Positions 1 to 64,000 of a DNA stretch of 64,000 nucleotides are shown here, piece by piece. Source of the stretch: Cymbidium sinense (taxonomy: Eukaryota > Streptophyta > Magnoliopsida > Asparagales > Orchidaceae). Made by a program: the position numbers and the translations under genes. Within the stretch, counting starts at the first letter, position 1; each line of letters starts with the position of its first letter. A model generated the notes under the pieces. That model was not told where the DNA came from, did no database searches, and was given only the letters and a program-made list of their open reading frames with translations. Location: NCBI GenBank assembly GCA_021442155.1, contig CM038225.1, positions 82,596,925 to 82,660,924 on the forward strand. Reading direction: 5' to 3'.

Positions 1-233
1 GATAATGATGGCTAACTCCATACCACCAATCAAAGCCTAATACTTGGCTTTGTTGTTGGTGCAGGGGTTGGAAAGTATGAGAATCTCATCACATCACAGT
101 ATAGAGTTAAGAGAACTATTCCTACCCCTGCCTTTTCTGGAAGAGTAGATTGTGGTGTTTCCCCTTTGTGAAAAGAAGCTGTACCATCAAAATACATCTC
201 CCATCGGTGGTTGCTGGCCTCCCCTAAGTTCAT
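1..233 (-). pseudogene. Second (archaeal-type) RNase H domain, truncated by window edge
   Basis: The minus-strand peptide contains WEMYFDGTA followed by GVGIVLLT, the opening of the RNase H fold, with the first catalytic Asp in YFDG. After a frame change it continues with a CTNNKA..ALIGGMEL-like stretch at about 1-60, the usual second block. In the family this domain removes the RNA strand of the RNA/DNA hybrid or contributes regulatory binding. It follows the RT-linked RNase H directly, which is the Tat/Ogre arrangement. At least one frameshift and one stop interrupt it. The rest lies outside the window. Confidence 0.75.
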
Positions 234-374
234 GATTTATTCATCAGGGAGATCATCATTAAGCGGAGAATCAGCAGGAAGTGGGTGTGCTGCTAAGAAA
301 TCCGCTAGTGTTTGTTCTTTAACCGCATAGAGAGGTATGCATGTGATATCAAACTGTGAGAGGATCATGGACCA

Positions 375-770
375 TCATGCAAAATGTCCGGATAGCATTG
401 GCCGTGTCATGAGATACTGTAGTGGATTGGTTCTGAAGATCAAGTTCACCTTATGAGAAAACATGTAGTGTCGTAGCTTTTGAGAGGCAAAGATCAAAGC
501 TAGGGAATGTTTCTCAATAGGTGGATAGTTTGCTTCAGCAGGAATCAGATGATGGCTGAGGTAGTATAGATCATTCTCCTTCCCTTCATCATTAGCTTGG
601 CCCAATACAATGCCAAGAGAGTCATCCAATGCAGCAGTGTAAAGGATGAGTGGCCTGCCCGGGATAAGGGCTGCTAGAACTGGCTGCTTCACCAAATACA
701 GCTTGATGTCTTCAAAGACATGTTGACACTTGTCATCTCACTTGAACTTGGCATCCTTTTTGACAAGTGC
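375..770 (-). pseudogene. RT-linked RNase H domain
   Basis: A 106-residue open stretch (375-695) includes LILYTAALDDSLGIVLGQ, then LYYLSHHLIPAEANYPPIEK and SLALIFASQKLRHYMFSHKV. This matches the RNase H connection of Ty3/gypsy polyproteins: a beta strand with a catalytic Asp position (usually D-A-S, here partly changed to T-A-A-L-D-D), the Y-S/H-L block and the ALIFASQKLRHY helix. It degrades template RNA during minus-strand DNA synthesis. It sits directly downstream of the RT core. Upstream of residue 1 the frame is lost by a frameshift near 700-740. Confidence 0.85.
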
Positions 771-799
771 TGAAAATGGCTTGCATCTCCCCGATAGGT

Positions 800-1395
800 T
801 GCAAATAAAGCATCTTAGATACTCCAGTCATCTTTGGAAGGATCAGAGTTGAGTTAAACTCTTAGGAGGTGGCATTTTTAAGATAGCTTTGATCTTTTGA
901 GATCTATTTCTATTCCCCGATGTCAGACAACAAACCCAAGGAATTTTCTTGAAGATACTCCGAATGCATACTTCAGGGGATTCATTTTGAGGTTATATTA
1001 TCTTAACTATTCAAAAACTACTCTCAAGTCAAAGAGGTGGTCTTCCTTTTTTCTACTCCAGATTACTAGATCATCAACATAACACTCAACCTGATAATGG
1101 ATGAGTTCATTGAAGATCTGAGTCATGGCCCATTGTATGTAGCACCAGCATTTTTAAGGTCAAAAGGCATGACCCTATAACATATGATTCTGATCGGGGT
1201 TCAAAAAGCAGTGTTTCTTTCATCTTCAGGAGACATCTTGATTTGGTTGTAGCTAGATGACCCATCCAAGAAAGAGAAAATGACATGAGATGAGGCGATG
1301 TCCACCATTAATTCTAATATAGGAAGAGGAAACTCATTCTTAGGACATGCCTTATTTAAGTCCATGAAATTGAATGCACATTTGAATTTGGCCAT
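800..1395 (-). pseudogene. Reverse transcriptase core
   Basis: The clearest part is a 64-residue frame (1201-1395) with DLNKACPKNEFPLP and the FSFLDGSSSYNQIKMSPED block, the palm-domain strand bearing the first catalytic Asp. Continuing in shifted frames at about 1050-1200 are the MPFDLKNAGATY block and a YVDD box, the catalytic pair of aspartates. The enzyme copies element RNA into DNA in the virus-like particle. At least two frameshifts and one stop break the domain, so it is inactive. The domain order with its neighbours is normal for Ty3/gypsy pol. Confidence 0.9.
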
Positions 1396-2954
1396 TCTTC
1401 TTCTTAACTGACATACACCGCAACAAGGTAGGATATTTTTCTTTCGATGAAACCAAAGATCGATCGCTTGACTTCTAAATGACCCGTTGTTCGATTTCTA
1501 ATCGCACGCGTCTAGGAGCTTGCTTGATATGATTAGCGTTAGGATCTATTGCTATCTTGTGGACTACTACATCAGAAGATAATCCGGGCATCTCTTCATA
1601 ACTCATGTGAAGTAGTTTTTAAACTCAGTCAATAGCCAAACTAATTTATTGGTTTCTTCTTCATTCAGCAATGAACTGATGTACGTCGGGCGTGGATTTT
1701 CTTCTATCCCGAGGTTGTTTTCTTTAAGCTTGACAATTGTTGAATGGATCTCCTCTTCAAATTATGGAGGTGCATCCTTGATTTAGAGATCATCTAAGTC
1801 ATCTCAGATTTCTAAACACACATTCTCATAAGAGTTGGTGTTGTGTGAAAAGAACCTATCAGACTCTAAATGATTGGTAACAACTAAGTAGTAATTATCA
1901 TCAACGACTGGACCTACTGTACCGAATCTTAGTCTTGCTCTTGATTGTGCTTCCTTGCATGTATTGTTCCATAACTTTTTAATGTGCTCTGACCTGTGCC
2001 TGGACCATGTATGAGGAACTAAACCTTTCTGTATAAGATTATGAACACAAGGCGAGTAAAAGTCAAATGGTAATTCCATTAATTCTTTAAATGTATCCTC
2101 CTCAAGTTCTACATCAACTTTGAGACTTGAGTATGATGATCCCAAAAATAATATCTTCGGCTTCATATCACTGGAAGACTTAGGGGCTTCTTTAACTACT
2201 AAACCTTCAACTTTTTGAGATGAAAGTGAGGTTAGAACTAAGGTTCCTAGCTGCTGCCTAATAGTGTCAGATAAACTTGATTCAAATACTTTGCTTTGTC
2301 TGGAGGCCCAATTTTTGTCATCATCTAGATCGAAAGTCACCTCCAATGGAACCCACTGAGAGGGGATGGCTGGTATACTAATCACATTAGACTCATCCTC
2401 CGAGCTGGATTCCAAGTCTATGTGAATACTAGGGGTACTCTTATGAACTGGGACATGACCCATGTTGGCTGATGGCCAACCAAAGGGTCTTCCACCTTTG
2501 GAACTACCTCTATTTCTGCCTATGCCTTTGCCTGGTGGGGGTCGAGTCATCCTACCCACATGTCCATATGATGGAATGGACTGTGGGTGGAATGTGGTAT
2601 GCAAATCTATTTCTTCTTCAATTCCCCTTTCTTGTTCACTTGGATTTTCATTTTTCTTTTCTTTTTCTTTTACTTTTTTTTCATTTTATTTTTCTCTTGA
2701 ATTTGAGTTTTGTCCAAGTTCTCAAGAAAGGGTGTTTTGAGGAAGATAGTAGGTCACATCCTCATAGATCTTAACCTCTTTAACTAAAAATAGCTTTTCA
2801 TCTCCATTGACACGGTATTCAATCCCATCCTTTCTGAACTTGATGTCCTAATGGAGGGAGGATGGAATTATCTTATTTTGATATATCTAAGGCTTACCGA
2901 GTAAGTAGTGAACGAAGTATTCAAATTAATGATGTAAAAGTTGGCTTCAATCTT
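1396..2954 (-). pseudogene. Pol linker between protease and RT
   Basis: A 266-residue open frame (1804-2604) carries a glycine/arginine-rich N-terminus (PPPGKGIGRNRGSS), an acidic serine patch (DLESSSEDES) and a hydrophilic remainder with a VVDDNYYLVV stretch near the C-terminus. I recognise no catalytic domain. Plant Tat/Ogre-type polyproteins have a long, poorly conserved, acidic spacer between protease and RT, and position and composition fit that. The remaining bases on both sides (1396-1803 and 2605-2954) are in broken frames. It is the longest open frame in this element, but I would not treat it as a separate gene. Confidence 0.6.
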
Positions 2955-3415
2955 CTAGTCACCTATCTCGAAAGGTAATATTATAGAACTTAAAGCCCGC
3001 TCACCTTGTTTATTGAATCCTCTCAATATCATCTGATCTCTTTGGAGTGTAGAGATGTCGATCCTTAAATAGGAAAGGGTCTTTAGAATCATAATGTTCA
3101 TCATGTCAATCGAGAACTGGAAACTGAATTTTCCCATGTCAACTGTGATGTAGAGGGGACGGTTGTGCTCCAAGTCCCCCAGAAGTAGGTCTTCATCTGT
3201 GAAGGTGATCCCCTGAGCTTTTTTGTGTAATGTGCCTCCTCACCTATAGCAGTCAGTTGAGCTAAGCATATCTTAGGATCAAGGAGAGCCTTGATTAGTG
3301 ATTCTCTCATTTCTTTGGATAAGACAGGGGCATCATATATGCTTAGCTTAGATGACAACTTTCTTAGATGAGAGAGGACATTGTAGTCCACCTTAGGTTG
3401 ATCCTCCACAAGCAT
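2955..3415 (-). pseudogene. Aspartic protease domain, active site degenerate
   Basis: Two overlapping minus-strand frames (3101-3415 and 2955-3173) cover the protease. The stretch HNRPLYITVDMG, then a strand with SIDMMNIMILKTL, then LRGFNKQGERALSSIILPFEIGD follow the plant Ty3/gypsy protease pattern: flap strand, catalytic Asp loop, and the helix-strand pair after it. The family has D-T/S-G (often D-G-G-S) at the active site; here the position reads I-D-M-M, so the glycine/serine part is lost. The protease normally cuts the Gag-Pol precursor. A frameshift near 3100-3170 joins the two frames. Confidence 0.75.
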
Positions 3416-3417
3416 AT

Positions 3418-4640
3418 CTAAGGGTGGAGCATCCTATGGAGGGGCTTCTCGATCCTCTGTACCAATGACTTCATCTTGAGGTGCTGCCTAGGAGGTAGAA
3501 CATTGCCACTAAGGAGGTTGACTTCGATGATCTCTTGTGGCAGGGTAATGGAAGGTTCTACTTGCACATCAGGCTCACCTACAACTTCTCCTATGGGACC
3601 CTCAAAATCAGATGATTCCAAGTCTATCTCAAGAGGTGAACTTGTAGCATTTAGAGTAGGAAAGTCTAACTCTGAATCAGAAAGAGGAAGATCAAAATTA
3701 TTAATGTTATTTTGATATGAAGAGTTATCATTAAGAATAGAAGTAGACAACCCATCAGAAGTAACACAGATGTAATTCATGCTAGATTTATTCTTCAATT
3801 TCTTAGATTTGATAGGAGGTACAAGGTAGAAGTCAAGTAAAGTAAGTGGGGTAAGGGATTATTTGCCCATACAAGAGTTCTACTAGTAGAAAAGAAGAAC
3901 TAGAAGTAGAGGAAGTCACCATGTGGTAGCGTAGGACGGAGGGACTGATTAGTGATTGCCACCGGGCTATTCTGACACATGCTTGTTGCTAAGCTTCCCC
4001 TTTCCCCGAGTTGGCACTGAAAACTTGCAAACCTTCCTTAATGTTAAAGGTTTGAGCTGACTCAGGCACCTATAAGGAAAGTTTCTTGATCTTTTGTACA
4101 ATCTTTTTAGAGGTTTTGAATAAAGAGATATCCCAACTTTTTTTAGTTTTGGAAGGACCACAAGTATCCCCAAGGATTACCCTAATGAAACTGGATGGTT
4201 ATTCCACAAGGTATTCCTTCGGGATAACTATAACACTAGTCTTGAAGCTATATTCAAGCCAGTCCTTAAATGTGAAGCAATCCTCCAAAACATAACTTTG
4301 CAGATGGTGGTAGGGGCAAAAGTTAGGATCATGGCTTTTGCCCACTTCCTCTAATCTCTAAGCTTGGGTAGCTAAAAATCAGACTTCTTTAAGAGATTCT
4401 TAAAGATCTTCTTGATTACCTCCCTCTTAAATGAATAAGGTTTGTTGAGTTTATCCAAAAGAGTAAGTGGACCATATACGACAACGTATATGTACACGCG
4501 ATGATATGGTCGAGGAGGCTGCCGGGCCGTGGAGGCGCTATGGAGGTTGGTAGGTCGCCTGGTGGTGATAGAGGTGGGTGAGTTCGTGGTCTTGACTGAT
4601 CTCTCTAGCTTGCTCTTATCCATTGTCATTGTCACACGCT
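3418..4640 (-). pseudogene. Gag-protease spacer
   Basis: Includes a 126-residue open frame (3418-3798) that is acidic and serine-rich (for example LDLESSDFEGP-like stretches) with no recognisable fold. The rest, to the end of the gag core, is in broken frames with basic segments. I see no intact CX2CX4HX4C knuckle. In this family the stretch between capsid-like Gag and protease is long and variable, so this is most likely spacer. No function is claimed. Confidence 0.5.
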
Positions 4641-6130
4641 TTCCTCATATACCTTCTATGGCTTTGCTTTGGGCAACTGGTCTTGAAAAGAGAACTGTTT
4701 GGCCTATCATTGTAGAGTAGCCATCTTATTGATTAGCTTCTCAAAGGTTTTGATGGTGAAGCCCTTAAGCGTGAAGGTGACCGTGCCATGGATATTTTTT
4801 AGAAGAATCTCAATGGCATGCTGCTCAGACAGCTGTAGCTCACATTTCATACTCATGTTATGCCATCTGAGAATGTAATCAACAAGGGACTCACTTGGGT
4901 GTTATTGTGCTACAACAAAATCGACAATAATAACCCTTTACTGAGCTCTAGTAAACCTCTTGATAAAGAGTTACTCCAACTCAGCAAATATCTTCACTGA
5001 ACTATTGGGAAGTTCAGCATACCAATCGAAAGCTATCCTTGCTAGGCTACTGACGAAGAGGCGGGATAGCAAAGCATCGTTGCCACCGGTGTTGCAACAA
5101 CTGGCTCTAAAGTGTGTAATATGTTGCCTCGGGTTTCCACTACCATCAAAACTATTGATGGAATGTGGCACGAAACCCTTTAGATATTGGATTGCGTCAA
5201 ATTTCTCCGGGTAGGGTCTATCCTTTGGAACTGATGATCCTCCCCAGTCTTGAGCCAACGCTTCCTTCACCTGCTGCTCAACCATGGAATTTATAGCTTT
5301 TTTCTTGTATGGAGTTACTTTCCACTACCTTCCTATACATGCTAGTGCTTCCTTGCTCGATGAGAGGCTAGGTCTTGACTGGGTCCAAGACATGCACTAA
5401 CTCTGGCTGACTAGTCTCAGCTGTAGTAGGATGAACTGCTAGTTCTTATTTCTAAAGTACTGAGACTGCTGCTAACAAATCCTCAAGCTGCCTCGCCATC
5501 TTATCTATTTGTTCATCTTTCTTCTTAAACTGATATTGGAGGTGTTGGGCTGATTGGGCTATGTCTTCCTGCTCAACCTCACTTTCCATAGCCTGCTGCT
5601 CTCTAAGGAGGGATCCCTTGGAATCTACCATGGAAACCCTAGCTGAGTCTCCTAAAAAATCATCTTCGTTAGGATCAAAGCTAATCTTCTCCTCATCAGA
5701 CTAGTCATATCCTAGAATCCCCTTCTTTTCCATAAAATAGTGAGCTACTATATTATCTAAAGATCGATCTATCAAAATTGGCACAAATGCTTTCAGTTGA
5801 CCATTGATGGGACCCACATCATGAACTGTGAGGCACTGGACCTCCCCTGCTACTGGAGAATCAATTCTATGAGGATTGTACTCACTAGAAGAAATGCACT
5901 CCTAGCTGTCACTGACCCTGAAATAGGTGACACTCCTAGGAGGCTCTACTATCATGGGTGCAACATGGCTATCATCTCCTCCCTCTACAACTCTTGCAAC
6001 CATCTCTATGTCCTATTGAATTGGTGGTGTTGGTGAAGGGATGACCACTATGCTTTGGGGTCACCATTCCTTCCGCCACACCATGGGTAAGGTCAGGAGA
6101 GCTCACCTCCAGAGGTGTAGATGGAATGGG
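4640..6130 (-). pseudogene. gag (retrotransposon capsid region)
   Basis: The core (4971-5285) reads like a plant retrotransposon Gag: YLKGFVPHSINSFDGSGNPRQHI, then LFVSSLARIAFDWYAELPNSS. It continues in shifted frames at 4740-4970 with FIKRFT-, VDYILRWHN- and FEKLINKMA-like blocks, the typical helices of the capsid N-lobe. Upstream (5285-5733) is a hydrophilic, probably coiled-coil segment (KKKDEQIDKMARQLEDLL). A Met codon lies at 5731-5733, but readable frame continues to about 6130, so the true start may be farther upstream. Gag would form the particle that packages element RNA. Several stops and frameshifts are present. Confidence 0.85.
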
Positions 6131-6213
6131 ATTCTTTGGCGGTCAATCACCAACCTTCTCTCCTAGATGTGTCCTTCATGGCCTTGAAAACCGAGAAACC
6201 GTAACATGAATGG

Positions 6214-6256
<43 letters not shown>

Positions 6257-7230
6257 GTGTGGTGGAGACACCACTTACTCTCTCAAAATAGGGACCCTCT
6301 TCCTATGATAGGTCATCCATGTAAGTAGAATACTATCTATTTGATCAATGTGGGTAGCACACCGATCAAGAAAATCAATGAGTGTGACCGGCACCAAACC
6401 TTGCCTCTTTCACTAGTGATTTGAATCAAGTGGGCATCGCCCTCTCCTACAGAATGTTTCCCCATGCCGTGGGATGATGGATCTCATCAATTGAGCCTGA
6501 CTTAGAACATCAGAAGGCCAACCTAGCAGAATCAACGGAGGTGCATATGACCTCCGCTTAAAATGAAATCAAGCATGTGAAGTATGGATCCTCCTAGAAT
6601 CCACTCTGTCATACCCTAAAGAGAGGATGAAATTGGTTAACCAAGTGGAAATCAGTACCTCCTCCATGACCGACCGCGGCCTCCATCTCCTAGAGATGCG
6701 GTATGGTACCTTAATCATGCGCTTTTGTTTTCTCAGTCCCGCAGGGGTGAGTGGAGTAAGAACTAGACCCAACCTCAAAAGCTGGGGAGGAAATCTCTGA
6801 GATCATAGGAGCCTAACCCTTAGAGGGTGCTAATGAGTGGGTGCTAGCCCAGAGATGGAAACCACAGACACACTGCTACCATGCATCACACCGCACCGGT
6901 GTAGAACGCCACCGCCTTCCTCGTGAGGAGAGAAGTCGATGGCAAATCAATCTAAATGACTGCTTCTACCACCTACTATCTGTGAGGGGAGTGCCTAGTG
7001 ATCCTCACCCCCTTGAAACCTCTATAGAAATGGATGAGATGGGTGTAATCAACTGGGAGAACCCATCCAAGGCCAAGTCCATACCAGGGGAAAGTACATA
7101 CTTCCAAGCCATATAGTCAAAAAAAAAATTGAACTATAGTCAAATGAGATCGATGCCGAGAATCTAATATTGGAAACAAACTTGTATCAGATTTCTGCTT
7201 TGTTGACTTCTAAATTTGAATTTAAAAATT
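6131..7230. other. Leader segment between gag and hairpin array
   Basis: Part of the 5' leader of element 1 (transcribed on the minus strand). It has short, broken frames on both strands, none recognisable. Ogre elements often carry an extra ORF before gag; no convincing remnant is seen here. Apart from the GA microsatellite I see nothing assignable. Confidence 0.5.
6219..6254. repeat. (GA)n microsatellite
   Basis: Uninterrupted GA dinucleotide run of about 18 units in the leader of element 1 (CT on the element's sense strand). Confidence 0.95.
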
Positions 7231-9190
7231 GAACCCACATACAACATCTTGGAAGTGCTAAGTGGGGTTCAAATGAATTTAGAGAAGATTTAGAGATTTG
7301 ACTGGGAAGAGGAATTTTTGAATATGAATCTAATTTTAATAAATTTGGGTATGTTGAAATGGGTTCACATATTTTAGAAAGATGCTTCCATAGGTTCATG
7401 TTTGAAATTAGATTTTGATTTGAGGACCCTTTCCTTTAACAAATTTGAATATGTTAAAGTAAGGGTCAATTGGTTTTGTTTTTGATTTGATATTTTGCAA
7501 TCCACTCACTTAGCAAATTTGGGTATGTTAAGTGAGGTGTTTGAAAAAAATGTTTCTTTTTCTTTGGTTGTTTTATCTTATGAATTATTGGTGATTTTGA
7601 AAATTGGAATTCCCACATAGCAAATTTGGGTATGCTATGTGAAGAACCCAAGTGTGTTTTATTTTTTTGGAAGATTTTTGAAAATAAGATTCTTAGCAGA
7701 TTTGAGTGTGCTAAGAAAATCCTAAAGTGTTTCATTTGTTTTAAATATTTTTTATTTTTGAAAAATAGGTTCCTTAGCAAATTTGGGTATGCTAAGAAAA
7801 TTCTAATATATTTATTTTTTATTCTAATTTATTTTTGATAAGTATGATCCTTAGCAAATTTAAGTATGCTAAGGGATTCCTAATGTGTTTCTTTTTGGTT
7901 TTCATTTGTCTTTTTTTAAAAAAAATTGAAAGTGGAGACTTGATTTTGGCAAATATGGCATGATAAAAATGAAGTTCCCCTTAATTTTGTGAAATGGAAA
8001 TTTCACTAAGCAAATTTGAGTATGCTAAATGAAATTCCAAAAGAGGTGTTTAAAATTTTTGTGTTTTGGTTTAAAAATGGAGGCTTCACTTTAGCAAATT
8101 TGGTATGCTAAAGAGTGAAGTTCCAAAAGTGTTTCTTGAAAATTTTGTAAAATGAAAATTTCACTTAGCAAATTTGAGTATGCTAAATGAATTTCCAAAG
8201 AAGGGTGTTTCAAAATTTTGTTTTAGATTTTAAAAGCGGAGACTTCATTTTAGCAAATGGGGTATGCTAGAATGAAGTTTCAAATATGTTTTGAAAATTT
8301 TTGTTTTTGATTGATTTTGAAAAGAGAGATTTCCTTTTAACAAATTTGAGTATGTAAGATGGAAATCAATTATGTTTCATTTTCCAAAGATGTATATTTT
8401 GTGTGTAATTATTTCTTTTAGAAAGAGGAAATCCTAATTTAATCATATGTGGAATATGTTAAGTGGGATTTTAAATTGATGTCATTTTATTTGGAAATGA
8501 AATTTTCATTCAATAAATTTGGGTATATTGAATTGAGATATTCATATGTGCTTTTGAAAAAATTTAGTGTTGTTTGAAAATGAAACTTCCATTTAATAAA
8601 TATGGGTATATTGAATGGAAAGGTTCATATGTGCTTTCAAAAATTTATTTATTTTTTATTTTGTTTGAAAAGGAGTCCTCCACCCAATAAGTGTGGGTAT
8701 ATTGAATGGAGAGGTTTCATATGTGCTTTTTGAAAATATGAAAATCCCAACCTAGCTCATGTGGAATGTGTTAGGTGGAAGTTCAAAAAGTTATGGTTTT
8801 ACTTGAAGAGGTAATATCCATTCAACACATTTGGATGTATTGAATGGAAAGGCCTATCTTCAAATTTAATCTTTTTGAAAATATGATTGTTGGAATTTTT
8901 ATTTTTGAAACTGAGGTCTTCACCAAAAATGAATTGAGTGAAGAAACACATTTGTATTTTTAGAAAAAATGTAATTATTGGAATCTTATTTTTGTAAAGA
9001 TGATCTTACATAATAATCATCAAGATTGTTAGATGAAGATGATTTAGGAAAATTTTTGTGCAGAATATTTTATTATGTGCATTTTTGAAAGATTGCTTTT
9101 TGAAAAACATGGTTTTTGATAAGGATTTATTTTGACTTTATTATTTTAGAATGAACCTTTCCTTACCATAGAAATGATAAAGGGGAAGTC
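7231..9190. repeat. Array of about 23 hairpins with conserved loop and co-changing stems
   Basis: Imperfect palindromes recur about every 84 bp (spacing 60-107). Approximate extents: 7231-7270, 7325-7368, 7425-7467, 7503-7539, 7614-7641, 7690-7717, 7773-7796, 7849-7874, 7939-7975, 7996-8038, 8079-8124, 8154-8196, 8239-8281, 8328-8367, 8428-8473, 8508-8533, 8582-8626, 8677-8714, 8746-8778, 8817-8848, 8917-8944, 9003-9034, 9155-9190. The loop is usually close to AATTTGGGTA or AATTTGAGTA, but the arms differ and still pair: CACATAGCA/TGCTATGTG, TTCTTAGCA/TGCTAAGAA, CCTTAGCA/TGCTAAGG, ATTCAATA/TATTGAAT. At 8239-8281 the 17-nt arms differ only at two positions that would be G-U type pairs. Spacers are T-rich and partly repeated (TTCATATGTGCTTT near 8540, 8623 and 8716). 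It lies in the leader of element 1, so the RNA would carry it on the minus strand. Confidence 0.9.
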
Positions 9191-9431
9191 TTTAAATATT
9201 TTCTTTTTATTAGATCTTTTTATTTTTATCCATTGGAGAACTCAACAGGGGTTTTAAGACCAACACGTGGCAAGGTCCTAAAACCTAAAGATGCTGACTA
9301 GCTTAACTTATAGATGAAATAAGCTAAGTGCCATTGGAACGAAAGATAGTCTTGGATTCATACCAAAGTACGAACCCACTATCGATAGTTGGAGACAATG
9401 ATCATTTGCCAAAGATGGAGAGAGGAACCAT

Positions 9432-9448
9432 CCCAATTTGAGTCACCA
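9432..9448 (-). other. Degenerate primer-binding site of element 1
   Basis: On the minus strand, 8 nt after the LTR end, the sequence reads TGGTGACTCAAATTGGG. It aligns with the better preserved site at 20408-20424 and begins with TGG, as a site pairing with a tRNA CCA end should. The flanking leader bases (GATGGAGAGAGGAACCAT on the plus strand) are the same at both sites. Confidence 0.7.
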
Positions 9449-10968
9449 GAAAATCTGTGGTGAAATTTTATATGTAATTTCTAAAGAAGTACAATATATA
9501 TTTCCATCTTCACTCTATGTGGGATAAAAATGAAGATAGAAATATACATCTCTTTTTTATACATTTTTTTAACACCACATAGATCCACATATATTCTTAT
9601 TGAGGGTGATCGGGTATGACATTGAGGAGGTGTACTATCTCAAAAGATAGAAAACACCACCCTACAATGGACCTAATCACATCAACAAGGACTCCTAAAG
9701 ATAGTGGATCTGCATGTGTGCCAATGATTCTTCCCCTGCTTTACATGGAAAAGTAAAGTAGGGTTTATTTTAAATCGTATTCGTAAAGTTCCCTATAGGG
9801 GCAAGCCCCATAGTTAATTATATCCTAAGGGATGAGATCTCTTAGGAATACTCTCGATTAAAGTAAATGATCATTATCTCCAAAGATTTTAATAAGTAGG
9901 ACTATCAATCGATTAGTTTGTTTTGGAAGATTAAATGAGATTGATCAAAAAGAGGGAGTTATTGTCTAAGCCAAAGGAAGATAAGTAGAAGATGCTCACG
10001 ATGCTAGGAAACCTAGCGAGCATCTCAAACTATCCTATGGTTGGGATTTACATTTTTGAAATTGAATTATTCATTTGAGTTGACATTTTATTAGAAGTTT
10101 GGGGCTTATGATTCCAAAACACAAGGTTATGGAAATGCCTAAGAGGTGAGGATTTATGCTTATGGACCATAGAAGGGAGAAGCAACCTTAGAACCTAAAT
10201 CTAAGGAGCTTTGGGCCAAAAGCAAACCTAAATCTAAGGATGGGTATTTGGTTTGCCTCCACAAGAGAGCAAACCACAACGCTTGGACTTACAACCTGGC
10301 ACCAACTAACTCCTACTATTCTAAATTCATGTAGGCAAGTCATATGCTTTATGCAAGATAACTAGGCTATTATTTATTTAGAAAGAGACTATATCCTTAA
10401 ACTCACTCCCTAAAGAGACTAGATCATGTAGGTATGCATCAAATGACCTAAATCTAATGCAAATCATATTACATGTTATTTTAATTTTTGGATAATCATT
10501 TGACTCAGGCTTATAGGATTCGTATGACTAATGCATGAGAAGTAAGATTATTGGCCAAACTCAGTGAGAAGGGAGGAGGTGTGTTTCCACCATGGCTCTC
10601 AAAGGTCAAGCAAAGTTTCTCTGGAAAAGGTGGAAGCCCTCCAATCAGTGAAATAATATGCATTTGTGCATGATAAAAGAAATACTCATCCACTAAGGGG
10701 TTGCTAATTCTTTTATCTTGATTTTAGCTAAGTTTAAGGTTATGAGTTCTTTATTTTAATTTTGAATTGTTAAATTTGGTAGAAGATTTATTTTTTTCTA
10801 AGAGCCTAATCCACATCCAGGCCATACATCAAGCAAGGAAGAAACTAGGAAAATGATGTCATCTTAATGCACAAACTAAACAAATCATCAATTAATTTAT
10901 AAAGCTAACACAAAAGAATAAGAGGCCATTTGTGGTCGGGCACCATCGCAAAAACCTGAAAATAAATA

Positions 10969-10993
10969 GGGTAGCTGAGCTCTACCCTTATAC
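10969..10993 (-). promoter_or_regulatory. Putative LTR 1 promoter: TATA-like box beside a palindrome
   Basis: On the minus strand GTATAAGG is followed at once by GGGTAGAGCTCAGCTACCC, a palindrome with 7-8 bp arms. The same arrangement occurs in LTR 2 (21855-21882) and LTR 3 (63396-63424), although the surrounding sequence has diverged strongly. Conservation and a TATA-like element suggest the transcription start region (U3/R boundary). This is inferred, not shown. Confidence 0.55.
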
Positions 10994-13869
10994 AACCTCG
11001 ATTACAAATGAATTAAGTACAATTAAGCAAGGAATTCATTATTATGGGGATCTTCAAGCTTTATTTCTTCATTATTCTTTTCTTCTTTCTTCTCCTTTTA
11101 TTCTTTCTTCTTTGATTCCTTCTTTAGGATGGTTGGAAGGTGGTTGCTCCAAAGGCTTCACATGGTGCATAAGATGAGATCTTATGACCAATGCTCATCC
11201 TAATCCCCCATAACAATCATTCAAAAATCATAATTGCAAAAATATATAAAAAGGAAAACTAAATCTAACTAACACCTGCAAAACAAAGATTAGCTAAACA
11301 AGCCATACAAATCCCAAGCATGTATATTGGACTTAGCTCCCCACACATTGATAACTAAGTACACCTAGCCTATTAGATTATGCTTAGGGGTATAAGCACT
11401 TGCACAACAAACGCATTTATATTTTTATTTATTACATCACCCCTTAAGAATAATCCCTTGCAGAAAATAATGATTAGACTAAATAATCCTACCATTCATT
11501 CTATGCACATTCACCTTAACATATAGACTAAAATAGAACATCACAAAATAAAAGAAAAAAATCAAGCCATGCACCGCCCTAACCTAAAGCTAGAAGTGGT
11601 GACTTAGTCTAATGTGTGTGCTTTAGAAGGTTTGTGTGGTATGCCTAGCTATGGTTTTAAGGTTTGGATTTTCTAAGTGTGAAGATGTTCAACTTAGATG
11701 GGTGATTTCATTTAAGTGTTTAATTGATTTGGGTTGATTTTGTTTTATATTTTTTATTTGATTTAAATGAATCCTACAATTAATTACTAAGTTTTAAAGA
11801 GATGGAAAAGAGAAGAGAACTTCTCTTTCCTTCCCTTCCTTAATTAATTTCTAAAGTGGATTCATGTTTAGTTTTGTTCAGTGAATGTTTTATTATATGT
11901 TTTAATTGATCCTAAGTTTATATCAATTCAAAACAAACATATTCAAAATGAAAGGCATTTTAAGATTAAGTAAAGTGAACTAAATTCATAAAACATACAT
12001 CACTTTATTTCTTTCCCCAACATGTATAACATGCATATGAATGAATCCTAAGCATTTTTATACATACAAATGAGAATGTTTAGCACACTTTATGATGAAT
12101 TCTAAGTGATTTATTTGAGAAAATTTGAATACTTTATGATGCATGATTTTCATTAAGTAGGAAAGAGGTTTTCTTATCCATTCTTCACATGCACACATGT
12201 ATGTATGGAAGGAATAAGTGAGTACGATGCCATTATTAACCAGGGGTGTAAGGTACAAGTTCTACTTAGGGCTACTTAAAGCCTCATGATCCCGTGGTTA
12301 TCCAGACTAATATTCCACTTTCCTTAAATATAAGCATATGTACAAAAGAAATGAATGGAAAAGAAAGGATGCAAAAAGTTATACTTGATTGTTTGATTTG
12401 TTTATGCAATTTATATGTGTGAATATGAACATCCTTCTTAAGTTGTAATATGGAAGGGGTTAAGAGTAGATTTGAGCAAGTGTTATGCTCTTTTAAAAGA
12501 ACTGTACACTTTGTAAATCTTATTCAAATCCATGTTAAGAGGAAAGAAAAAACACATAACACATTTTAGATTCACATGCAAACTTATAAATAAAATATAA
12601 GTAACAAACTTTCAATTTATATATTTTGAAAATAATAATTTAATAGTGATTTAATAGTGATTCATATTTTTACTTTAGCCAAAACATGCAATTTGACATA
12701 AAGAAAATATTTCACTTTCATTTTAATTTTTGAAAAGAATGAATGCATGAAATTAATATGACACACACATTTATCATGTTAAGAAAGAACTAAAGTGATG
12801 AAAGCATGTAAACATATTCACCCTAATTAATTCCTAAAGACAATCTCATGAAATAAGAAAGTTTAAAGTAAATCAAATTATTTTTAAAGAAGGTTTGAAA
12901 AATTTTTTGTTGAGTTTGATTTAATTTGAGAAATGTGAGGTGAGTTTGATATTCTTAACCCATTCCCATATGTGTATGATATTTAAGTTCAATTTTTAGA
13001 TGATTAGATCCATTTTATATTTTGATTAGGTTAAGGTATGAATTAAGTGTATTAATTTTACCCTATACCATCTTAGCATATCTAGAAATAATAATGCCAA
13101 TGAGATGACATAAAAATCTCACAGGAATTTAAATTGGAAATGCACTAGAAGAAAAGGCTTAATGCAATTTGGCTCATGATTAGTGATTAATTAAACTAAG
13201 TGAGTTAACTTAAGTAATTTTATAACCCCTCTTACACATGTGAGTTGGATTTTTGATTTCCTTAACGTACTTAGGCTCATAAACACCTAAGCATCTATCC
13301 AAGATAGATTAATTAAGTTTTGAAAGGTTTTAGAATTTTATGAAATTAATTAAGTCAGTATTAGTGAATTAACTCTTAATTAAAAATGGATTAAGGAAGA
13401 AAGGGGGTTTAGGGAATATCTTTAGGAAAGTATCCCAAAATTATTCCCTAAACCTCATATTCACTTAATCAAACTTAATTGACTCAATCAGAGGGTTAAA
13501 CCACTAATTATACTCTTAATTAAGCCTAATTTCATTAAGGGAGTGATTAGGAATAAGTCCAATAATTACCCTAATTAAACCCTTGATAAATCCCAAGAAA
13601 ATTAGGGGAGGTAGAAGTCATCCCACTAAATACATATGGGAAGTTAAAGATTAATTAAGAGAATTATCACAGGGTAATTATCCTAATTAAATTACCAATA
13701 AAACCCAAATTCAGAAAATAATACTATTTAAAATCCATTAAAACTAATTTTATAATATTCTAGATTCAATTATCTTTCATATGCAATTTATTTCATATTT
13801 TTTTGATTTTTCTAGGCTTAGTTATGAATTTTAGAAATTTCCTTGATTAATAAAAGATTGAATAATCCC

Positions 13870-14200
13870 TGATTAAACATTTAATCACATCGGTTCCACG
13901 TGGGCCGCTGATGTGGCATGTGCTTTCCATGTGGCGTGACGGGATTGGATACTTGACTCATCACATCGTAGCATCGCGTGGCGGCGGTGCTATGTGCTTT
14001 CTCCTTAGCCATTCGATCAAGGATCAGACGATTGAGATTAAAGCCGCGGATCAGAGGGGAGAATCGTGGGAGGCTATGTTTTCTAATCTTGACCATCCAT
14101 CCAAAATGCATGGATGGATGGCCAAAGAATCATCTCTACCACTCTTTGTGAGCAAGGAGATCAGTCCATATTCTAGGCCATGATCCAAGCTCGATTGAGC
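13870..14200. other. GC-rich CpG-containing island in LTR 1
   Basis: An island with CCACGTGG-like motifs and GCGTGGCGGCGG, colinear with the island at 25139-25400 of LTR 2. CACGTG is a G-box core. Short ORFs run across it on both strands (13881-14111, 13911-14183) but match nothing recognisable. Confidence 0.5.
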
Positions 14201-15019
14201 TCAGATTAGGCCAAAATTTAGCCCACACCTTCATCATGCAATGTAGATCATATCTAACGGCTAAAATCCCATGGGATTAAACTTTCTTTCACAAAGCTTC
14301 ACACTATGGCTAGATTAAGCTCTAAAAATGGTTTTCCTCACCGGAGGTGATCATCCACTGATCTTGAGAGCTTAGTGAGATAAGCTTTGTGAGTTTGAGC
14401 TCGAGATTGAGTATATTCTTCTAGAGACCAACTCCTCTTGAACTCCTTGTGGCTTTGATCGAATTAGATCCTCTCTTGCCTTTGGAGCTTGGGAAAGACC
14501 TTAGATGAACTCGAATTGGTCCTCCAATGAAGCTTGAAGAAGGAATTGGGTTGATGTTGAGTGTTGAGGTTGGTCAAAGCTCCCTATTTTCAAAAAAATC
14601 GAGGATGGAGATTTTAAACCCTCTCTAGGAAGCTTGGGAAGACTCTCTAAGGCTTTCTCTGGGTTCCTATGCTTCAATCTATTAGGGCAGAGTGAAAATT
14701 TTGTTGAATTAGGAGGAGTATATCTCCCCCTTTGGCAATCGGATGGCCGAGCAATGCCTAGCTATTTTGATTAATCAACCTCATGCAATGAGTTAGTTAG
14801 GTTGTTTTGAATTGTATGTGGTTCAATTTTGACTAGAGAAGGAGTGGGTGAGGTGGCCATGTGCTTGAATTGAGTGTGAGGAGAATTCCATGTGCTCCAT
14901 TTCAAGGCATGTGATCAGTTTGGCCATTGGGCTAGGTTGGATGACCCAAACCCATTGGGTTGGGTGCACCACACTCCCTAGTGTTCACATGATCCACTAA
15001 GAGAGTGCCAAGTGGTTAT

Positions 15020-16110
15020 GGAAAGGATTTGACCAAAGTCCAAGTAAATTTGGCTAGAATTTACCCTATGGCATAGAGGTAAAATGGTCATTTGACCTTG
15101 ATTTTAGTTTGGGTATGTTTGATATGATGAGAAAATAGGTTTGGCCAAGTTTCATTGAATTTCAAGTTGGTTTGATGTGATTTGGCTCATGTTGACCTAT
15201 TTAGGTCAAAATGGGTCAACTTGAGTCAAGTTGACCAAATGGTCAAATTAGGTCAAACTAAGGGTTGGGTCAAGTTCATATGACCATTTGAAATGTTTTG
15301 GTGGCTTTGGTTTGATTCAATTTGGTTTAGATTTGAATTTGGTTCATTTGATTTCATTTAGGTCAAATGGGTCAAGTTGACTAATTTGACCCATTTGACC
15401 TATTTGAGTTAGGTCATGGGTAGGTTTAGGTTTGGTTGGTTATATGAAAGGGATTGGTATCTTTGTTTCTAATCAATTTTGGTTAAGTTTGAATTTGGCT
15501 CAATATGACCCTTTAGGTCAAGTTGGGTTCAAGGTCAATTGTGCTAAGTTAGGTCTACTTGGTCAATTGAGGCTTTGGTCAAGTTCAACAATCATTTTGG
15601 AATGAACTTGACCCATTCGTTTCAATCAATTTGGCTTAGATCAAGTTTTGGCACATTTTGACTTTTTAGGTCAAGTTGGGTCAACTTAGGTCAAGTGGCC
15701 AAGTTAGGCTCAATGTTGACTTGGTCAAGTTCAAACTTTGATCATGAATGAACTTAGATCATTGGTTTCAATCAATTTGGCCTATGGTGGATTTTGGCTA
15801 TGTTGGGTTTCATTTTGGCTAAGTGTTGACTTGGTCAACCCTTTAGTTTGACTTGATTTGACTCAATTTGAGTGATTGATCATCTCATGATGATTGTTGA
15901 TCATGATGAGAGGTTTAGGTGAGTTTGATTCAATCTAATTTGGTTAGGATTAGAATTTGGCTCATAAGGATACTTTAGGTCAGTTTGGGTCAAGTGAGCC
16001 TAAGTAGGTCAAATGGCTTGGTCAAAGCTTGATTTGAGTTTGATTGAACTTGTATATGGACTTATGTTTGAAATATAAATCCATTTGCAAGTGGTTTGAA
16101 GTCAAATGGG
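15020..16110. repeat. TTGAC/GTCAA-saturated segment of LTR 1
   Basis: GGTCAA and TTGACC recur roughly thirty times in about 1.1 kb, on both strands, often as facing pairs that can fold. TTGAC followed by C or T is the W-box core bound by WRKY factors in plants. LTR 2 has a weaker version at 26300-26500 and 26620-26700. Whether it is regulatory or simple-sequence expansion cannot be told from sequence alone. Confidence 0.7.
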
Positions 16111-16329
16111 TTTTAATTTATTTGACAATTTCATATTTAAAGAAGGAACATGCATGAATTTTGGCTTGACTTTTGAATTGAGTTTTGATTTAGTGATAGA
16201 AGTTTGTATTGATATTTGGATTCATGATTGAAGGATTGATTGAATTATGAAGAAAAATCAAGAGTTTGGCTTGATTTGAAGTTGATTTGGCCAAGTTCAG
16301 GAATTTGACTTGAAAGGCCTAGGTTGGAT

Positions 16330-17065
16330 TTTGATTGAATTTGAATTTGACTTTTGGAGTTGGTTTTGGTTGTTTGAATTTATATTTGATTTATATATGT
16401 GAATATAAATTGGTTATGAGAAAATTTCATGAGTTTGAAGTGATTTGAAGATGATCTAGTCTAAGTCCTTAAGAGAAAATCAAAGTGATTTAAGAAAGAT
16501 TTTAAACTTGGAATTGAATTCTAGATTTAGTTAGACTGATTTAAATTTATATTTCATTTATATATGTGGATATAAATGAAAATATAAATGACTTATGAGA
16601 AAATTCATGAATTTGAATTGATTTAAAGATGATTTAGGCTAAGTCCATGAATGGAAATCAAAGGACTTATGGAAGATTTGGGATTTGGAATTTGAATTTT
16701 GGATTTAGTTTTATTGATTTGAATTTATATTTCATTTATATATATAAATATAAACGAGAATATAAATGAGTTGTGAGAAAATTTTATGAGTTTGAATTGA
16801 TTTGAAGATGATTTAGACTAAGTCCTTAAGAGGGAATTGAGGACTTAGGAAATATTTAGAATTTGGAATTTCAACTTGGAATTTGATTTGGTTGATTTAA
16901 ATTTATATTTCATTTATATATGTGAATATAAATGAGAATATAAATGGGTTATGTGAAAAATTCATAAATTTGAATTGACTTAGATTTGATTTAGGCTAAG
17001 TCCTTAAGAGGGGATTAAAGGACTTAAGAAGGATTTTGAACTTGGAATTTCAATCATGGATTTCA
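16330..17065. repeat. 178-bp tandem repeat, about four copies, in LTR 1
   Basis: The landmark TATATTTCATTTATATAT recurs at 16548, 16726 and 16904 (spacing 178 and 178), with a diverged copy at 16381 (TATATTTGATT). Each unit also contains GAATATAAATGA-like, GATGATTTAGRCTAAGTCC and TTGGAATTTGAATTT-like stretches. The unit length is in the range of plant satellite monomers. Confidence 0.9.
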
Positions 17066-17394
17066 ATCATGGGTTTCAATCATGTGGCATTGATTTGAGT
17101 TTGGTGAAAATCAATTAGGCTAGAATTGATTTAGGTTTGATGTTGATTTGATTTGGAGTTTGACTTGAAGGAAGGAAGCAAGGAATGTGGTTCAAACTAT
17201 AGGTAGGCAAATTTTCCTAACACCCCTAAGGTATGGCTTATTCCTATGGCTAACTCTTCTAAGTCTCTAGGGCTAGGTTGAGTGTCCACCTAATCAGTAG
17301 ATGTGTCTTAAGGCTAAGGATCTATTAAAGGCTAAGAGGAGTCCTATGTCTAAGATGGAGGAGTTGAGAGCTCATCCTAAAAATGAGGTCAACA

Positions 17395-20300
17395 AGAATC
17401 TTTGCCATACAAAAGATATGGACTCCTGAAAAAGAAGATCCATTATCTTTTATTTTAACTAGGGACAATTTTTTGACAAAGTAATCTTATTATTTTTGTT
17501 TAGCTAGGGACAATTTTTTGACTTCTAACCCTACCACTTTATTTTGATGTGGAGGAGTTTAAAGGTAAAAATGTCCACATGCTTAGAAATTTTAGACTTC
17601 ATCCTTTTGATCTTGGATATAGTCCTTCCATCCCTTTACTTTTCTTTCTTTTTGTCTTTTGGTAACATTCTGATTTCATTCTTTATGAAATGACTCCACT
17701 AAATGATTTGTTAGAAAATTTGATGTCTTTGACTTTTTGTCCAAATATAACATTTGATTGATTGACTTTTTGATATGGTTCCAAGTTTTATTTTGCTTGA
17801 TTGATCATATAATATGATCCAACATTTCTATTTCTTTTTCTTCATTTCATGGAACAAAAAATTTAGTAAATTTATTTAAGATTGGTAAAATGACTTTCTA
17901 AAGATGTTACACTTCTGAATTCAAAATCATTTAGTGGGGTCATTTAAGATTGACATAATGACTTCCTTGAAAACTTTACACTTCTGAAATCAACATTTTC
18001 TACTAGAATCAAATATTGAGTGAGGTCATTTAGGAGTAGCTGAATGATATCCTAAAGACTCACACTTTAGGATGAATATGATCATCCTTCCATAATCAAT
18101 ATTTTTCTTCTTTTTTATTTGATTTTTTTATTCCATTTTTCTTTATTTGGGGTTGGATAGGACCATCCAAGGGCATTTAAATATGTTTCATGAATTCCCA
18201 AGTTGCTTTTTTTATTTTTGAATTTTTGTCCTCTATCAACATATAATTGAGACTAAGTTATTTTTCTAGGTTGAGTTTTCAAGATTAAATTTTCATGAAA
18301 CTGAAAACTCTTTTCTTTATTTGATTGAATTTATATGGCACCATCTTATCAAAGTTTGATTATAATTGGGCCTATATAAATTCACTTTGATGTTGACCGA
18401 TGCACCCGGTTCAACATATATTTTAGAGATTTTCTTCTTTTGAATTTTCCACATCAACCAAGATGTCAATAAGTTCTTAGCAGTCTATCTTCATCATAGA
18501 AGATAACCCTAGAACCTTTTTATAGTGGAATGCCGCATTAGAAAGTTGCTTATAGTTAAGTAAGAAAAATTACATGATTATGTAATGCCTTGCTTTACTT
18601 TCATTTCTTTTTTCATTTATTTTATTTTATTTTATTTCATTTTGTTTTTAACAGAGCATTACAATGCTTGATTTTGCTAGCAACTTCTCTAAGATGGGCA
18701 AGACATCATATTTTCAAGATGACTTATTTGCCATTTATTTTCAATGTCATTTGAGGTGATATAACTCTACCATTTTGAATTTGGTTTTCAAGAATTTCCC
18801 TTTTGATATGAAGGGATGGTAGGTCTAACTTTGTCCTCAATAGATCAACAGACCTCATGATCTATTTATTTAGAGGCTCGTCATTTAAAAGAGGACCCTG
18901 TAGGGTAAATTATGTGCTATTAGAAAGTCAAGTTTGACTTATATTCTTTTTATGGACATATAAGGTAATCTCAACTTGCAATGGAATCTTTGACCACCAT
19001 ACTTAACATGAAGACAATGTCAAATAGGTCATAAGACATTACAAAGGATTCACCTTAGGTTCACTTTTTATTGAAAGCATGTAATGCCTTAGTCTCTGAA
19101 CAGTGAAAATTGAGGCTTTTCTTTATTCATTTGGACTGTCAAAGTCCTAAGTGATTTATCTATCAACTTACCATAGATAATAATTGCCATATTTTCACTC
19201 TTAGAGATAGAAATATCACCCTTAGGACCCAACCTTAAGGTCATGATTTCTTTAGAAGGATTAAACTCTTTATTTATTTTCTCTTCATGATTTAGCCTTA
19301 AAATCAATTAAAGCTATTCATGAAGTAGCATTTCATTTAATGAGAGAAAACTCTTACTAAGGAAATTGATTTAAAATTATTGATTTAGGTTTCATTCATT
19401 TCAACTTTATCAAGAGAATTAGGATTCTCTTTCGCTACCCTCTCTTTTCTTTTATTGATTAGGAGCAAAAGTGAATCCTGACACTTTATCTTTGTTTATG
19501 TCATGCCATCTTCCTCTTATGACTCTCTCCCAAACTCTTAAGATTTAAGTTTTAGAAAGGTCTAAAAGAGGATTACCTCCAAGTCACTCCTTAGAATTGG
19601 CCAATCAACTTGAGTAGTTCATTTTCCAATATTCTAGTGGACTTGTGGAAATTAATATTAAAGCTGATTTGCATTCATGTAAAATTTTCTTCTATAGGAA
19701 TAGAAGATTTACATTTAGTTCCTTAATCAACCTCTACCTAAGGTTAATAAGGCATTCTATTTTTGGGATGATTTTTGTTTTTATCCCTCTTTTTTAAATG
19801 CAATTGAAACTTCAATCATGGTGGTAAAGGGGCAATAGACACAAGTATGCCTCCTTTTGATTTGGATTTTCTTAGATTTTGAAGGAACTCCTTCATTTCA
19901 ATTTACATCCTTAGGTGTTTTGACACATTTGAATGTAGTAGAACAAAGGATATCCATTCAAGAACCCTATCCTGATTCTCTTTAGCTTTAGTATAAAGCC
20001 AAAGTAAGATCAAGGATAAGTTTAACTTTGAGACATTATTTTTGGAGATTTTCTTTTCAAATTTTGAAGTACTTTTCATACTTCTTTAAATTTAACATTT
20101 ATTTTCCATATTGGTATGGTTTCAAATCTGTCTTGACCAGATTTAGGTCATAATAGAAATGACTTGATTTTTACTTATTTCTCTCACCTCTCTTTTATTT
20201 CGGGGTTTGGCTCTAGGACCCAATCATTTAACTATGATGAATGAAGAGTTTTAGAACCTCTATTCAAGATGTTGGATAGACTCAACCAAGAATGAAATGG

Positions 20301-20407
20301 AGAGGAATCCAACAGAAAGAAAGGCAATCATGACCTATGAGTGGCACTAGTACACTACCAATATATAGAAATAACCACTTATCTCTAAAGATGGAGAGAG
20401 GAACCAT
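17395..20407 (-). mobile_element. Leader of Tat/Ogre-type element 2, interrupted by element 1
   Basis: Lies between LTR 1 and the primer site of element 2. The 150 bp next to the primer site align with the leader of element 1. No coding frame is recognised; the 72-residue frame at 19089-19307 has no family match I know. It is also rich in short palindromes: GATCATAT/ATATGATC at 17803-17819, 18390-18417, a four-base-loop hairpin at 18569-18586 inside longer arms (18559-18599), 18655-18668, and an enclosing AAGTTGCT/AGCAACTT pair at 18543-18550 and 18679-18686. Gag is absent, consistent with element 1 having inserted in the leader. Confidence 0.65.
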
Positions 20408-20424
20408 TCCCCAGCGGAGTCGCG
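20408..20424 (-). other. Primer-binding site of element 2
   Basis: The minus strand reads CGCGACTCCGCTGGGGA, 9 nt after the LTR 2 end (TG at 20434). Apart from the first base or two it resembles TGGCGACTCCGCTGGGGA, a primer site I associate with Tat/Ogre-type plant elements. The priming tRNA was not checked. Confidence 0.7.
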
Positions 20425-21854
20425 AGAAAATAGTGGAGCTCTAGAATGGAGGAAAATATGACACCACATAGAGTTTAGGAATATTTTATTTAGATGACCA
20501 AATATGACATTAAGGAATAAACATATTATCTCAAAAGATAAACATGCTTTCCTATAATAGATTCGATCATTTCAATAAAAGACTTCTAAGGCTAATGGGT
20601 CTTTCGTGTACTAGAGAGTTTTCCCTTGAACTACATGAAAAAGTAGAATAGGGTTTATTTTAACATGGGATCATCAATCTCTATAAAGGCAAGCCTCTAT
20701 AGTTAATTATATCTTAGGAAGGGTCTCTTCCTAAGAATACTCTCGATTAAAAAAATAAGTGATTATTTCTAAAGACTTCTAAGGTTGCTTTCAAAGGATT
20801 GATTTTTGGAAATTTAATTGGGAGAGATTCGAATTGGAGAGAATTATTTTCAAGAGTCGAATGGGAGAGAGTAGGAAATGCCTACTAATATTGGGATACC
20901 CAGTAGACATTTCTTCTATCCTATGATTGGGCTTCAAATTTTGGATTTAATTTTAGATTTCAAGTTGTCATTTTTTTAGAAATCTAAGACTTAGATTTTA
21001 GCAGCACAAGACTGCAGAAATGCCTATGGTTGAAGACTTATTCCTAAAAGGGATGCTTTAGAACCTAGTCTACAGGTTCTTTTGACACATGTCAGATGAT
21101 CGACCTAATTTTATCCTTGGGAACCATTGGCTAGACTATTTTGGACTTACAAGCTATCAAGAGAAGGTTGCCAGCTAACATCACCTAAGCGCATTTTAAA
21201 TTCTTGAGGTCAAGCATATGAATGCAAAATGGCTGGGCTGTTGTATTTTTAAGAAAGGAATCTATGAACCTAGACTCACTCCCTAATCCCTTAGATCATG
21301 TAGGGTATGAAGATGCATTTAACTAATACATATTTATCAAATTTTTATAAATTTTGACCCATGATTCATTTTAGGCCACAGGTATGCAATTTATGCCTAA
21401 TGCCATGCAATTAAAAATGGTTATGGGCCAAATCAATATTTTAGAAGGCAGACTTTCCTAAGAAGGCGATCATCCTCAGAGGATAGATGCCCCTTATGTG
21501 CAATGGGTGAAGTTGCCCCATTCAAGGAGTAGAAGATAAGAAGGTTGCATGATTTCAAACCTAAATTATTTCTAATTTATTTTATGTTATATTATGTCTA
21601 AGGCTTTAATCTATGTGAGGTTTTGATTTGTATTTATTTTTATGGTTCGATTGACTTAATTGGGTAAAAAATTTAGTTTGTCCTATGAGCCTATGTCCAG
21701 GCTTTCATTCACAGAACAAACACAATTACAGAAAGAAACCTAGAAAAGCATGATGTTTCTATTGCGCATCCAAAATAAATAAAGCCAAATTAAATTAATA
21801 GAAATAGGACAATGCAGCTGGCTATCACTGTACACCTCGGAAGAAAGAAAAATG

Positions 21855-21882
21855 GACAGCTGAGTTCTACTCTTATACAACC
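21855..21882 (-). promoter_or_regulatory. Putative LTR 2 promoter: TATA-like box beside a palindrome
   Basis: The minus strand reads GGTTGTATAAGAGTAGAACT then CAGCTGTC, aligning with the LTR 1 element at 10969-10993. The palindrome arms are weaker here. Inferred transcription start region. Confidence 0.5.
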
Positions 21883-22779
21883 TAGCCTAAAACTACAAGT
21901 TTAAATCTATGGGTCTTCTTTCTAGGAAAATCTCCTTCTTCGGGGACATCCATTGGGCTCCATAGGGGACCACTGCATCATCTCCTAGTAGGGTCAGTTC
22001 TTGCTAATCTTAGACCCCATAGATCCTAAGCTAATTCTATGCTCAATTTGACATTTTAAAATTCAAAAAAGAAATCCTAAGCCCTGCAAAATAGAAGTTA
22101 GAAAATACAAATAGCACACAACAGTTATATTTCACAAACATACGGCCTTAGCAATAGTTGCTTGCCAAGCCCACTTGTCCTATGGACTATGTTAAGTGAT
22201 TTTTCAGCACCAACAAGCAAATGATAATTTTATAATTTTTATTTATGACAGCGATCCCTTTAACACAGTTCCCTGCAAAAAATAATGTTAAATCTAGCAA
22301 GATCGCCCTACTATCCAGTATAATGAACAAAAAAGCCTAGGCATCCAGTCTAAAGCAATACACTACATGGACATATGAAGCACAACATAACATATCACAG
22401 AAGATTAAAGAAAATTATTGAACAATCTAACATAGATATAGAGTCTGTGACCTAAATAATCTAGTGTGTCCTTTAAGTTCAAGATTCAATTTGGAGTTTG
22501 AATTTGCTTAATTTTTACCTTTGGCTGGTTTCAATTCAAATGGTTTAGTAATTTAATTCTCATTTTTTTTATTCATTTTATATGGTTAAAGTAATGCTTA
22601 AGTTTTCAAGAATGAGAAATAGAGTGGATTTCATTTTTAGGTGATACTCACTTTATTCCACATCCTAAATCCTAATGAAGTTTCCAAAAAGTCTAACTAA
22701 GATCCTTAAGTATCTTAATTAATCCTTTTTATATTGCTTATGTTTTGATTGGTTTGGTTTCTTTTCTTTTCTTTCATTT

Positions 22780-24150
22780 TGAAATTTGGAATTTATATTT
22801 GATTTGATTCATTTAGTTTATTCTTTTGATATGATTCATTTTATTTCATTTGATTTGGTTTACTTTTGTTTAGGTTTATGTTGACTTTGTTTTACTTTAA
22901 TTGATTTGATTCCAATTATTTTTTAATGAGTTTACAAAGTTAAAGTTGAATTATTCTTAATGTTTCATCAACCTTTAATTTCTTTAACGTAATGTATTTA
23001 ACATTTTCTTTTCTTTAATGATATTTTATCTCATTTGTTTTAATTATAATTTTGTTAGCTTAGAGTTTAATTAAAGTTTTAGTTTAACTTATATTATTTC
23101 ATTTCCTTAAGTTGGTTTGCATTTACTTTGATTAGTTCAATTTGTTTTATGTTGGTTCATTTTTATTTTGATTAGTTCAATTTGATTTATGTTAGTTTTA
23201 TTTCATTTAGGTTGGTTCATTTCTTTTATTTGACATATGTCTTAACTTCATATTAGGTTTAGTTATGTTGATTTAATTTTGTTTGGTTTGTGTTCACTTG
23301 AAAATGTTTAAGTTAAAGTTTGACTTATGTCTTAACTTTAAGTTTGATTATATTAATTTCATTTAATTTGATTTATGATTACTTGATTCATTATTCAATG
23401 TTTATATTAATTTCATTTAATTTGATTAAGTTTGACTTTTTTCTTAACTTTACATTAAGTTTAGGTATGTTAATTTCATTTAATTTGATTCATGATTACT
23501 TGAAAAATGTTTAAGTTAAAGTTTATGTTTCATTGATTTACTTTAATTCAAATTATTTAATTATGAACTCATGTATTAAGTTCATTAGCTCTTATGTATG
23601 TGATTATATTCTTTCATTTGTGTTTATTCAATATTTATGTTATTTTCATTTAATTTAGTTTAAGTTATATGTTTAATTATTCATATTTCTTTATTTCATT
23701 TAAGTTGAATTATTTTATTCTTTCTGCTTATGTTTGATTATGAGTTTATTTGTCCTAAGGTTTGATTAGATTTTTAATTTATTTAGCTTAAGCTTAAGTT
23801 GTTCATTAATTAATTTTCCATAAATCTTAATCCTATGTTTATTAATTTCAAGTCTTAAGATAATGCTATTTTGCTTCGATTCTTAACATAATATTATGTT
23901 AATTAGGTTATTTAATTTCATTTGCATTAATTTACTTAAATTAATTTAGTTTGTTAAATTTAGTTTATGTTTAAGATTTATGTTACCCTGCTAGATTAAG
24001 TTATTAAGTTGATTTAGTTCAGTTTATGTTAACCTAATATGCTTAGGTTAAGGTTTTATATTTATTTTTAGATTAGATTAATTGCAAGTGTTAAGGTTCA
24101 TTTAGTATTTGTTTAATTCCTTTTATTTTATTTCTCTTTATATGGATTAT
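22780..24150. repeat. T-rich internally repetitive segment of LTR 2
   Basis: Short units such as TTAATTTCATTTAATTTGAT recur (near 23353, 23409, 23470), together with TTTGGTT/TTTGATT runs and GTTTAAGTTAAAGTTT (23306, 23510). This local expansion is not matched in LTR 1 and helps explain length differences. No coding content; the 64-residue frame at 23320-23514 is a product of the repeat. Confidence 0.7.
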
Positions 24151-26942
24151 TAAGGTTTATTAACCCTTAAAAGTGTAATTATTTAAGCTCTTTGGCTTAG
24201 GACTGTTAATAAACATTCTCTAAGAGACTTCAGATGTTTGATTAGGATTAGTTTAAGTTATCAAATGATTTAATGAATTAAGGGATTTCCTTAATCCATT
24301 ATTTGATTAATATTGACCTAGGAATTTAGAAATTCAATACTCATAATCCAGAGATCAATTGGGTTTACAAATTTTCTAGCAAGTGGGATTACATGCCAAT
24401 TACAAATGTCCAAGGTTTCATCTTGAGTAGATTTTAATTTGAGAGTAATTAGGGTTTTAATTATTTCATTAAAACTTAAATTAAGCCTAATTTAATTGGA
24501 TTCAGTTAAAGATTTTATTTTTCATGGGATTTTTATTAAAATATGTTTCCAATGAGGGTTCATTCATAATTGTTGGGTTATTGGTTGATTTATTATGATT
24601 TAATTAAATTTTGGTTAATTATTTAAATTATTTAATTCATTTTATTGGTTAACTAGGTCAAATTGAGGATTATTAAGTTTAATTGAGTTTAAATGATGTT
24701 TTAATGCTCACTGAGGTTTATTAAGTTGGTCGAAGGTTATTTAGATCATTTCCATATGTTAATTTTATTAATTTTAATTTATTTAATTTAATTAGGGATT
24801 TAAGATTGAAAATTCCATTTCTCATAAGTTAAAGTGAATTAAATCATCAAAAATGTTCAACGAGTGTGTTTTAAGGTTAATTTCATTTTCCCAAAGTTTC
24901 ATATTAATTGGATTATTGGTTAGAGAGTAATTATGGTTTAATATTTTTAATTAAACCCAAATTAAGGCAAAACTATCTAATAAAAATTGGAGATTTTTAT
25001 TTTTATGGATTCTTCTCATCAAGACAAATCCATAGAGCCTTTATTTTCATTCTTATGATTTTTATTTATTTTTCTATGATTTTTAAAATTTTTATTAATT
25101 TTTTAAATAAATTAAAACCGTTATTTAATAGTTTTTAAGTGGGGAGGGGTCCACGCAGAGCGGCGGGCAGCGTCTTTCCGCGCGGCACGCATGGGTTGGT
25201 CCACGTAGAGCCACGTGGCATCCGCATCAGCAAAGTTCAAAATGTGGGATGATCCTGGACCTTCCGATTGCGGATCGGATGGTCTAGATTGTCTCCGTGG
25301 TCCTTGAGGGATTTAATCAAATCATCCTGCGCAATCAGAGCCATTCATTCCTTTCAGAAGGAACGGATGGCAAAGACTTCGTCCCCTACCCCACTTGCAT
25401 AAACCGAGAGCCGTCCATTGATTTTGGCTAATATCTTTTGATATACACAATGAAATTCGATGATTTCAATTGCAAAATGTTCAGTGGATGAAATCCTTTC
25501 AATCCATACAGCTTGATCTCACTTGAGATCAAGTTTCCTTCATGATGGACCAAGCCCAAAAAGCTTGATAAAGGTGAGGGGGCGTTAATGGCATACCTCC
25601 TGTCTAGCGATCAATGGCAATGGGATGGATCGACTCCAATAGCTTCAAAACTTTGAGGGAAGCTTGCTTGCCGAAGGAATTGGATCAACTCCTCGTGGAT
25701 TGCTCTCTAGACCAAGCTCCGCCTTCTACCCGTCGGCCTTAGTGGTTCACCAAACTTCCCGGTGGCATGAGGAGTGGGGGAATTTTTGTTTTACTTCAGT
25801 TTTGGCTTGTGAAGGTTATGGGAGGGCTGGTTTTTGCTTGAGGGGAGGTGCTTGTGTGTATTTTTTTCTTGGCCGACCCCCTCTTCCCCTCTTTTATTTC
25901 CATTCTTCTTGGATGGCCCTATGTGATTCTCCTACCCTTAACCCTTCCCATCTTGTAACGCTAACATATTAGAAAAAACCTCATGATATAGCCATCATTT
26001 CATTAAGCTCATTAAAATTTATCACTACAAAACCTTGAATTTTAGTGTGAGATGATTAATTAGCTTAATTGGGATTTAATTAAAGCCTTAATCAAATTTC
26101 ATTAAGCTCAATAAGTTTCATTTCAAATTGAATCTAATTTGGTGATTCACCTAAGCATTGGAATTGATTTTAATGGAAGTGTCTTAATCACCTTTAATTG
26201 CTTTTTAAATCTTATTTTACATCAGTCCTAATTGTTCATTGGATGATGGTTTACTTTTAATTCATTTAATTTTGAATTGATTTGAATTTTTATTTCATTT
26301 TAAGCTATTTGACCCAAATTGGGTCAAATAGGTTTAATTAGGATTCATTTGGGTCAAATGACCTATTTGACAAAATTAGATCCAATGAAGAATTATATTA
26401 TGTTCAATTATCATTTCTAAATAATTTTGAGTGATTAATTTGAGTTTATTTTGATTTGATTTGAGTTTGAACCCAATATGACCCATCTAGGCTATTTTAG
26501 ATCAAGTGATCTAATTAGCCTATCTAAGGTCTAAATGAGTTAAAATTCTTTTATAAGTGTGTTCTAATATGATTATTTGGTCAGTTGGAATATTTGCAAC
26601 ACTTTAATTTGGTCATATTTTAGGTGGGTTGACTTTTGACTAAGTGGGCTCCACTTAGGTCAAACCTATGTTGACTAAGTTTGACTTAGGATTTGACTTT
26701 TTATTTTTACCTTGATTTCTTTGATTTAATTTAATTTAATTTGATTTGGTTCATTTAGAGTTCTTTGATTTATTTGGTTTACAATGTTGAGTTCAATCCA
26801 CCTAATTCAGTTAGGTGGGAGGGTTTCCTTAGAACACTTAAATGCCCTAAATAATGAATTAGGATATTCCAATTTGGAATTAGGACATCCCAATTACTAA
26901 GTTTAAATTTCAAGCTAACCTCACTCAAAAATGAGGTCAACA

Positions 26943-27184
26943 CTACATATTAAAGTTTTAAAAAATTCTACGTAAAAATCCATATAGTTGAAATATTCAA
27001 TCAACACGGCTATCATTAGGGTAGTAGGAGATAGTAACTTACTATCATTTTATAGAATTAGCTTCTATGAGATTTTATTAAGTTGAGAAAGTTATAACAA
27101 CATTATTAGATTTTGTTGATCCGGACTCAATCATACGACCAAATCGGGAGATCAACTAGTGCAGCATCCTCAAACATAAATTTA
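26943..27184. other. Spacer between LTR 2 and the hAT element
   Basis: About 240 bp of AT-rich sequence flanking LTR 2. I see no gene or repeat in it. Confidence 0.5.
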
Positions 27185-27201
27185 ATGGTTAATAAAGTTA
27201 T

Positions 27202-27318
<117 letters not shown>

Positions 27319-27419
27319 CTCATGTTCAAAATAGCTTGTTAACAGAGTGTTCACATTCAGCTCGAAAAATTTTTTATGTTCATTTTAGACTCGTGTTCGG
27401 CTTGAAATTGGCTTAATTT

Positions 27420-28783
27420 ACTATTTTTAAAAATGATAAATTTTATTAATTTTAATTAAAAAATTCTTCTAATAAATAAGAAATCTACTTTTTTAGTTGA
27501 ATCATATACAATTTATGATAAACAAAAAAGTAATACCTAATTATAAATCAGAAAAATAAAAGAAGTATAATATACACATTTATATAATATAAATTTTATT
27601 TTTACACAAAAATTTATTACATATTAAATTGCTAACTTATACAATTACAAGTGATAATAATAAATTCAACCTAAAAATTTACATGATTATATAAAATCAA
27701 CAATTTGATTCAATACAAGCCAAAAAAACCCTAATTCTTAATAACAACTACATAGAAAATGCCAAGTATATTACAATTTATACATTTACGTAATTACAAC
27801 AGTGGCTCTCCAAGGCTTCAACATCCTTCAATTTTCAAATTAATTATTCTCAACTCTTAATAATTCATTATTCAATGGAGTTAATTATTGTATAGCCTCA
27901 TCGATAATAAATATGCACTTCATGTAAACAAAATAACCAAAAATATATATAAGAAAATTAATGAATGGGCTCAAAAAATTAAAATAAGTAACCATTAATG
28001 CAGTCAATAACTTATTGGTTGTTTAAATAAAAAACTACAAAAAAGATGGTAAAAAAAAGATTAACAATAGTGAAAGTGTAGTGGAAAATCAAATGCATAA
28101 TGAAAAACCCAAAATTATAGTAAAAATCAAAAACACACAACTTAATCTTTAATATAGCAACAAACATAAATCACAAAAACTTAAATTGAAGCTCTAAAAA
28201 TATAAGCAATCAAACTATAAATCTAAGTTGTATCTCATGTATTTATTGATATTATCATCATAGCCCATTAAAAACTACCAAGTCTGCAGAAACTCATTAA
28301 TGTAGTAATGTAGCACAAGTGACAAGACCAAGTATAGCATATGATGATCTTAACTCTTAAGAATAAAAAGATAAAAACATGACAATTATGTACAAGAAAC
28401 CAACTTACAAAAAAAAAGTAGAAGCTTTATAGCTTCAAACTAAATTATAGAAATCAATCTAGTGAACCAATAATCAAAATCAACCAAAATTAAGTAGCGG
28501 ATTGCTAAATTTAAGCAACCAAGCAAAAAACCCAAAATATTACACTTGTAATCGAGAAATAGAAGAAAAGTCCAACATCAAATATAATAGCCATTGCCAA
28601 GTACATGCAGAAGATTAGAAGGACTGAAATACATCAAAAATCTAACATCAATAAAAGACCAAACATGACATAACTACATGAACTCATTATTCTAGCATAA
28701 TTGACAAGACCAAGTATAACATATGTTGATCTTTACTCTTAAGATTAAAAGTATAGCGGTCAACTATTACATATAAGAAACCA
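27420..28783. other. hAT left arm, non-coding, with a 390-bp-spaced direct repeat
   Basis: AT-rich, no recognisable coding sequence on either strand. A segment of about 110 bp (AACTCATTA ... AAGAAACCAA) occurs at 28291-28402 and again at 28681-28783, sharing GACAAGACCAAGTATA and GATCTT.ACTCTTAAGA. It looks like a local tandem duplication of about 390 bp with diverged interior. I cannot say whether it is transposase intron, 3' UTR or filler. Confidence 0.55.
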
Positions 28784-28962
28784 AAAGGAGATATTTTTGG
28801 CAATTATAAATTATTTGAGTTGTTCTTATGGTCTGAGAGCTTGGTGGCCAAACATTAGCAATCTTTGGTGGGAGCGCTAGTTATCCAACATATCTTATTT
28901 CCTCACCTCCAATACCCAAGTTCTCTCAACCTCACCAAAAGAAAGAACGTCCACTTCCATCA
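28784..28962 (+). mobile_element. 5' LTR remnant: R-U5 only
   Basis: Matches 41737-41915 of the 3' LTR from about AAAGG onward, and ends ..CATCA at 28962. The U3 part of the 3' LTR, including the TATAAATA box at 41711-41718, has no counterpart upstream of 28784. Homology begins about 25 bp after that TATA box, where transcription would start. Confidence 0.8.
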
Positions 28963-28966
28963 AATT

Positions 28967-28980
28967 TGGTATCATAACGA
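28967..28980 (+). other. Primer-binding site (initiator tRNA-Met type)
   Basis: TGGTATCATAACGA, 4 nt after the LTR end, matches the first eight bases of the common plant site TGGTATCAGAGC that pairs with the 3' end of tRNA-Met, then diverges. Confidence 0.8.
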
Positions 28981-29732
28981 AGCCTAGAATGAGAAAATTT
29001 GGTCAAAAGTTTGCTTCAACGAAGGGAGCATCTCAAGTGTTGGACTTGTCTTCAAACTTGTGAGTTTTTCTTGGGCTTGTAAAGTTAATTAATTTTCTTT
29101 TATATGATAGTTTAAATATATATTAGTAGCTTGGAAAGATATATATATTTCTTGCAAGTTAATGGTGCTAGCATAAAATTTTATTTAGTAAGCTCCATAA
29201 TATGATTTAGTCATTTTTCGATTGTGTGAACTTGCGCCAACTCCGCCACACCCCCCTCCCCAAAAAAAAAATTTAAGAGAACACCTTAGCGAGGTAGTGC
29301 TTCACCCTAAAAATAACTTACCCATTAGTGTAAATCAAAATCTAATTACTTGCTTATTATCTTTGTTATTATTTATGGCTAATTTTAGAAATTTCTCTAA
29401 TTAATTTATGATAACTTGCTTTTTTAAAAAAATAGAGGCTTGATAAATTTGAGCATTTTTTTTCATTGCATTAAAAAAATAAAAAATTGTATGCATAATA
29501 ATATAAGTGTGTTAAACTTAATGATTTTGAAAGTTAAATAGAACTTTGTCAAAAAAATCTAAACTGGCTAAGGAGAGCTCGGGACTTAAGTGGTCTTCTA
29601 CCCCCTCCTCACCTGGAAGTTCTCTTAGCCTAAAATTTCACTTTGATTGCACAATTATTATGCTTGTTTATTTTATTTCATTTTTTTATTTGATCTCTAT
29701 TCATACATCTTTTTTTCTTTAAAAAAAATTAT

Positions 29733-30744
29733 ATGACACTAAAATCTCTCTCTCAAGATCAAGTTAAAAATTTGACTAGAATAGTTGATGCCTTAGATCT
29801 TAGGATCCATGACAATGAATTAAACACTCAACAAATATTAAAAGAAAGTAAGAATCAAATGTAAGAACTTAAAGAATAAATGCAGACTCTTATAGCTCAT
29901 TTAAAAAATAATAGAGTACCAACTCCTCCTCCAATACCTGCTCTGACTGTGCCTATAGGGATATGTGAAGAAGATTCATATCCAAATCATAGAAAAAACC
30001 AACCACTTAGAAGACCACCAATTGTTAGAAATGGTTGAAGAGGAGAAAAATATTTTAAGTCTACAGAAGACCTTAATGATCTATCTCAAAGAGTTAAAGT
30101 AGAAGCCCCTACTTTTTATGGTATAAATGACCCAAATAAATTTCTCGATTGGTTAGTTTAAATGGGCAACTTCTTTGATTGGTATAAAATGGATGATTAT
30201 CAAATGGTTACTTTTACTAAAATGAAATTGATAGGACATGCTAAAATTTATTGGACAAATATTTTAGCTAAAGAACAAATATTAGGAAGGACAAAACTCA
30301 CTTGGATAGAAATAAAAAAAATATTGAGAACAAAGTACTATCTTAAGCATCATGATAAGAACCTGCATATTCAATTATTAACTTTGAGATAAGGTAATCA
30401 TCTTATAAATAAATACTTGAATACTTTTGAAAATCTAGTTTCTAGAACTAATTGTGTTGATAATGATTGGCAATTACCCAATAAATTTGTTATTGGACTT
30501 AAGACTGACAGCAAAAATAAAGTTGAATTATTTGACCCAAAATTATTAGAGGAAGCATTTCATTATGTATTATTGGTTAAACAACAAAATAAATCTGCTT
30601 CCATCTTTAAAACTAAAAGTCAAGTACCTTCCATTTCATCCTATCGAACTATTATTAGACCCACCCATCCAAATGGCTCGACCCATTTGCCTAAACCTTC
30701 AATTGAAGGGAGATCTAAGAGCGTTAGGGAAGTAATATGTTTTA
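29733..30744 (+). pseudogene. gag of the chromodomain-type element, split by the MULE
   Basis: A Met codon at 29733 opens a hydrophilic, coiled-coil-like N-terminus (SQDQVKNLTRIVDALDLRIH). After a few stops it reaches the capsid-like core: NDPNKFLDWL, then NFFDWYKMDDYQMVTFTKMKL and ARIYW-type LIGHAKIYWTNI (30162-30392), then KFVIGLK (30417-30758). The frame ends just after VICF, the first Cys of the zinc knuckle. The rest of the knuckle (Cys, His, Cys) is at 37588-37640 beyond the MULE. Gag packages element RNA. Stops near 29850, 30035, 30160 and 30390 inactivate it. Confidence 0.85.
30736..30744. repeat. MULE target-site duplication, left copy
   Basis: TATGTTTTA, matching TATATTCTA at 37579-37587 in 7 of 9 positions, both differences being transitions. 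Nine bases is the usual Mutator duplication. Skipping the MULE and one copy keeps the gag frame through the zinc knuckle, which independently supports this choice of boundary. Confidence 0.75.
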
Positions 30745-30837
30745 CGGTTTATTTTTAATTTAAGTATGCTTTAAAATGTAATTAGTACTTTAAGTATTAT
30801 TAAAAAATTTAAATATAGGTATAGTCGCCCATTTAGT
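30745..30837 (+). repeat. MULE left terminal inverted repeat
   Basis: Pairs with 37484-37578. It reads GGTTTATTTTTAATTT at the outer end against GGAAAATTTTCTAATTT for the right end, then matches closely up to CATTTAGT. Confidence 0.8.
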
Positions 30838-31089
30838 ATGATTAGCTCTTGTCAAATCTAATGACAGCAAATAGTTTGTGTGGTACAGATTAATCACCAG
30901 TTTACTAGCTTTGTAATAATTAGTTGCCCGCTTAACGACTAGATCAGTAGCAAGCTAGCCTGCTAATTGGGGACTAGATAGATAATTTTTTTATTTCAAT
31001 TTACACTAAGTCATTAAGCATATTCAAGTTGTTAAGGTGAATTAATATTAGGCATATTGAAGTCATTAAGGATATGTACACTAGAGCTA

Positions 31090-31540
31090 TTACATCAAGG
31101 ATCGGCTTTAAGCCCTTATCTTTTTGCTTTAGATATGGATGTTCTTACTAGGCATTTATAGGAAGACTATTGAGGATCGATAATTTTTTACCGATAGTTG
31201 ATGTAAATGACTTGAATATTAGGCATATTCAAGTCATTTACATCAAGGATCAACAATTTTTTTACCTTGGTGTATGCTTTTTGCTAATGTCATTCTTGTT
31301 TTTGATAAGACTATTGAGTGAGTCCAAGAGAAGCTTGAATTATGGAGGTCAATCTTAGAGTCTAAAGGTTTTCGCTTAAGTAGATCTAAAACTAAATATA
31401 TGGGGTGTAATTTTAGTTGTAGAAGTTACAGTGGTAGTGTTGTGACATTAGGTGAACAAGTCATTAAAAAGAGTGACCGATTCAAATATTTAGGCTCTAT
31501 GGTTCAAAATGATGGTGAAATAGCAGTAAAAAAGAAAAGA
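31090..31540 (+). pseudogene. RTE-like LINE reverse transcriptase fragment inside the MULE
   Basis: Plus-strand frames contain LHQGSALSPYLFALDMDVLT-like sequence (about 31090-31155), WCMLFA- and ETIE-like pieces near 31265-31315, and [20 protein letters not shown] followed by TKYMGCNF and [16 protein letters not shown] (31330-31520). This is the C-terminal half of the RT of RTE-type plant LINEs. An inserted palindromic segment (31170-31250) disrupts it. Both ends are missing; it is a dead fragment captured or inserted in the MULE. Confidence 0.75.
31200..31244. repeat. Perfect palindrome, 20-bp arms, 5-nt loop
   Basis: Arm 31200-31219 is the exact reverse complement of 31225-31244, with TAGGC as loop. 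Related single-arm sequence occurs just upstream (CATATTCAAGT near 31019; GGCATATTGAAGTCATTA near 31054). It interrupts the RTE-like RT fragment. Confidence 0.95.
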
Positions 31541-31747
31541 GAAAATTACTTGTATCTAAACACATAGAAGATTACCAAAATAATGCAATACAATAAAGTT
31601 CTAAGATATACACAAAGAAATGAAATATCTATTATATCACAATTCAAAAAGAAAAATAAAACATACATGAACTAATGTAATACAGACGCATAGGCTACAC
31701 TATCCTAAACAGCTAATGCCTCTATCGTTTGCATGGAATCACACCAC

Positions 31748-33900
31748 TCACAGGAGTATATTGATCAGGTGCACGTGATGGATGATCACGCAGCTGATGA
31801 TGACCCTCCAATGCAAGATCTTTAGTAGTCTACGTAGGATAGTCCTGTGATGGGAATAAAGGCAGTTGTGACTCATAGATAGGCTAGTATGTAGAAGGAC
31901 CTGGATTAGCATATGTAGATGGTCTAGCGCCCCAGTCATGCTATGGGACATCCTCTGTAGGCTCCAATCCATAACGTGGGTTGCCGATATATACCCATAA
32001 CCTCAAGCCTCAAAATAATACCTCGTACCTATCTACAGCTCCTTGTAACTCGTGCTTATCTGTATGGCTAAAGTACGGCTGAAAGATGTCCTAAGTCGCC
32101 AAGATGTGCTTTGACTGCATGAAAAAATAGAGTTTAAAATTAGCCTCAAGTAGGTATATAACATATTAAATTTAACAAAATATGCACTCTACAGGTGCTT
32201 TAAGATAGTAAGTAGTGTGAGGATCTATCGGCTAGTAAAAATAGAGAAGCTCAAGATCTACACCAGCACATGTACTGATTGATAGCCATCAGTCTATCCT
32301 CATCTTTATTCAAGCCCTCGACTATGTAATTCCTCTGCCTCTCCCAAGCAATAATGTGCACCTGATGGTAATTAACTTAGTCTACATCTGCTTTACCTCG
32401 ACCATCAACCCTTTTGAAAGTAGGGTCTATAGGTGCCACATCAACTCTGGGTATGAGTCCAAACTGACTTAACACTCAATCAGGTAAGTGCCACTCCACC
32501 CTCTTCCAGTTGATGAGTGGGACTCATGCTAATCACATATCGAGACTACTGAGCATGTACTGGACATGCATTGCGTGATCTTCTCAGTCTATGGCTCCCA
32601 AATCACCTGCACATATTAAAAATTATATTAAATTGGTATACACATTACAGAAATTAAATTGAATAACTACACTACAAGTAATACATGTGTATGCAGAAAA
32701 CTAACTAGCTCATTTCTATATAATGCCACATTCGCCATTAACATCTGGCGAACATATCGCTCATTCCACCTGTGCACACAACACATTAAAAATAAACATA
32801 TAAGCAAAATTTTGAAATTGCAAGAATTAAAGTATACCTCAATCCAATGCTGAGCTCTTCAAGATCACTTGGATATGGCACATGCAGGGTCGGCCTCCCC
32901 ACATTAAGATGCTCCCAAGACTATATTTGTAGAAGGTGTAAGCAGATAACCATATTGGCATTGCTAGGCCTAGTAGACTCGGACAACTCCCTGTACAGGT
33001 GCACCAGAATTGCTCCCCCTATAGACAGTGTACTGAATGCATCTAGGTCCTCAAGTAGTGGAAGATACTATAGATGAACCTCAAATCTTGACATGTTTGG
33101 TAGTAGGAACCACCCAATAAATAAAATAAATACATTGAACTCTGTTTCTCGATGGATGGGCACTCTTTGTAGAAAGACCTATTTGGGTTTTTTTGATCCA
33201 TCCTAAAGATCGATGTGATGTGTCAGAGATATAGGGGATGTTGACCTACAACTCATGCATAGCCGACAGTTCCCCTTCCCCAATAATAATTGGGCCAATA
33301 ATAGATGACCCATTAATGAAGAAACCCAGGATCATTGCCACATCCTAAAGCATCACTGTCATCTCACCAATGGTAAGGTGGAAGGTATTGGTCTGTAGAG
33401 ACCATCTCTCAACCAGAGTAGTAAGTAGATGATCTTCCAAGAGAATGAAGCATAGCTGATTAGCACACTGTAGGCCTACTGCTTGCATGCCAGAGATGAA
33501 TCTCCTAAAAGTGATTGGACATTCCTTCAACATAAGAAAGTAGGCAGCGACCTCTAGAATAGTGCTCTACAATAAACAAAAAAGGATCAAACATTAGTCA
33601 AACCAGTACTCCTATGCATGTGTAACATAGAAACTGAAATTAAAATAACACTTATAGTATCGGGGTGGGTGGCTCTATGCCGACCACGTAGGGATCCAAT
33701 GCTAGGGTGGACCTTTGGAGGTGGCTGCTCTGACTATGTGGTGTTCTCCCTAGCATGACCCTGACACCTACATCTAACAAGGGGGGTGCTCCTCGACCAT
33801 CATACCTGTTGAAAGAAACATATGTAGTAGACAGTGTCAAGAAATTATAAAATTTAAATGAAAAATTGTAGCATAAAGTAAGCTAAAAAGGAGTACTGCA
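31748..33900 (-). pseudogene. Plant mobile domain (PMD) protein gene in the MULE
   Basis: The best part (33345-33533) reads FISGMQAVGLQCANQLCF, then LLTTLVERWSLQTNTFHLTI and GEMTVML, the N-terminal signature of the plant mobile domain (PF10536), where LVERWRPETHTFHLP-GE-TVTL is typical. Continuing leftward in other frames are LGF.INGSSIIGP (near 33300), GGAILVHLYREL (near 33000) and SWEHLNVGRP (near 32890), the later blocks. A proline/serine-rich tail follows (about 31750-32000). PMD proteins in plants occur both as host genes and in transposons. Stops and frameshifts make this copy a pseudogene; introns may explain some breaks. Confidence 0.75.
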
Positions 33901-34079
33901 ACCTACCTAAAAATTCTTATAAGGAGCATAGTGCATATAAATGCATAGCTGTTGTAACTACAACATACCTTCTACTGTTGACATTGTGTGAGCATTATGA
34001 GTCAGAATTAACCATATCTTCATAGGATCTGCTCTATTTCTCTATTTTCATCCATTGTATTTTTGAACCTAGTGGTACG

Positions 34080-36605
34080 AGGTCTACCTGACCTTCTACG
34101 AAAATTAGGTGATAGCAATTCTATTAAACCTTGCTCAGCACTATAAGTTGGCCAATCAGAATGGTCAATCAAAATGTGGAACTCAGCTAAATATGTGAGC
34201 TTATACTAATGCAAAGTATAATACTGTGAGATACACATCAGGTGATTTAATCTTCTGAACCCCAGCACAACAATACCATGAGGGCATGATAAATGATATA
34301 TAACTGTCTTATTACAACTGCAGCTACACTAACCATTATTTAATAAATCAACTCTAAATGATCAACTTAACTTATCAAACACCTACATCTCTCTAGGGTT
34401 GATGTTCATTGATTCTGGAAAATATCTAGCTTCCCTTTCATTATGTTGTAACATGGTTGATACCCTTTGGGAGAACATAGATAAATTAGCCTCCTATTAC
34501 TGAGTTGCAGTGGCAAGTCTTTTCATGAATAGTGCAACTAAATTATAATTAATAGTAGTGATTAGCGCTTGAATTAGCAAACCACATGCACATTTAAGAA
34601 CACCATTGAAACAGTCAGATGCATTTGTCATCATTGTACCTTAATGCATTCCACCATCATGCACTAGTGACCATTTAACTGGGTCTTGCTCCACAATCCA
34701 TTTGTGAGCTTCTTCTTTAACTTTTTTTATATCTGTCATATATCGATTAAACTCACGAATGTCATCAGTATTTTCAACCATATACATTTTCTTGCAAAGA
34801 AATTCCACATCACCAATTCTCAATTTGTGTTTCACCTTTTTGAAATTCTCACGCAGATGATGCAAGTAGTGCTTGTGAGCGGGCCAGGGAAAATATCTCT
34901 GCACCCATGCAACAAGACAATATGTTTATCAGATATTATACACAAATCACATCTATTTGACACCACAGGTATCATATCATATGAACACATTAAGAACCAC
35001 AACCAAGAATCAATCGACTTAGACTCAACGATAGTAAAGGAAAGAGGAAACAAACTATTGTTTCCATCTATTCCAATAACAGTAGGTAATATACCACGGT
35101 ATTTTCCCAATAAAATGTACCATCTAAACTGAGGATAGGGTGACAACTGCCCCAGCCCAAAATAGAAGGACCAAATGCTCAAAAAAGTCTCTGAAATTAC
35201 TATGTACTGCTAGATTGCATTCTGTATAGTGTACCAGGTAAAGTAGTACAAACTGCTTTCATGAAAAGGCTGAGAGTTCTATAAGACTCTTCTCAACTAC
35301 CAAAAATTACTTTTATTACCTTACGTCGAGCATCCCAGGCCTTCATGTAGGAAAATTTTACATTAAACTTTGATTCCATTCTACCTAAAATCTCCCTAAA
35401 TTTTAGATCAATTTGATGCCTGATTACAGATATAATGAAAGAAGCAATGAATTTGGAACTGCACTATCGATGACCACCAGTAGTCACTGCATTGATACAT
35501 TTGTGGTGATCCCTAACTCTTGAGATTCTCCAGGCACCCCCTAGATGTCTGCTGCTGCTACAATACATATGCTAATTACATGCTCTATTAAGATTATCAT
35601 TATGTACGCATATCACAGTATAGTTCTTCTAGTTTGAGGTAATTGTTTGGAATTGAACATTATTAACTATACACCATCCAATAATAGGAAACTGAAGGCT
35701 CCTTTTACTTATGAAACACATTCTTTCTACAAGATCACCTAGGATTTCAACATCATCTATTAGGGCATTTTCATGAGATGGACCGTCAAAATAAATATCA
35801 CTGTCCCACTCTCTCGTGATTTGACACATTCGAACATACTCATTATTAGACAATATTTGGCATTCACTATCAATATTCTAGAATGAATGATTCTTTAACA
35901 GATCCTGACTGGCTATGTTATCAAAATAAATATCATTGTCCCACTCTCTCATGATTCTGGAATGAATGATTCTTTAATAGAGTCACTACTTGAGCCACTG
36001 CTCATAGTCTCATACACATCATCGCCTATAGCACTCTGAGACACATATGGTTTCTCTGACCGATAAATAACATCATCACTGCTATGACACTCATAAGTAC
36101 CATGACATACATTGCTATTAAATATTAACAGCATAAGCAGGGAAAGATAAACAAGGTATTACTTGGGAATCAATTCGTCAAAGCTGCTCTGTGTCACTAG
36201 AGGACAAAGTGTGATGAAATCCTGTATATGTATCGATGGTATATCTGCTAATCTTAACACTGGATCAGCTGATGTGGATGCAACATTAGCATCCTAGACT
36301 TCCACATACAACACTAATATATGACGAGAAGCTTCGTCCAGTATAACGTCACAAACATCATCATCAGAAATAGCAGATGCTATAAATCCATTATCCACCG
36401 GATAACGACATATAAAACTGACTGTGTGACACTCTGAATCAATGTGCAAAGATCTCATAATTCTTTGTTTCAATTCTAATATGGTCCTGTGTCGTAGAAC
36501 CTTAACTGGATGATTTTGATCACCCACATAACTTAGAATGAACTGCTCATCGACACTTAGTTCGCCTCCATAGAATAGGATCAAACAAACAAACTCTCTA
36601 ATCAT
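34080..36605 (-). pseudogene. MULE transposase (mudrA-like)
   Basis: Starts at 36605 with MIREFVCLILFYGGELS and CRYPVDNGFIASAISDDDV, a typical MULE N-terminal domain. Acidic middle frames follow (35949-36134, 35629-35853). The catalytic region (34832-35182) has LDGTF in one frame, then TVIGIDGNNSLFPLSFTIVE and SIDSWLWFL, and a later ISDKH Asp block. A frame with RYFPWPAHKHYLHHLRENFK (34641-34904) follows. Near 34279-34330 is a SWIM-type finger (CSC ... CPH), and near 34080-34108 an RRRSGRP AT-hook-like end. In active elements this enzyme cuts and joins transposon ends. Frameshifts at about 35180 and 34900 and other stops inactivate it. Confidence 0.85.
35788..35957. repeat. Short direct duplication inside the transposase gene
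   Basis: TCAAAATAAATATCACTGTC (35788 region) recurs as TCAAAATAAATATCATTGTC (35920 region) with CCCACTCTCTC after both. GAATGAATGATTCTTTAA occurs at about 35880 and 35960. The encoded acidic E-W-D-x-D-I-Y-F-D motif is therefore repeated. Confidence 0.8.
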
Positions 36606-37480
36606 TCCTCAAATAATTGAAAAATAACCAATCATATTAGTATTCCCTAAATTTTAAAAAATAACGCTCTTCCAAATTTATTTGTAGTACAGACTGCATA
36701 AATCAAACGATATTTAACTCAATCGACGTGTTATTGAAACAAATCATCTAAGATGACTTACTCTAAAGGTCACTGGCTCTAATCTTATAAAGCTTGCTGA
36801 CTCGAATCTACTAATATCATCCCAAAAACATCATTTTAATCATTTTATATTAAATATCCACACTTTATAGACTATATTACACTCAAAATTATAAATCAAA
36901 TCTCTTAAGCATAACTCTAAGCCCTAAACTAAAATCCTAAATCAAATTCCCCTAATACATACAATCTAATTAATTATAAATGAGAAAAATTAGGTATTTA
37001 CCGTGTGTTTATGAAGAACAATGACAATCTGCGCTAAGAACTACAGAATTCGTCACCAGAAACTTCCCTAAAAGGAACAGAGCCACCAAAATCATCACCA
37101 GAAGCTAATGTTGGGTTCCAATGGCTGTTAGATGGAGATAAAAGGTGTCGAACGTAGTGGATGTGACTATCGGGCAACAAATCATTGGCAATCCAACAAT
37201 ATGTGGCTGGCAGAGCAATGATGGCGGTTGGAGCAAGGCCAACGATTGTCGAAAGGTAGGGAGATGGTCGGAGAGGAGGGTGCTTGTGCTCGTGGAAGGG
37301 AGAAGGGGTCAGCTCACGGGGCAAGGATGGATCGCAAAAAAAAAAATGTCGGATCACGCGGAAGGAACGGACGGCTTGTGAATGGGGCCGATCAATTGAT
37401 CGACCTATTTCGAGCTGAAGCCCATTAAGTGGGCGATTACTACTACTAGTCTTGCCACGTGGTGCCACGCAAGCTAGTTG
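36606..37480. other. MULE right subterminal region
   Basis: Non-coding, AT-rich to about 37020, then a GC-richer patch (37020-37400) with short frames on both strands (37034-37468 minus; 37145-37381 plus) that I do not recognise. It may be a captured host fragment or the 5' UTR/promoter of the transposase; no family match is claimed. Confidence 0.4.
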
Positions 37481-37483
37481 CCC

Positions 37484-37578
37484 ACTAAATGAATGACTAT
37501 TCCTATATTTAAATTTTTTTAAAATATACTTAAATTACTAATTACATTTTAAATAATACATAAATTAGAAAATTTTCC
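37484..37578 (-). repeat. MULE right terminal inverted repeat
   Basis: Reverse complement of the left repeat; see the left copy. The outer end is TTTTCC at 37578, followed by the TATATTCTA duplication at 37579-37587. Confidence 0.8.
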
Positions 37579-37587
37579 TATATTCTA

Positions 37588-38170
37588 AATGTCATAAAAA
37601 GGGTCATATGCAAAATCAATGTAAAGCATAAATCTTACTTTTAGAAGAAGTTGAAAATCCAATAGATGATAATCTAGAAGAAGTTTATGATGACACCCCA
37701 TTCTCTTATGAAGAATTAGAATTAACTGATGACCCTCAGGTTAATGTGATGAGATGCCTTACTTTAATTAAAAATGAGGCAGAAGATTGGAGGATAAAGA
37801 ACATTTTTAGCATGTATGTTTTGTGTAATGAAAAGAGATGTAGGTTAGGTATATATGAAGTGCTATGAATATCATTTCAACACACACCTTAACTCCAGCC
37901 AACCTAAAATCTAAACCTCACTCTAAACCATTTCATGTTAGCTAGGTAAATCATACATCTCTTCCTATCACCAATCGATGTTTAGTTCAAATTAAAATAT
38001 GATGTTGTGAAGATCAAATTTGGTGTGATGTTCTCCCAATGGATATTGCTCATATTCTCTTAGGATGACTGTGGCTGTATGATATTAATGTTATTCACTA
38101 TGGTAGGGAAAATACTTATATTTTAAGCATAATAATAAGATTACTAAACTCTTACCAATAAAGCTAGTAG
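37588..38170 (+). pseudogene. Zinc knuckle remainder and protease of the chromodomain-type element
   Basis: Directly after the MULE the frame reads a Cys, then His and Cys in the spacing of CX2CX4HX4C (CHKKGHMQNQC), completing the knuckle started at 30738. An acidic spacer follows (EEVYDDTPFSYEELELTDDP). The protease is visible as PITNRCLVQI, then WCDVLPMDIAHILLG and YDINVIHYGRENTY (about 37960-38125), the C-terminal half of the Ty3/gypsy protease. The catalytic D-S/T-G loop is not convincingly readable. Stops are present in every part. Confidence 0.75.
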
Positions 38171-38599
38171 AAAAAACACCCTTCATAGCACCACACAAAA
38201 TAACTTTTGACTTGCAACCTTAGCCTCTATTAAAGAAAAATATCAAACTTCAATTAATTATCATAGGAAATCCTACTATTAGGGTTAATACTACCATTTC
38301 TGATTCTTGCTTTAAAACATATATTCTTCGTTCTTTAATTCCGAAGATAGAAACAATAGGTTTTGGAGCCTTACGAAAAGAATTTTCTGATCCATTTCTC
38401 CTTCACTTATTACATGTAAAAGAAGTCATACCATACTTTAATGAAACTCACATACCTGTTGTGGTCTCTTCCCTTCTTTCTAATTTTAAAGATATTGCAC
38501 CTAATGAGCTTCTCGATTTGCTACCTCCTCTAAGAGATATTCAACATGCTATTGAGTTCTTACCTCGTTCTCAACTTTCTAATCTTTCATATTATATGA

Positions 38600-39230
38600 T
38601 GAACCCTACCAAGCATGTTGAGATTAAAAGATAAGTTAAGGAATTACTAAAAAAGGGTTTTATTCAAGAGATTCTTAGCCCTTATGTAGTCCTAGCTTTA
38701 TTAACTCCAAAGAAAGATATAACATGACAAATGTGTGTTGATAGTCGGTTAATCAATAAAATTACTATCAAGTATAGGTTTCCTATTCCTCGATTAGATG
38801 ATATGTTAGATTTAATCTCAGGAGCAAATTTTTTTTCAAAGATTGATCTAAAAAGTGGATATCATCAAATTCAGATTAGATCAGAAGATGAGTGGAAGAT
38901 GGCTTTTAAGATCCCTATTGGACTTTATGAATGACTTCTCATGCCCTTTGGACTTTCAAATGCTCCTAGTATATTTGTGACATTAATGAATACTATTCTT
39001 AAACCATATATAGGTAAATTTTTGGTGGTGTATTTTGATGATGTTATGATTTTTAGTCCAAGTGAAAATGAGCATCTACAACATATACAAAAGTCTTTTA
39101 AATACTTAGATAAGAGACATTATACATTAATTTTAAAAAGTATTTCTTTTTGCAAGCTAAGGTAATCTTTTTAGGCCTTATTATATTCACTACTGGACTT
39201 AAACCTCATCCTTCTAAAGTAAAAGCAATC
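38600..39230 (+). pseudogene. Reverse transcriptase of the chromodomain-type element
   Basis: Frames at 38731-38934 and 38941-39165 give [20 protein letters not shown] and then [32 protein letters not shown], and VVYFDDVMIFS. These are the usual Ty3/gypsy RT blocks, with the catalytic Asp in KIDL and the YFDD box (family usually Y-V/I/F-D-D). A stop in place of Trp splits the two frames at about 38933. It copies the element RNA into DNA. Upstream residues (LLKKGFIQEILSPY near 38650) are also readable. Confidence 0.95.
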
Positions 39231-39830
39231 TTAGATTAGCTATCACCTAAAAGTTTTATTGAAGTTAGAAGCTTCCATGGTTTAGCCACTTTTTATCAGA
39301 GATTTATCAGGAATTTTAGTATCATTGTTGCTCCGATAACTGATATACTAAAATTAGATAAATTTTGTTAGACTCTTAATGCACAAAGGGCCTTAGAGCA
39401 AATTAAAGTTCTTATCACTTCTGCACCAATCCTTAGGCTTCTTGAATTTTCTAAAACCTTTGAAGTGACATGCGATGCTTCAGGAATTGGGATAGGTGGA
39501 ATTTTAAGTCAAGAGAATCATCATATAACATTCTTTAGTGAAAAGTTAATTGAAGCCAAACAATGATATTCCACTTATGATATGGAGTTTTATGTTGTAA
39601 TTCAATCCTTAAGGTATTGACGACACTATCTTTTACATAGAGAATCTATACTTAATTCTGATCATCATGCCTTAAAATTTAATAATACTTAGCAAAAATC
39701 AAGTCATAGGCTTGCTAAATGGGTAGAATTTTTACAAGACTACTCTTTTTCTCTAAAGCATAGGCCTCGAATTGATAATAAACCTGTTGATGCTTTATCT
39801 AGGGTAAACTTAATGATTTTCTCTTAAGAA
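39231..39830 (+). pseudogene. RNase H domain of the chromodomain-type element
   Basis: The plus-strand frame shows FEVTCDASGIGIGGILSQ, then FFSEKLIEAKQ, YSTYDMEFYVVIQSLR and FLQDYSFSLKHRPRIDNKPV followed by DALSR, the ordered landmarks of Ty3/gypsy RNase H, including the DAS Asp and the final DALSR. Two or three stops interrupt it (near 39566, 39619 and 39691). Confidence 0.9.
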
Positions 39831-39949
39831 TTGAGAATCTCAAGATTTGATAAAATTAAAGATGACTATATTGTATGCTCTGAGTTATACCTAATTTATC
39901 TTGAACACCTAGATAAATCAATAACTTTATAAGGAACATTCTGGATAAC

Positions 39950-41040
39950 AAATGAATATTTATATAAAGAAAAACAACTATGCATTCCTCGATCTTCTCT
40001 TAAAGAATTCTTTATCACCATTTTTGTTAGTCAATAGGTGTAGTTGATCATTTTGGAAATGATAAGACTATATGTTTATTAGAAAATAGATTTTACTGGC
40101 CTTCATTAAAACGAGATGTTCAAAAATTAGTGACTCAATGCTTAATTTGTAAACATGATAAAACTATCAAACAAAGGTCTGAACAATACACTATCTTGCA
40201 TATTCCTTGTAGGCCTTGGGAAGACCTATCAATGGATTGTATTCTAGGATTACCTTGGACAGCTTGAGGACAAGATAACATTTTTGTTGTAGTCAATAGG
40301 TTCTAAAAAATGGCTCATTTTTTCCTTGTTCAAAAATAAATGATGCTTCTTATATATCCAAATTATGTTTTAAGGAAATAGTTCGACTGAATGGTCTCCC
40401 TTTAACTATTGTTTCTGACAGAGATGTTAAGTTTGTCTCATATTTTTAGAAAATATTATAAAAATTATTAGGTACCAAATTAAAATTTTCTTCTTCTTTT
40501 CATCCACAAACTGATGAACAAATTGAAGTAGTCAATCGTATCTTAAGAAATTTGCTTAGATGCTTGGTAGCTAAAAGTTTAGGAAATTGAGATTTACATT
40601 TACCAACCTCAAAATTTACCTATAATAGTACTAATTTTAGAACTACAAAAAAATCACCATTTGAGATAGTTTATGGTCAAAACCCACGACGATCAATAGA
40701 TGTAGCAAACTTACCATTTCATATATTTTCTGATGCAGCATTCTCATTTGCTAAATATTTTCATAGTCTCCATGAAGATATAAAAATGCAAATTACTGTA
40801 AGTAATAAAAATTATGCTTCTAAGGCAAATCTTAATCATTCAACAAAAGAATATAAAGAAGGTGATTATGTATTGATTCACATTTGGCCTGAGATTTATC
40901 AATCCAATACATATAAGAAATTACATGCACGAGCGTGTGGTCTGTTTAAAATTCTTAAGAAAATTGGAACTAATGCATATCACCTTAATTTTTCTGCTGA
41001 TATGCTTGTTCATCCAGTTGTTAATATTGAAGACATTTAA
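39950..41040 (+). pseudogene. Integrase of the chromodomain-type element
   Basis: Readable in broken plus-strand frames: VDHFGNDKTICLLENRFYWP, then CLICKHDK of the zinc-binding domain, SMDCILGLP with the first catalytic Asp (about 40232), SDRDV-like second Asp near 40420, and EVVNR with the Glu near 40525. The C-terminal domain (40786-41040) includes YKEGDYVLIHI, ARACGLFKILKKIG and LHVHPVVNIEDI-like sequence. Integrase inserts the element's DNA copy. Many stops and at least two frameshifts occur between 40260 and 40450. Confidence 0.9.
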
Positions 41041-41380
41041 TATTCTTTCATATAAAAGAATTAGCAAACCTCCACTTGTTCATTCTAACTCTTTAACAGA
41101 AGATATAACACTATACTTGCAAAAGCTCTCATTCTTTGAAGTTGAGTATATTATCACTGATGAAGCACCCATTAATCCAGCTTCTGAACATCATTTTTTA
41201 GTTCATTAGAAGAATAAGCCACCAGCTGAAGAAACATGGTTGACTCGTACTGATTTGGAGACTCTAGCCCCACAATTAGTAGAAGACTTCTTAGATTTCA
41301 ACTATAAAGCTCATCGTTCAATTGAGCTCAGGAGAGTTGATGTAGAACATCATGTGGATCTAGAAATTAGAGCTTAAGGT
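41041..41380 (+). pseudogene. Chromodomain-like C-terminus of integrase
   Basis: After the integrase C-terminal domain the frame gives EHHFLVH, then a stop, KNKPPAEETWLTRTDLETLA and PQLVEDFLD. The pattern Y/F-L-V-x-W-K followed by E-x-T-W-x and a hydrophobic helix is that of retroelement chromodomains, which direct integration to histone-marked chromatin. The Trp of LVKW is replaced and a stop intervenes. The assignment is moderate because only the second half is clear. Confidence 0.6.
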
Positions 41381-41428
41381 TCATTTACAAGAACTTAAGC
41401 TAAAGCCTAAGAAAATCCAAGAAAGAAG

Positions 41429-41915
41429 AGGGCTTAGCCCATTAGCCTACTAAGGCCTATTTTATGATTTCATATTTTTTTTATTTATTTATAATTTTTA
41501 TTTTTCTTCTAGAAATTTCATGTTTAAAACTTTGAATTTAAGAATTTAAAACATGACATGTGAGGTGGTTGAATCCACATAAAATAAGATCATGTGAAAT
41601 GGGTGGATGACATAAAATATTAAGGTAACTTAATGCTTCACATTAATGTGGCCACCCACCTTTCCCTCCATATTTTGAATTCTTTTATTTTGAAAGATGT
41701 TTGTAATGGCTATAAATAGCCCCCCATGATGGAATGAAAGGATATATTTTTGGAAATTACAAATTATTTGAGTTGTTCTTATGGTTTCAGAGCTTGGTGG
41801 CCAAACCTTGGCAATCCTTGGTGGGAGCGTTAGTTATCCAACATATCTTCTTTCCTCACCTTCAATACCCAAGTTCTCTCAATCTCACTAAAAGAAAGAA
41901 CGTCCACCTCCAACA
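41429..41915 (+). mobile_element. 3' LTR of the chromodomain-type element with polypurine tract
   Basis: A purine run AAGAAAGAAGAGGG (about 41429-41442) is the likely polypurine tract. The LTR start (TG) is not certain; TGTT at 41520 would mirror the AACA end at 41915. A TATAAATA box at 41711-41718 predicts transcription start near 41740. From about 41737 to 41915 it matches the 5' remnant at 28784-28962. Confidence 0.75.
41711..41718 (+). promoter_or_regulatory. TATA box in the 3' LTR
   Basis: TATAAATA inside GGCTATAAATAGCC, a palindromic context, about 25 bp before the point where homology to the 5' LTR remnant begins. Confidence 0.7.
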
Positions 41916-42578
41916 GAATCTCTATGAATACTTTTAAGATATGCTTTCAATATCACTTTGTCAGATTCGTACACTTTTATACAATTATTCTTGATAGTGT
42001 TTCGGGACACCCTCTCATAATTTGAATTCAACACCTTCAATAAAATATTAAATCACATGTGCTCAATAGCCATAAATGGATACTCATGCATAATAATCAT
42101 TTTTATAATTATTTCTCTTATTTGAAGTTGATCAGAATTTTTTGGGTTATGAAATACGGGGATATCAAATTCGGTATTAACATCAAAATGCATAAAATTT
42201 AATAATTATTGCTTTTGTCTAGTAATTCAATTACTTGCTTATTCTTAGCTTTAATTTTCTCACATTTTCTTACATGTCACAGTAGTTGTGAAGTTGTGCC
42301 AATTTTAAATTTATGAAATTTTGTGCTACAACATATGCATTGCAAAGTGGGTTTAGTCACTCCCTTGAATGTAGAAATAGTTTTTGTAAAATACTTCCAT
42401 ACTATAATTTTTTTTCTTCATACTCTTCTTAGATTTGACTTCATTATTAGTAGTATCAAGTACATGTGCTTTTCATCCAAGTGTTGTGAATAAATATTTA
42501 TATTTTCATTATTATTTCAGATTCTACTACTATATTATTACCAGATGATGCAGTTTGAGAAAGTTCTATAGTTGACAT
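41916..42578 (-). pseudogene. hAT transposase, N-terminal part with BED zinc finger
   Basis: A Met codon at 42576-42578 starts STIELSQTASSGNN. The BED finger lies at about 42262-42402: VWKYFTK, then a CICC pair, KIGTTSQLL and HVRKC, in the order expected for DNA-binding BED domains of hAT transposases. Downstream frames give HEYPF, RVSRNTIK and LKAYLKSIHR-like blocks, as in plant hAT proteins just before the catalytic domain. At 41916 the protein is cut by the Ty3/gypsy insertion; the rest is not found left of 28784. Stops and a frameshift are present. Confidence 0.75.
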
Positions 42579-44275
42579 GATAGCAAATCAATTAAAAAAT
42601 AAATATAAGTTAAGACGTCATACACTCGCCATAAGCCTTTGAATAATGACATATTAATTTTATACATGAAATCTCTGCCTAGAATTTTCAAAATCATGTG
42701 CAATAAATAATGGTGCAACATTACCATAACATGTAAAGTTAAACAATAGTGTTTATAATGACATGTAACTTTATCGAAGCAAAGGCAAAAAACTGAAATA
42801 CTTAACATATAGTTTATGTCATTTATGCTTGATTCTTGAATAATAGGTGTTTACCATAACATCACTAGCATAATGGATATTAGCATATTGATTGAGATAA
42901 GTAGCCCATATATGTTCACTAAAATGCTTTACATAGAAATCATCATTGCATAAAATAAAGCTAGATAAACAACTAAACCCAATGGTGACATAAAGTAGCA
43001 AATTCAACAAACCCTAACATCTATGAAGCTATTATACAACATAGCATCATCATTGCAACTTAATATCTTCATCAGCAAGCAAAATGAACAACTACATAAG
43101 AGGGTTGAAGAGGCCAAACATAAGGCCCGACGTACAGAATAGAGAACCCAAAATACCCAGTTCGAAAAAAAAAGTCTCACTAGCAAAACCTACCACAAAC
43201 AAGAAGCATAAATATATAAATGAGAAAAAAAAATATCAAAGCCTAGATTCATAAATTATCTACAACAAAAATATTACCAATGAAATTTCTAAGGTGCAAC
43301 ATTGGCCATTGCAAAATGAAAAAAACAAAAAAAACTCCGAAATGAGTCAATCTACAAACCCTAGAAAAATAACCCATATAGTTTTGCTTCATAAAGCTCA
43401 TATAATCATCACTACCAATAAATTTTCTAAGATGCAAAATTAGCCATGCATGATAGAAACATAGTAAAACTCTCAAAGGAGTCAAACCCACAAACTTTAG
43501 AAATACAACCCAGATAGTTATGCAGCATAAAACCTATATAGTCATCATTACAAAAACTAAGAAAGGTGGAATAGATGAATTTTACGCTTTTCTCCACAAA
43601 CAATAAAAAAAGAATCATCAAATGAAATCCTAAAATTAGAGAAAGGGATTAAAAGGAGTAAAGTGTGAGATGTACAAACAGAGGTGATGAAGGCTTGAGA
43701 AATTTTTAGGTGAGAGGTGGCGAGAGATGACCAAAACCAAACCCTAGCGAGGCGTTCGTGTTTCGCCTCTTGCAATCATAAAAAGTAGTGTGGCTAGGAA
43801 GAAGAGAGAAGTGAAGAGATTAGGTTAAAGATCTAGCGAGAGGCAAACAACATTGTGGCTTTATATGTAGGGTTAAATCCTAAAAGAACACTTGATTAAA
43901 ATTTTGATGGATAAGATTTAAATCATTTAAAATTAGTTCAAATTTTTATTAAATTTGAATTTTAATCCATAAAATTTAATTAAATAATTAAATTAATTAA
44001 CTAATTATATAACATAAAATATTAATAATATATTTCTTATTTGAATATATAAATATATTTTATATAAAATTTATAAAATTATTTGAATAAATTTATTAAT
44101 TTCGAGCTAATTTGAGTTCGAACAAGAGATTATTCGTGTTCAGCTCATTTATAAATCGACCTTAAAAATTTTGTTCAAGATCAACTCATTCACTTAGCGA
44201 ATGAGTTGAACACAAGCTACTTAACGAGCTGAACACGAGCTGTTCTTGTATAATGAGCTTTTTTGATAACCCTAG
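42579..44275 (-). other. hAT right arm: transposase 5' region and subterminal repeats
   Basis: No coding domain is recognised. The many short minus-strand frames between 42566 and 43775 share no family feature. Near 43730-43860 the minus strand has CTAGGGTTTGG-like leader sequence and may be the transcription start region. From 44100 to 44260 short motifs (GTTCAACTCATTCGC, GCTGAACACGAGC) recur in both orientations, as in hAT subterminal regions. Confidence 0.45.
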
Positions 44276-44283
44276 ATGATTAA

Positions 44284-44717
44284 AATCTTCAATCACATAG
44301 GACACAAAAATAGGTGGGGTCGATATTTAAAACGAGGTTTTTTTTTTTACATTATCAATACTAAATCACAATTGAATATAATTTTAAATTAGGACTGAAA
44401 AATAGTGAAGTTACTATTTTATATTTCTATTAAGTGTCTGAGATGATATGTAAAAATCAAAAACATATTACCATATATTTTTCAAAAGAATATTAAAATT
44501 TTAAATTTAAATTTTAGAAATTATTTTAAATGTCATTTGATTTATATTTTTATAAATTTATAATCAAGTTGAAATGCATAAATTAATATTACTATTTGTA
44601 GGGTGGGGGATTCAACTTAATATTTAGTATTAAAACATTATTCCTCAAATTTCAGGGCATGTAAACGTAAGGCCTAAAGGCTTTAAAAAACACTGAATTC
44701 ATTAGACGACGTGTTCA
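44284..44717. other. AT-rich spacer
   Basis: Sequence between the hAT and the LINE; no gene or repeat recognised. Confidence 0.5.
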
Positions 44718-44731
44718 ATTAATGCAGTGTT
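44718..44731. repeat. LINE target-site duplication, left copy
   Basis: ATTAATGCAGTGTT, identical to 50811-50824. Confidence 0.95.
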
Positions 44732-44738
44732 TTTTTTT

Positions 44739-45841
44739 GGAAAAGTTTAAGAGCCGTAGCCCAATTGTATTCCAAAAGTAAAGTTACAAAGAGACTAATC
44801 CCTTACAGGACTGAAGCTAAAGGAAAAAACACTAAAAACTAGAACAATAGTTCTAGAAACAAGATCAACTACACTAGCTGAAAAGAAAATCCTAATAGAA
44901 AAGAGGAGCTAAAAAGCTCAATGGACTCAGGGATACAAAATACATCAGAGATGCCCAAAATACAACAAAGAATACAATCATATAGGACGAGAAACTCCCC
45001 TCACGCTGTCAAGCCACCTCCAAACAATCCCCAAAAATCAATCCATAATAGAATCTGCTCACGACAAAAGGGATCGTGGTTGCAGAGAGAGCGTGAGGAG
45101 CAATTCAAGAGAAAGTTGTGCAAGAATATCCTCATCATCGTCCTTTCCAAAAGCAACCAATAGCACCACCAAAACCACAGCAGCAGAGAATAACAGAAGC
45201 AGCAAGGAAGGAGATCAAGGCAGATATCTCCCTCCCATGAATTCCATCACGTAAAAGAATTGAACCGAGAAACCATAAAGGTCGTGAATGTATAACATAA
45301 AACCACGCCTAAACCAGAGAAATAAATAAGAACAAGACACCACCTTCCTCTGTGAATTCCCACACACCACACACCCAAGTTCGTGAAATAAAAAGGAACG
45401 ATACAACATCCAGGAAACCAATTACAAACATCCAGATAACCCTCTTCGACAAAAAACAGCACAGCAGAAAACAACCCAACAAAATCAGGGAATGAGACGC
45501 AGAAACAGCAAATTAACGTCCGACAGACATAAAAAAAGAAAAAAAGACAGAACAGACTTCCTCTCCAGGAATTCCAACACACCACAGCCAGAAACCAGGA
45601 GCAACAGAAATAAGAACAAGATAGACCACCTTCCTCTCCAGGAATTCCCACACACCACAGCCACCCAAGTTCCAGGTGAAACAGAATAGGAACGATACAA
45701 CATCCAGGAAAACAGCAACAAAACATCCAGATAGCCCTCTTCGACAAAAGACAGCACAGCAGAAACAGCCCAAAAATCAGAGAAGCAGAGACAACAAGTT
45801 AACATCAAACAGAAATAAGAGCAGGCATAGAGAAAAAAAGG
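44739..45841 (-). repeat. LINE 3' UTR with about 290-bp tandem repeats
   Basis: The block ACCACCTTCCTC ... GAATTCCCACACACCACA ... CCCAAGTTC ... GGAACGATACAACATCCAGG ... CCCTCTTCGACAAAA occurs at about 45339-45470 and again at 45628-45770, with a partial third GAATTCCAACACACCACAGC near 45568. The Cys/Phe-rich minus-strand frames here (45247-45747 and others) follow the repeat and are not credible proteins. Confidence 0.85.
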
Positions 45842-46349
45842 TTAAGGAGGTAGATAATTCCTCCATTTGCGTATTAAATCCTGCACAGAACTGGGCCAAC
45901 CACCTTTCAATTTCCACTTTTGCATTTTGGCCGAAACCCTTTCTTTAATTTGATTTGATAAGGCAGCAAATGGTAGATAGGTAGAAGAGAAAAGACGATT
46001 ATTCCTTTCTCTCCACAAGGAATAAACAAGCACGTAAATAATGTGTAATCTTTGTAACATTTTATGCTCCCCATCATTAATAAAATTAAGGACCTGCGGG
46101 AGAGTAGATTGCAGCAAGAGAAACATACCATTTGGGATAAGAGCTCTCACCAATTTCATAGCCAAAGGACATTCAAAAAACAAGTGATTGTGGGATTCTA
46201 AAACAGAATGACAAAAACAGCAAAGGAGTTGAGTTCCAATCCCTTTATTTGCTAACTTATCAGATAATTTGAGACCCTGTAGATAAGCCATCCAACAATA
46301 GAGAGCATAATTAATAGAATATCCTTTGAACCAAATTCCTTTGGTCCAA
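45842..46349 (-). pseudogene. LINE ORF2 C-terminal zf-RVT region
   Basis: A 149-residue frame (45842-46291) reads MAYLQGLKLSDKLANKGIG, then CCFCHSVLESHNHLFFECPL. This is the zinc-binding reverse transcriptase tail (zf-RVT, PF13966): a C-x2-C pair followed by H-L-F-x-x-C. It ends the ORF2 protein and helps hold RNA or target DNA. A stop/frameshift near 46300-46350 separates it from the RT frame. Confidence 0.85.
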
Positions 46350-48377
46350 TCAAGAGTGGGGTGAGAGTCGAAGATGGCTTTCTAAACTTGTAGAAGGAGA
46401 GTAAGATTTAAGCCAACTAACAGAATCAACTTCATTCTCAATAGAAGTATCCAAGATCTTTATGGACAACCAAGGATGAGAGGACTCAAGAAGAGAAGGG
46501 AGATTCCAATGCCCATTATGTATAAGAGTGTGGACCTTTAGGTCATCCGTGAAGTTTAAGTGTTTCAAGCCATTGACACCCAACCAGTAACAAAGAGAGT
46601 GCCCATTACACCAAGGATCATAATAGTAAATACGTAACTCCCTCCCCAACTTGAAAATGTAATTTTTTTCTAAATTTTCAGCAACTTTCACAATCGATTT
46701 CCAAAGTGGAGAAACTCTATAAATGCAAGGATTCCATAGTGATGTATATTTAGCTAAACACCAATTAGCAAAAGGAGTATCTCTCTTACAGATTTTCCAC
46801 ATTAACTTCAGTTTACAGATCAGATTAAGAGAAGAAGCAGAGAGTAACCCAACTCCTCCTTTTTCTTTGGGTAAAGTAGTACGTTCCCAAGAAATAGTGT
46901 GCAACTTTTTAGCCTCCCCTGAATGATAAAAAAATTTTGCTGTAAAAGAGCAGATTTTCTTGATAATACCATCTGGAATAGCCATAGAACGAAACCAGTA
47001 TGATAAGTAACTATTTATTGAAGACCTGATAAGCTGCAACCTTCCCCCTAATGAAAGGAACTTACTTTTCCAGCCTGCCAACCATACATGTAATCTATCA
47101 AAGAGAGGAGTAAAATGAGCCATCTTGATTGTACCTTTTATAAGAGGAAGTCCCAAATATTTGAAAGGGAAAGAGCCCAATTGAATACCCAAAACAGTGT
47201 GAGAATTATCCAATTTCCTTGAAGAGAGACACAAGGATGATTTAGAATAGTTCACCTCAAGACCCAAGTAGTGCTTAAGAGATTGAAGAGTGGACTTGAG
47301 TGAGGTAAATGTAGAGGGATCAGCAGTACCCATCACAAGGAGATCGTCAGCATATAAGAGATGAGAAGAGATTTGTCCAGCCCGAGAGATAGGATTATAT
47401 AATCCTTTGTTAATTTCATTTTCTAACATACATGAAAATGTGTCCATGGCCACTATAAAGAGGAAAGGAGACAATGGGAAACCCTGTCTAAGGCCATTGG
47501 AGGAAGAGAAATAACCTGAGATGTTCCCATTTAACACAATAGAGAAAGGCACATCAGAGATACAAGCTTCCACCCAAGTAGTAAATCTCAAGGGAAAACC
47601 TTTGTCCAGAAGTCGATGGATCAGTGCTTTTCTGTTGATTTTATCAAATGCTTTTTTCAAATCTATTTTGGTTAAAAAATAAGAGCTATTAGAGGTAGAG
47701 AACTCATTGCAAATCTCAAAGGCCATAGCCAGATTATCAGATATGTCTCTTCCTTTAACAAAGGCTGATTGAGAATTATTGATAATAGAGGGGAGATATC
47801 TCTTCATACGATTTGCAAGGATTTTGGCCACCACTTTATAGAATGTATTGCATAAAGAGATAGGACGATAATATTCAATTCTATTGGAATGTTTCACCTT
47901 TGGTATGAAAGTTAAGAGAGTATGCTTGAAACAAGTTGGCCTGGAATTCTTGAAAAAGAAAAGAACTGCATTTACAAAAGATTTACCGGTGATACTCCAA
48001 GAGTCAATATAAAACTTAGAATTGAAACCATCCGGACCTGGCGATTTATTTTCACTGATACTTTTCAAGGTAGCAATAATTTCCTGTTCAGAAACTTCAG
48101 CTTGAAGATCAGCAGCATGATCTAATGAAAGACACATCCCAACAGGAAAATTTTGCACAGGAATAACAAGAGAGTCATCACAATTGAATAGATTCTCATA
48201 ATACCTACAAAAGATAGCAGAAATATCCTTTTGATTAGAGAAGACCCCCAAATCAGTTTGCACTTCTCTAATCAGATTGGAGCTTTTCCTTTCCTTTATA
48301 GAGAGGTAGAGGAATTTTAAATCATCATCAGAATGGGTTAGCCAATGTGCCTTGGCTCTCTGTTTGATCCATAGCAT
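46350..48377 (-). pseudogene. LINE ORF2 reverse transcriptase region (675-codon open frame)
   Basis: The longest open frame in the window. It contains FIPKVKHSNRIEYYRPISLC, KILANRMKRYLP, SQSAFVKGRDISDN, then TKIDLKKAFDKINR with the first catalytic Asp, NGLRQGFPLSPFLFIVAMD, and LLYADDLLVMG with the YADD catalytic pair. These are the ordered RT motifs of plant L1-type LINEs. The downstream FKYLGLPLIKG and LSLGGRLQLIRSSINSYLSY blocks are also typical. The RT core is thus uninterrupted, but the endonuclease upstream and the C-terminal tail are in other frames. Confidence 0.95.
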
Positions 48378-49400
48378 TTTTTTATAAGTAAATCAGAATA
48401 TCTATTTTTAATCTCCTTAGCATCATGAATGAGATAGGTGTTGAAAGGATCAATTTCTAGTTTCCTAAAAACCTCACTTTGTTCAGCTTTTACAATATTG
48501 ATTTGCTGCTGTAAGGGAGAGAGATCCCTATATCTACCTTTCATCATATTTCTAACAAGTTTTAGCTTGATAGAAAGAACATAAAAAGGGTCTCCTTGAA
48601 TGAATTTTTCCAAACCTCAATATCATCTTTAAACCCGTGCTTTAAGGTCCGAATTCAATAGGAAAGCGATGAGATGCCAAAGAGGAGATTGGAGAAGAGT
48701 TACCAAAGGAGAATGATCCATGATCTAGAGAGAGGACTTTATAAAAGGAAGATGGAAACATCTCAATCCAGTTGGAGTTACAAAAGACCATCAATCTTAG
48801 AGTAAATAGGATGTTCCAACCGACAAACGGTAAAATGTAAGCCTGTGCTAGGGAGCTCCATCCAGCCACAATCATTAACACAATCTTTAAATTCCAAAGA
48901 AGAGTTAAGAGAAACCAGATTACCCCCTTGTTTATCCTTGGCACTTAAAGGACAGTTGAAATCACCTAAAATAATCCAAGGGAGAGCATTAACCTCTGGT
49001 AAAACCTTTAAGGAAGACCACAAGGAGGATCTGACAGTAGATTCATTTTCTGCATAGATACTTGTCAAGAGAAAGCTATTAACCCTGTGAGCGTAAACAC
49101 GACCATGGATGAATTGCTCAGACTTACATAATAACTCAAAATTCAACCTGATTGCCATTTGATCCATATGCGACCACCACTAGCACAATCAAAATTATTT
49201 ACACAGGATTCTGAAGTAAATAAATTATAAGAAGAAACCTGATTGATATGCAAAGGATTAATATGAACTTTGGTTTCCAGAAGACAAAGAAGATCTAGAT
49301 GAGAGTCTTTAATAAGCTTTCTGATGGAAAGTCTTCCAGCAGATAAACCCTAACATTCCAACTACCAATTGATATTTGATTCATTGGGAGGAGAAGAAGC
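48338..49400 (-). pseudogene. LINE ORF2 endonuclease and linker
   Basis: Frames at about 49170-49390 give WNVRGL, then LLCLLETK with the catalytic Glu, and GGRIWI. Frame 48778-49167 gives VNSFLLTSIYAENEST and LPWIILGDFNCPLSAKDKQG, with the GDFN block. These belong to the endonuclease/exonuclease/phosphatase fold that nicks target DNA. Frames 48642-48944 and 48338-48613 continue the C-terminal part and the linker to RT. At least three frame changes break it. Confidence 0.9.
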
Positions 49401-50631
49401 GTTTCTTACCCTTTTTCTTGTTACCTTTAAGAGGAGTCGGAAGGGGTTGAGAAGAAGAAGAGATGTTCCCTCCTTCCATGAGGATGCTGCTAACTTCTTT
49501 ATTCCCTTTATCAATAACAATGAAAAGAGGTCAAGGGTAACCACAGAAACGACACCAAGAGAGAGCTGATCAGCTGTATGAATATGGTCAGTCGAATCCT
49601 TAAAAAGAGCAGAAACATGAAAACACGAAGGATCCTCCTGAGGTGGAGAATGAGATGGAGACTGATTTAGGTCTGCTATAGAGGAAGAGGGAAGACAGGT
49701 AGAAACCACCATAGTCTTATCACCTGATATGGAATTAGTAATAGGAGGAGGGGAAGGCCTGATAGTAACAGTTGAATGAGGGGGAGGAGGGTGTATGGGA
49801 ATATACTCCTTGTAATGTGGTGGGAGGTTTAGGAGGGGCCCGACTACGGCTGCGACCACTGGGAGGAAGAGGAGCGGTCAAGAGGACACGCAAATCGTGA
49901 GAGAAAGTATTAATTCAGCAAACGACGGTTTCCAATAAACGATCGCATGAACCGTTTCCCATTTAAATTAATCGGAATCGTATCAGGAAGAGGAGAAGAA
50001 GTGGAGATTTGGACACAAATACGCGCAAATGTAATCCGAGATCTAGCCGCGGTAAGATGGTCCACGGCCAAGGGGACACCGATTTTGCTAGCAACCTTAG
50101 AGAAACCCACCTCGTTCCAACAGCAAAGGGGGAAATTAGGGAGTTTAATCCAAATTGGAATCTCAGAGATAGGATCGTTCGAAGGCCGAAAGTCCCAAGT
50201 CCATTTTTGGAAAATGAAAGACCGTTGAGAAAACAAGTGATTCCACACCAAATCATAATCCTCTTGAGTTGAACTTAACAGAAATAATCACCTTCGAATG
50301 TAAGAAGATCGAGCGTACCTTTGAAGCTCCATTTCTTTTTAATAGCGGCTAACAAGGATCCATAGTAAGGTCTCTTACCAATTGAATGACCGATTAGAGA
50401 GAGATGCCATTCTTGCTTTCCGGCAGACAAATCATCCTCTGAGAAGTCCACTTCATTGGAATCCGACGGCACAAACGCAAGAGGGACGGATTGGGCATTT
50501 CCATGCAAGCAATAGATCTTTCCAAACAGAGAGAGATCCTGGTTTAGGAGAGATGGAAGGGTGCATATGAGGAGATGATGTTAAGGGGGGAAAAGAACCG
50601 CTAGCGATCGGGCTAACCATCCTCATGGTCA
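49362..50631 (-). pseudogene. LINE ORF1 (DUF4283-type RNA-binding protein)
   Basis: A Met codon lies at 50629-50631. The frame at 50275-50508 includes SLIGHSIGKRPYYGSLLAAI and KKKWSFKGTLDLL. The frame at 49910-50251 includes YDLVWNHLF-type and SEIPIWIKLPNFPLCCWNEV and SKIGVPLAVDHLTA. This is the DUF4283 domain of plant LINE ORF1 proteins, which bind the element's RNA. The CCHC knuckle that often follows is not seen. A proline/serine-rich C-terminus (49362-49859) overlaps the start of ORF2. Two frameshifts separate the parts. Confidence 0.85.
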
Positions 50632-50810
50632 TGCCTGACCTCCGGACGAGCCGGAGGTCAGAGGATGAGGGAGGGAAGGGACAAATACCCGGAGGAAGAA
50701 TGCAGGGTAATAGAAGGAAAAGAGAAGCTAAACGGAGAAGATGGAGGAGGAGGAGGCGGAGCCAGGGGAGCGCCGAGAGAGCCCTAGCCGCGGGTGCAAA
50801 TTTTCCAGTT
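50632..50810 (-). other. LINE 5' UTR
   Basis: GC-richer, purine-rich on the plus strand (GGAGGAGGAGG, 50742-50760), between the ORF1 start and the target duplication. May contain the internal promoter; no motif identified. Confidence 0.6.
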
Positions 50811-50824
50811 ATTAATGCAGTGTT
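50811..50824. repeat. LINE target-site duplication, right copy
   Basis: ATTAATGCAGTGTT, identical to 44718-44731. Confidence 0.95.
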
Positions 50825-51829
50825 GTCCCTAGTTTAGCTTTTTTTAAAATCATTTTGTGTTTAAAATAAAAAATACATCATTATGACAGAGTAAATCAAA
50901 TTAAATATATAATTTTTTTAAAAATAGTTTATCGATTTCGATTCAATTTATTTTGATTGGCTTTGTTTTTAAAAGATTTTAAATGATTTGATGTGAGTTG
51001 ATTTAATAGTTTACTTCAAATTGATTATTAAAATATTTATAAAATAAAATAAAATAAATAAATAAATTATGATTTCACCCTAAAAACCCTAAAGCCGCTT
51101 GCTACCGCGATTGATGTTTATTTTTGGGATTTATATTAATTTATTTTTACTCAAATAAAACGTTAAAAAAATAAATTTCTAAATTTAATTTATATCAAAT
51201 CAAACAACTATAAAATATTTTAGATACACTATATGTTTTATATATATATATATTTTTAATATATTGTATTTTTCAGTCAATTAAATATTCTCTAATTTCT
51301 TTCTTCATCCAAATTTAAAAATTAATATATAAATAAATATAAATCAAATCCCTCTACTATTACGCCCTTATTCATTATAAATGATAATCATATTACTTTC
51401 TTCCAAACTGCAGAAATTTATTTATTTATTTTTTTGGGCATATATTTTTTAAGTGAGCCGTCAAATTATACATTTTTAATTTTGTTATTTACATATATAT
51501 TGTTTGATAATTTTTTATTAGACTATATCACAGGTTCGAGTTAACTATTTGTTTATTATGCATAAACCATGAATTTTTACCCTTTTATTTATTTATTTAT
51601 TTTAAGAAACTCAACCGTCGCTTTGCATTTGGCTTATGCTACTATTTTAGGCAAGTTTCAATTTAAGCTTTATTAGGAGCGGCAGTGCCGCCACCATAAT
51701 TCATGGAAAGAAAGATATTAAGGATAACAAGAGATGAAATTTTTTATTTTAATTTCAATATATTAATCAATTATTTAAAATATATGATAATAATGTCTAT
51801 TTATAAAAATAGAGTTAAAAATATATATG
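50825..51829. other. AT-rich intergenic stretch
   Basis: No gene recognised. Short TA run near 51240-51252 and low-complexity A/T tracts only. Confidence 0.5.
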
Positions 51830-52690
51830 ATAAAAATTCTAAGATGATGATCCGGTGAAAGTGGACAAGCGGTAGTCAAATAATGATGATCGTTCGGTAA
51901 TTCAATGTTGACAATTGGTTGATTGTTGAGCGTTGGTGATTGAATGTCAATGATTGAGTATCAACATAGTGACTATAGAGGCAGATGGTGGTGATCCAAT
52001 AATAACTTGGTGGTGATCTGATGATGATAATCAAAAGATAGTCTAACGACGATAGTGATGACATAACCATGACAGTTAGGTGGCAATCCAATGACGATTG
52101 TTAGGAGGCGACGATGATAGATGTCAGGAGGTGAGCCGATAATAGTAATCGGGCGATGGTCCAGTGACGATAATCAGCGACGGTCCAGTAACATTGGTCG
52201 AGCGATGATCCATGACAGTTGTGAGACAATGGACTGATGATGGCAGTTAAGTGGTGGGAAAACGACGGTGGCTAGGCAGTTGCCTGTGATGGCCCTTTAA
52301 AAACTGTATTTAATCTCCAGCTTCTAGGTCTCTTCATGTGAAATATGAGAACTGTTTTATAGATTTTACAAGCGACATTCTTTTAAATATAAACAAAATT
52401 CAACAACTTGATCATATAGCTTGGAATGATCCCCTCGACCAAAAAATATTTTTTAGGCACTTGAGTGCCCAATAAAATTGAAGGTATAATATCTTAAGCT
52501 CCTTAGTTGCTTGATTTGATTTAAGTATGTCATTTTAAAGGCTATTTTTGTGCTTATTATCTCTAAAATTTTAACTATATTTTAGGTGTTTGATCAAGAC
52601 TCCTATAAACTCGATTTGGATCACTTTTGATGTTATTGAGTTTGTCTTGTAGAGAGAATTAGCTTAACTATATGTTTATTAGAACTTAGA
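51830..52690. repeat. Unclassified interspersed repeat, copy A, with degenerate minisatellite
   Basis: The first 460 bp are irregular repeats of GATGATCCG/GGTGATCTG/GACGATAATC-like units. The tail (52310-52690) aligns with the tail of copy B: CTTCATGTGAA, AATATAAACAAAATTC against AATACAAGCAAAATCC, TTTAGGCACTTGAGTGCCCAA against TTTAAGTATTTGAATGCTCAA. Fewer CpG than copy B, consistent with age and deamination. No gene. Confidence 0.65.
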
Positions 52691-54398
52691 TGGCCAACAT
52701 TTTAATTTTAGAAATTATGTAATTATATATGAACATTGATATATCAAAGTGAGATGAGTTAATTATAAACATTTTATCACTAATCCAAAGGTCTGGCAAT
52801 AACAAAATGAAAAGTTTTTTTTGGTTAACCTCTTGCATTCATCCATTACTTCAACATTTGCAACCTCAGTTTAGGCTAATTATATAATTCTCAATCTTGC
52901 AATTATTCTTTTGTGCATTCTTTGAATCACTAAGCTATCGTCTCCCTCTTCACCATCTTTTAATTAGATTATCATAGTTACATGACATTGTGGTTGTTTT
53001 GATTGTCACGATCTTTTAAGGTCAAACTAATCATCGACACTATCATTTCTCCGAGAATGAATCCTTGCATCCCACTTACACTTTGATCTCATAAATCTTT
53101 CTTCAAAATGATGTTGGGCTAAAATTTCACCACTACCCAATATGCTTTTGAATCATCTAATCCCTTTGAAGGTTCTCCTGCTATAAATGCCCCTTCAAAT
53201 TCTTTTGAGTTATCTCAACATGTGTATGATCGCTTAATTTAGAACAATAAGACTTATTATGATTGATTAACAAGCAACAACCTTTGTAGGTATGCCATAC
53301 ATTTTTAAGTTTAGGCATCTCTTTTCAAATGACAAGAAATTTCGAAGTTGTATTGACTTTTCATATGTTATTCCCTCCTACTATGGTTCAAGCTAATGAA
53401 TCCCCTCTCCTGTCCTTAGGAAAGGTGTTGTGAGCCCTTTAGAAACTCTATCCCTCTCTAATGTTTTATATATCTCAAATATTTTTTAAATAACTTTGCT
53501 AGATCACTTTTATTTTAAGTATCATATATATTATGTAACATTCTAGCCATAACACTATATCATTTAAGATCTTAGTTTGGAGAAGATATTTGATGAAAGT
53601 GTTTTTGTTAGTAATGTGTGCTACTTGATAATAGATGTTCCTTTTAGTCTTTCCACCAATTTTATTTCTTTTTACCAGCATAGTTTCTTTGGCTATCCTC
53701 TTCCCAATAGACTTTAGGATTTGTTTTTTTTTGTTATTTTCATATTTACACTCATATTTTACTAGTATGCATATAAAATAGGTAAACAAAATTGCATAGT
53801 TTTTTTGTATCCTCTATCATAATTGATATTCACATCCTTTAAGTCAATTCACTTTAACATTTGGGTTTTTGTTTGATACTTTCTAATTTAGACTAATATT
53901 ATTTTGTAATCTTTATTAATAATTTTTCAAAAGCTATATGAGTTTACTTATTTAAATGTCGCTCTAAGATCTTCTATTTATTTCAATCCCTATATTAATA
54001 AAAAAAGATTTTATTTTTTTTTCTTTCATTAAATTGTTGTGTATTAATAGAGCTTTAAATTTAAGCAATAATAATTTGCATATATGCCACTAATATTATT
54101 TATCAAGCTTCTTGCTCCTTTCTCTTAATAGAATGATATTATTGAACATAAAATTACCACCTTCAAAATTTTATAAAATATTGTTATTTCATATAAATTT
54201 TGCTTGTTAACTATAAGGAGATGTTGTCTTAACTTTATGTTAGATCACATATTATCAATCTCCATTCTTCATCTCACTACAAGAAAAGCAATGAATTATC
54301 ATCAAAGTTATAGATGAATTTAAAATGTCTTTCTAATAGTGAGTAAGTTTGCTTGCTACATGTTCACTAGATTGGAGTTTTGTACAAGTTCCAAATAA
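52691..54398. other. Intergenic, nothing assignable
   Basis: AT-rich with scattered short frames on both strands (for example 53499-53789 minus, Lys/Asn-rich). No domain recognised; may be degraded transposon sequence. Confidence 0.4.
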
Positions 54399-54406
54399 AG
54401 TGGCAA

Positions 54407-54642
54407 CGGGGGCGGAACCAGTCACTTTTTTCATGGTGGGCAAATTAATTATCAAAATTTCAAACAAATTTTTTTATTATCATTTATTAATTTTTAGGGT
54501 GGGCAAACTAATAAAATGAAAAAAATAATTATTTTTATTGGGTAAGATTTTTTATTTTTATTTTTTTTTTTAAAAACTATAATATAAAAAAAATTGAGGG
54601 TGGGCAATTTCCCACCCACGCTTATGCGTGAGTCCGCCCCTG
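54407..54642. mobile_element. hAT-type MITE, 236 bp
   Basis: Flanked by a perfect 8-bp duplication AGTGGCAA (54399-54406 and 54643-54650). Terminal inverted repeats: left CGGGGGCGGAACCAGTCAC, right read inward CAGGGGCGGACTCACGCAT. The CAGGGGCGGA terminus is widely seen in plant hAT MITEs. The interior is AT-rich with subterminal repeats (GGTGGGCAAATTA, GGGTGGGCAA) and no coding capacity, so it needs a transposase from elsewhere. Confidence 0.9.
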
Positions 54643-54650
54643 AGTGGCAA

Positions 54651-56248
54651 GTACTTTTAGTGCTTTTCTTAAAAGAACCCTTAATAAGTTTTGACAAGAA
54701 ATTTTAATTTGCAAGTGAATGCTTTAATCGAGTACCTAAGATCTTTGGAAACCCATGTTTGATTAGTAGGCAACTTCATCGATTCTTTAAGTGAATTTAA
54801 ATATTCTAATATTGGGGATCAAACAAGACCTCCTTTAGGTGAGTTGTTGAGTTTCATGTCGAAGTGAGTAAGATTTTGAGTGACTTTAAGCATGATAATT
54901 CATAAGTAATTGGTAATAACATTGGTTCAAGTTCCTATGATGACTTGATCAATTTGATCCAAATAAATATTGTTATATACAGAATATTTTGAAATTCAAG
55001 TTATACTCAAACTCTATTCCATCTTAATAAAAAAATAAGGAGCCATTTTGAGTCAAATTATTTTATTTTATTTATATTTAAGCATATAATAAAATATCTT
55101 TGATAGTTTATATGCATATATACATATAGTAATGTTGCACGTGCACCAAGTGTACATGAATAAATTTAAAAATATTAATATAAAAAATAAAATTTACAAT
55201 TTTATGTTTTAATGAAAAAATTAATAAACTTAAAATTATAAGTAATAATAATATAATTGAATTATAAGAGAAAGTTCTAACAAATATTAATTAACATTTG
55301 TTTTAAGGAAAAAATATATAATACAATTAAATGAAGATTAAATCATGTATAAACCAAAATTTGTAAACTATAAATTCAAATAAATATTAATCCCAACTTT
55401 GAAATTTTTTACATATTAATGATTGAATATGATATAGAAAAAAATGAGATGACGAATGGTCTAATTTATTAAGATTTTTGATAAATTGTAGATGCTATAA
55501 GAATTAGATTATCAAATTTAATTTAAATATATTATCATATTTTATCAAAAATATTTAAGATTTTCTTTGCATAGAAATAATTAATTAGATAAAAGAAAAA
55601 AATAATAAGTGTGCATATAACACTAAATAAATATAATACAATTTGTAATTAATCAATATAAATATTAATTTAAAATATAATCATTTGAAGGTTAATATAT
55701 TTTAAATTATTATATCATTGAACATGAACAATAAATATTTATTTAATATATTTTGTGATAAAGATGTAAACTGTTTATTTAAATATACAAAAATGGAATA
55801 AATAATAAAGATGTATAAATAATAGACTTTATAAAAATGTTATTTATTTATGATATATGTCAACACAACTAATCATAATTTAAGAACAAAAATGAAAGCT
55901 TAAATTATTAATTATAAAAATAAGTAAATTAAAATATTATGCAAATAAGAAAATGATAATGTAAATCAAGTATTTTGACTTGATGAAATTGTATTATAGA
56001 ATAAATACACTTTTTCAATAAATGATGTTTAATCTTTCTTCAATTTGATTTTTTTAGATCTTCTATAAAAGTCCTTTTCTCATTACGAGATATCATTCCA
56101 TTGAATACAAATTAAATTAATTTAACGAAAGCTACACATACTAAGAAAATATCTATTTATTTTATATTATCTAGTTATTAAAATTAATTAATGTAAATAT
56201 CTAATTATTTTAAATTAATGTTACATAGATATTAAAGATTAATTTTTA

Positions 56249-56297
<49 letters not shown>

Positions 56298-57229
56298 GAA
56301 TATTGGATAATTATTATTTATTCATTAATTATCAATTAAGTAATATATTTGATTTCTTTTAAAATACTTTATATATGTGGTTTACAATGCTATTTTGTAT
56401 TTTATTTATTTCTTACATATACTATATACTATATGTATTTCATTAATTAATATTTTCTAAGAAATTACAAAATTAAAATTGTTGTTATATATTGTAGGTT
56501 TATGATAGAATTCAAATAATAAGTAATATAAATTCTCAAAAAGGAAAGGTAAACTCAACATTAAATAAATAATATAAATATGATAATTAGCTTTGTTGAT
56601 TTTAATTTAAAAATTCTCACAGTGATCGAAAAACATAATTAATATATAATATATAAAAAAAATTTAATTTGATATAATACAAATAGGTTTTAATGTAGTT
56701 TGAATGATAAATATTTTTAAAAACTATATTTTAAAGTCAAATAAAAAACTTAGATTTTAATCTCCTAAGATCTCTCAAATATCAAATATAATGTCCTTAA
56801 TATAATAATTTATTTTTTACATAGAACTGAGTGAAAGTATTTTTTAGCAACAATCAAACGATAATTAAGAAAGAACAATGAAATTATAGAACTTAATAAA
56901 TTTAAAAAGTGTAGATTTGGATGACCTATGTTTAAAACGGACGTATGAGAGATTTATCTTTATCTTTGATCACATAATCAAATAGATTCACAAAAAAAAA
57001 AAAAATCTTAAAATAGATGTATTATTAGATAAGAATATAGAAGATCGTGAAAATAAAATTTTGAAGAACTAAATAGATAGAAACCATATATATAAGTAGA
57101 AAATAATGATTAACCTAAACGACACATTTGATTTAAATAATTTAATTTTTTATTTTTAAATAAAAAATGCCATTTCATATATATAATCTACAAGCCTTTG
57201 TATAAATCACACCCATACAAAATAGGAAA
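54651..57229. other. Very AT-rich intergenic stretch
   Basis: No gene or classified repeat. Contains a (TA)n run at 56254-56293 and many homopolymer-like A/T tracts; composition changes sharply at about 55.1 kb, from where it is almost only A and T. Confidence 0.5.
56254..56293. repeat. (TA)n microsatellite
   Basis: About 20 TA units. Confidence 0.9.
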
Positions 57230-57458
57230 ATTTACATACATTCACACAATTCTTATACATTTTCATATCTAACACATAAAATTTGATATCTACAAAAATG
57301 TCACTTTTCTTATGCATAAAAATGTGTATTTCACTTTAAAAGGAAATGATGTGTTATTTTTGATGAGATAATAGAGATTTAGATGCTATTTAAAAAAATA
57401 AGAAGGTTTAGATGGTAGATATATAAATATATAAGAATTATGTGCTATGTATGTAAAT
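57230..57458. mobile_element. Putative MITE with about 42-bp inverted repeats
   Basis: Left arm 57230-57271 (ATTTACATACATTCACACAA then TTCTTATA) pairs with the right arm ending 57458, which read inward is ATTTACATACATAGCACATA then ATTCTTATA, with few mismatches over about 42 bp. The interior has no ORF. No clear target duplication, so the superfamily is open. Confidence 0.6.
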
Positions 57459-57530
57459 CATCAAAAAAATATTTGATGTTTCATGTAATATACATGGCCA
57501 CCTTTTGACTTCAACAGAATAGCCATAATT

Positions 57531-57641
57531 AATTTTAAACTAAAAAAAAATCAATTTTATGTAATATTTAATTTTTATATATATATATATATATATATAA
57601 TTAAATATTACATAAATTGAATTTTTTTTTGTAGTTTAAAA
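57531..57641. repeat. Long AT-rich palindrome around a (TA)n core
   Basis: Arms of about 45 bp: ATTTTAAACTA, poly-A, CAATTTTATGTAATATTTAA on the left and the reverse complement on the right (TTAAATATTACATAAATTGA, poly-T, TAGTTTAAAAT), joined by TA repeats. Could be a small foldback MITE; no duplication identified. Confidence 0.8.
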
Positions 57642-58119
57642 TAGGGCTGTGTCACCAAAAATGTATGTAAGTTGATAAGTTAATATAGAGATATGGGCTT
57701 TGATGTGAGACATGCTTTTGGCTACTATAGGCCTAATTGACTATGGCTACAAGAATAACCTATGCCGGAAATCTGCATGTGGTATGCCAATGGTAATGTT
57801 GGCCAACAATGAGTGTGGGATTGGCCTGCATGGTGCATAATATTGGGTGATAATATTGGGTGATTGAGAATTCATATTTTAAAAATAAAAAATAGAATAT
57901 ATTTTTTATAATCTTAAAAATAAATTAATTTCTTAAGCTAATAAAAGCTTTTGAAGTTTTGATCAAATAGATATTAATAGTATCTAAATTTTTAAAAATA
58001 AATATTAAAAAAATAAATGGTTTTGAAAAACTAAGACAACTCTGCTATAATTATTTACAACCACACGAAAATCTCTTATTCTTATGTCTCAATTATCTTT
58101 TTTCTTTTTACAAGAAAAA

Positions 58120-59830
58120 AATTGTATCAAAATATTCAAATTAGAATAAGAATAGGTCTTGTTGTGTGCAGAAAGATTCGGGTCAGTAGAGTGAGAGAAT
58201 TCGATGTGTTAGCGTTGCATAAAAGTTCCGCACACACAATAAAAGAATTTGAGAGACGCCAGAATTTTTATATGGAAAACCCAAGAAGGGAAAAACCACG
58301 GGTCAAGCCCGCTTAAAATTAATTTCACTATATTAGTATTTGTTACAATTATTATTATTTCTCTAAAGTTAGAGAAGAATAACTTACAAGAGTTAAGTTT
58401 TGTGACAAGCTTCACTGGATTAGCGGCGAAGGCTTTGCTTGAGTTGGTAGTCTCATGATCCGACGAAAACTATCGAAAGATTATCGAGTGACGGTTAGTA
58501 GCAGCTAACGATGGTGAACGGTGCAGTCGACGGTGATCCGACGACTATCGGGATGTGATAGCTAGCGGTGGTGACTGGTGGTGGCGGTCGGCGATGGCAT
58601 GGTGGCCGGCTGGTGGCCAATGTTGACCGGCGATCCGGCGACGTATGGCCAGCGCGTGACCAACCGCGTGGCCGACGATGATCCATCGGTGGTTGAGCGG
58701 TGACCAACAATGGTACGACCGCATCGATATTGACCAGCGATCCCGGGTCGAGGTCAATCAGTGGTGACCAGCCGACAACGGTGGTGGTGACTATCGGGCG
58801 GTGCGCTGGCGACCGCGATTGTGGTGTACGGTGGTTGGCGGCTAAGAGGACCGACGGTGGTGGCCGACGACTGTGGTCGGCGGCGACGATGACCGGCGGT
58901 GGTGGCTGACGGTGATGGCCGGCGGCAGTGGCCGACGATGGTCGGCGATGATCCAACGAAAATCAGCCGATGGCGGTGGGGACCGCCGGCCGGCGATGAG
59001 GATCGGCGGTGGCCACGGTGGCGTGGTCGGCTAATCGCTGGCGAGACAGCAATGCGGTAGGCAGCAGACCGGCAGTGTCGAGGACCGGCAATGGTGGCCG
59101 ACGGCGGCGGTGGTCAGCGGCGATGATGACCGGTGGTGATGGCCGACGTCGGTGATGACCGACGGTGGCAATCGGCGGCGATGATGACTAGTGGTGGTGT
59201 CCGCCGGCAGTGGCTGGTGGTGGTGTCCAATGGCAGCAGCCGACGTGGTGGTGTCCGATGGTAGTTGCTGGCGGTGGTGTGTCCGACGGGTGTCCGACGG
59301 CGATGGTCGGCGATGGTCGACAATGATCAGGTGAAGGTCGGTCGGTAGCCCGATTAAGCTTTGAGATTTTTCAAGTCTTAGAGCTCTCTCCTCTCTTTAG
59401 CTTGAGCTCCCTTCATGTGAAGAATGTGAGATTACTTAAATATTTTGGATGTAGTATTTCTGTAAATACAAGCAAAATCCAAACCACTCAATCAGACAGC
59501 TCAAAATGATTCTTTCAATAATCTAATATATTTTAAGTATTTGAATGCTCAAATGAAGTCAAAATTAAGAGATCTTATGCTTGCTAGATCCGGCTCGTCA
59601 AGACGCTCGATTTGATTATAAACACTCCATATTTATGAGCTATTTAGAGATCCGACTGATATCCCAAAGTTTTCAATTATATTTGAAGTATTTGATTTGA
59701 GCTAGTCTCGACTCAGAATCATATTGCTTTCAAAATCAAGATTCGTGCTTCAACTAGTAGAGTTTTCAGTGACATATAAGGTCCCATCCTTGAATCAAAG
59801 TTGAAATAAGTTTTATACATAAATAACATA
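58120..59830. repeat. Unclassified interspersed repeat, copy B, with GC-rich minisatellite
   Basis: Head (58120-58490) contains a TGGAAAACCCAAGAAGGGAA and AAACCACGGG stretch that resembles repetitive plant sequence. The middle (58490-59340) is a degenerate minisatellite of GGTGGCCGACGATGGTCGGC-like units, strongly CpG-rich within an AT-rich neighbourhood. The tail (59340-59830) aligns with copy A. Proline/histidine-rich frames on the minus strand (58495-58956, 59114-59323) are by-products of the repeat. Class unknown. Confidence 0.65.
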
Positions 59831-60590
59831 TATAACATATAGGGGCATTCCTATAAGTTTATATATCTAACTCCTAAACTTCATATTTACATAAATAATA
59901 CCTCATTTTTAAATATTACTTCAAAATAGCACTTTTGTTAATTTTTTAATTAAAATACAATTTTTATGCATAAAAAGTTTTATTTTGTAAATTCAAATTA
60001 TAAGATATATATGTAAAGGCTGATTCAAGTTTTATATATATATATTCTATTTATTTTAAGGCTGATTCAAGATATGAAATTAATCCTATCAAAAAAATTT
60101 AAAAAAACTATAGAAAAAATTAAAATTTTAATTAGAATGCATCATACATTTTCCTAAATTTAATTTAAAATAAAGGAAATATGTAAATAATTAATATTTT
60201 AGTAATTTAAAATATATAAAAAAATTTTAAAACACGTACTAATCATTGATATATATTAGTTAAGTCAGCTTATAAATTTAAATTTGACTCAGCTTATTTA
60301 CATTCTTAATCATAATTATTATTTTTTTGTATATAGTAGTTAAGTTGGCTTATAAATTGATTCAAATCCAATAGTATAAATTTAAATTTGAGCTTAAATT
60401 TAATTACTTAATCAAACTCAATGAAATTAAATAATTGAGACTTTAATAATATAATTAAATGGTCAAAACTTCCAAAAGTCATAAGAATTGCAAAAAAATC
60501 CAAAAAAAAAAAAAATTCTATAAACTCAATTTGGAAATATTAGATAGAAGAGAATTTAAGAAAAATAAAATTCCTAATTTATGTCCAGTA
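59831..60590. other. AT-rich stretch left of LTR 3
   Basis: Short repeats such as GTTAAGT.RGCTTATAAATT (near 60258 and 60342). No gene seen. The missing 5' part of LTR 3 would be expected here but cannot be recognised. Confidence 0.4.
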
Positions 60591-61814
60591 AAAGTGCTTA
60601 ATTAAAGTTTAAAGCATAATCTAATTATCTTAATTAAAGCTTAATTATTTGGCTAATTAATTTCAAATTTGGTGAGATGATTCCATGGGAAGTCCTCTGC
60701 CTCTCATAATTTTCTTGGAATTATTTTCCAAGTAAATTAAAGAAATTAGAATTTCAATCCTAATAACCTTCATGAATTAATTTAATAATTATTAAAATTG
60801 ATAAATAGTGAAAATTAAATAATTAATGATAATTAATCATTGTGAACAGTTGGAATAGTAAAGAGAAATAATTAGGACCTCTTTCCTAATTATCTTTCTA
60901 AACATATTTTCTTAGGAAGGTTAATTAATATATGTAATAATTGAGGATTAATTAAAAAGATTAGTGATAAAATAGAAATAAAATAAAATCAGTGATTGAT
61001 TCACATAATTCAAATACAATCTATTAATTTTTCCTTATGTGTTTAATAATATAAAGTTATTAAGAAAATTATGGTTTATTCATTGGTATTGGAAAATTAT
61101 AAGAGTACCTAACTTAGATTCTTTCCTTCTTTATAGTTAACTTTTAAACATGAGCCTAAATGCATTAGATTCCTTTAGGTGCATTGCAAATTTTATTTTC
61201 CCAAGAATATATCATTGAAGGCTCATGATCAAGTAGTTAACTAGATTAAAGAGTTTAAGGAAGGATAATTAAATTGATATGCTTAATAACTTGAACCTAA
61301 TTAATCTCTAAAATCCATTTAATTGCCATCTTTAAATATGTTAAATCACCAACATGGGGTGGAGTAAGTGTTAAGTATCATTTCTCCTCCTTAGGTTTCA
61401 ATAATTCAAATATCAAAATCAAACCTTATAAGAACTTTGGTTAGTCTTAAGGAATATTTATTTGGCTTGATTGCTCTTAGGACTTAATGTAATTGAATAT
61501 GTTATGTGATAATATTTAATTACTTCTTTTTAATCACCATAAATATGCATGCCATTTGTCTCACATGTTCATGTTTTCACAAAAAAAAAAATGAAAAAAA
61601 AAGAGAGAAGAATCAAAAGAACATGATTACATCTAAGTTGCATGTGTTGGACAAACATTATTATATGTTGTGGCTAATATCACTATTAAATTCTAAATTA
61701 TTTTCAAATTTATAAGCTAATGATAAAAATTTTAAGTCAATGTTGGTTATAAATTTTCAATAAAATTTACATTTAATTATAATTTTAAAATAGTAAAGCA
61801 TTTCTTTTATCTTC

Positions 61815-62283
61815 ATATTTCATGTACATGTCTACATATATTTGAATTGACAAGTATATGGTATGGACATCCCAGGAACACGAGGCCTTTGGTAGCCCCA
61901 AGGAGGTCTTATATAATCTCACTTCCCTAGTTTAATAACGGCACATATTAGCTTAATTTCATTTATATGTATTCATGTGCTAGAATTTGAGATAAAACTT
62001 TACTTTTCGTGTCACTAAGTTTTGCATGAATAAAAGATTTGCTATTATATAATCTTTGCATGATTTTCATTCCTAAGCTTGTGTATAAGTTTACATGTAT
62101 TTAATTTGACAAATATATAGTTTGGACATCCCAGGAACACGAAGCTTTAAGTAGCCCTAAGGATGTCTTAGATAACCTCAATTTCCTGGTTTAACAATGG
62201 CATGTACTTGCCAAAATCTCTAATACATGTCTACATATGCTTAACTAAGGAATGGAATCTTTCTTTGCTACCAAATTTATATA

Positions 62284-62290
<7 letters not shown>
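61815..62290. repeat. 259-bp tandem duplication in LTR 3
   Basis: TGGACATCCCAGGAACACGA occurs at 61864 and 62123, each preceded by ACATGTCTACATATATTTGA / ACATGTATTTAATTTGACAA-like sequence and followed by GTAGCCC.AAGGA and TTTAA.AA.GGCA. A third partial start is at 62227. LTR 1 has a single copy of the block (about 12230-12310). Confidence 0.85.

Positions 62291-62337
<47 letters not shown>
62289..62337. repeat. (TA)n microsatellite followed by GTATGTATG
   Basis: About 24 TA units and a short TATG run after it. The Ile-Tyr-rich frame across it (62202-62450) is an artefact. Confidence 0.9.
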
Positions 62338-62341
<4 letters not shown>

Positions 62342-63395
62342 GTATGTATGTATAAATATGTGTATTAAATTAAATATAATGAATAATAAAAATGAAGAAA
62401 TATATTTGCTATTGATGATGAAAAGAAGTCGTGGAATGTTATCCATGTAATAGTGATTCAGTTTTATTAATCCTCAGATGCCTTTCATGTTTGAATAAGA
62501 TTCTTTAAGACTAACTCAAACTTAGGTTTAATAAAAATATTTAATAAACGATTCTTTAAAAAAACTAAAGTCATAATAATAAACTCTTAAAAATAACTTA
62601 GGATAGGGATGAAGGGGGTCAAACCCAATTTCTTCTCTTCATAATAATTAGATATTAAATATGCATTAAATGAAACAAAAAAAGTAAATTAAAATTAATC
62701 AATTCATTCAAAGATTTGAAGCAAAATCTCCCTTAATGTTTAACTTAAATAATTCTGAACTTTAGATAATCATGCTTCTAAATCCTAATTAAGACTCACC
62801 ACACTAAACCTCAACACACATATTAGAATATTAAGTCACCAATTAAGACACACCTTTAGGTTAGGCTGGTGTATGTTGTGGTGTTATGTATTATTTTATG
62901 ATGTAATATTTTAGATCGAATGTTAGGATTTTTTGTGCGAAGACTGGATGTTAGGTCGCTAATAGCGTGATGATATTTTTTCTGTAGGAGATTATGCTAA
63001 AAGAGTCATTGTAATAATAAGTAAATATAAATGTTCTTGCTTATAGGTGTTGCTTATGCCCCTACGCATAATCAAATTAGGATAGGCGAACTTGGCTACC
63101 CAAGTGTAAGGTGCTAAGTCCAAATATGTGAATTATAATTGCTTGATTTGTATGTTTGCTTAGCTAACATCTATTTTCTAGGCGTAATTAGATTTTTTTT
63201 TTATATAAATATGTAATCGTTGCAATAGGATTATGATTAGTGCTATGGAATTTAGGATGAGCGGTGGCTAGAAGGTAACGACTTGAGAGACCCTACAAAG
63301 CCTAGAGCAAACTAATTCAAGGAAAAGAAAGAAGAACAAAGTTTGAAAACTCCCATAGCATTCATTTCATTTATAAAATTTTAATTGCAATCTGG

Positions 63396-63424
63396 GTTCT
63401 ATAAGGGTAAAGCTCTGATACCCA
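63396..63424 (+). promoter_or_regulatory. Putative LTR 3 promoter: TATA-like box beside a palindrome
   Basis: CTATAAGGGTAAAGCTCTGA then TACCC aligns with the elements in LTR 1 and LTR 2. The two arms GGGTA and TACCC are kept although the centre differs. Confidence 0.55.
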
Positions 63425-64000
63425 AATATTTTTTTAGGGGTGTTCAACGGTACCCGGCCGCACTAACCTCCTATTCTTTTACAAAATTCACATGTTTGAT
63501 TATTGTGTTTAGTTCGTGTATTAGAAATGACATGTTTTTATAGGTTTCTTAAAGTTTGATGATTTTGATGTGTGGCTTGGATGTGGTAGGCTCTTTAGGA
63601 TAAAATTAAATCTTCCACCCTCACTAAAAACTCATAATTAAATTTTAATAAAACTTATAAACTCATTTTAAAGCCTAGGCTCGTAATCAAAATAAATAAA
63701 AAATTTAGAAACACTTAAACTGAATATTGTATGTTATCACACAATGCATATCATATTATGACACTCTTGAATAGGGAGGATCTCCACTCTTGTATGATAG
63801 GGGATATGCTTGCCTCTTGAGAGTGATCCCTTGTAGTGGAGAACACCTCTTCTAATTGATTTAGCCAACGTCTTAATTTCATCATGCATATATGCATAAT
63901 TATCCCAAACCATTAGTTCAAAATGGATGTGTCAAAAATGATTTATAAAGTTATAAATGTTGGCATTAGTCTAAGTCATATTTTCATATCAATTATGATC

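Follow-up and report, generated by a model that had tools for sequence, protein, structure and literature searches.

Covarying hairpins in the 5' leader of a Tat/Ogre-like retrotransposon family of Cymbidium sinense: a candidate packaging array

The retroviral leader carries packaging and dimer-initiation hairpins between the PBS and gag, and one of these hairpins has a palindromic loop near the PBS. To our knowledge, few of the cis-acting signals by which plant LTR retrotransposons package and dimerise their RNA have been mapped, and narrow searches of the open-access literature for such signals gave nothing. Among the papers listed from the open-access literature, we recognised no retrotransposon leader with an array of covarying hairpins.

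According to extracts of two reports, the tandem arrays of Tat elements lie for the most part between pol and the 3' LTR (PMC7004042, PMC11963269), and their localisation varies, the 3' position being the most frequent one (PMC11963269, extract). Ogre and Retand possess an additional aRH domain which is placed between RH and INT (PMC6317226, extract), and the PBS of Ogre-type elements is described as antisense to tRNA-Arg (PMC9289625, extract). Hairpins whose two arms change together are known from another context, as template-switch mutations during DNA replication create and maintain RNA hairpins in rRNA genes (PMC8794818, extract).

The locus studied here belongs to the orchid Cymbidium sinense. 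In the window, which is the whole stretch of 64,000 nucleotides that was analysed, a tandem array of hairpins occupies part of the region from a PBS-like site to gag.

The element and the position of the array

The minus strand carries a decayed Ty3/gypsy element, read in the order PBS-like site, array, gag and RNase H, of which the window includes the 5' LTR side only. Its features are, from the low coordinates upwards:

33 to 236, minus strand: putative aRH fragment, similar to the second RNase H found in Tat elements
378 to 737, minus strand: polyprotein domain RNase H, matched by Pfam RT_RNaseH_2 (E 1.4e-21) and also by Pfam RT_RNaseH
4974 to 5324, minus strand: gag piece of 117 aa, matching a Dendrobium nobile protein with 63% identity over 89% of the length
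7228 to 9190, minus strand (sense leader): array of 23 anchored hairpin units, 17 of them with the canonical loop
9250 to 9285, minus strand: separate hairpin of 12 pairs (one G.U) with a 12-nt loop containing the palindrome CACGTG
9428 to 9448, minus strand: PBS-like sequence TGGTGACTCAAATTGGGATGG

Protein comparison relates the gag piece to known plant retrotransposon gag. The Dendrobium nobile protein, whose UniRef name starts with 'Retrotransposon gag domain-contain', is the sole named gag match, and the lineage is not settled by it. 5' of the RNase H domain within the element we found pieces which we take, from their motifs, to be RT-like and protease-like; neither gave a supporting Pfam match. 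The fragment at 33-236 may be aRH-like; it gave 0 matches against Pfam and PDB and sits where aRH would be expected, and INT would fall outside the window. From its sequence features the element likely belongs to the Tat lineage (Ogre/Retand) of Ty3/gypsy. An open minus-strand frame of 293 aa (1807-2685) was observed between the protease-like and RT-like pieces and has one relative, with 50% identity across 53%. The gag, RH and RT pieces gave no confirmed relative among the viral contigs.

Read from 9448 along the minus strand the PBS-like site is TGGTGACTCAAATTGGG, and the LTR edge probably lies just past it, near 9456. The three minus-strand frames of 1-5324 contain 94, 136 and 94 stops, and therefore the copy in the window is dead. 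A location in the leader of a Tat/Ogre-like element had already been claimed from the letters, and it holds: in the minus-strand element the array is flanked by the PBS-like site on one side and gag on the other, about 4.1 kb separating these two, and would therefore be part of the genomic RNA. The separate hairpin at 9250-9285 (z-score -3.14; 3 of 200 shuffles were equally good) is some 163 nt away from the PBS-like site along the sense strand. It resembles a dimer-initiation site in position and form and may act as one.

Other repeats are present in the window. A second G-rich stretch at 15000-17200 contains many different inverted repeats; a 20-nt arm pair with a 4-nt loop is found at 15359-15402, and a ~178-bp tandem array at 16305-17063 has units with TAAGTCC/GGACTTA and CATTTATAT/ATATAAATG hairpins. 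GC-rich overlapping minisatellites with periods of 13-42 bp lie in AT-rich surroundings at 58831-59286.

Hairpin units and the strand on which they fold

The sequence-only reading counted about 23 hairpins, and 23 inverted-repeat units could indeed be anchored, with loops spanning 7244 to 9174 and a spacing of 61-149 bp (mean 87.5). Hairpins with 6-13 nt loops and a score of at least 8 number 13 in 7231-9190, compared to a mean of 2.2 and a maximum of 7 in 200 dinucleotide shuffles. A AATTTGGGTA-like loop (AATTTGRGTA-type) is present in 17 of the 23 units. The six units with a non-canonical loop (u01, u15, u19, u21, u22, u23) were anchored partly by pairing, and the key tests were re-run without them. 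Two of these, u15 (8430-8472) and u19 (8744-8784), have the common loop TGTGGAAT, which is unlike the others and perhaps represents a second loop type.

Identity in the loop is 0.73-1.00 in nine of ten columns and 0.47 in the tenth, and 0.25-0.73 at stem positions 5-14, a comparison which is biased toward the loop because the units were selected by it. The loop and the inner stem ends are conserved as sequence. With regard to a kissing-loop idea, AATT occurs in 12 of 23 loops (11 canonical ones and u21) and is absent from six of the 17 canonical loops.

Units referred to in the following are:

7426 to 7467, minus strand: u03, long-stemmed hairpin with -14.9 kcal/mol for the sense RNA
7607 to 7648, minus strand: u05, hairpin with the plus-strand arms CACATAGCA/TGCTATGTG
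7683 to 7882, minus strand: u06 to u08, neighbours in which pair 8 is T-A, C.A and C-G in turn
8239 to 8281, minus strand: u13, hairpin whose arms of 17 nt show 88% complementarity
8500 to 8715, minus strand: u16 to u18, a subgroup with inner stems CAATA/TATTG (u17: TAATA/TATTG) versus TTAGCA/TGCTAA
8812 to 8853, minus strand: u20, the most stable of the 23 hairpins as sense RNA, -17.9 kcal/mol

The stem examples quoted earlier are exact. For u13 only G-U type differences had been stated, which is correct for the plus strand with its two G.T pairs, but in the sense RNA these are A.C and not wobbles. The plus-strand C.A at pair 8 in the series u06-u08 corresponds to a G.U wobble in the sense RNA. 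In other copies of the element u05 appears as CACTTAGCA/TGCTAAGTG in 18, and two have the changed first arm alone. Some units are weak: the local sense folds of u02 and u09 reach about -1 kcal/mol, and u22 folds without its loop.

Folding of the minus-strand leader, a check proposed with the first description, predicts that most of the hairpins form. When the whole leader is folded, 16 of 23 hairpins appear on the sense strand and nine of 23 on the antisense strand (criterion: at least five loop-anchored pairs), and with shuffled spacers (20 runs each) the numbers are 14.8 and 7.2. G-poor insulating spacers as the cause of the cleaner sense fold were rejected, strand-symmetric spacers giving 14.0 versus 7.2. 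As the gap persists with shuffled or symmetric spacers, its cause lies within the hairpins. The G content of the sense loops is 2%.

A protein-coding repeat (the minus frames show YPNLL-like repeats) was considered and rejected, since only three of 22 spacings are multiples of three; also the array ORF 7469-7828, compared with the protein collection, gave 10 candidates, none at E 0.01. A search of 6800-9600 against Rfam 15 produced one match, which has an E of 0.48, stays under the gathering score and lies outside the array. The loop-stem pattern had 0 matches in the viral contig collection; in the genome contig collection it was found in 13 bacterial or archaeal stretches with one match each, which we took as chance.

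Covariation of the arms within the window and across the family

If the units derived from one palindrome and decayed neutrally, pairing within a unit should be no better than pairing with an arm taken from a related unit. The summed hairpin energies of the 23 units are -283.9 (plus) and -264.3 (minus), with permuted means of -179.4 and -148.3, and 0 of 20,000 permutations that swapped the arms were as low on either strand. Because such a permutation overstates significance for related units, we used disjoint unit pairs matched by loop and spacer likeness. In 11 matched pairs (u20 left over) the own arms gained in Watson-Crick pairing over 12 positions in eight cases, lost in none and were equal in three (p 0.004). 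The canonical 17 units form eight pairs (u02 left over) with six positive, no negative and two zero results (p 0.016), and 16 units without u09 gave six positive, two zero and no negative of eight. The gain of the own arms in energy was positive in 8/11 (all) and 7/8 (canonical) matched pairs for the sense strand, and in 9/11 and 6/8 for the plus strand. When units were paired by adjacency, nine positive, one zero and one negative result were obtained for all units and six, four and one for the canonical ones, i.e. two negatives among 22 pairs in total.

In 14 units with 10-nt canonical loops 82.7% (plus) and 81.6% (sense) of 196 cells pair, compared to 66.6% and 66.4% with shuffled arms and 46.2% and 47.4% in the best slid register. 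Two-sided change is seen in 12 of the 14 pair columns; the further pair types on the sense strand are unexceptional (56/500). On a loop-and-spacer tree, which is poorly supported (6/14 values below 60), we counted 17 Watson-Crick double changes, 39 breaks and 21 restorations, and 300 arm shuffles on the same tree gave means of 5.8 (maximum 13), 71.7 and 18.3, respectively. Two-sided transversions, which have no G.U intermediate, make up six of the 17 inferred double changes. Neutral decay simulated on the tree yielded an own-minus-swapped value of 0.21 with a maximum of 1.32, versus 2.74 observed, a value reached in 0 of 2000 simulations. Swaps, column changes, tree and simulation agree in supporting the original claim that the stems change on both arms with pairing kept. 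The covariation exceeds what swapped or shuffled arms and simulation allow for, and we are highly confident that the arms covary beyond shared ancestry, between unit types.

When 321 bp of the array served as query against the same genome, at least 42 matches were listed, with 40 of 3523 candidates scored. Apart from the window the matches are 78-91% identical. The array is present in 39 of the 39 copies chosen by array likeness, with 8-20 loops each (motif-only count), a span of 1714-2679 bp (window 1960) and a median pairwise identity of 0.888. Own arms pair better than swapped arms in all 40 of these arrays (window included), with a mean gain of 2.34 of 12.

Because these copies were picked by the array itself, a second search was done with the gag piece, which resulted in at least 150 matches among 52,144 candidates, window included, the others being 69-82% identical. 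From the 149 gag relatives 40 were hand-picked over the list, and the stretch ~1.7-4.5 kb 5' of gag was examined. In 35 of these 40 an array BLAST match was found, the leading pieces being 65-85% identical; L063, L073, L085, L094 and L099 gave no array BLAST match, although two of them do contain loop motifs, 15 in L073 and 10 in L099. Own arms exceed swapped arms in 35 of 35 gag-chosen arrays (mean gain 1.85). The 656 loop-anchored units of these arrays pair at 7.86 of 12 positions, compared to 3.27 for 48 opposite-strand motif matches. It had been stated beforehand that young intact elements lacking the array would refute the reading; the gag piece is without a stop in 18 of the 40 relatives, and 15 of these 18 have the array, so no such refutation came about. 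Thus the array proves to be a family trait, whether copies are chosen by array or by gag. In L074 and L092, two gag relatives, 36 and 31 loop-motif matches were observed in 2.8 kb (14 in the window by the same count), and certain subfamilies may therefore have an expanded array.

These comparisons cover paralogous units in one species, and most of the variation between copies postdates insertion. For the same unit across copies 4973 of 6384 cells pair, versus 4959.8 with swapped arms (sd 6.0); 37 of 2000 permutations were as high. Units u01, u02, u09, u15, u19 and u21-u23 were omitted here, having few ungapped copies or being non-canonical, and L044, which matches only to ~7902, was removed after u08 because its compensated cells looked like alignment artefacts. 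By this removal the excess fell from the earlier 4988 versus 4951.8 to the values given. Compensation becomes more frequent as a change is shared more widely: among carriers, which are not independent, it is seen in 3 of 164 if the change is private, in 12 of 162 if two to three copies have it and in 13 of 120 if at least four copies do. Closely matched units from different gag-chosen copies (308 pairs from the 656 units) gave 66 positive, 45 negative and 197 zero results (p 0.057), and splitting this compensation by thirds gave nothing significant. Compensated-pair runs between matched units number 64, of which 57 have length one, six length two and one length three. Divergence among copies is 0.087 in stems, 0.086 in loops and 0.128 in spacers. 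At pair 2 a C>A change recurs in at least six units, in 4-7 copies, and may be an alignment shift.

Resident copies thus decay nearly neutrally at each unit. As just 3 of 164 private changes are compensated, pairing was kept in the replicating lineage and not by repair of resident copies; the covariation is old, lies between unit types and arose in that lineage, which makes it less likely that the host maintained the stems through DNA replication or repair. The suggestion of a DNA palindrome family kept symmetrical by intrastrand repair in resident DNA is therefore disfavoured. The sequence-only reading called the array the reverse of ordinary decay; template switching is a published precedent for this (PMC8794818, extract), and the resident copies do in fact decay ordinarily at each unit.

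Possible functions, alternatives and comparison with known systems

We incline slightly to the view that the array is a sense-RNA structure kept by selection. In a high-copy Tat/Ogre-like family the 5' leader RNA would then form a necklace of ~20 short hairpins, each presenting a nearly G-free loop close to UACYCAAAUU, with a stem whose sequence drifts while pairing is held. Pairing would have been preserved in the replicating lineage through selection acting on the sense RNA, and tandem units could be gained and lost through strand transfer or slippage during reverse transcription. The hairpins may cooperate as a multivalent set of binding sites, the most likely ligand being Gag during packaging of the genome, and the PBS-proximal dimer-initiation-like hairpin at 9250-9285 perhaps acts beside them. 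Gag binding is favoured because the stems are free, the loop is fixed, and there are many copies near the PBS, as in repeated protein-binding hairpins. By this analogy the predicted packaging role is a tentative proposal. The same degree of caution applies to the complete picture of a family-wide modular array for packaging or dimerisation, with one loop code and drifting stems, grown by slippage of reverse transcription and held by selection.

Several observations stand against selection on the sense RNA: there is no G-U preference, two-sided transversions occur, compensation between close units is not significant, the excess at the same unit across copies is small, adjacent-unit swaps include two negatives, and the tree is poorly supported. 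In the 656 units no sense wobble preference is seen, the observed/expected values being 0.73 for G.U and 0.71 for A.C (ratio 1.03, 95% 0.95-1.11). When the 12 innermost pairs are taken from 17 units of the window, the plus-strand mismatches comprise 18 G.T and eight A.C (expected 30.2 and 24.9), and this excess of G.T over A.C leans opposite to the sense wobble expectation. A tolerance of G-U in the transcript may be hidden by decay after insertion.

Template switching, for which reverse transcription is now the most plausible stage, could copy arm onto arm so that no function is needed, an explanation we regard as unlikely without being negligible. Such a process has been published for DNA replication (PMC8794818, extract), and it would fit the six two-sided transversions as well as mismatch types without strand preference. 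Because of these transversions a mixture of selection and template switching is possible. However, template switching is unseen in resident DNA, where so few private changes are compensated, most compensated runs concern a single pair, and the copying of arms leaves the conserved loop and the inner stem ends unexplained. Inverted loops are rare as well: in each of the 40 stretches chosen by gag, 0-7 motif matches fall on the opposite strand, compared to 3-36 in the array orientation, and only in L085, which has no array, do opposite-strand matches exceed same-strand ones (6 vs 4). Furthermore, many units retain C.A at pair 7 (228/656 A-C cells).

That the hairpins serve gag translation instead of packaging, by shunting, internal entry or skipping of upstream frames, seems improbable. 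The long distance from the PBS-like site to the gag piece and the formation of the hairpins in the sense strand would agree with it, but many repeats of one loop resemble a set of binding sites more than a single shunt structure. We consider it very improbable that this is an ordinary tandem array in which one ancestral palindrome decays neutrally and pairing reflects shared ancestry. Tat elements do commonly carry tandem arrays, resident copies decay nearly neutrally per unit, and close relatives lack significant compensation; against this, own arms exceed swapped arms between unit types in 75/75 arrays (40 + 35, which share ancestry and are not 75 independent tests), none of the neutral simulations matches the observation, and several independent ancestral palindromes with one common loop would be needed. 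The suggestion that the hairpins, which are located in the transcribed leader, are a source of small RNAs silencing or regulating the element is hardly credible judging from stem length, since ungapped stems of ~7-17 bp are below that of usual plant Dicer substrates.

The closest known counterparts of the array differ from it in several respects. The orchid element Gypsy_Pa_2799 (Tat/Ogre-related) is a Tat element with two RNase H domains, and the named gag match of our element is also from an orchid; Gypsy_Pa_2799 differs by its demethylase domain, and the word 'hairpin' is absent from the extract of its description (PMC9289625). The template-switch hairpins of rRNA genes share two-arm changes preserving pairing, but they were seen in RNA gene histories, whereas the resident copies here show none such (PMC8794818, extract).

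With the HIV-1 psi leader the element has in common hairpins between PBS and gag in the genomic RNA and a PBS-proximal palindromic loop. The psi hairpins are few and distinct, whereas here ~20 related ones stand in tandem. A repeated covarying array across a large family is a candidate signal open to direct probing, and paralogous units in one molecule together with many decaying copies provide a test bed for stepwise selection versus arm copying.

The tandem arrays of Tat elements (Ogre, Retand) are alike in the lineage, as judged by gene content, in being a non-coding array inside the element and in their variable unit number. The word 'hairpin' is absent from the extracts of PMC7004042 and PMC11963269. 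While those arrays are described at the 3' side, the array in C. sinense precedes gag and is built of hairpins whose arms covary.
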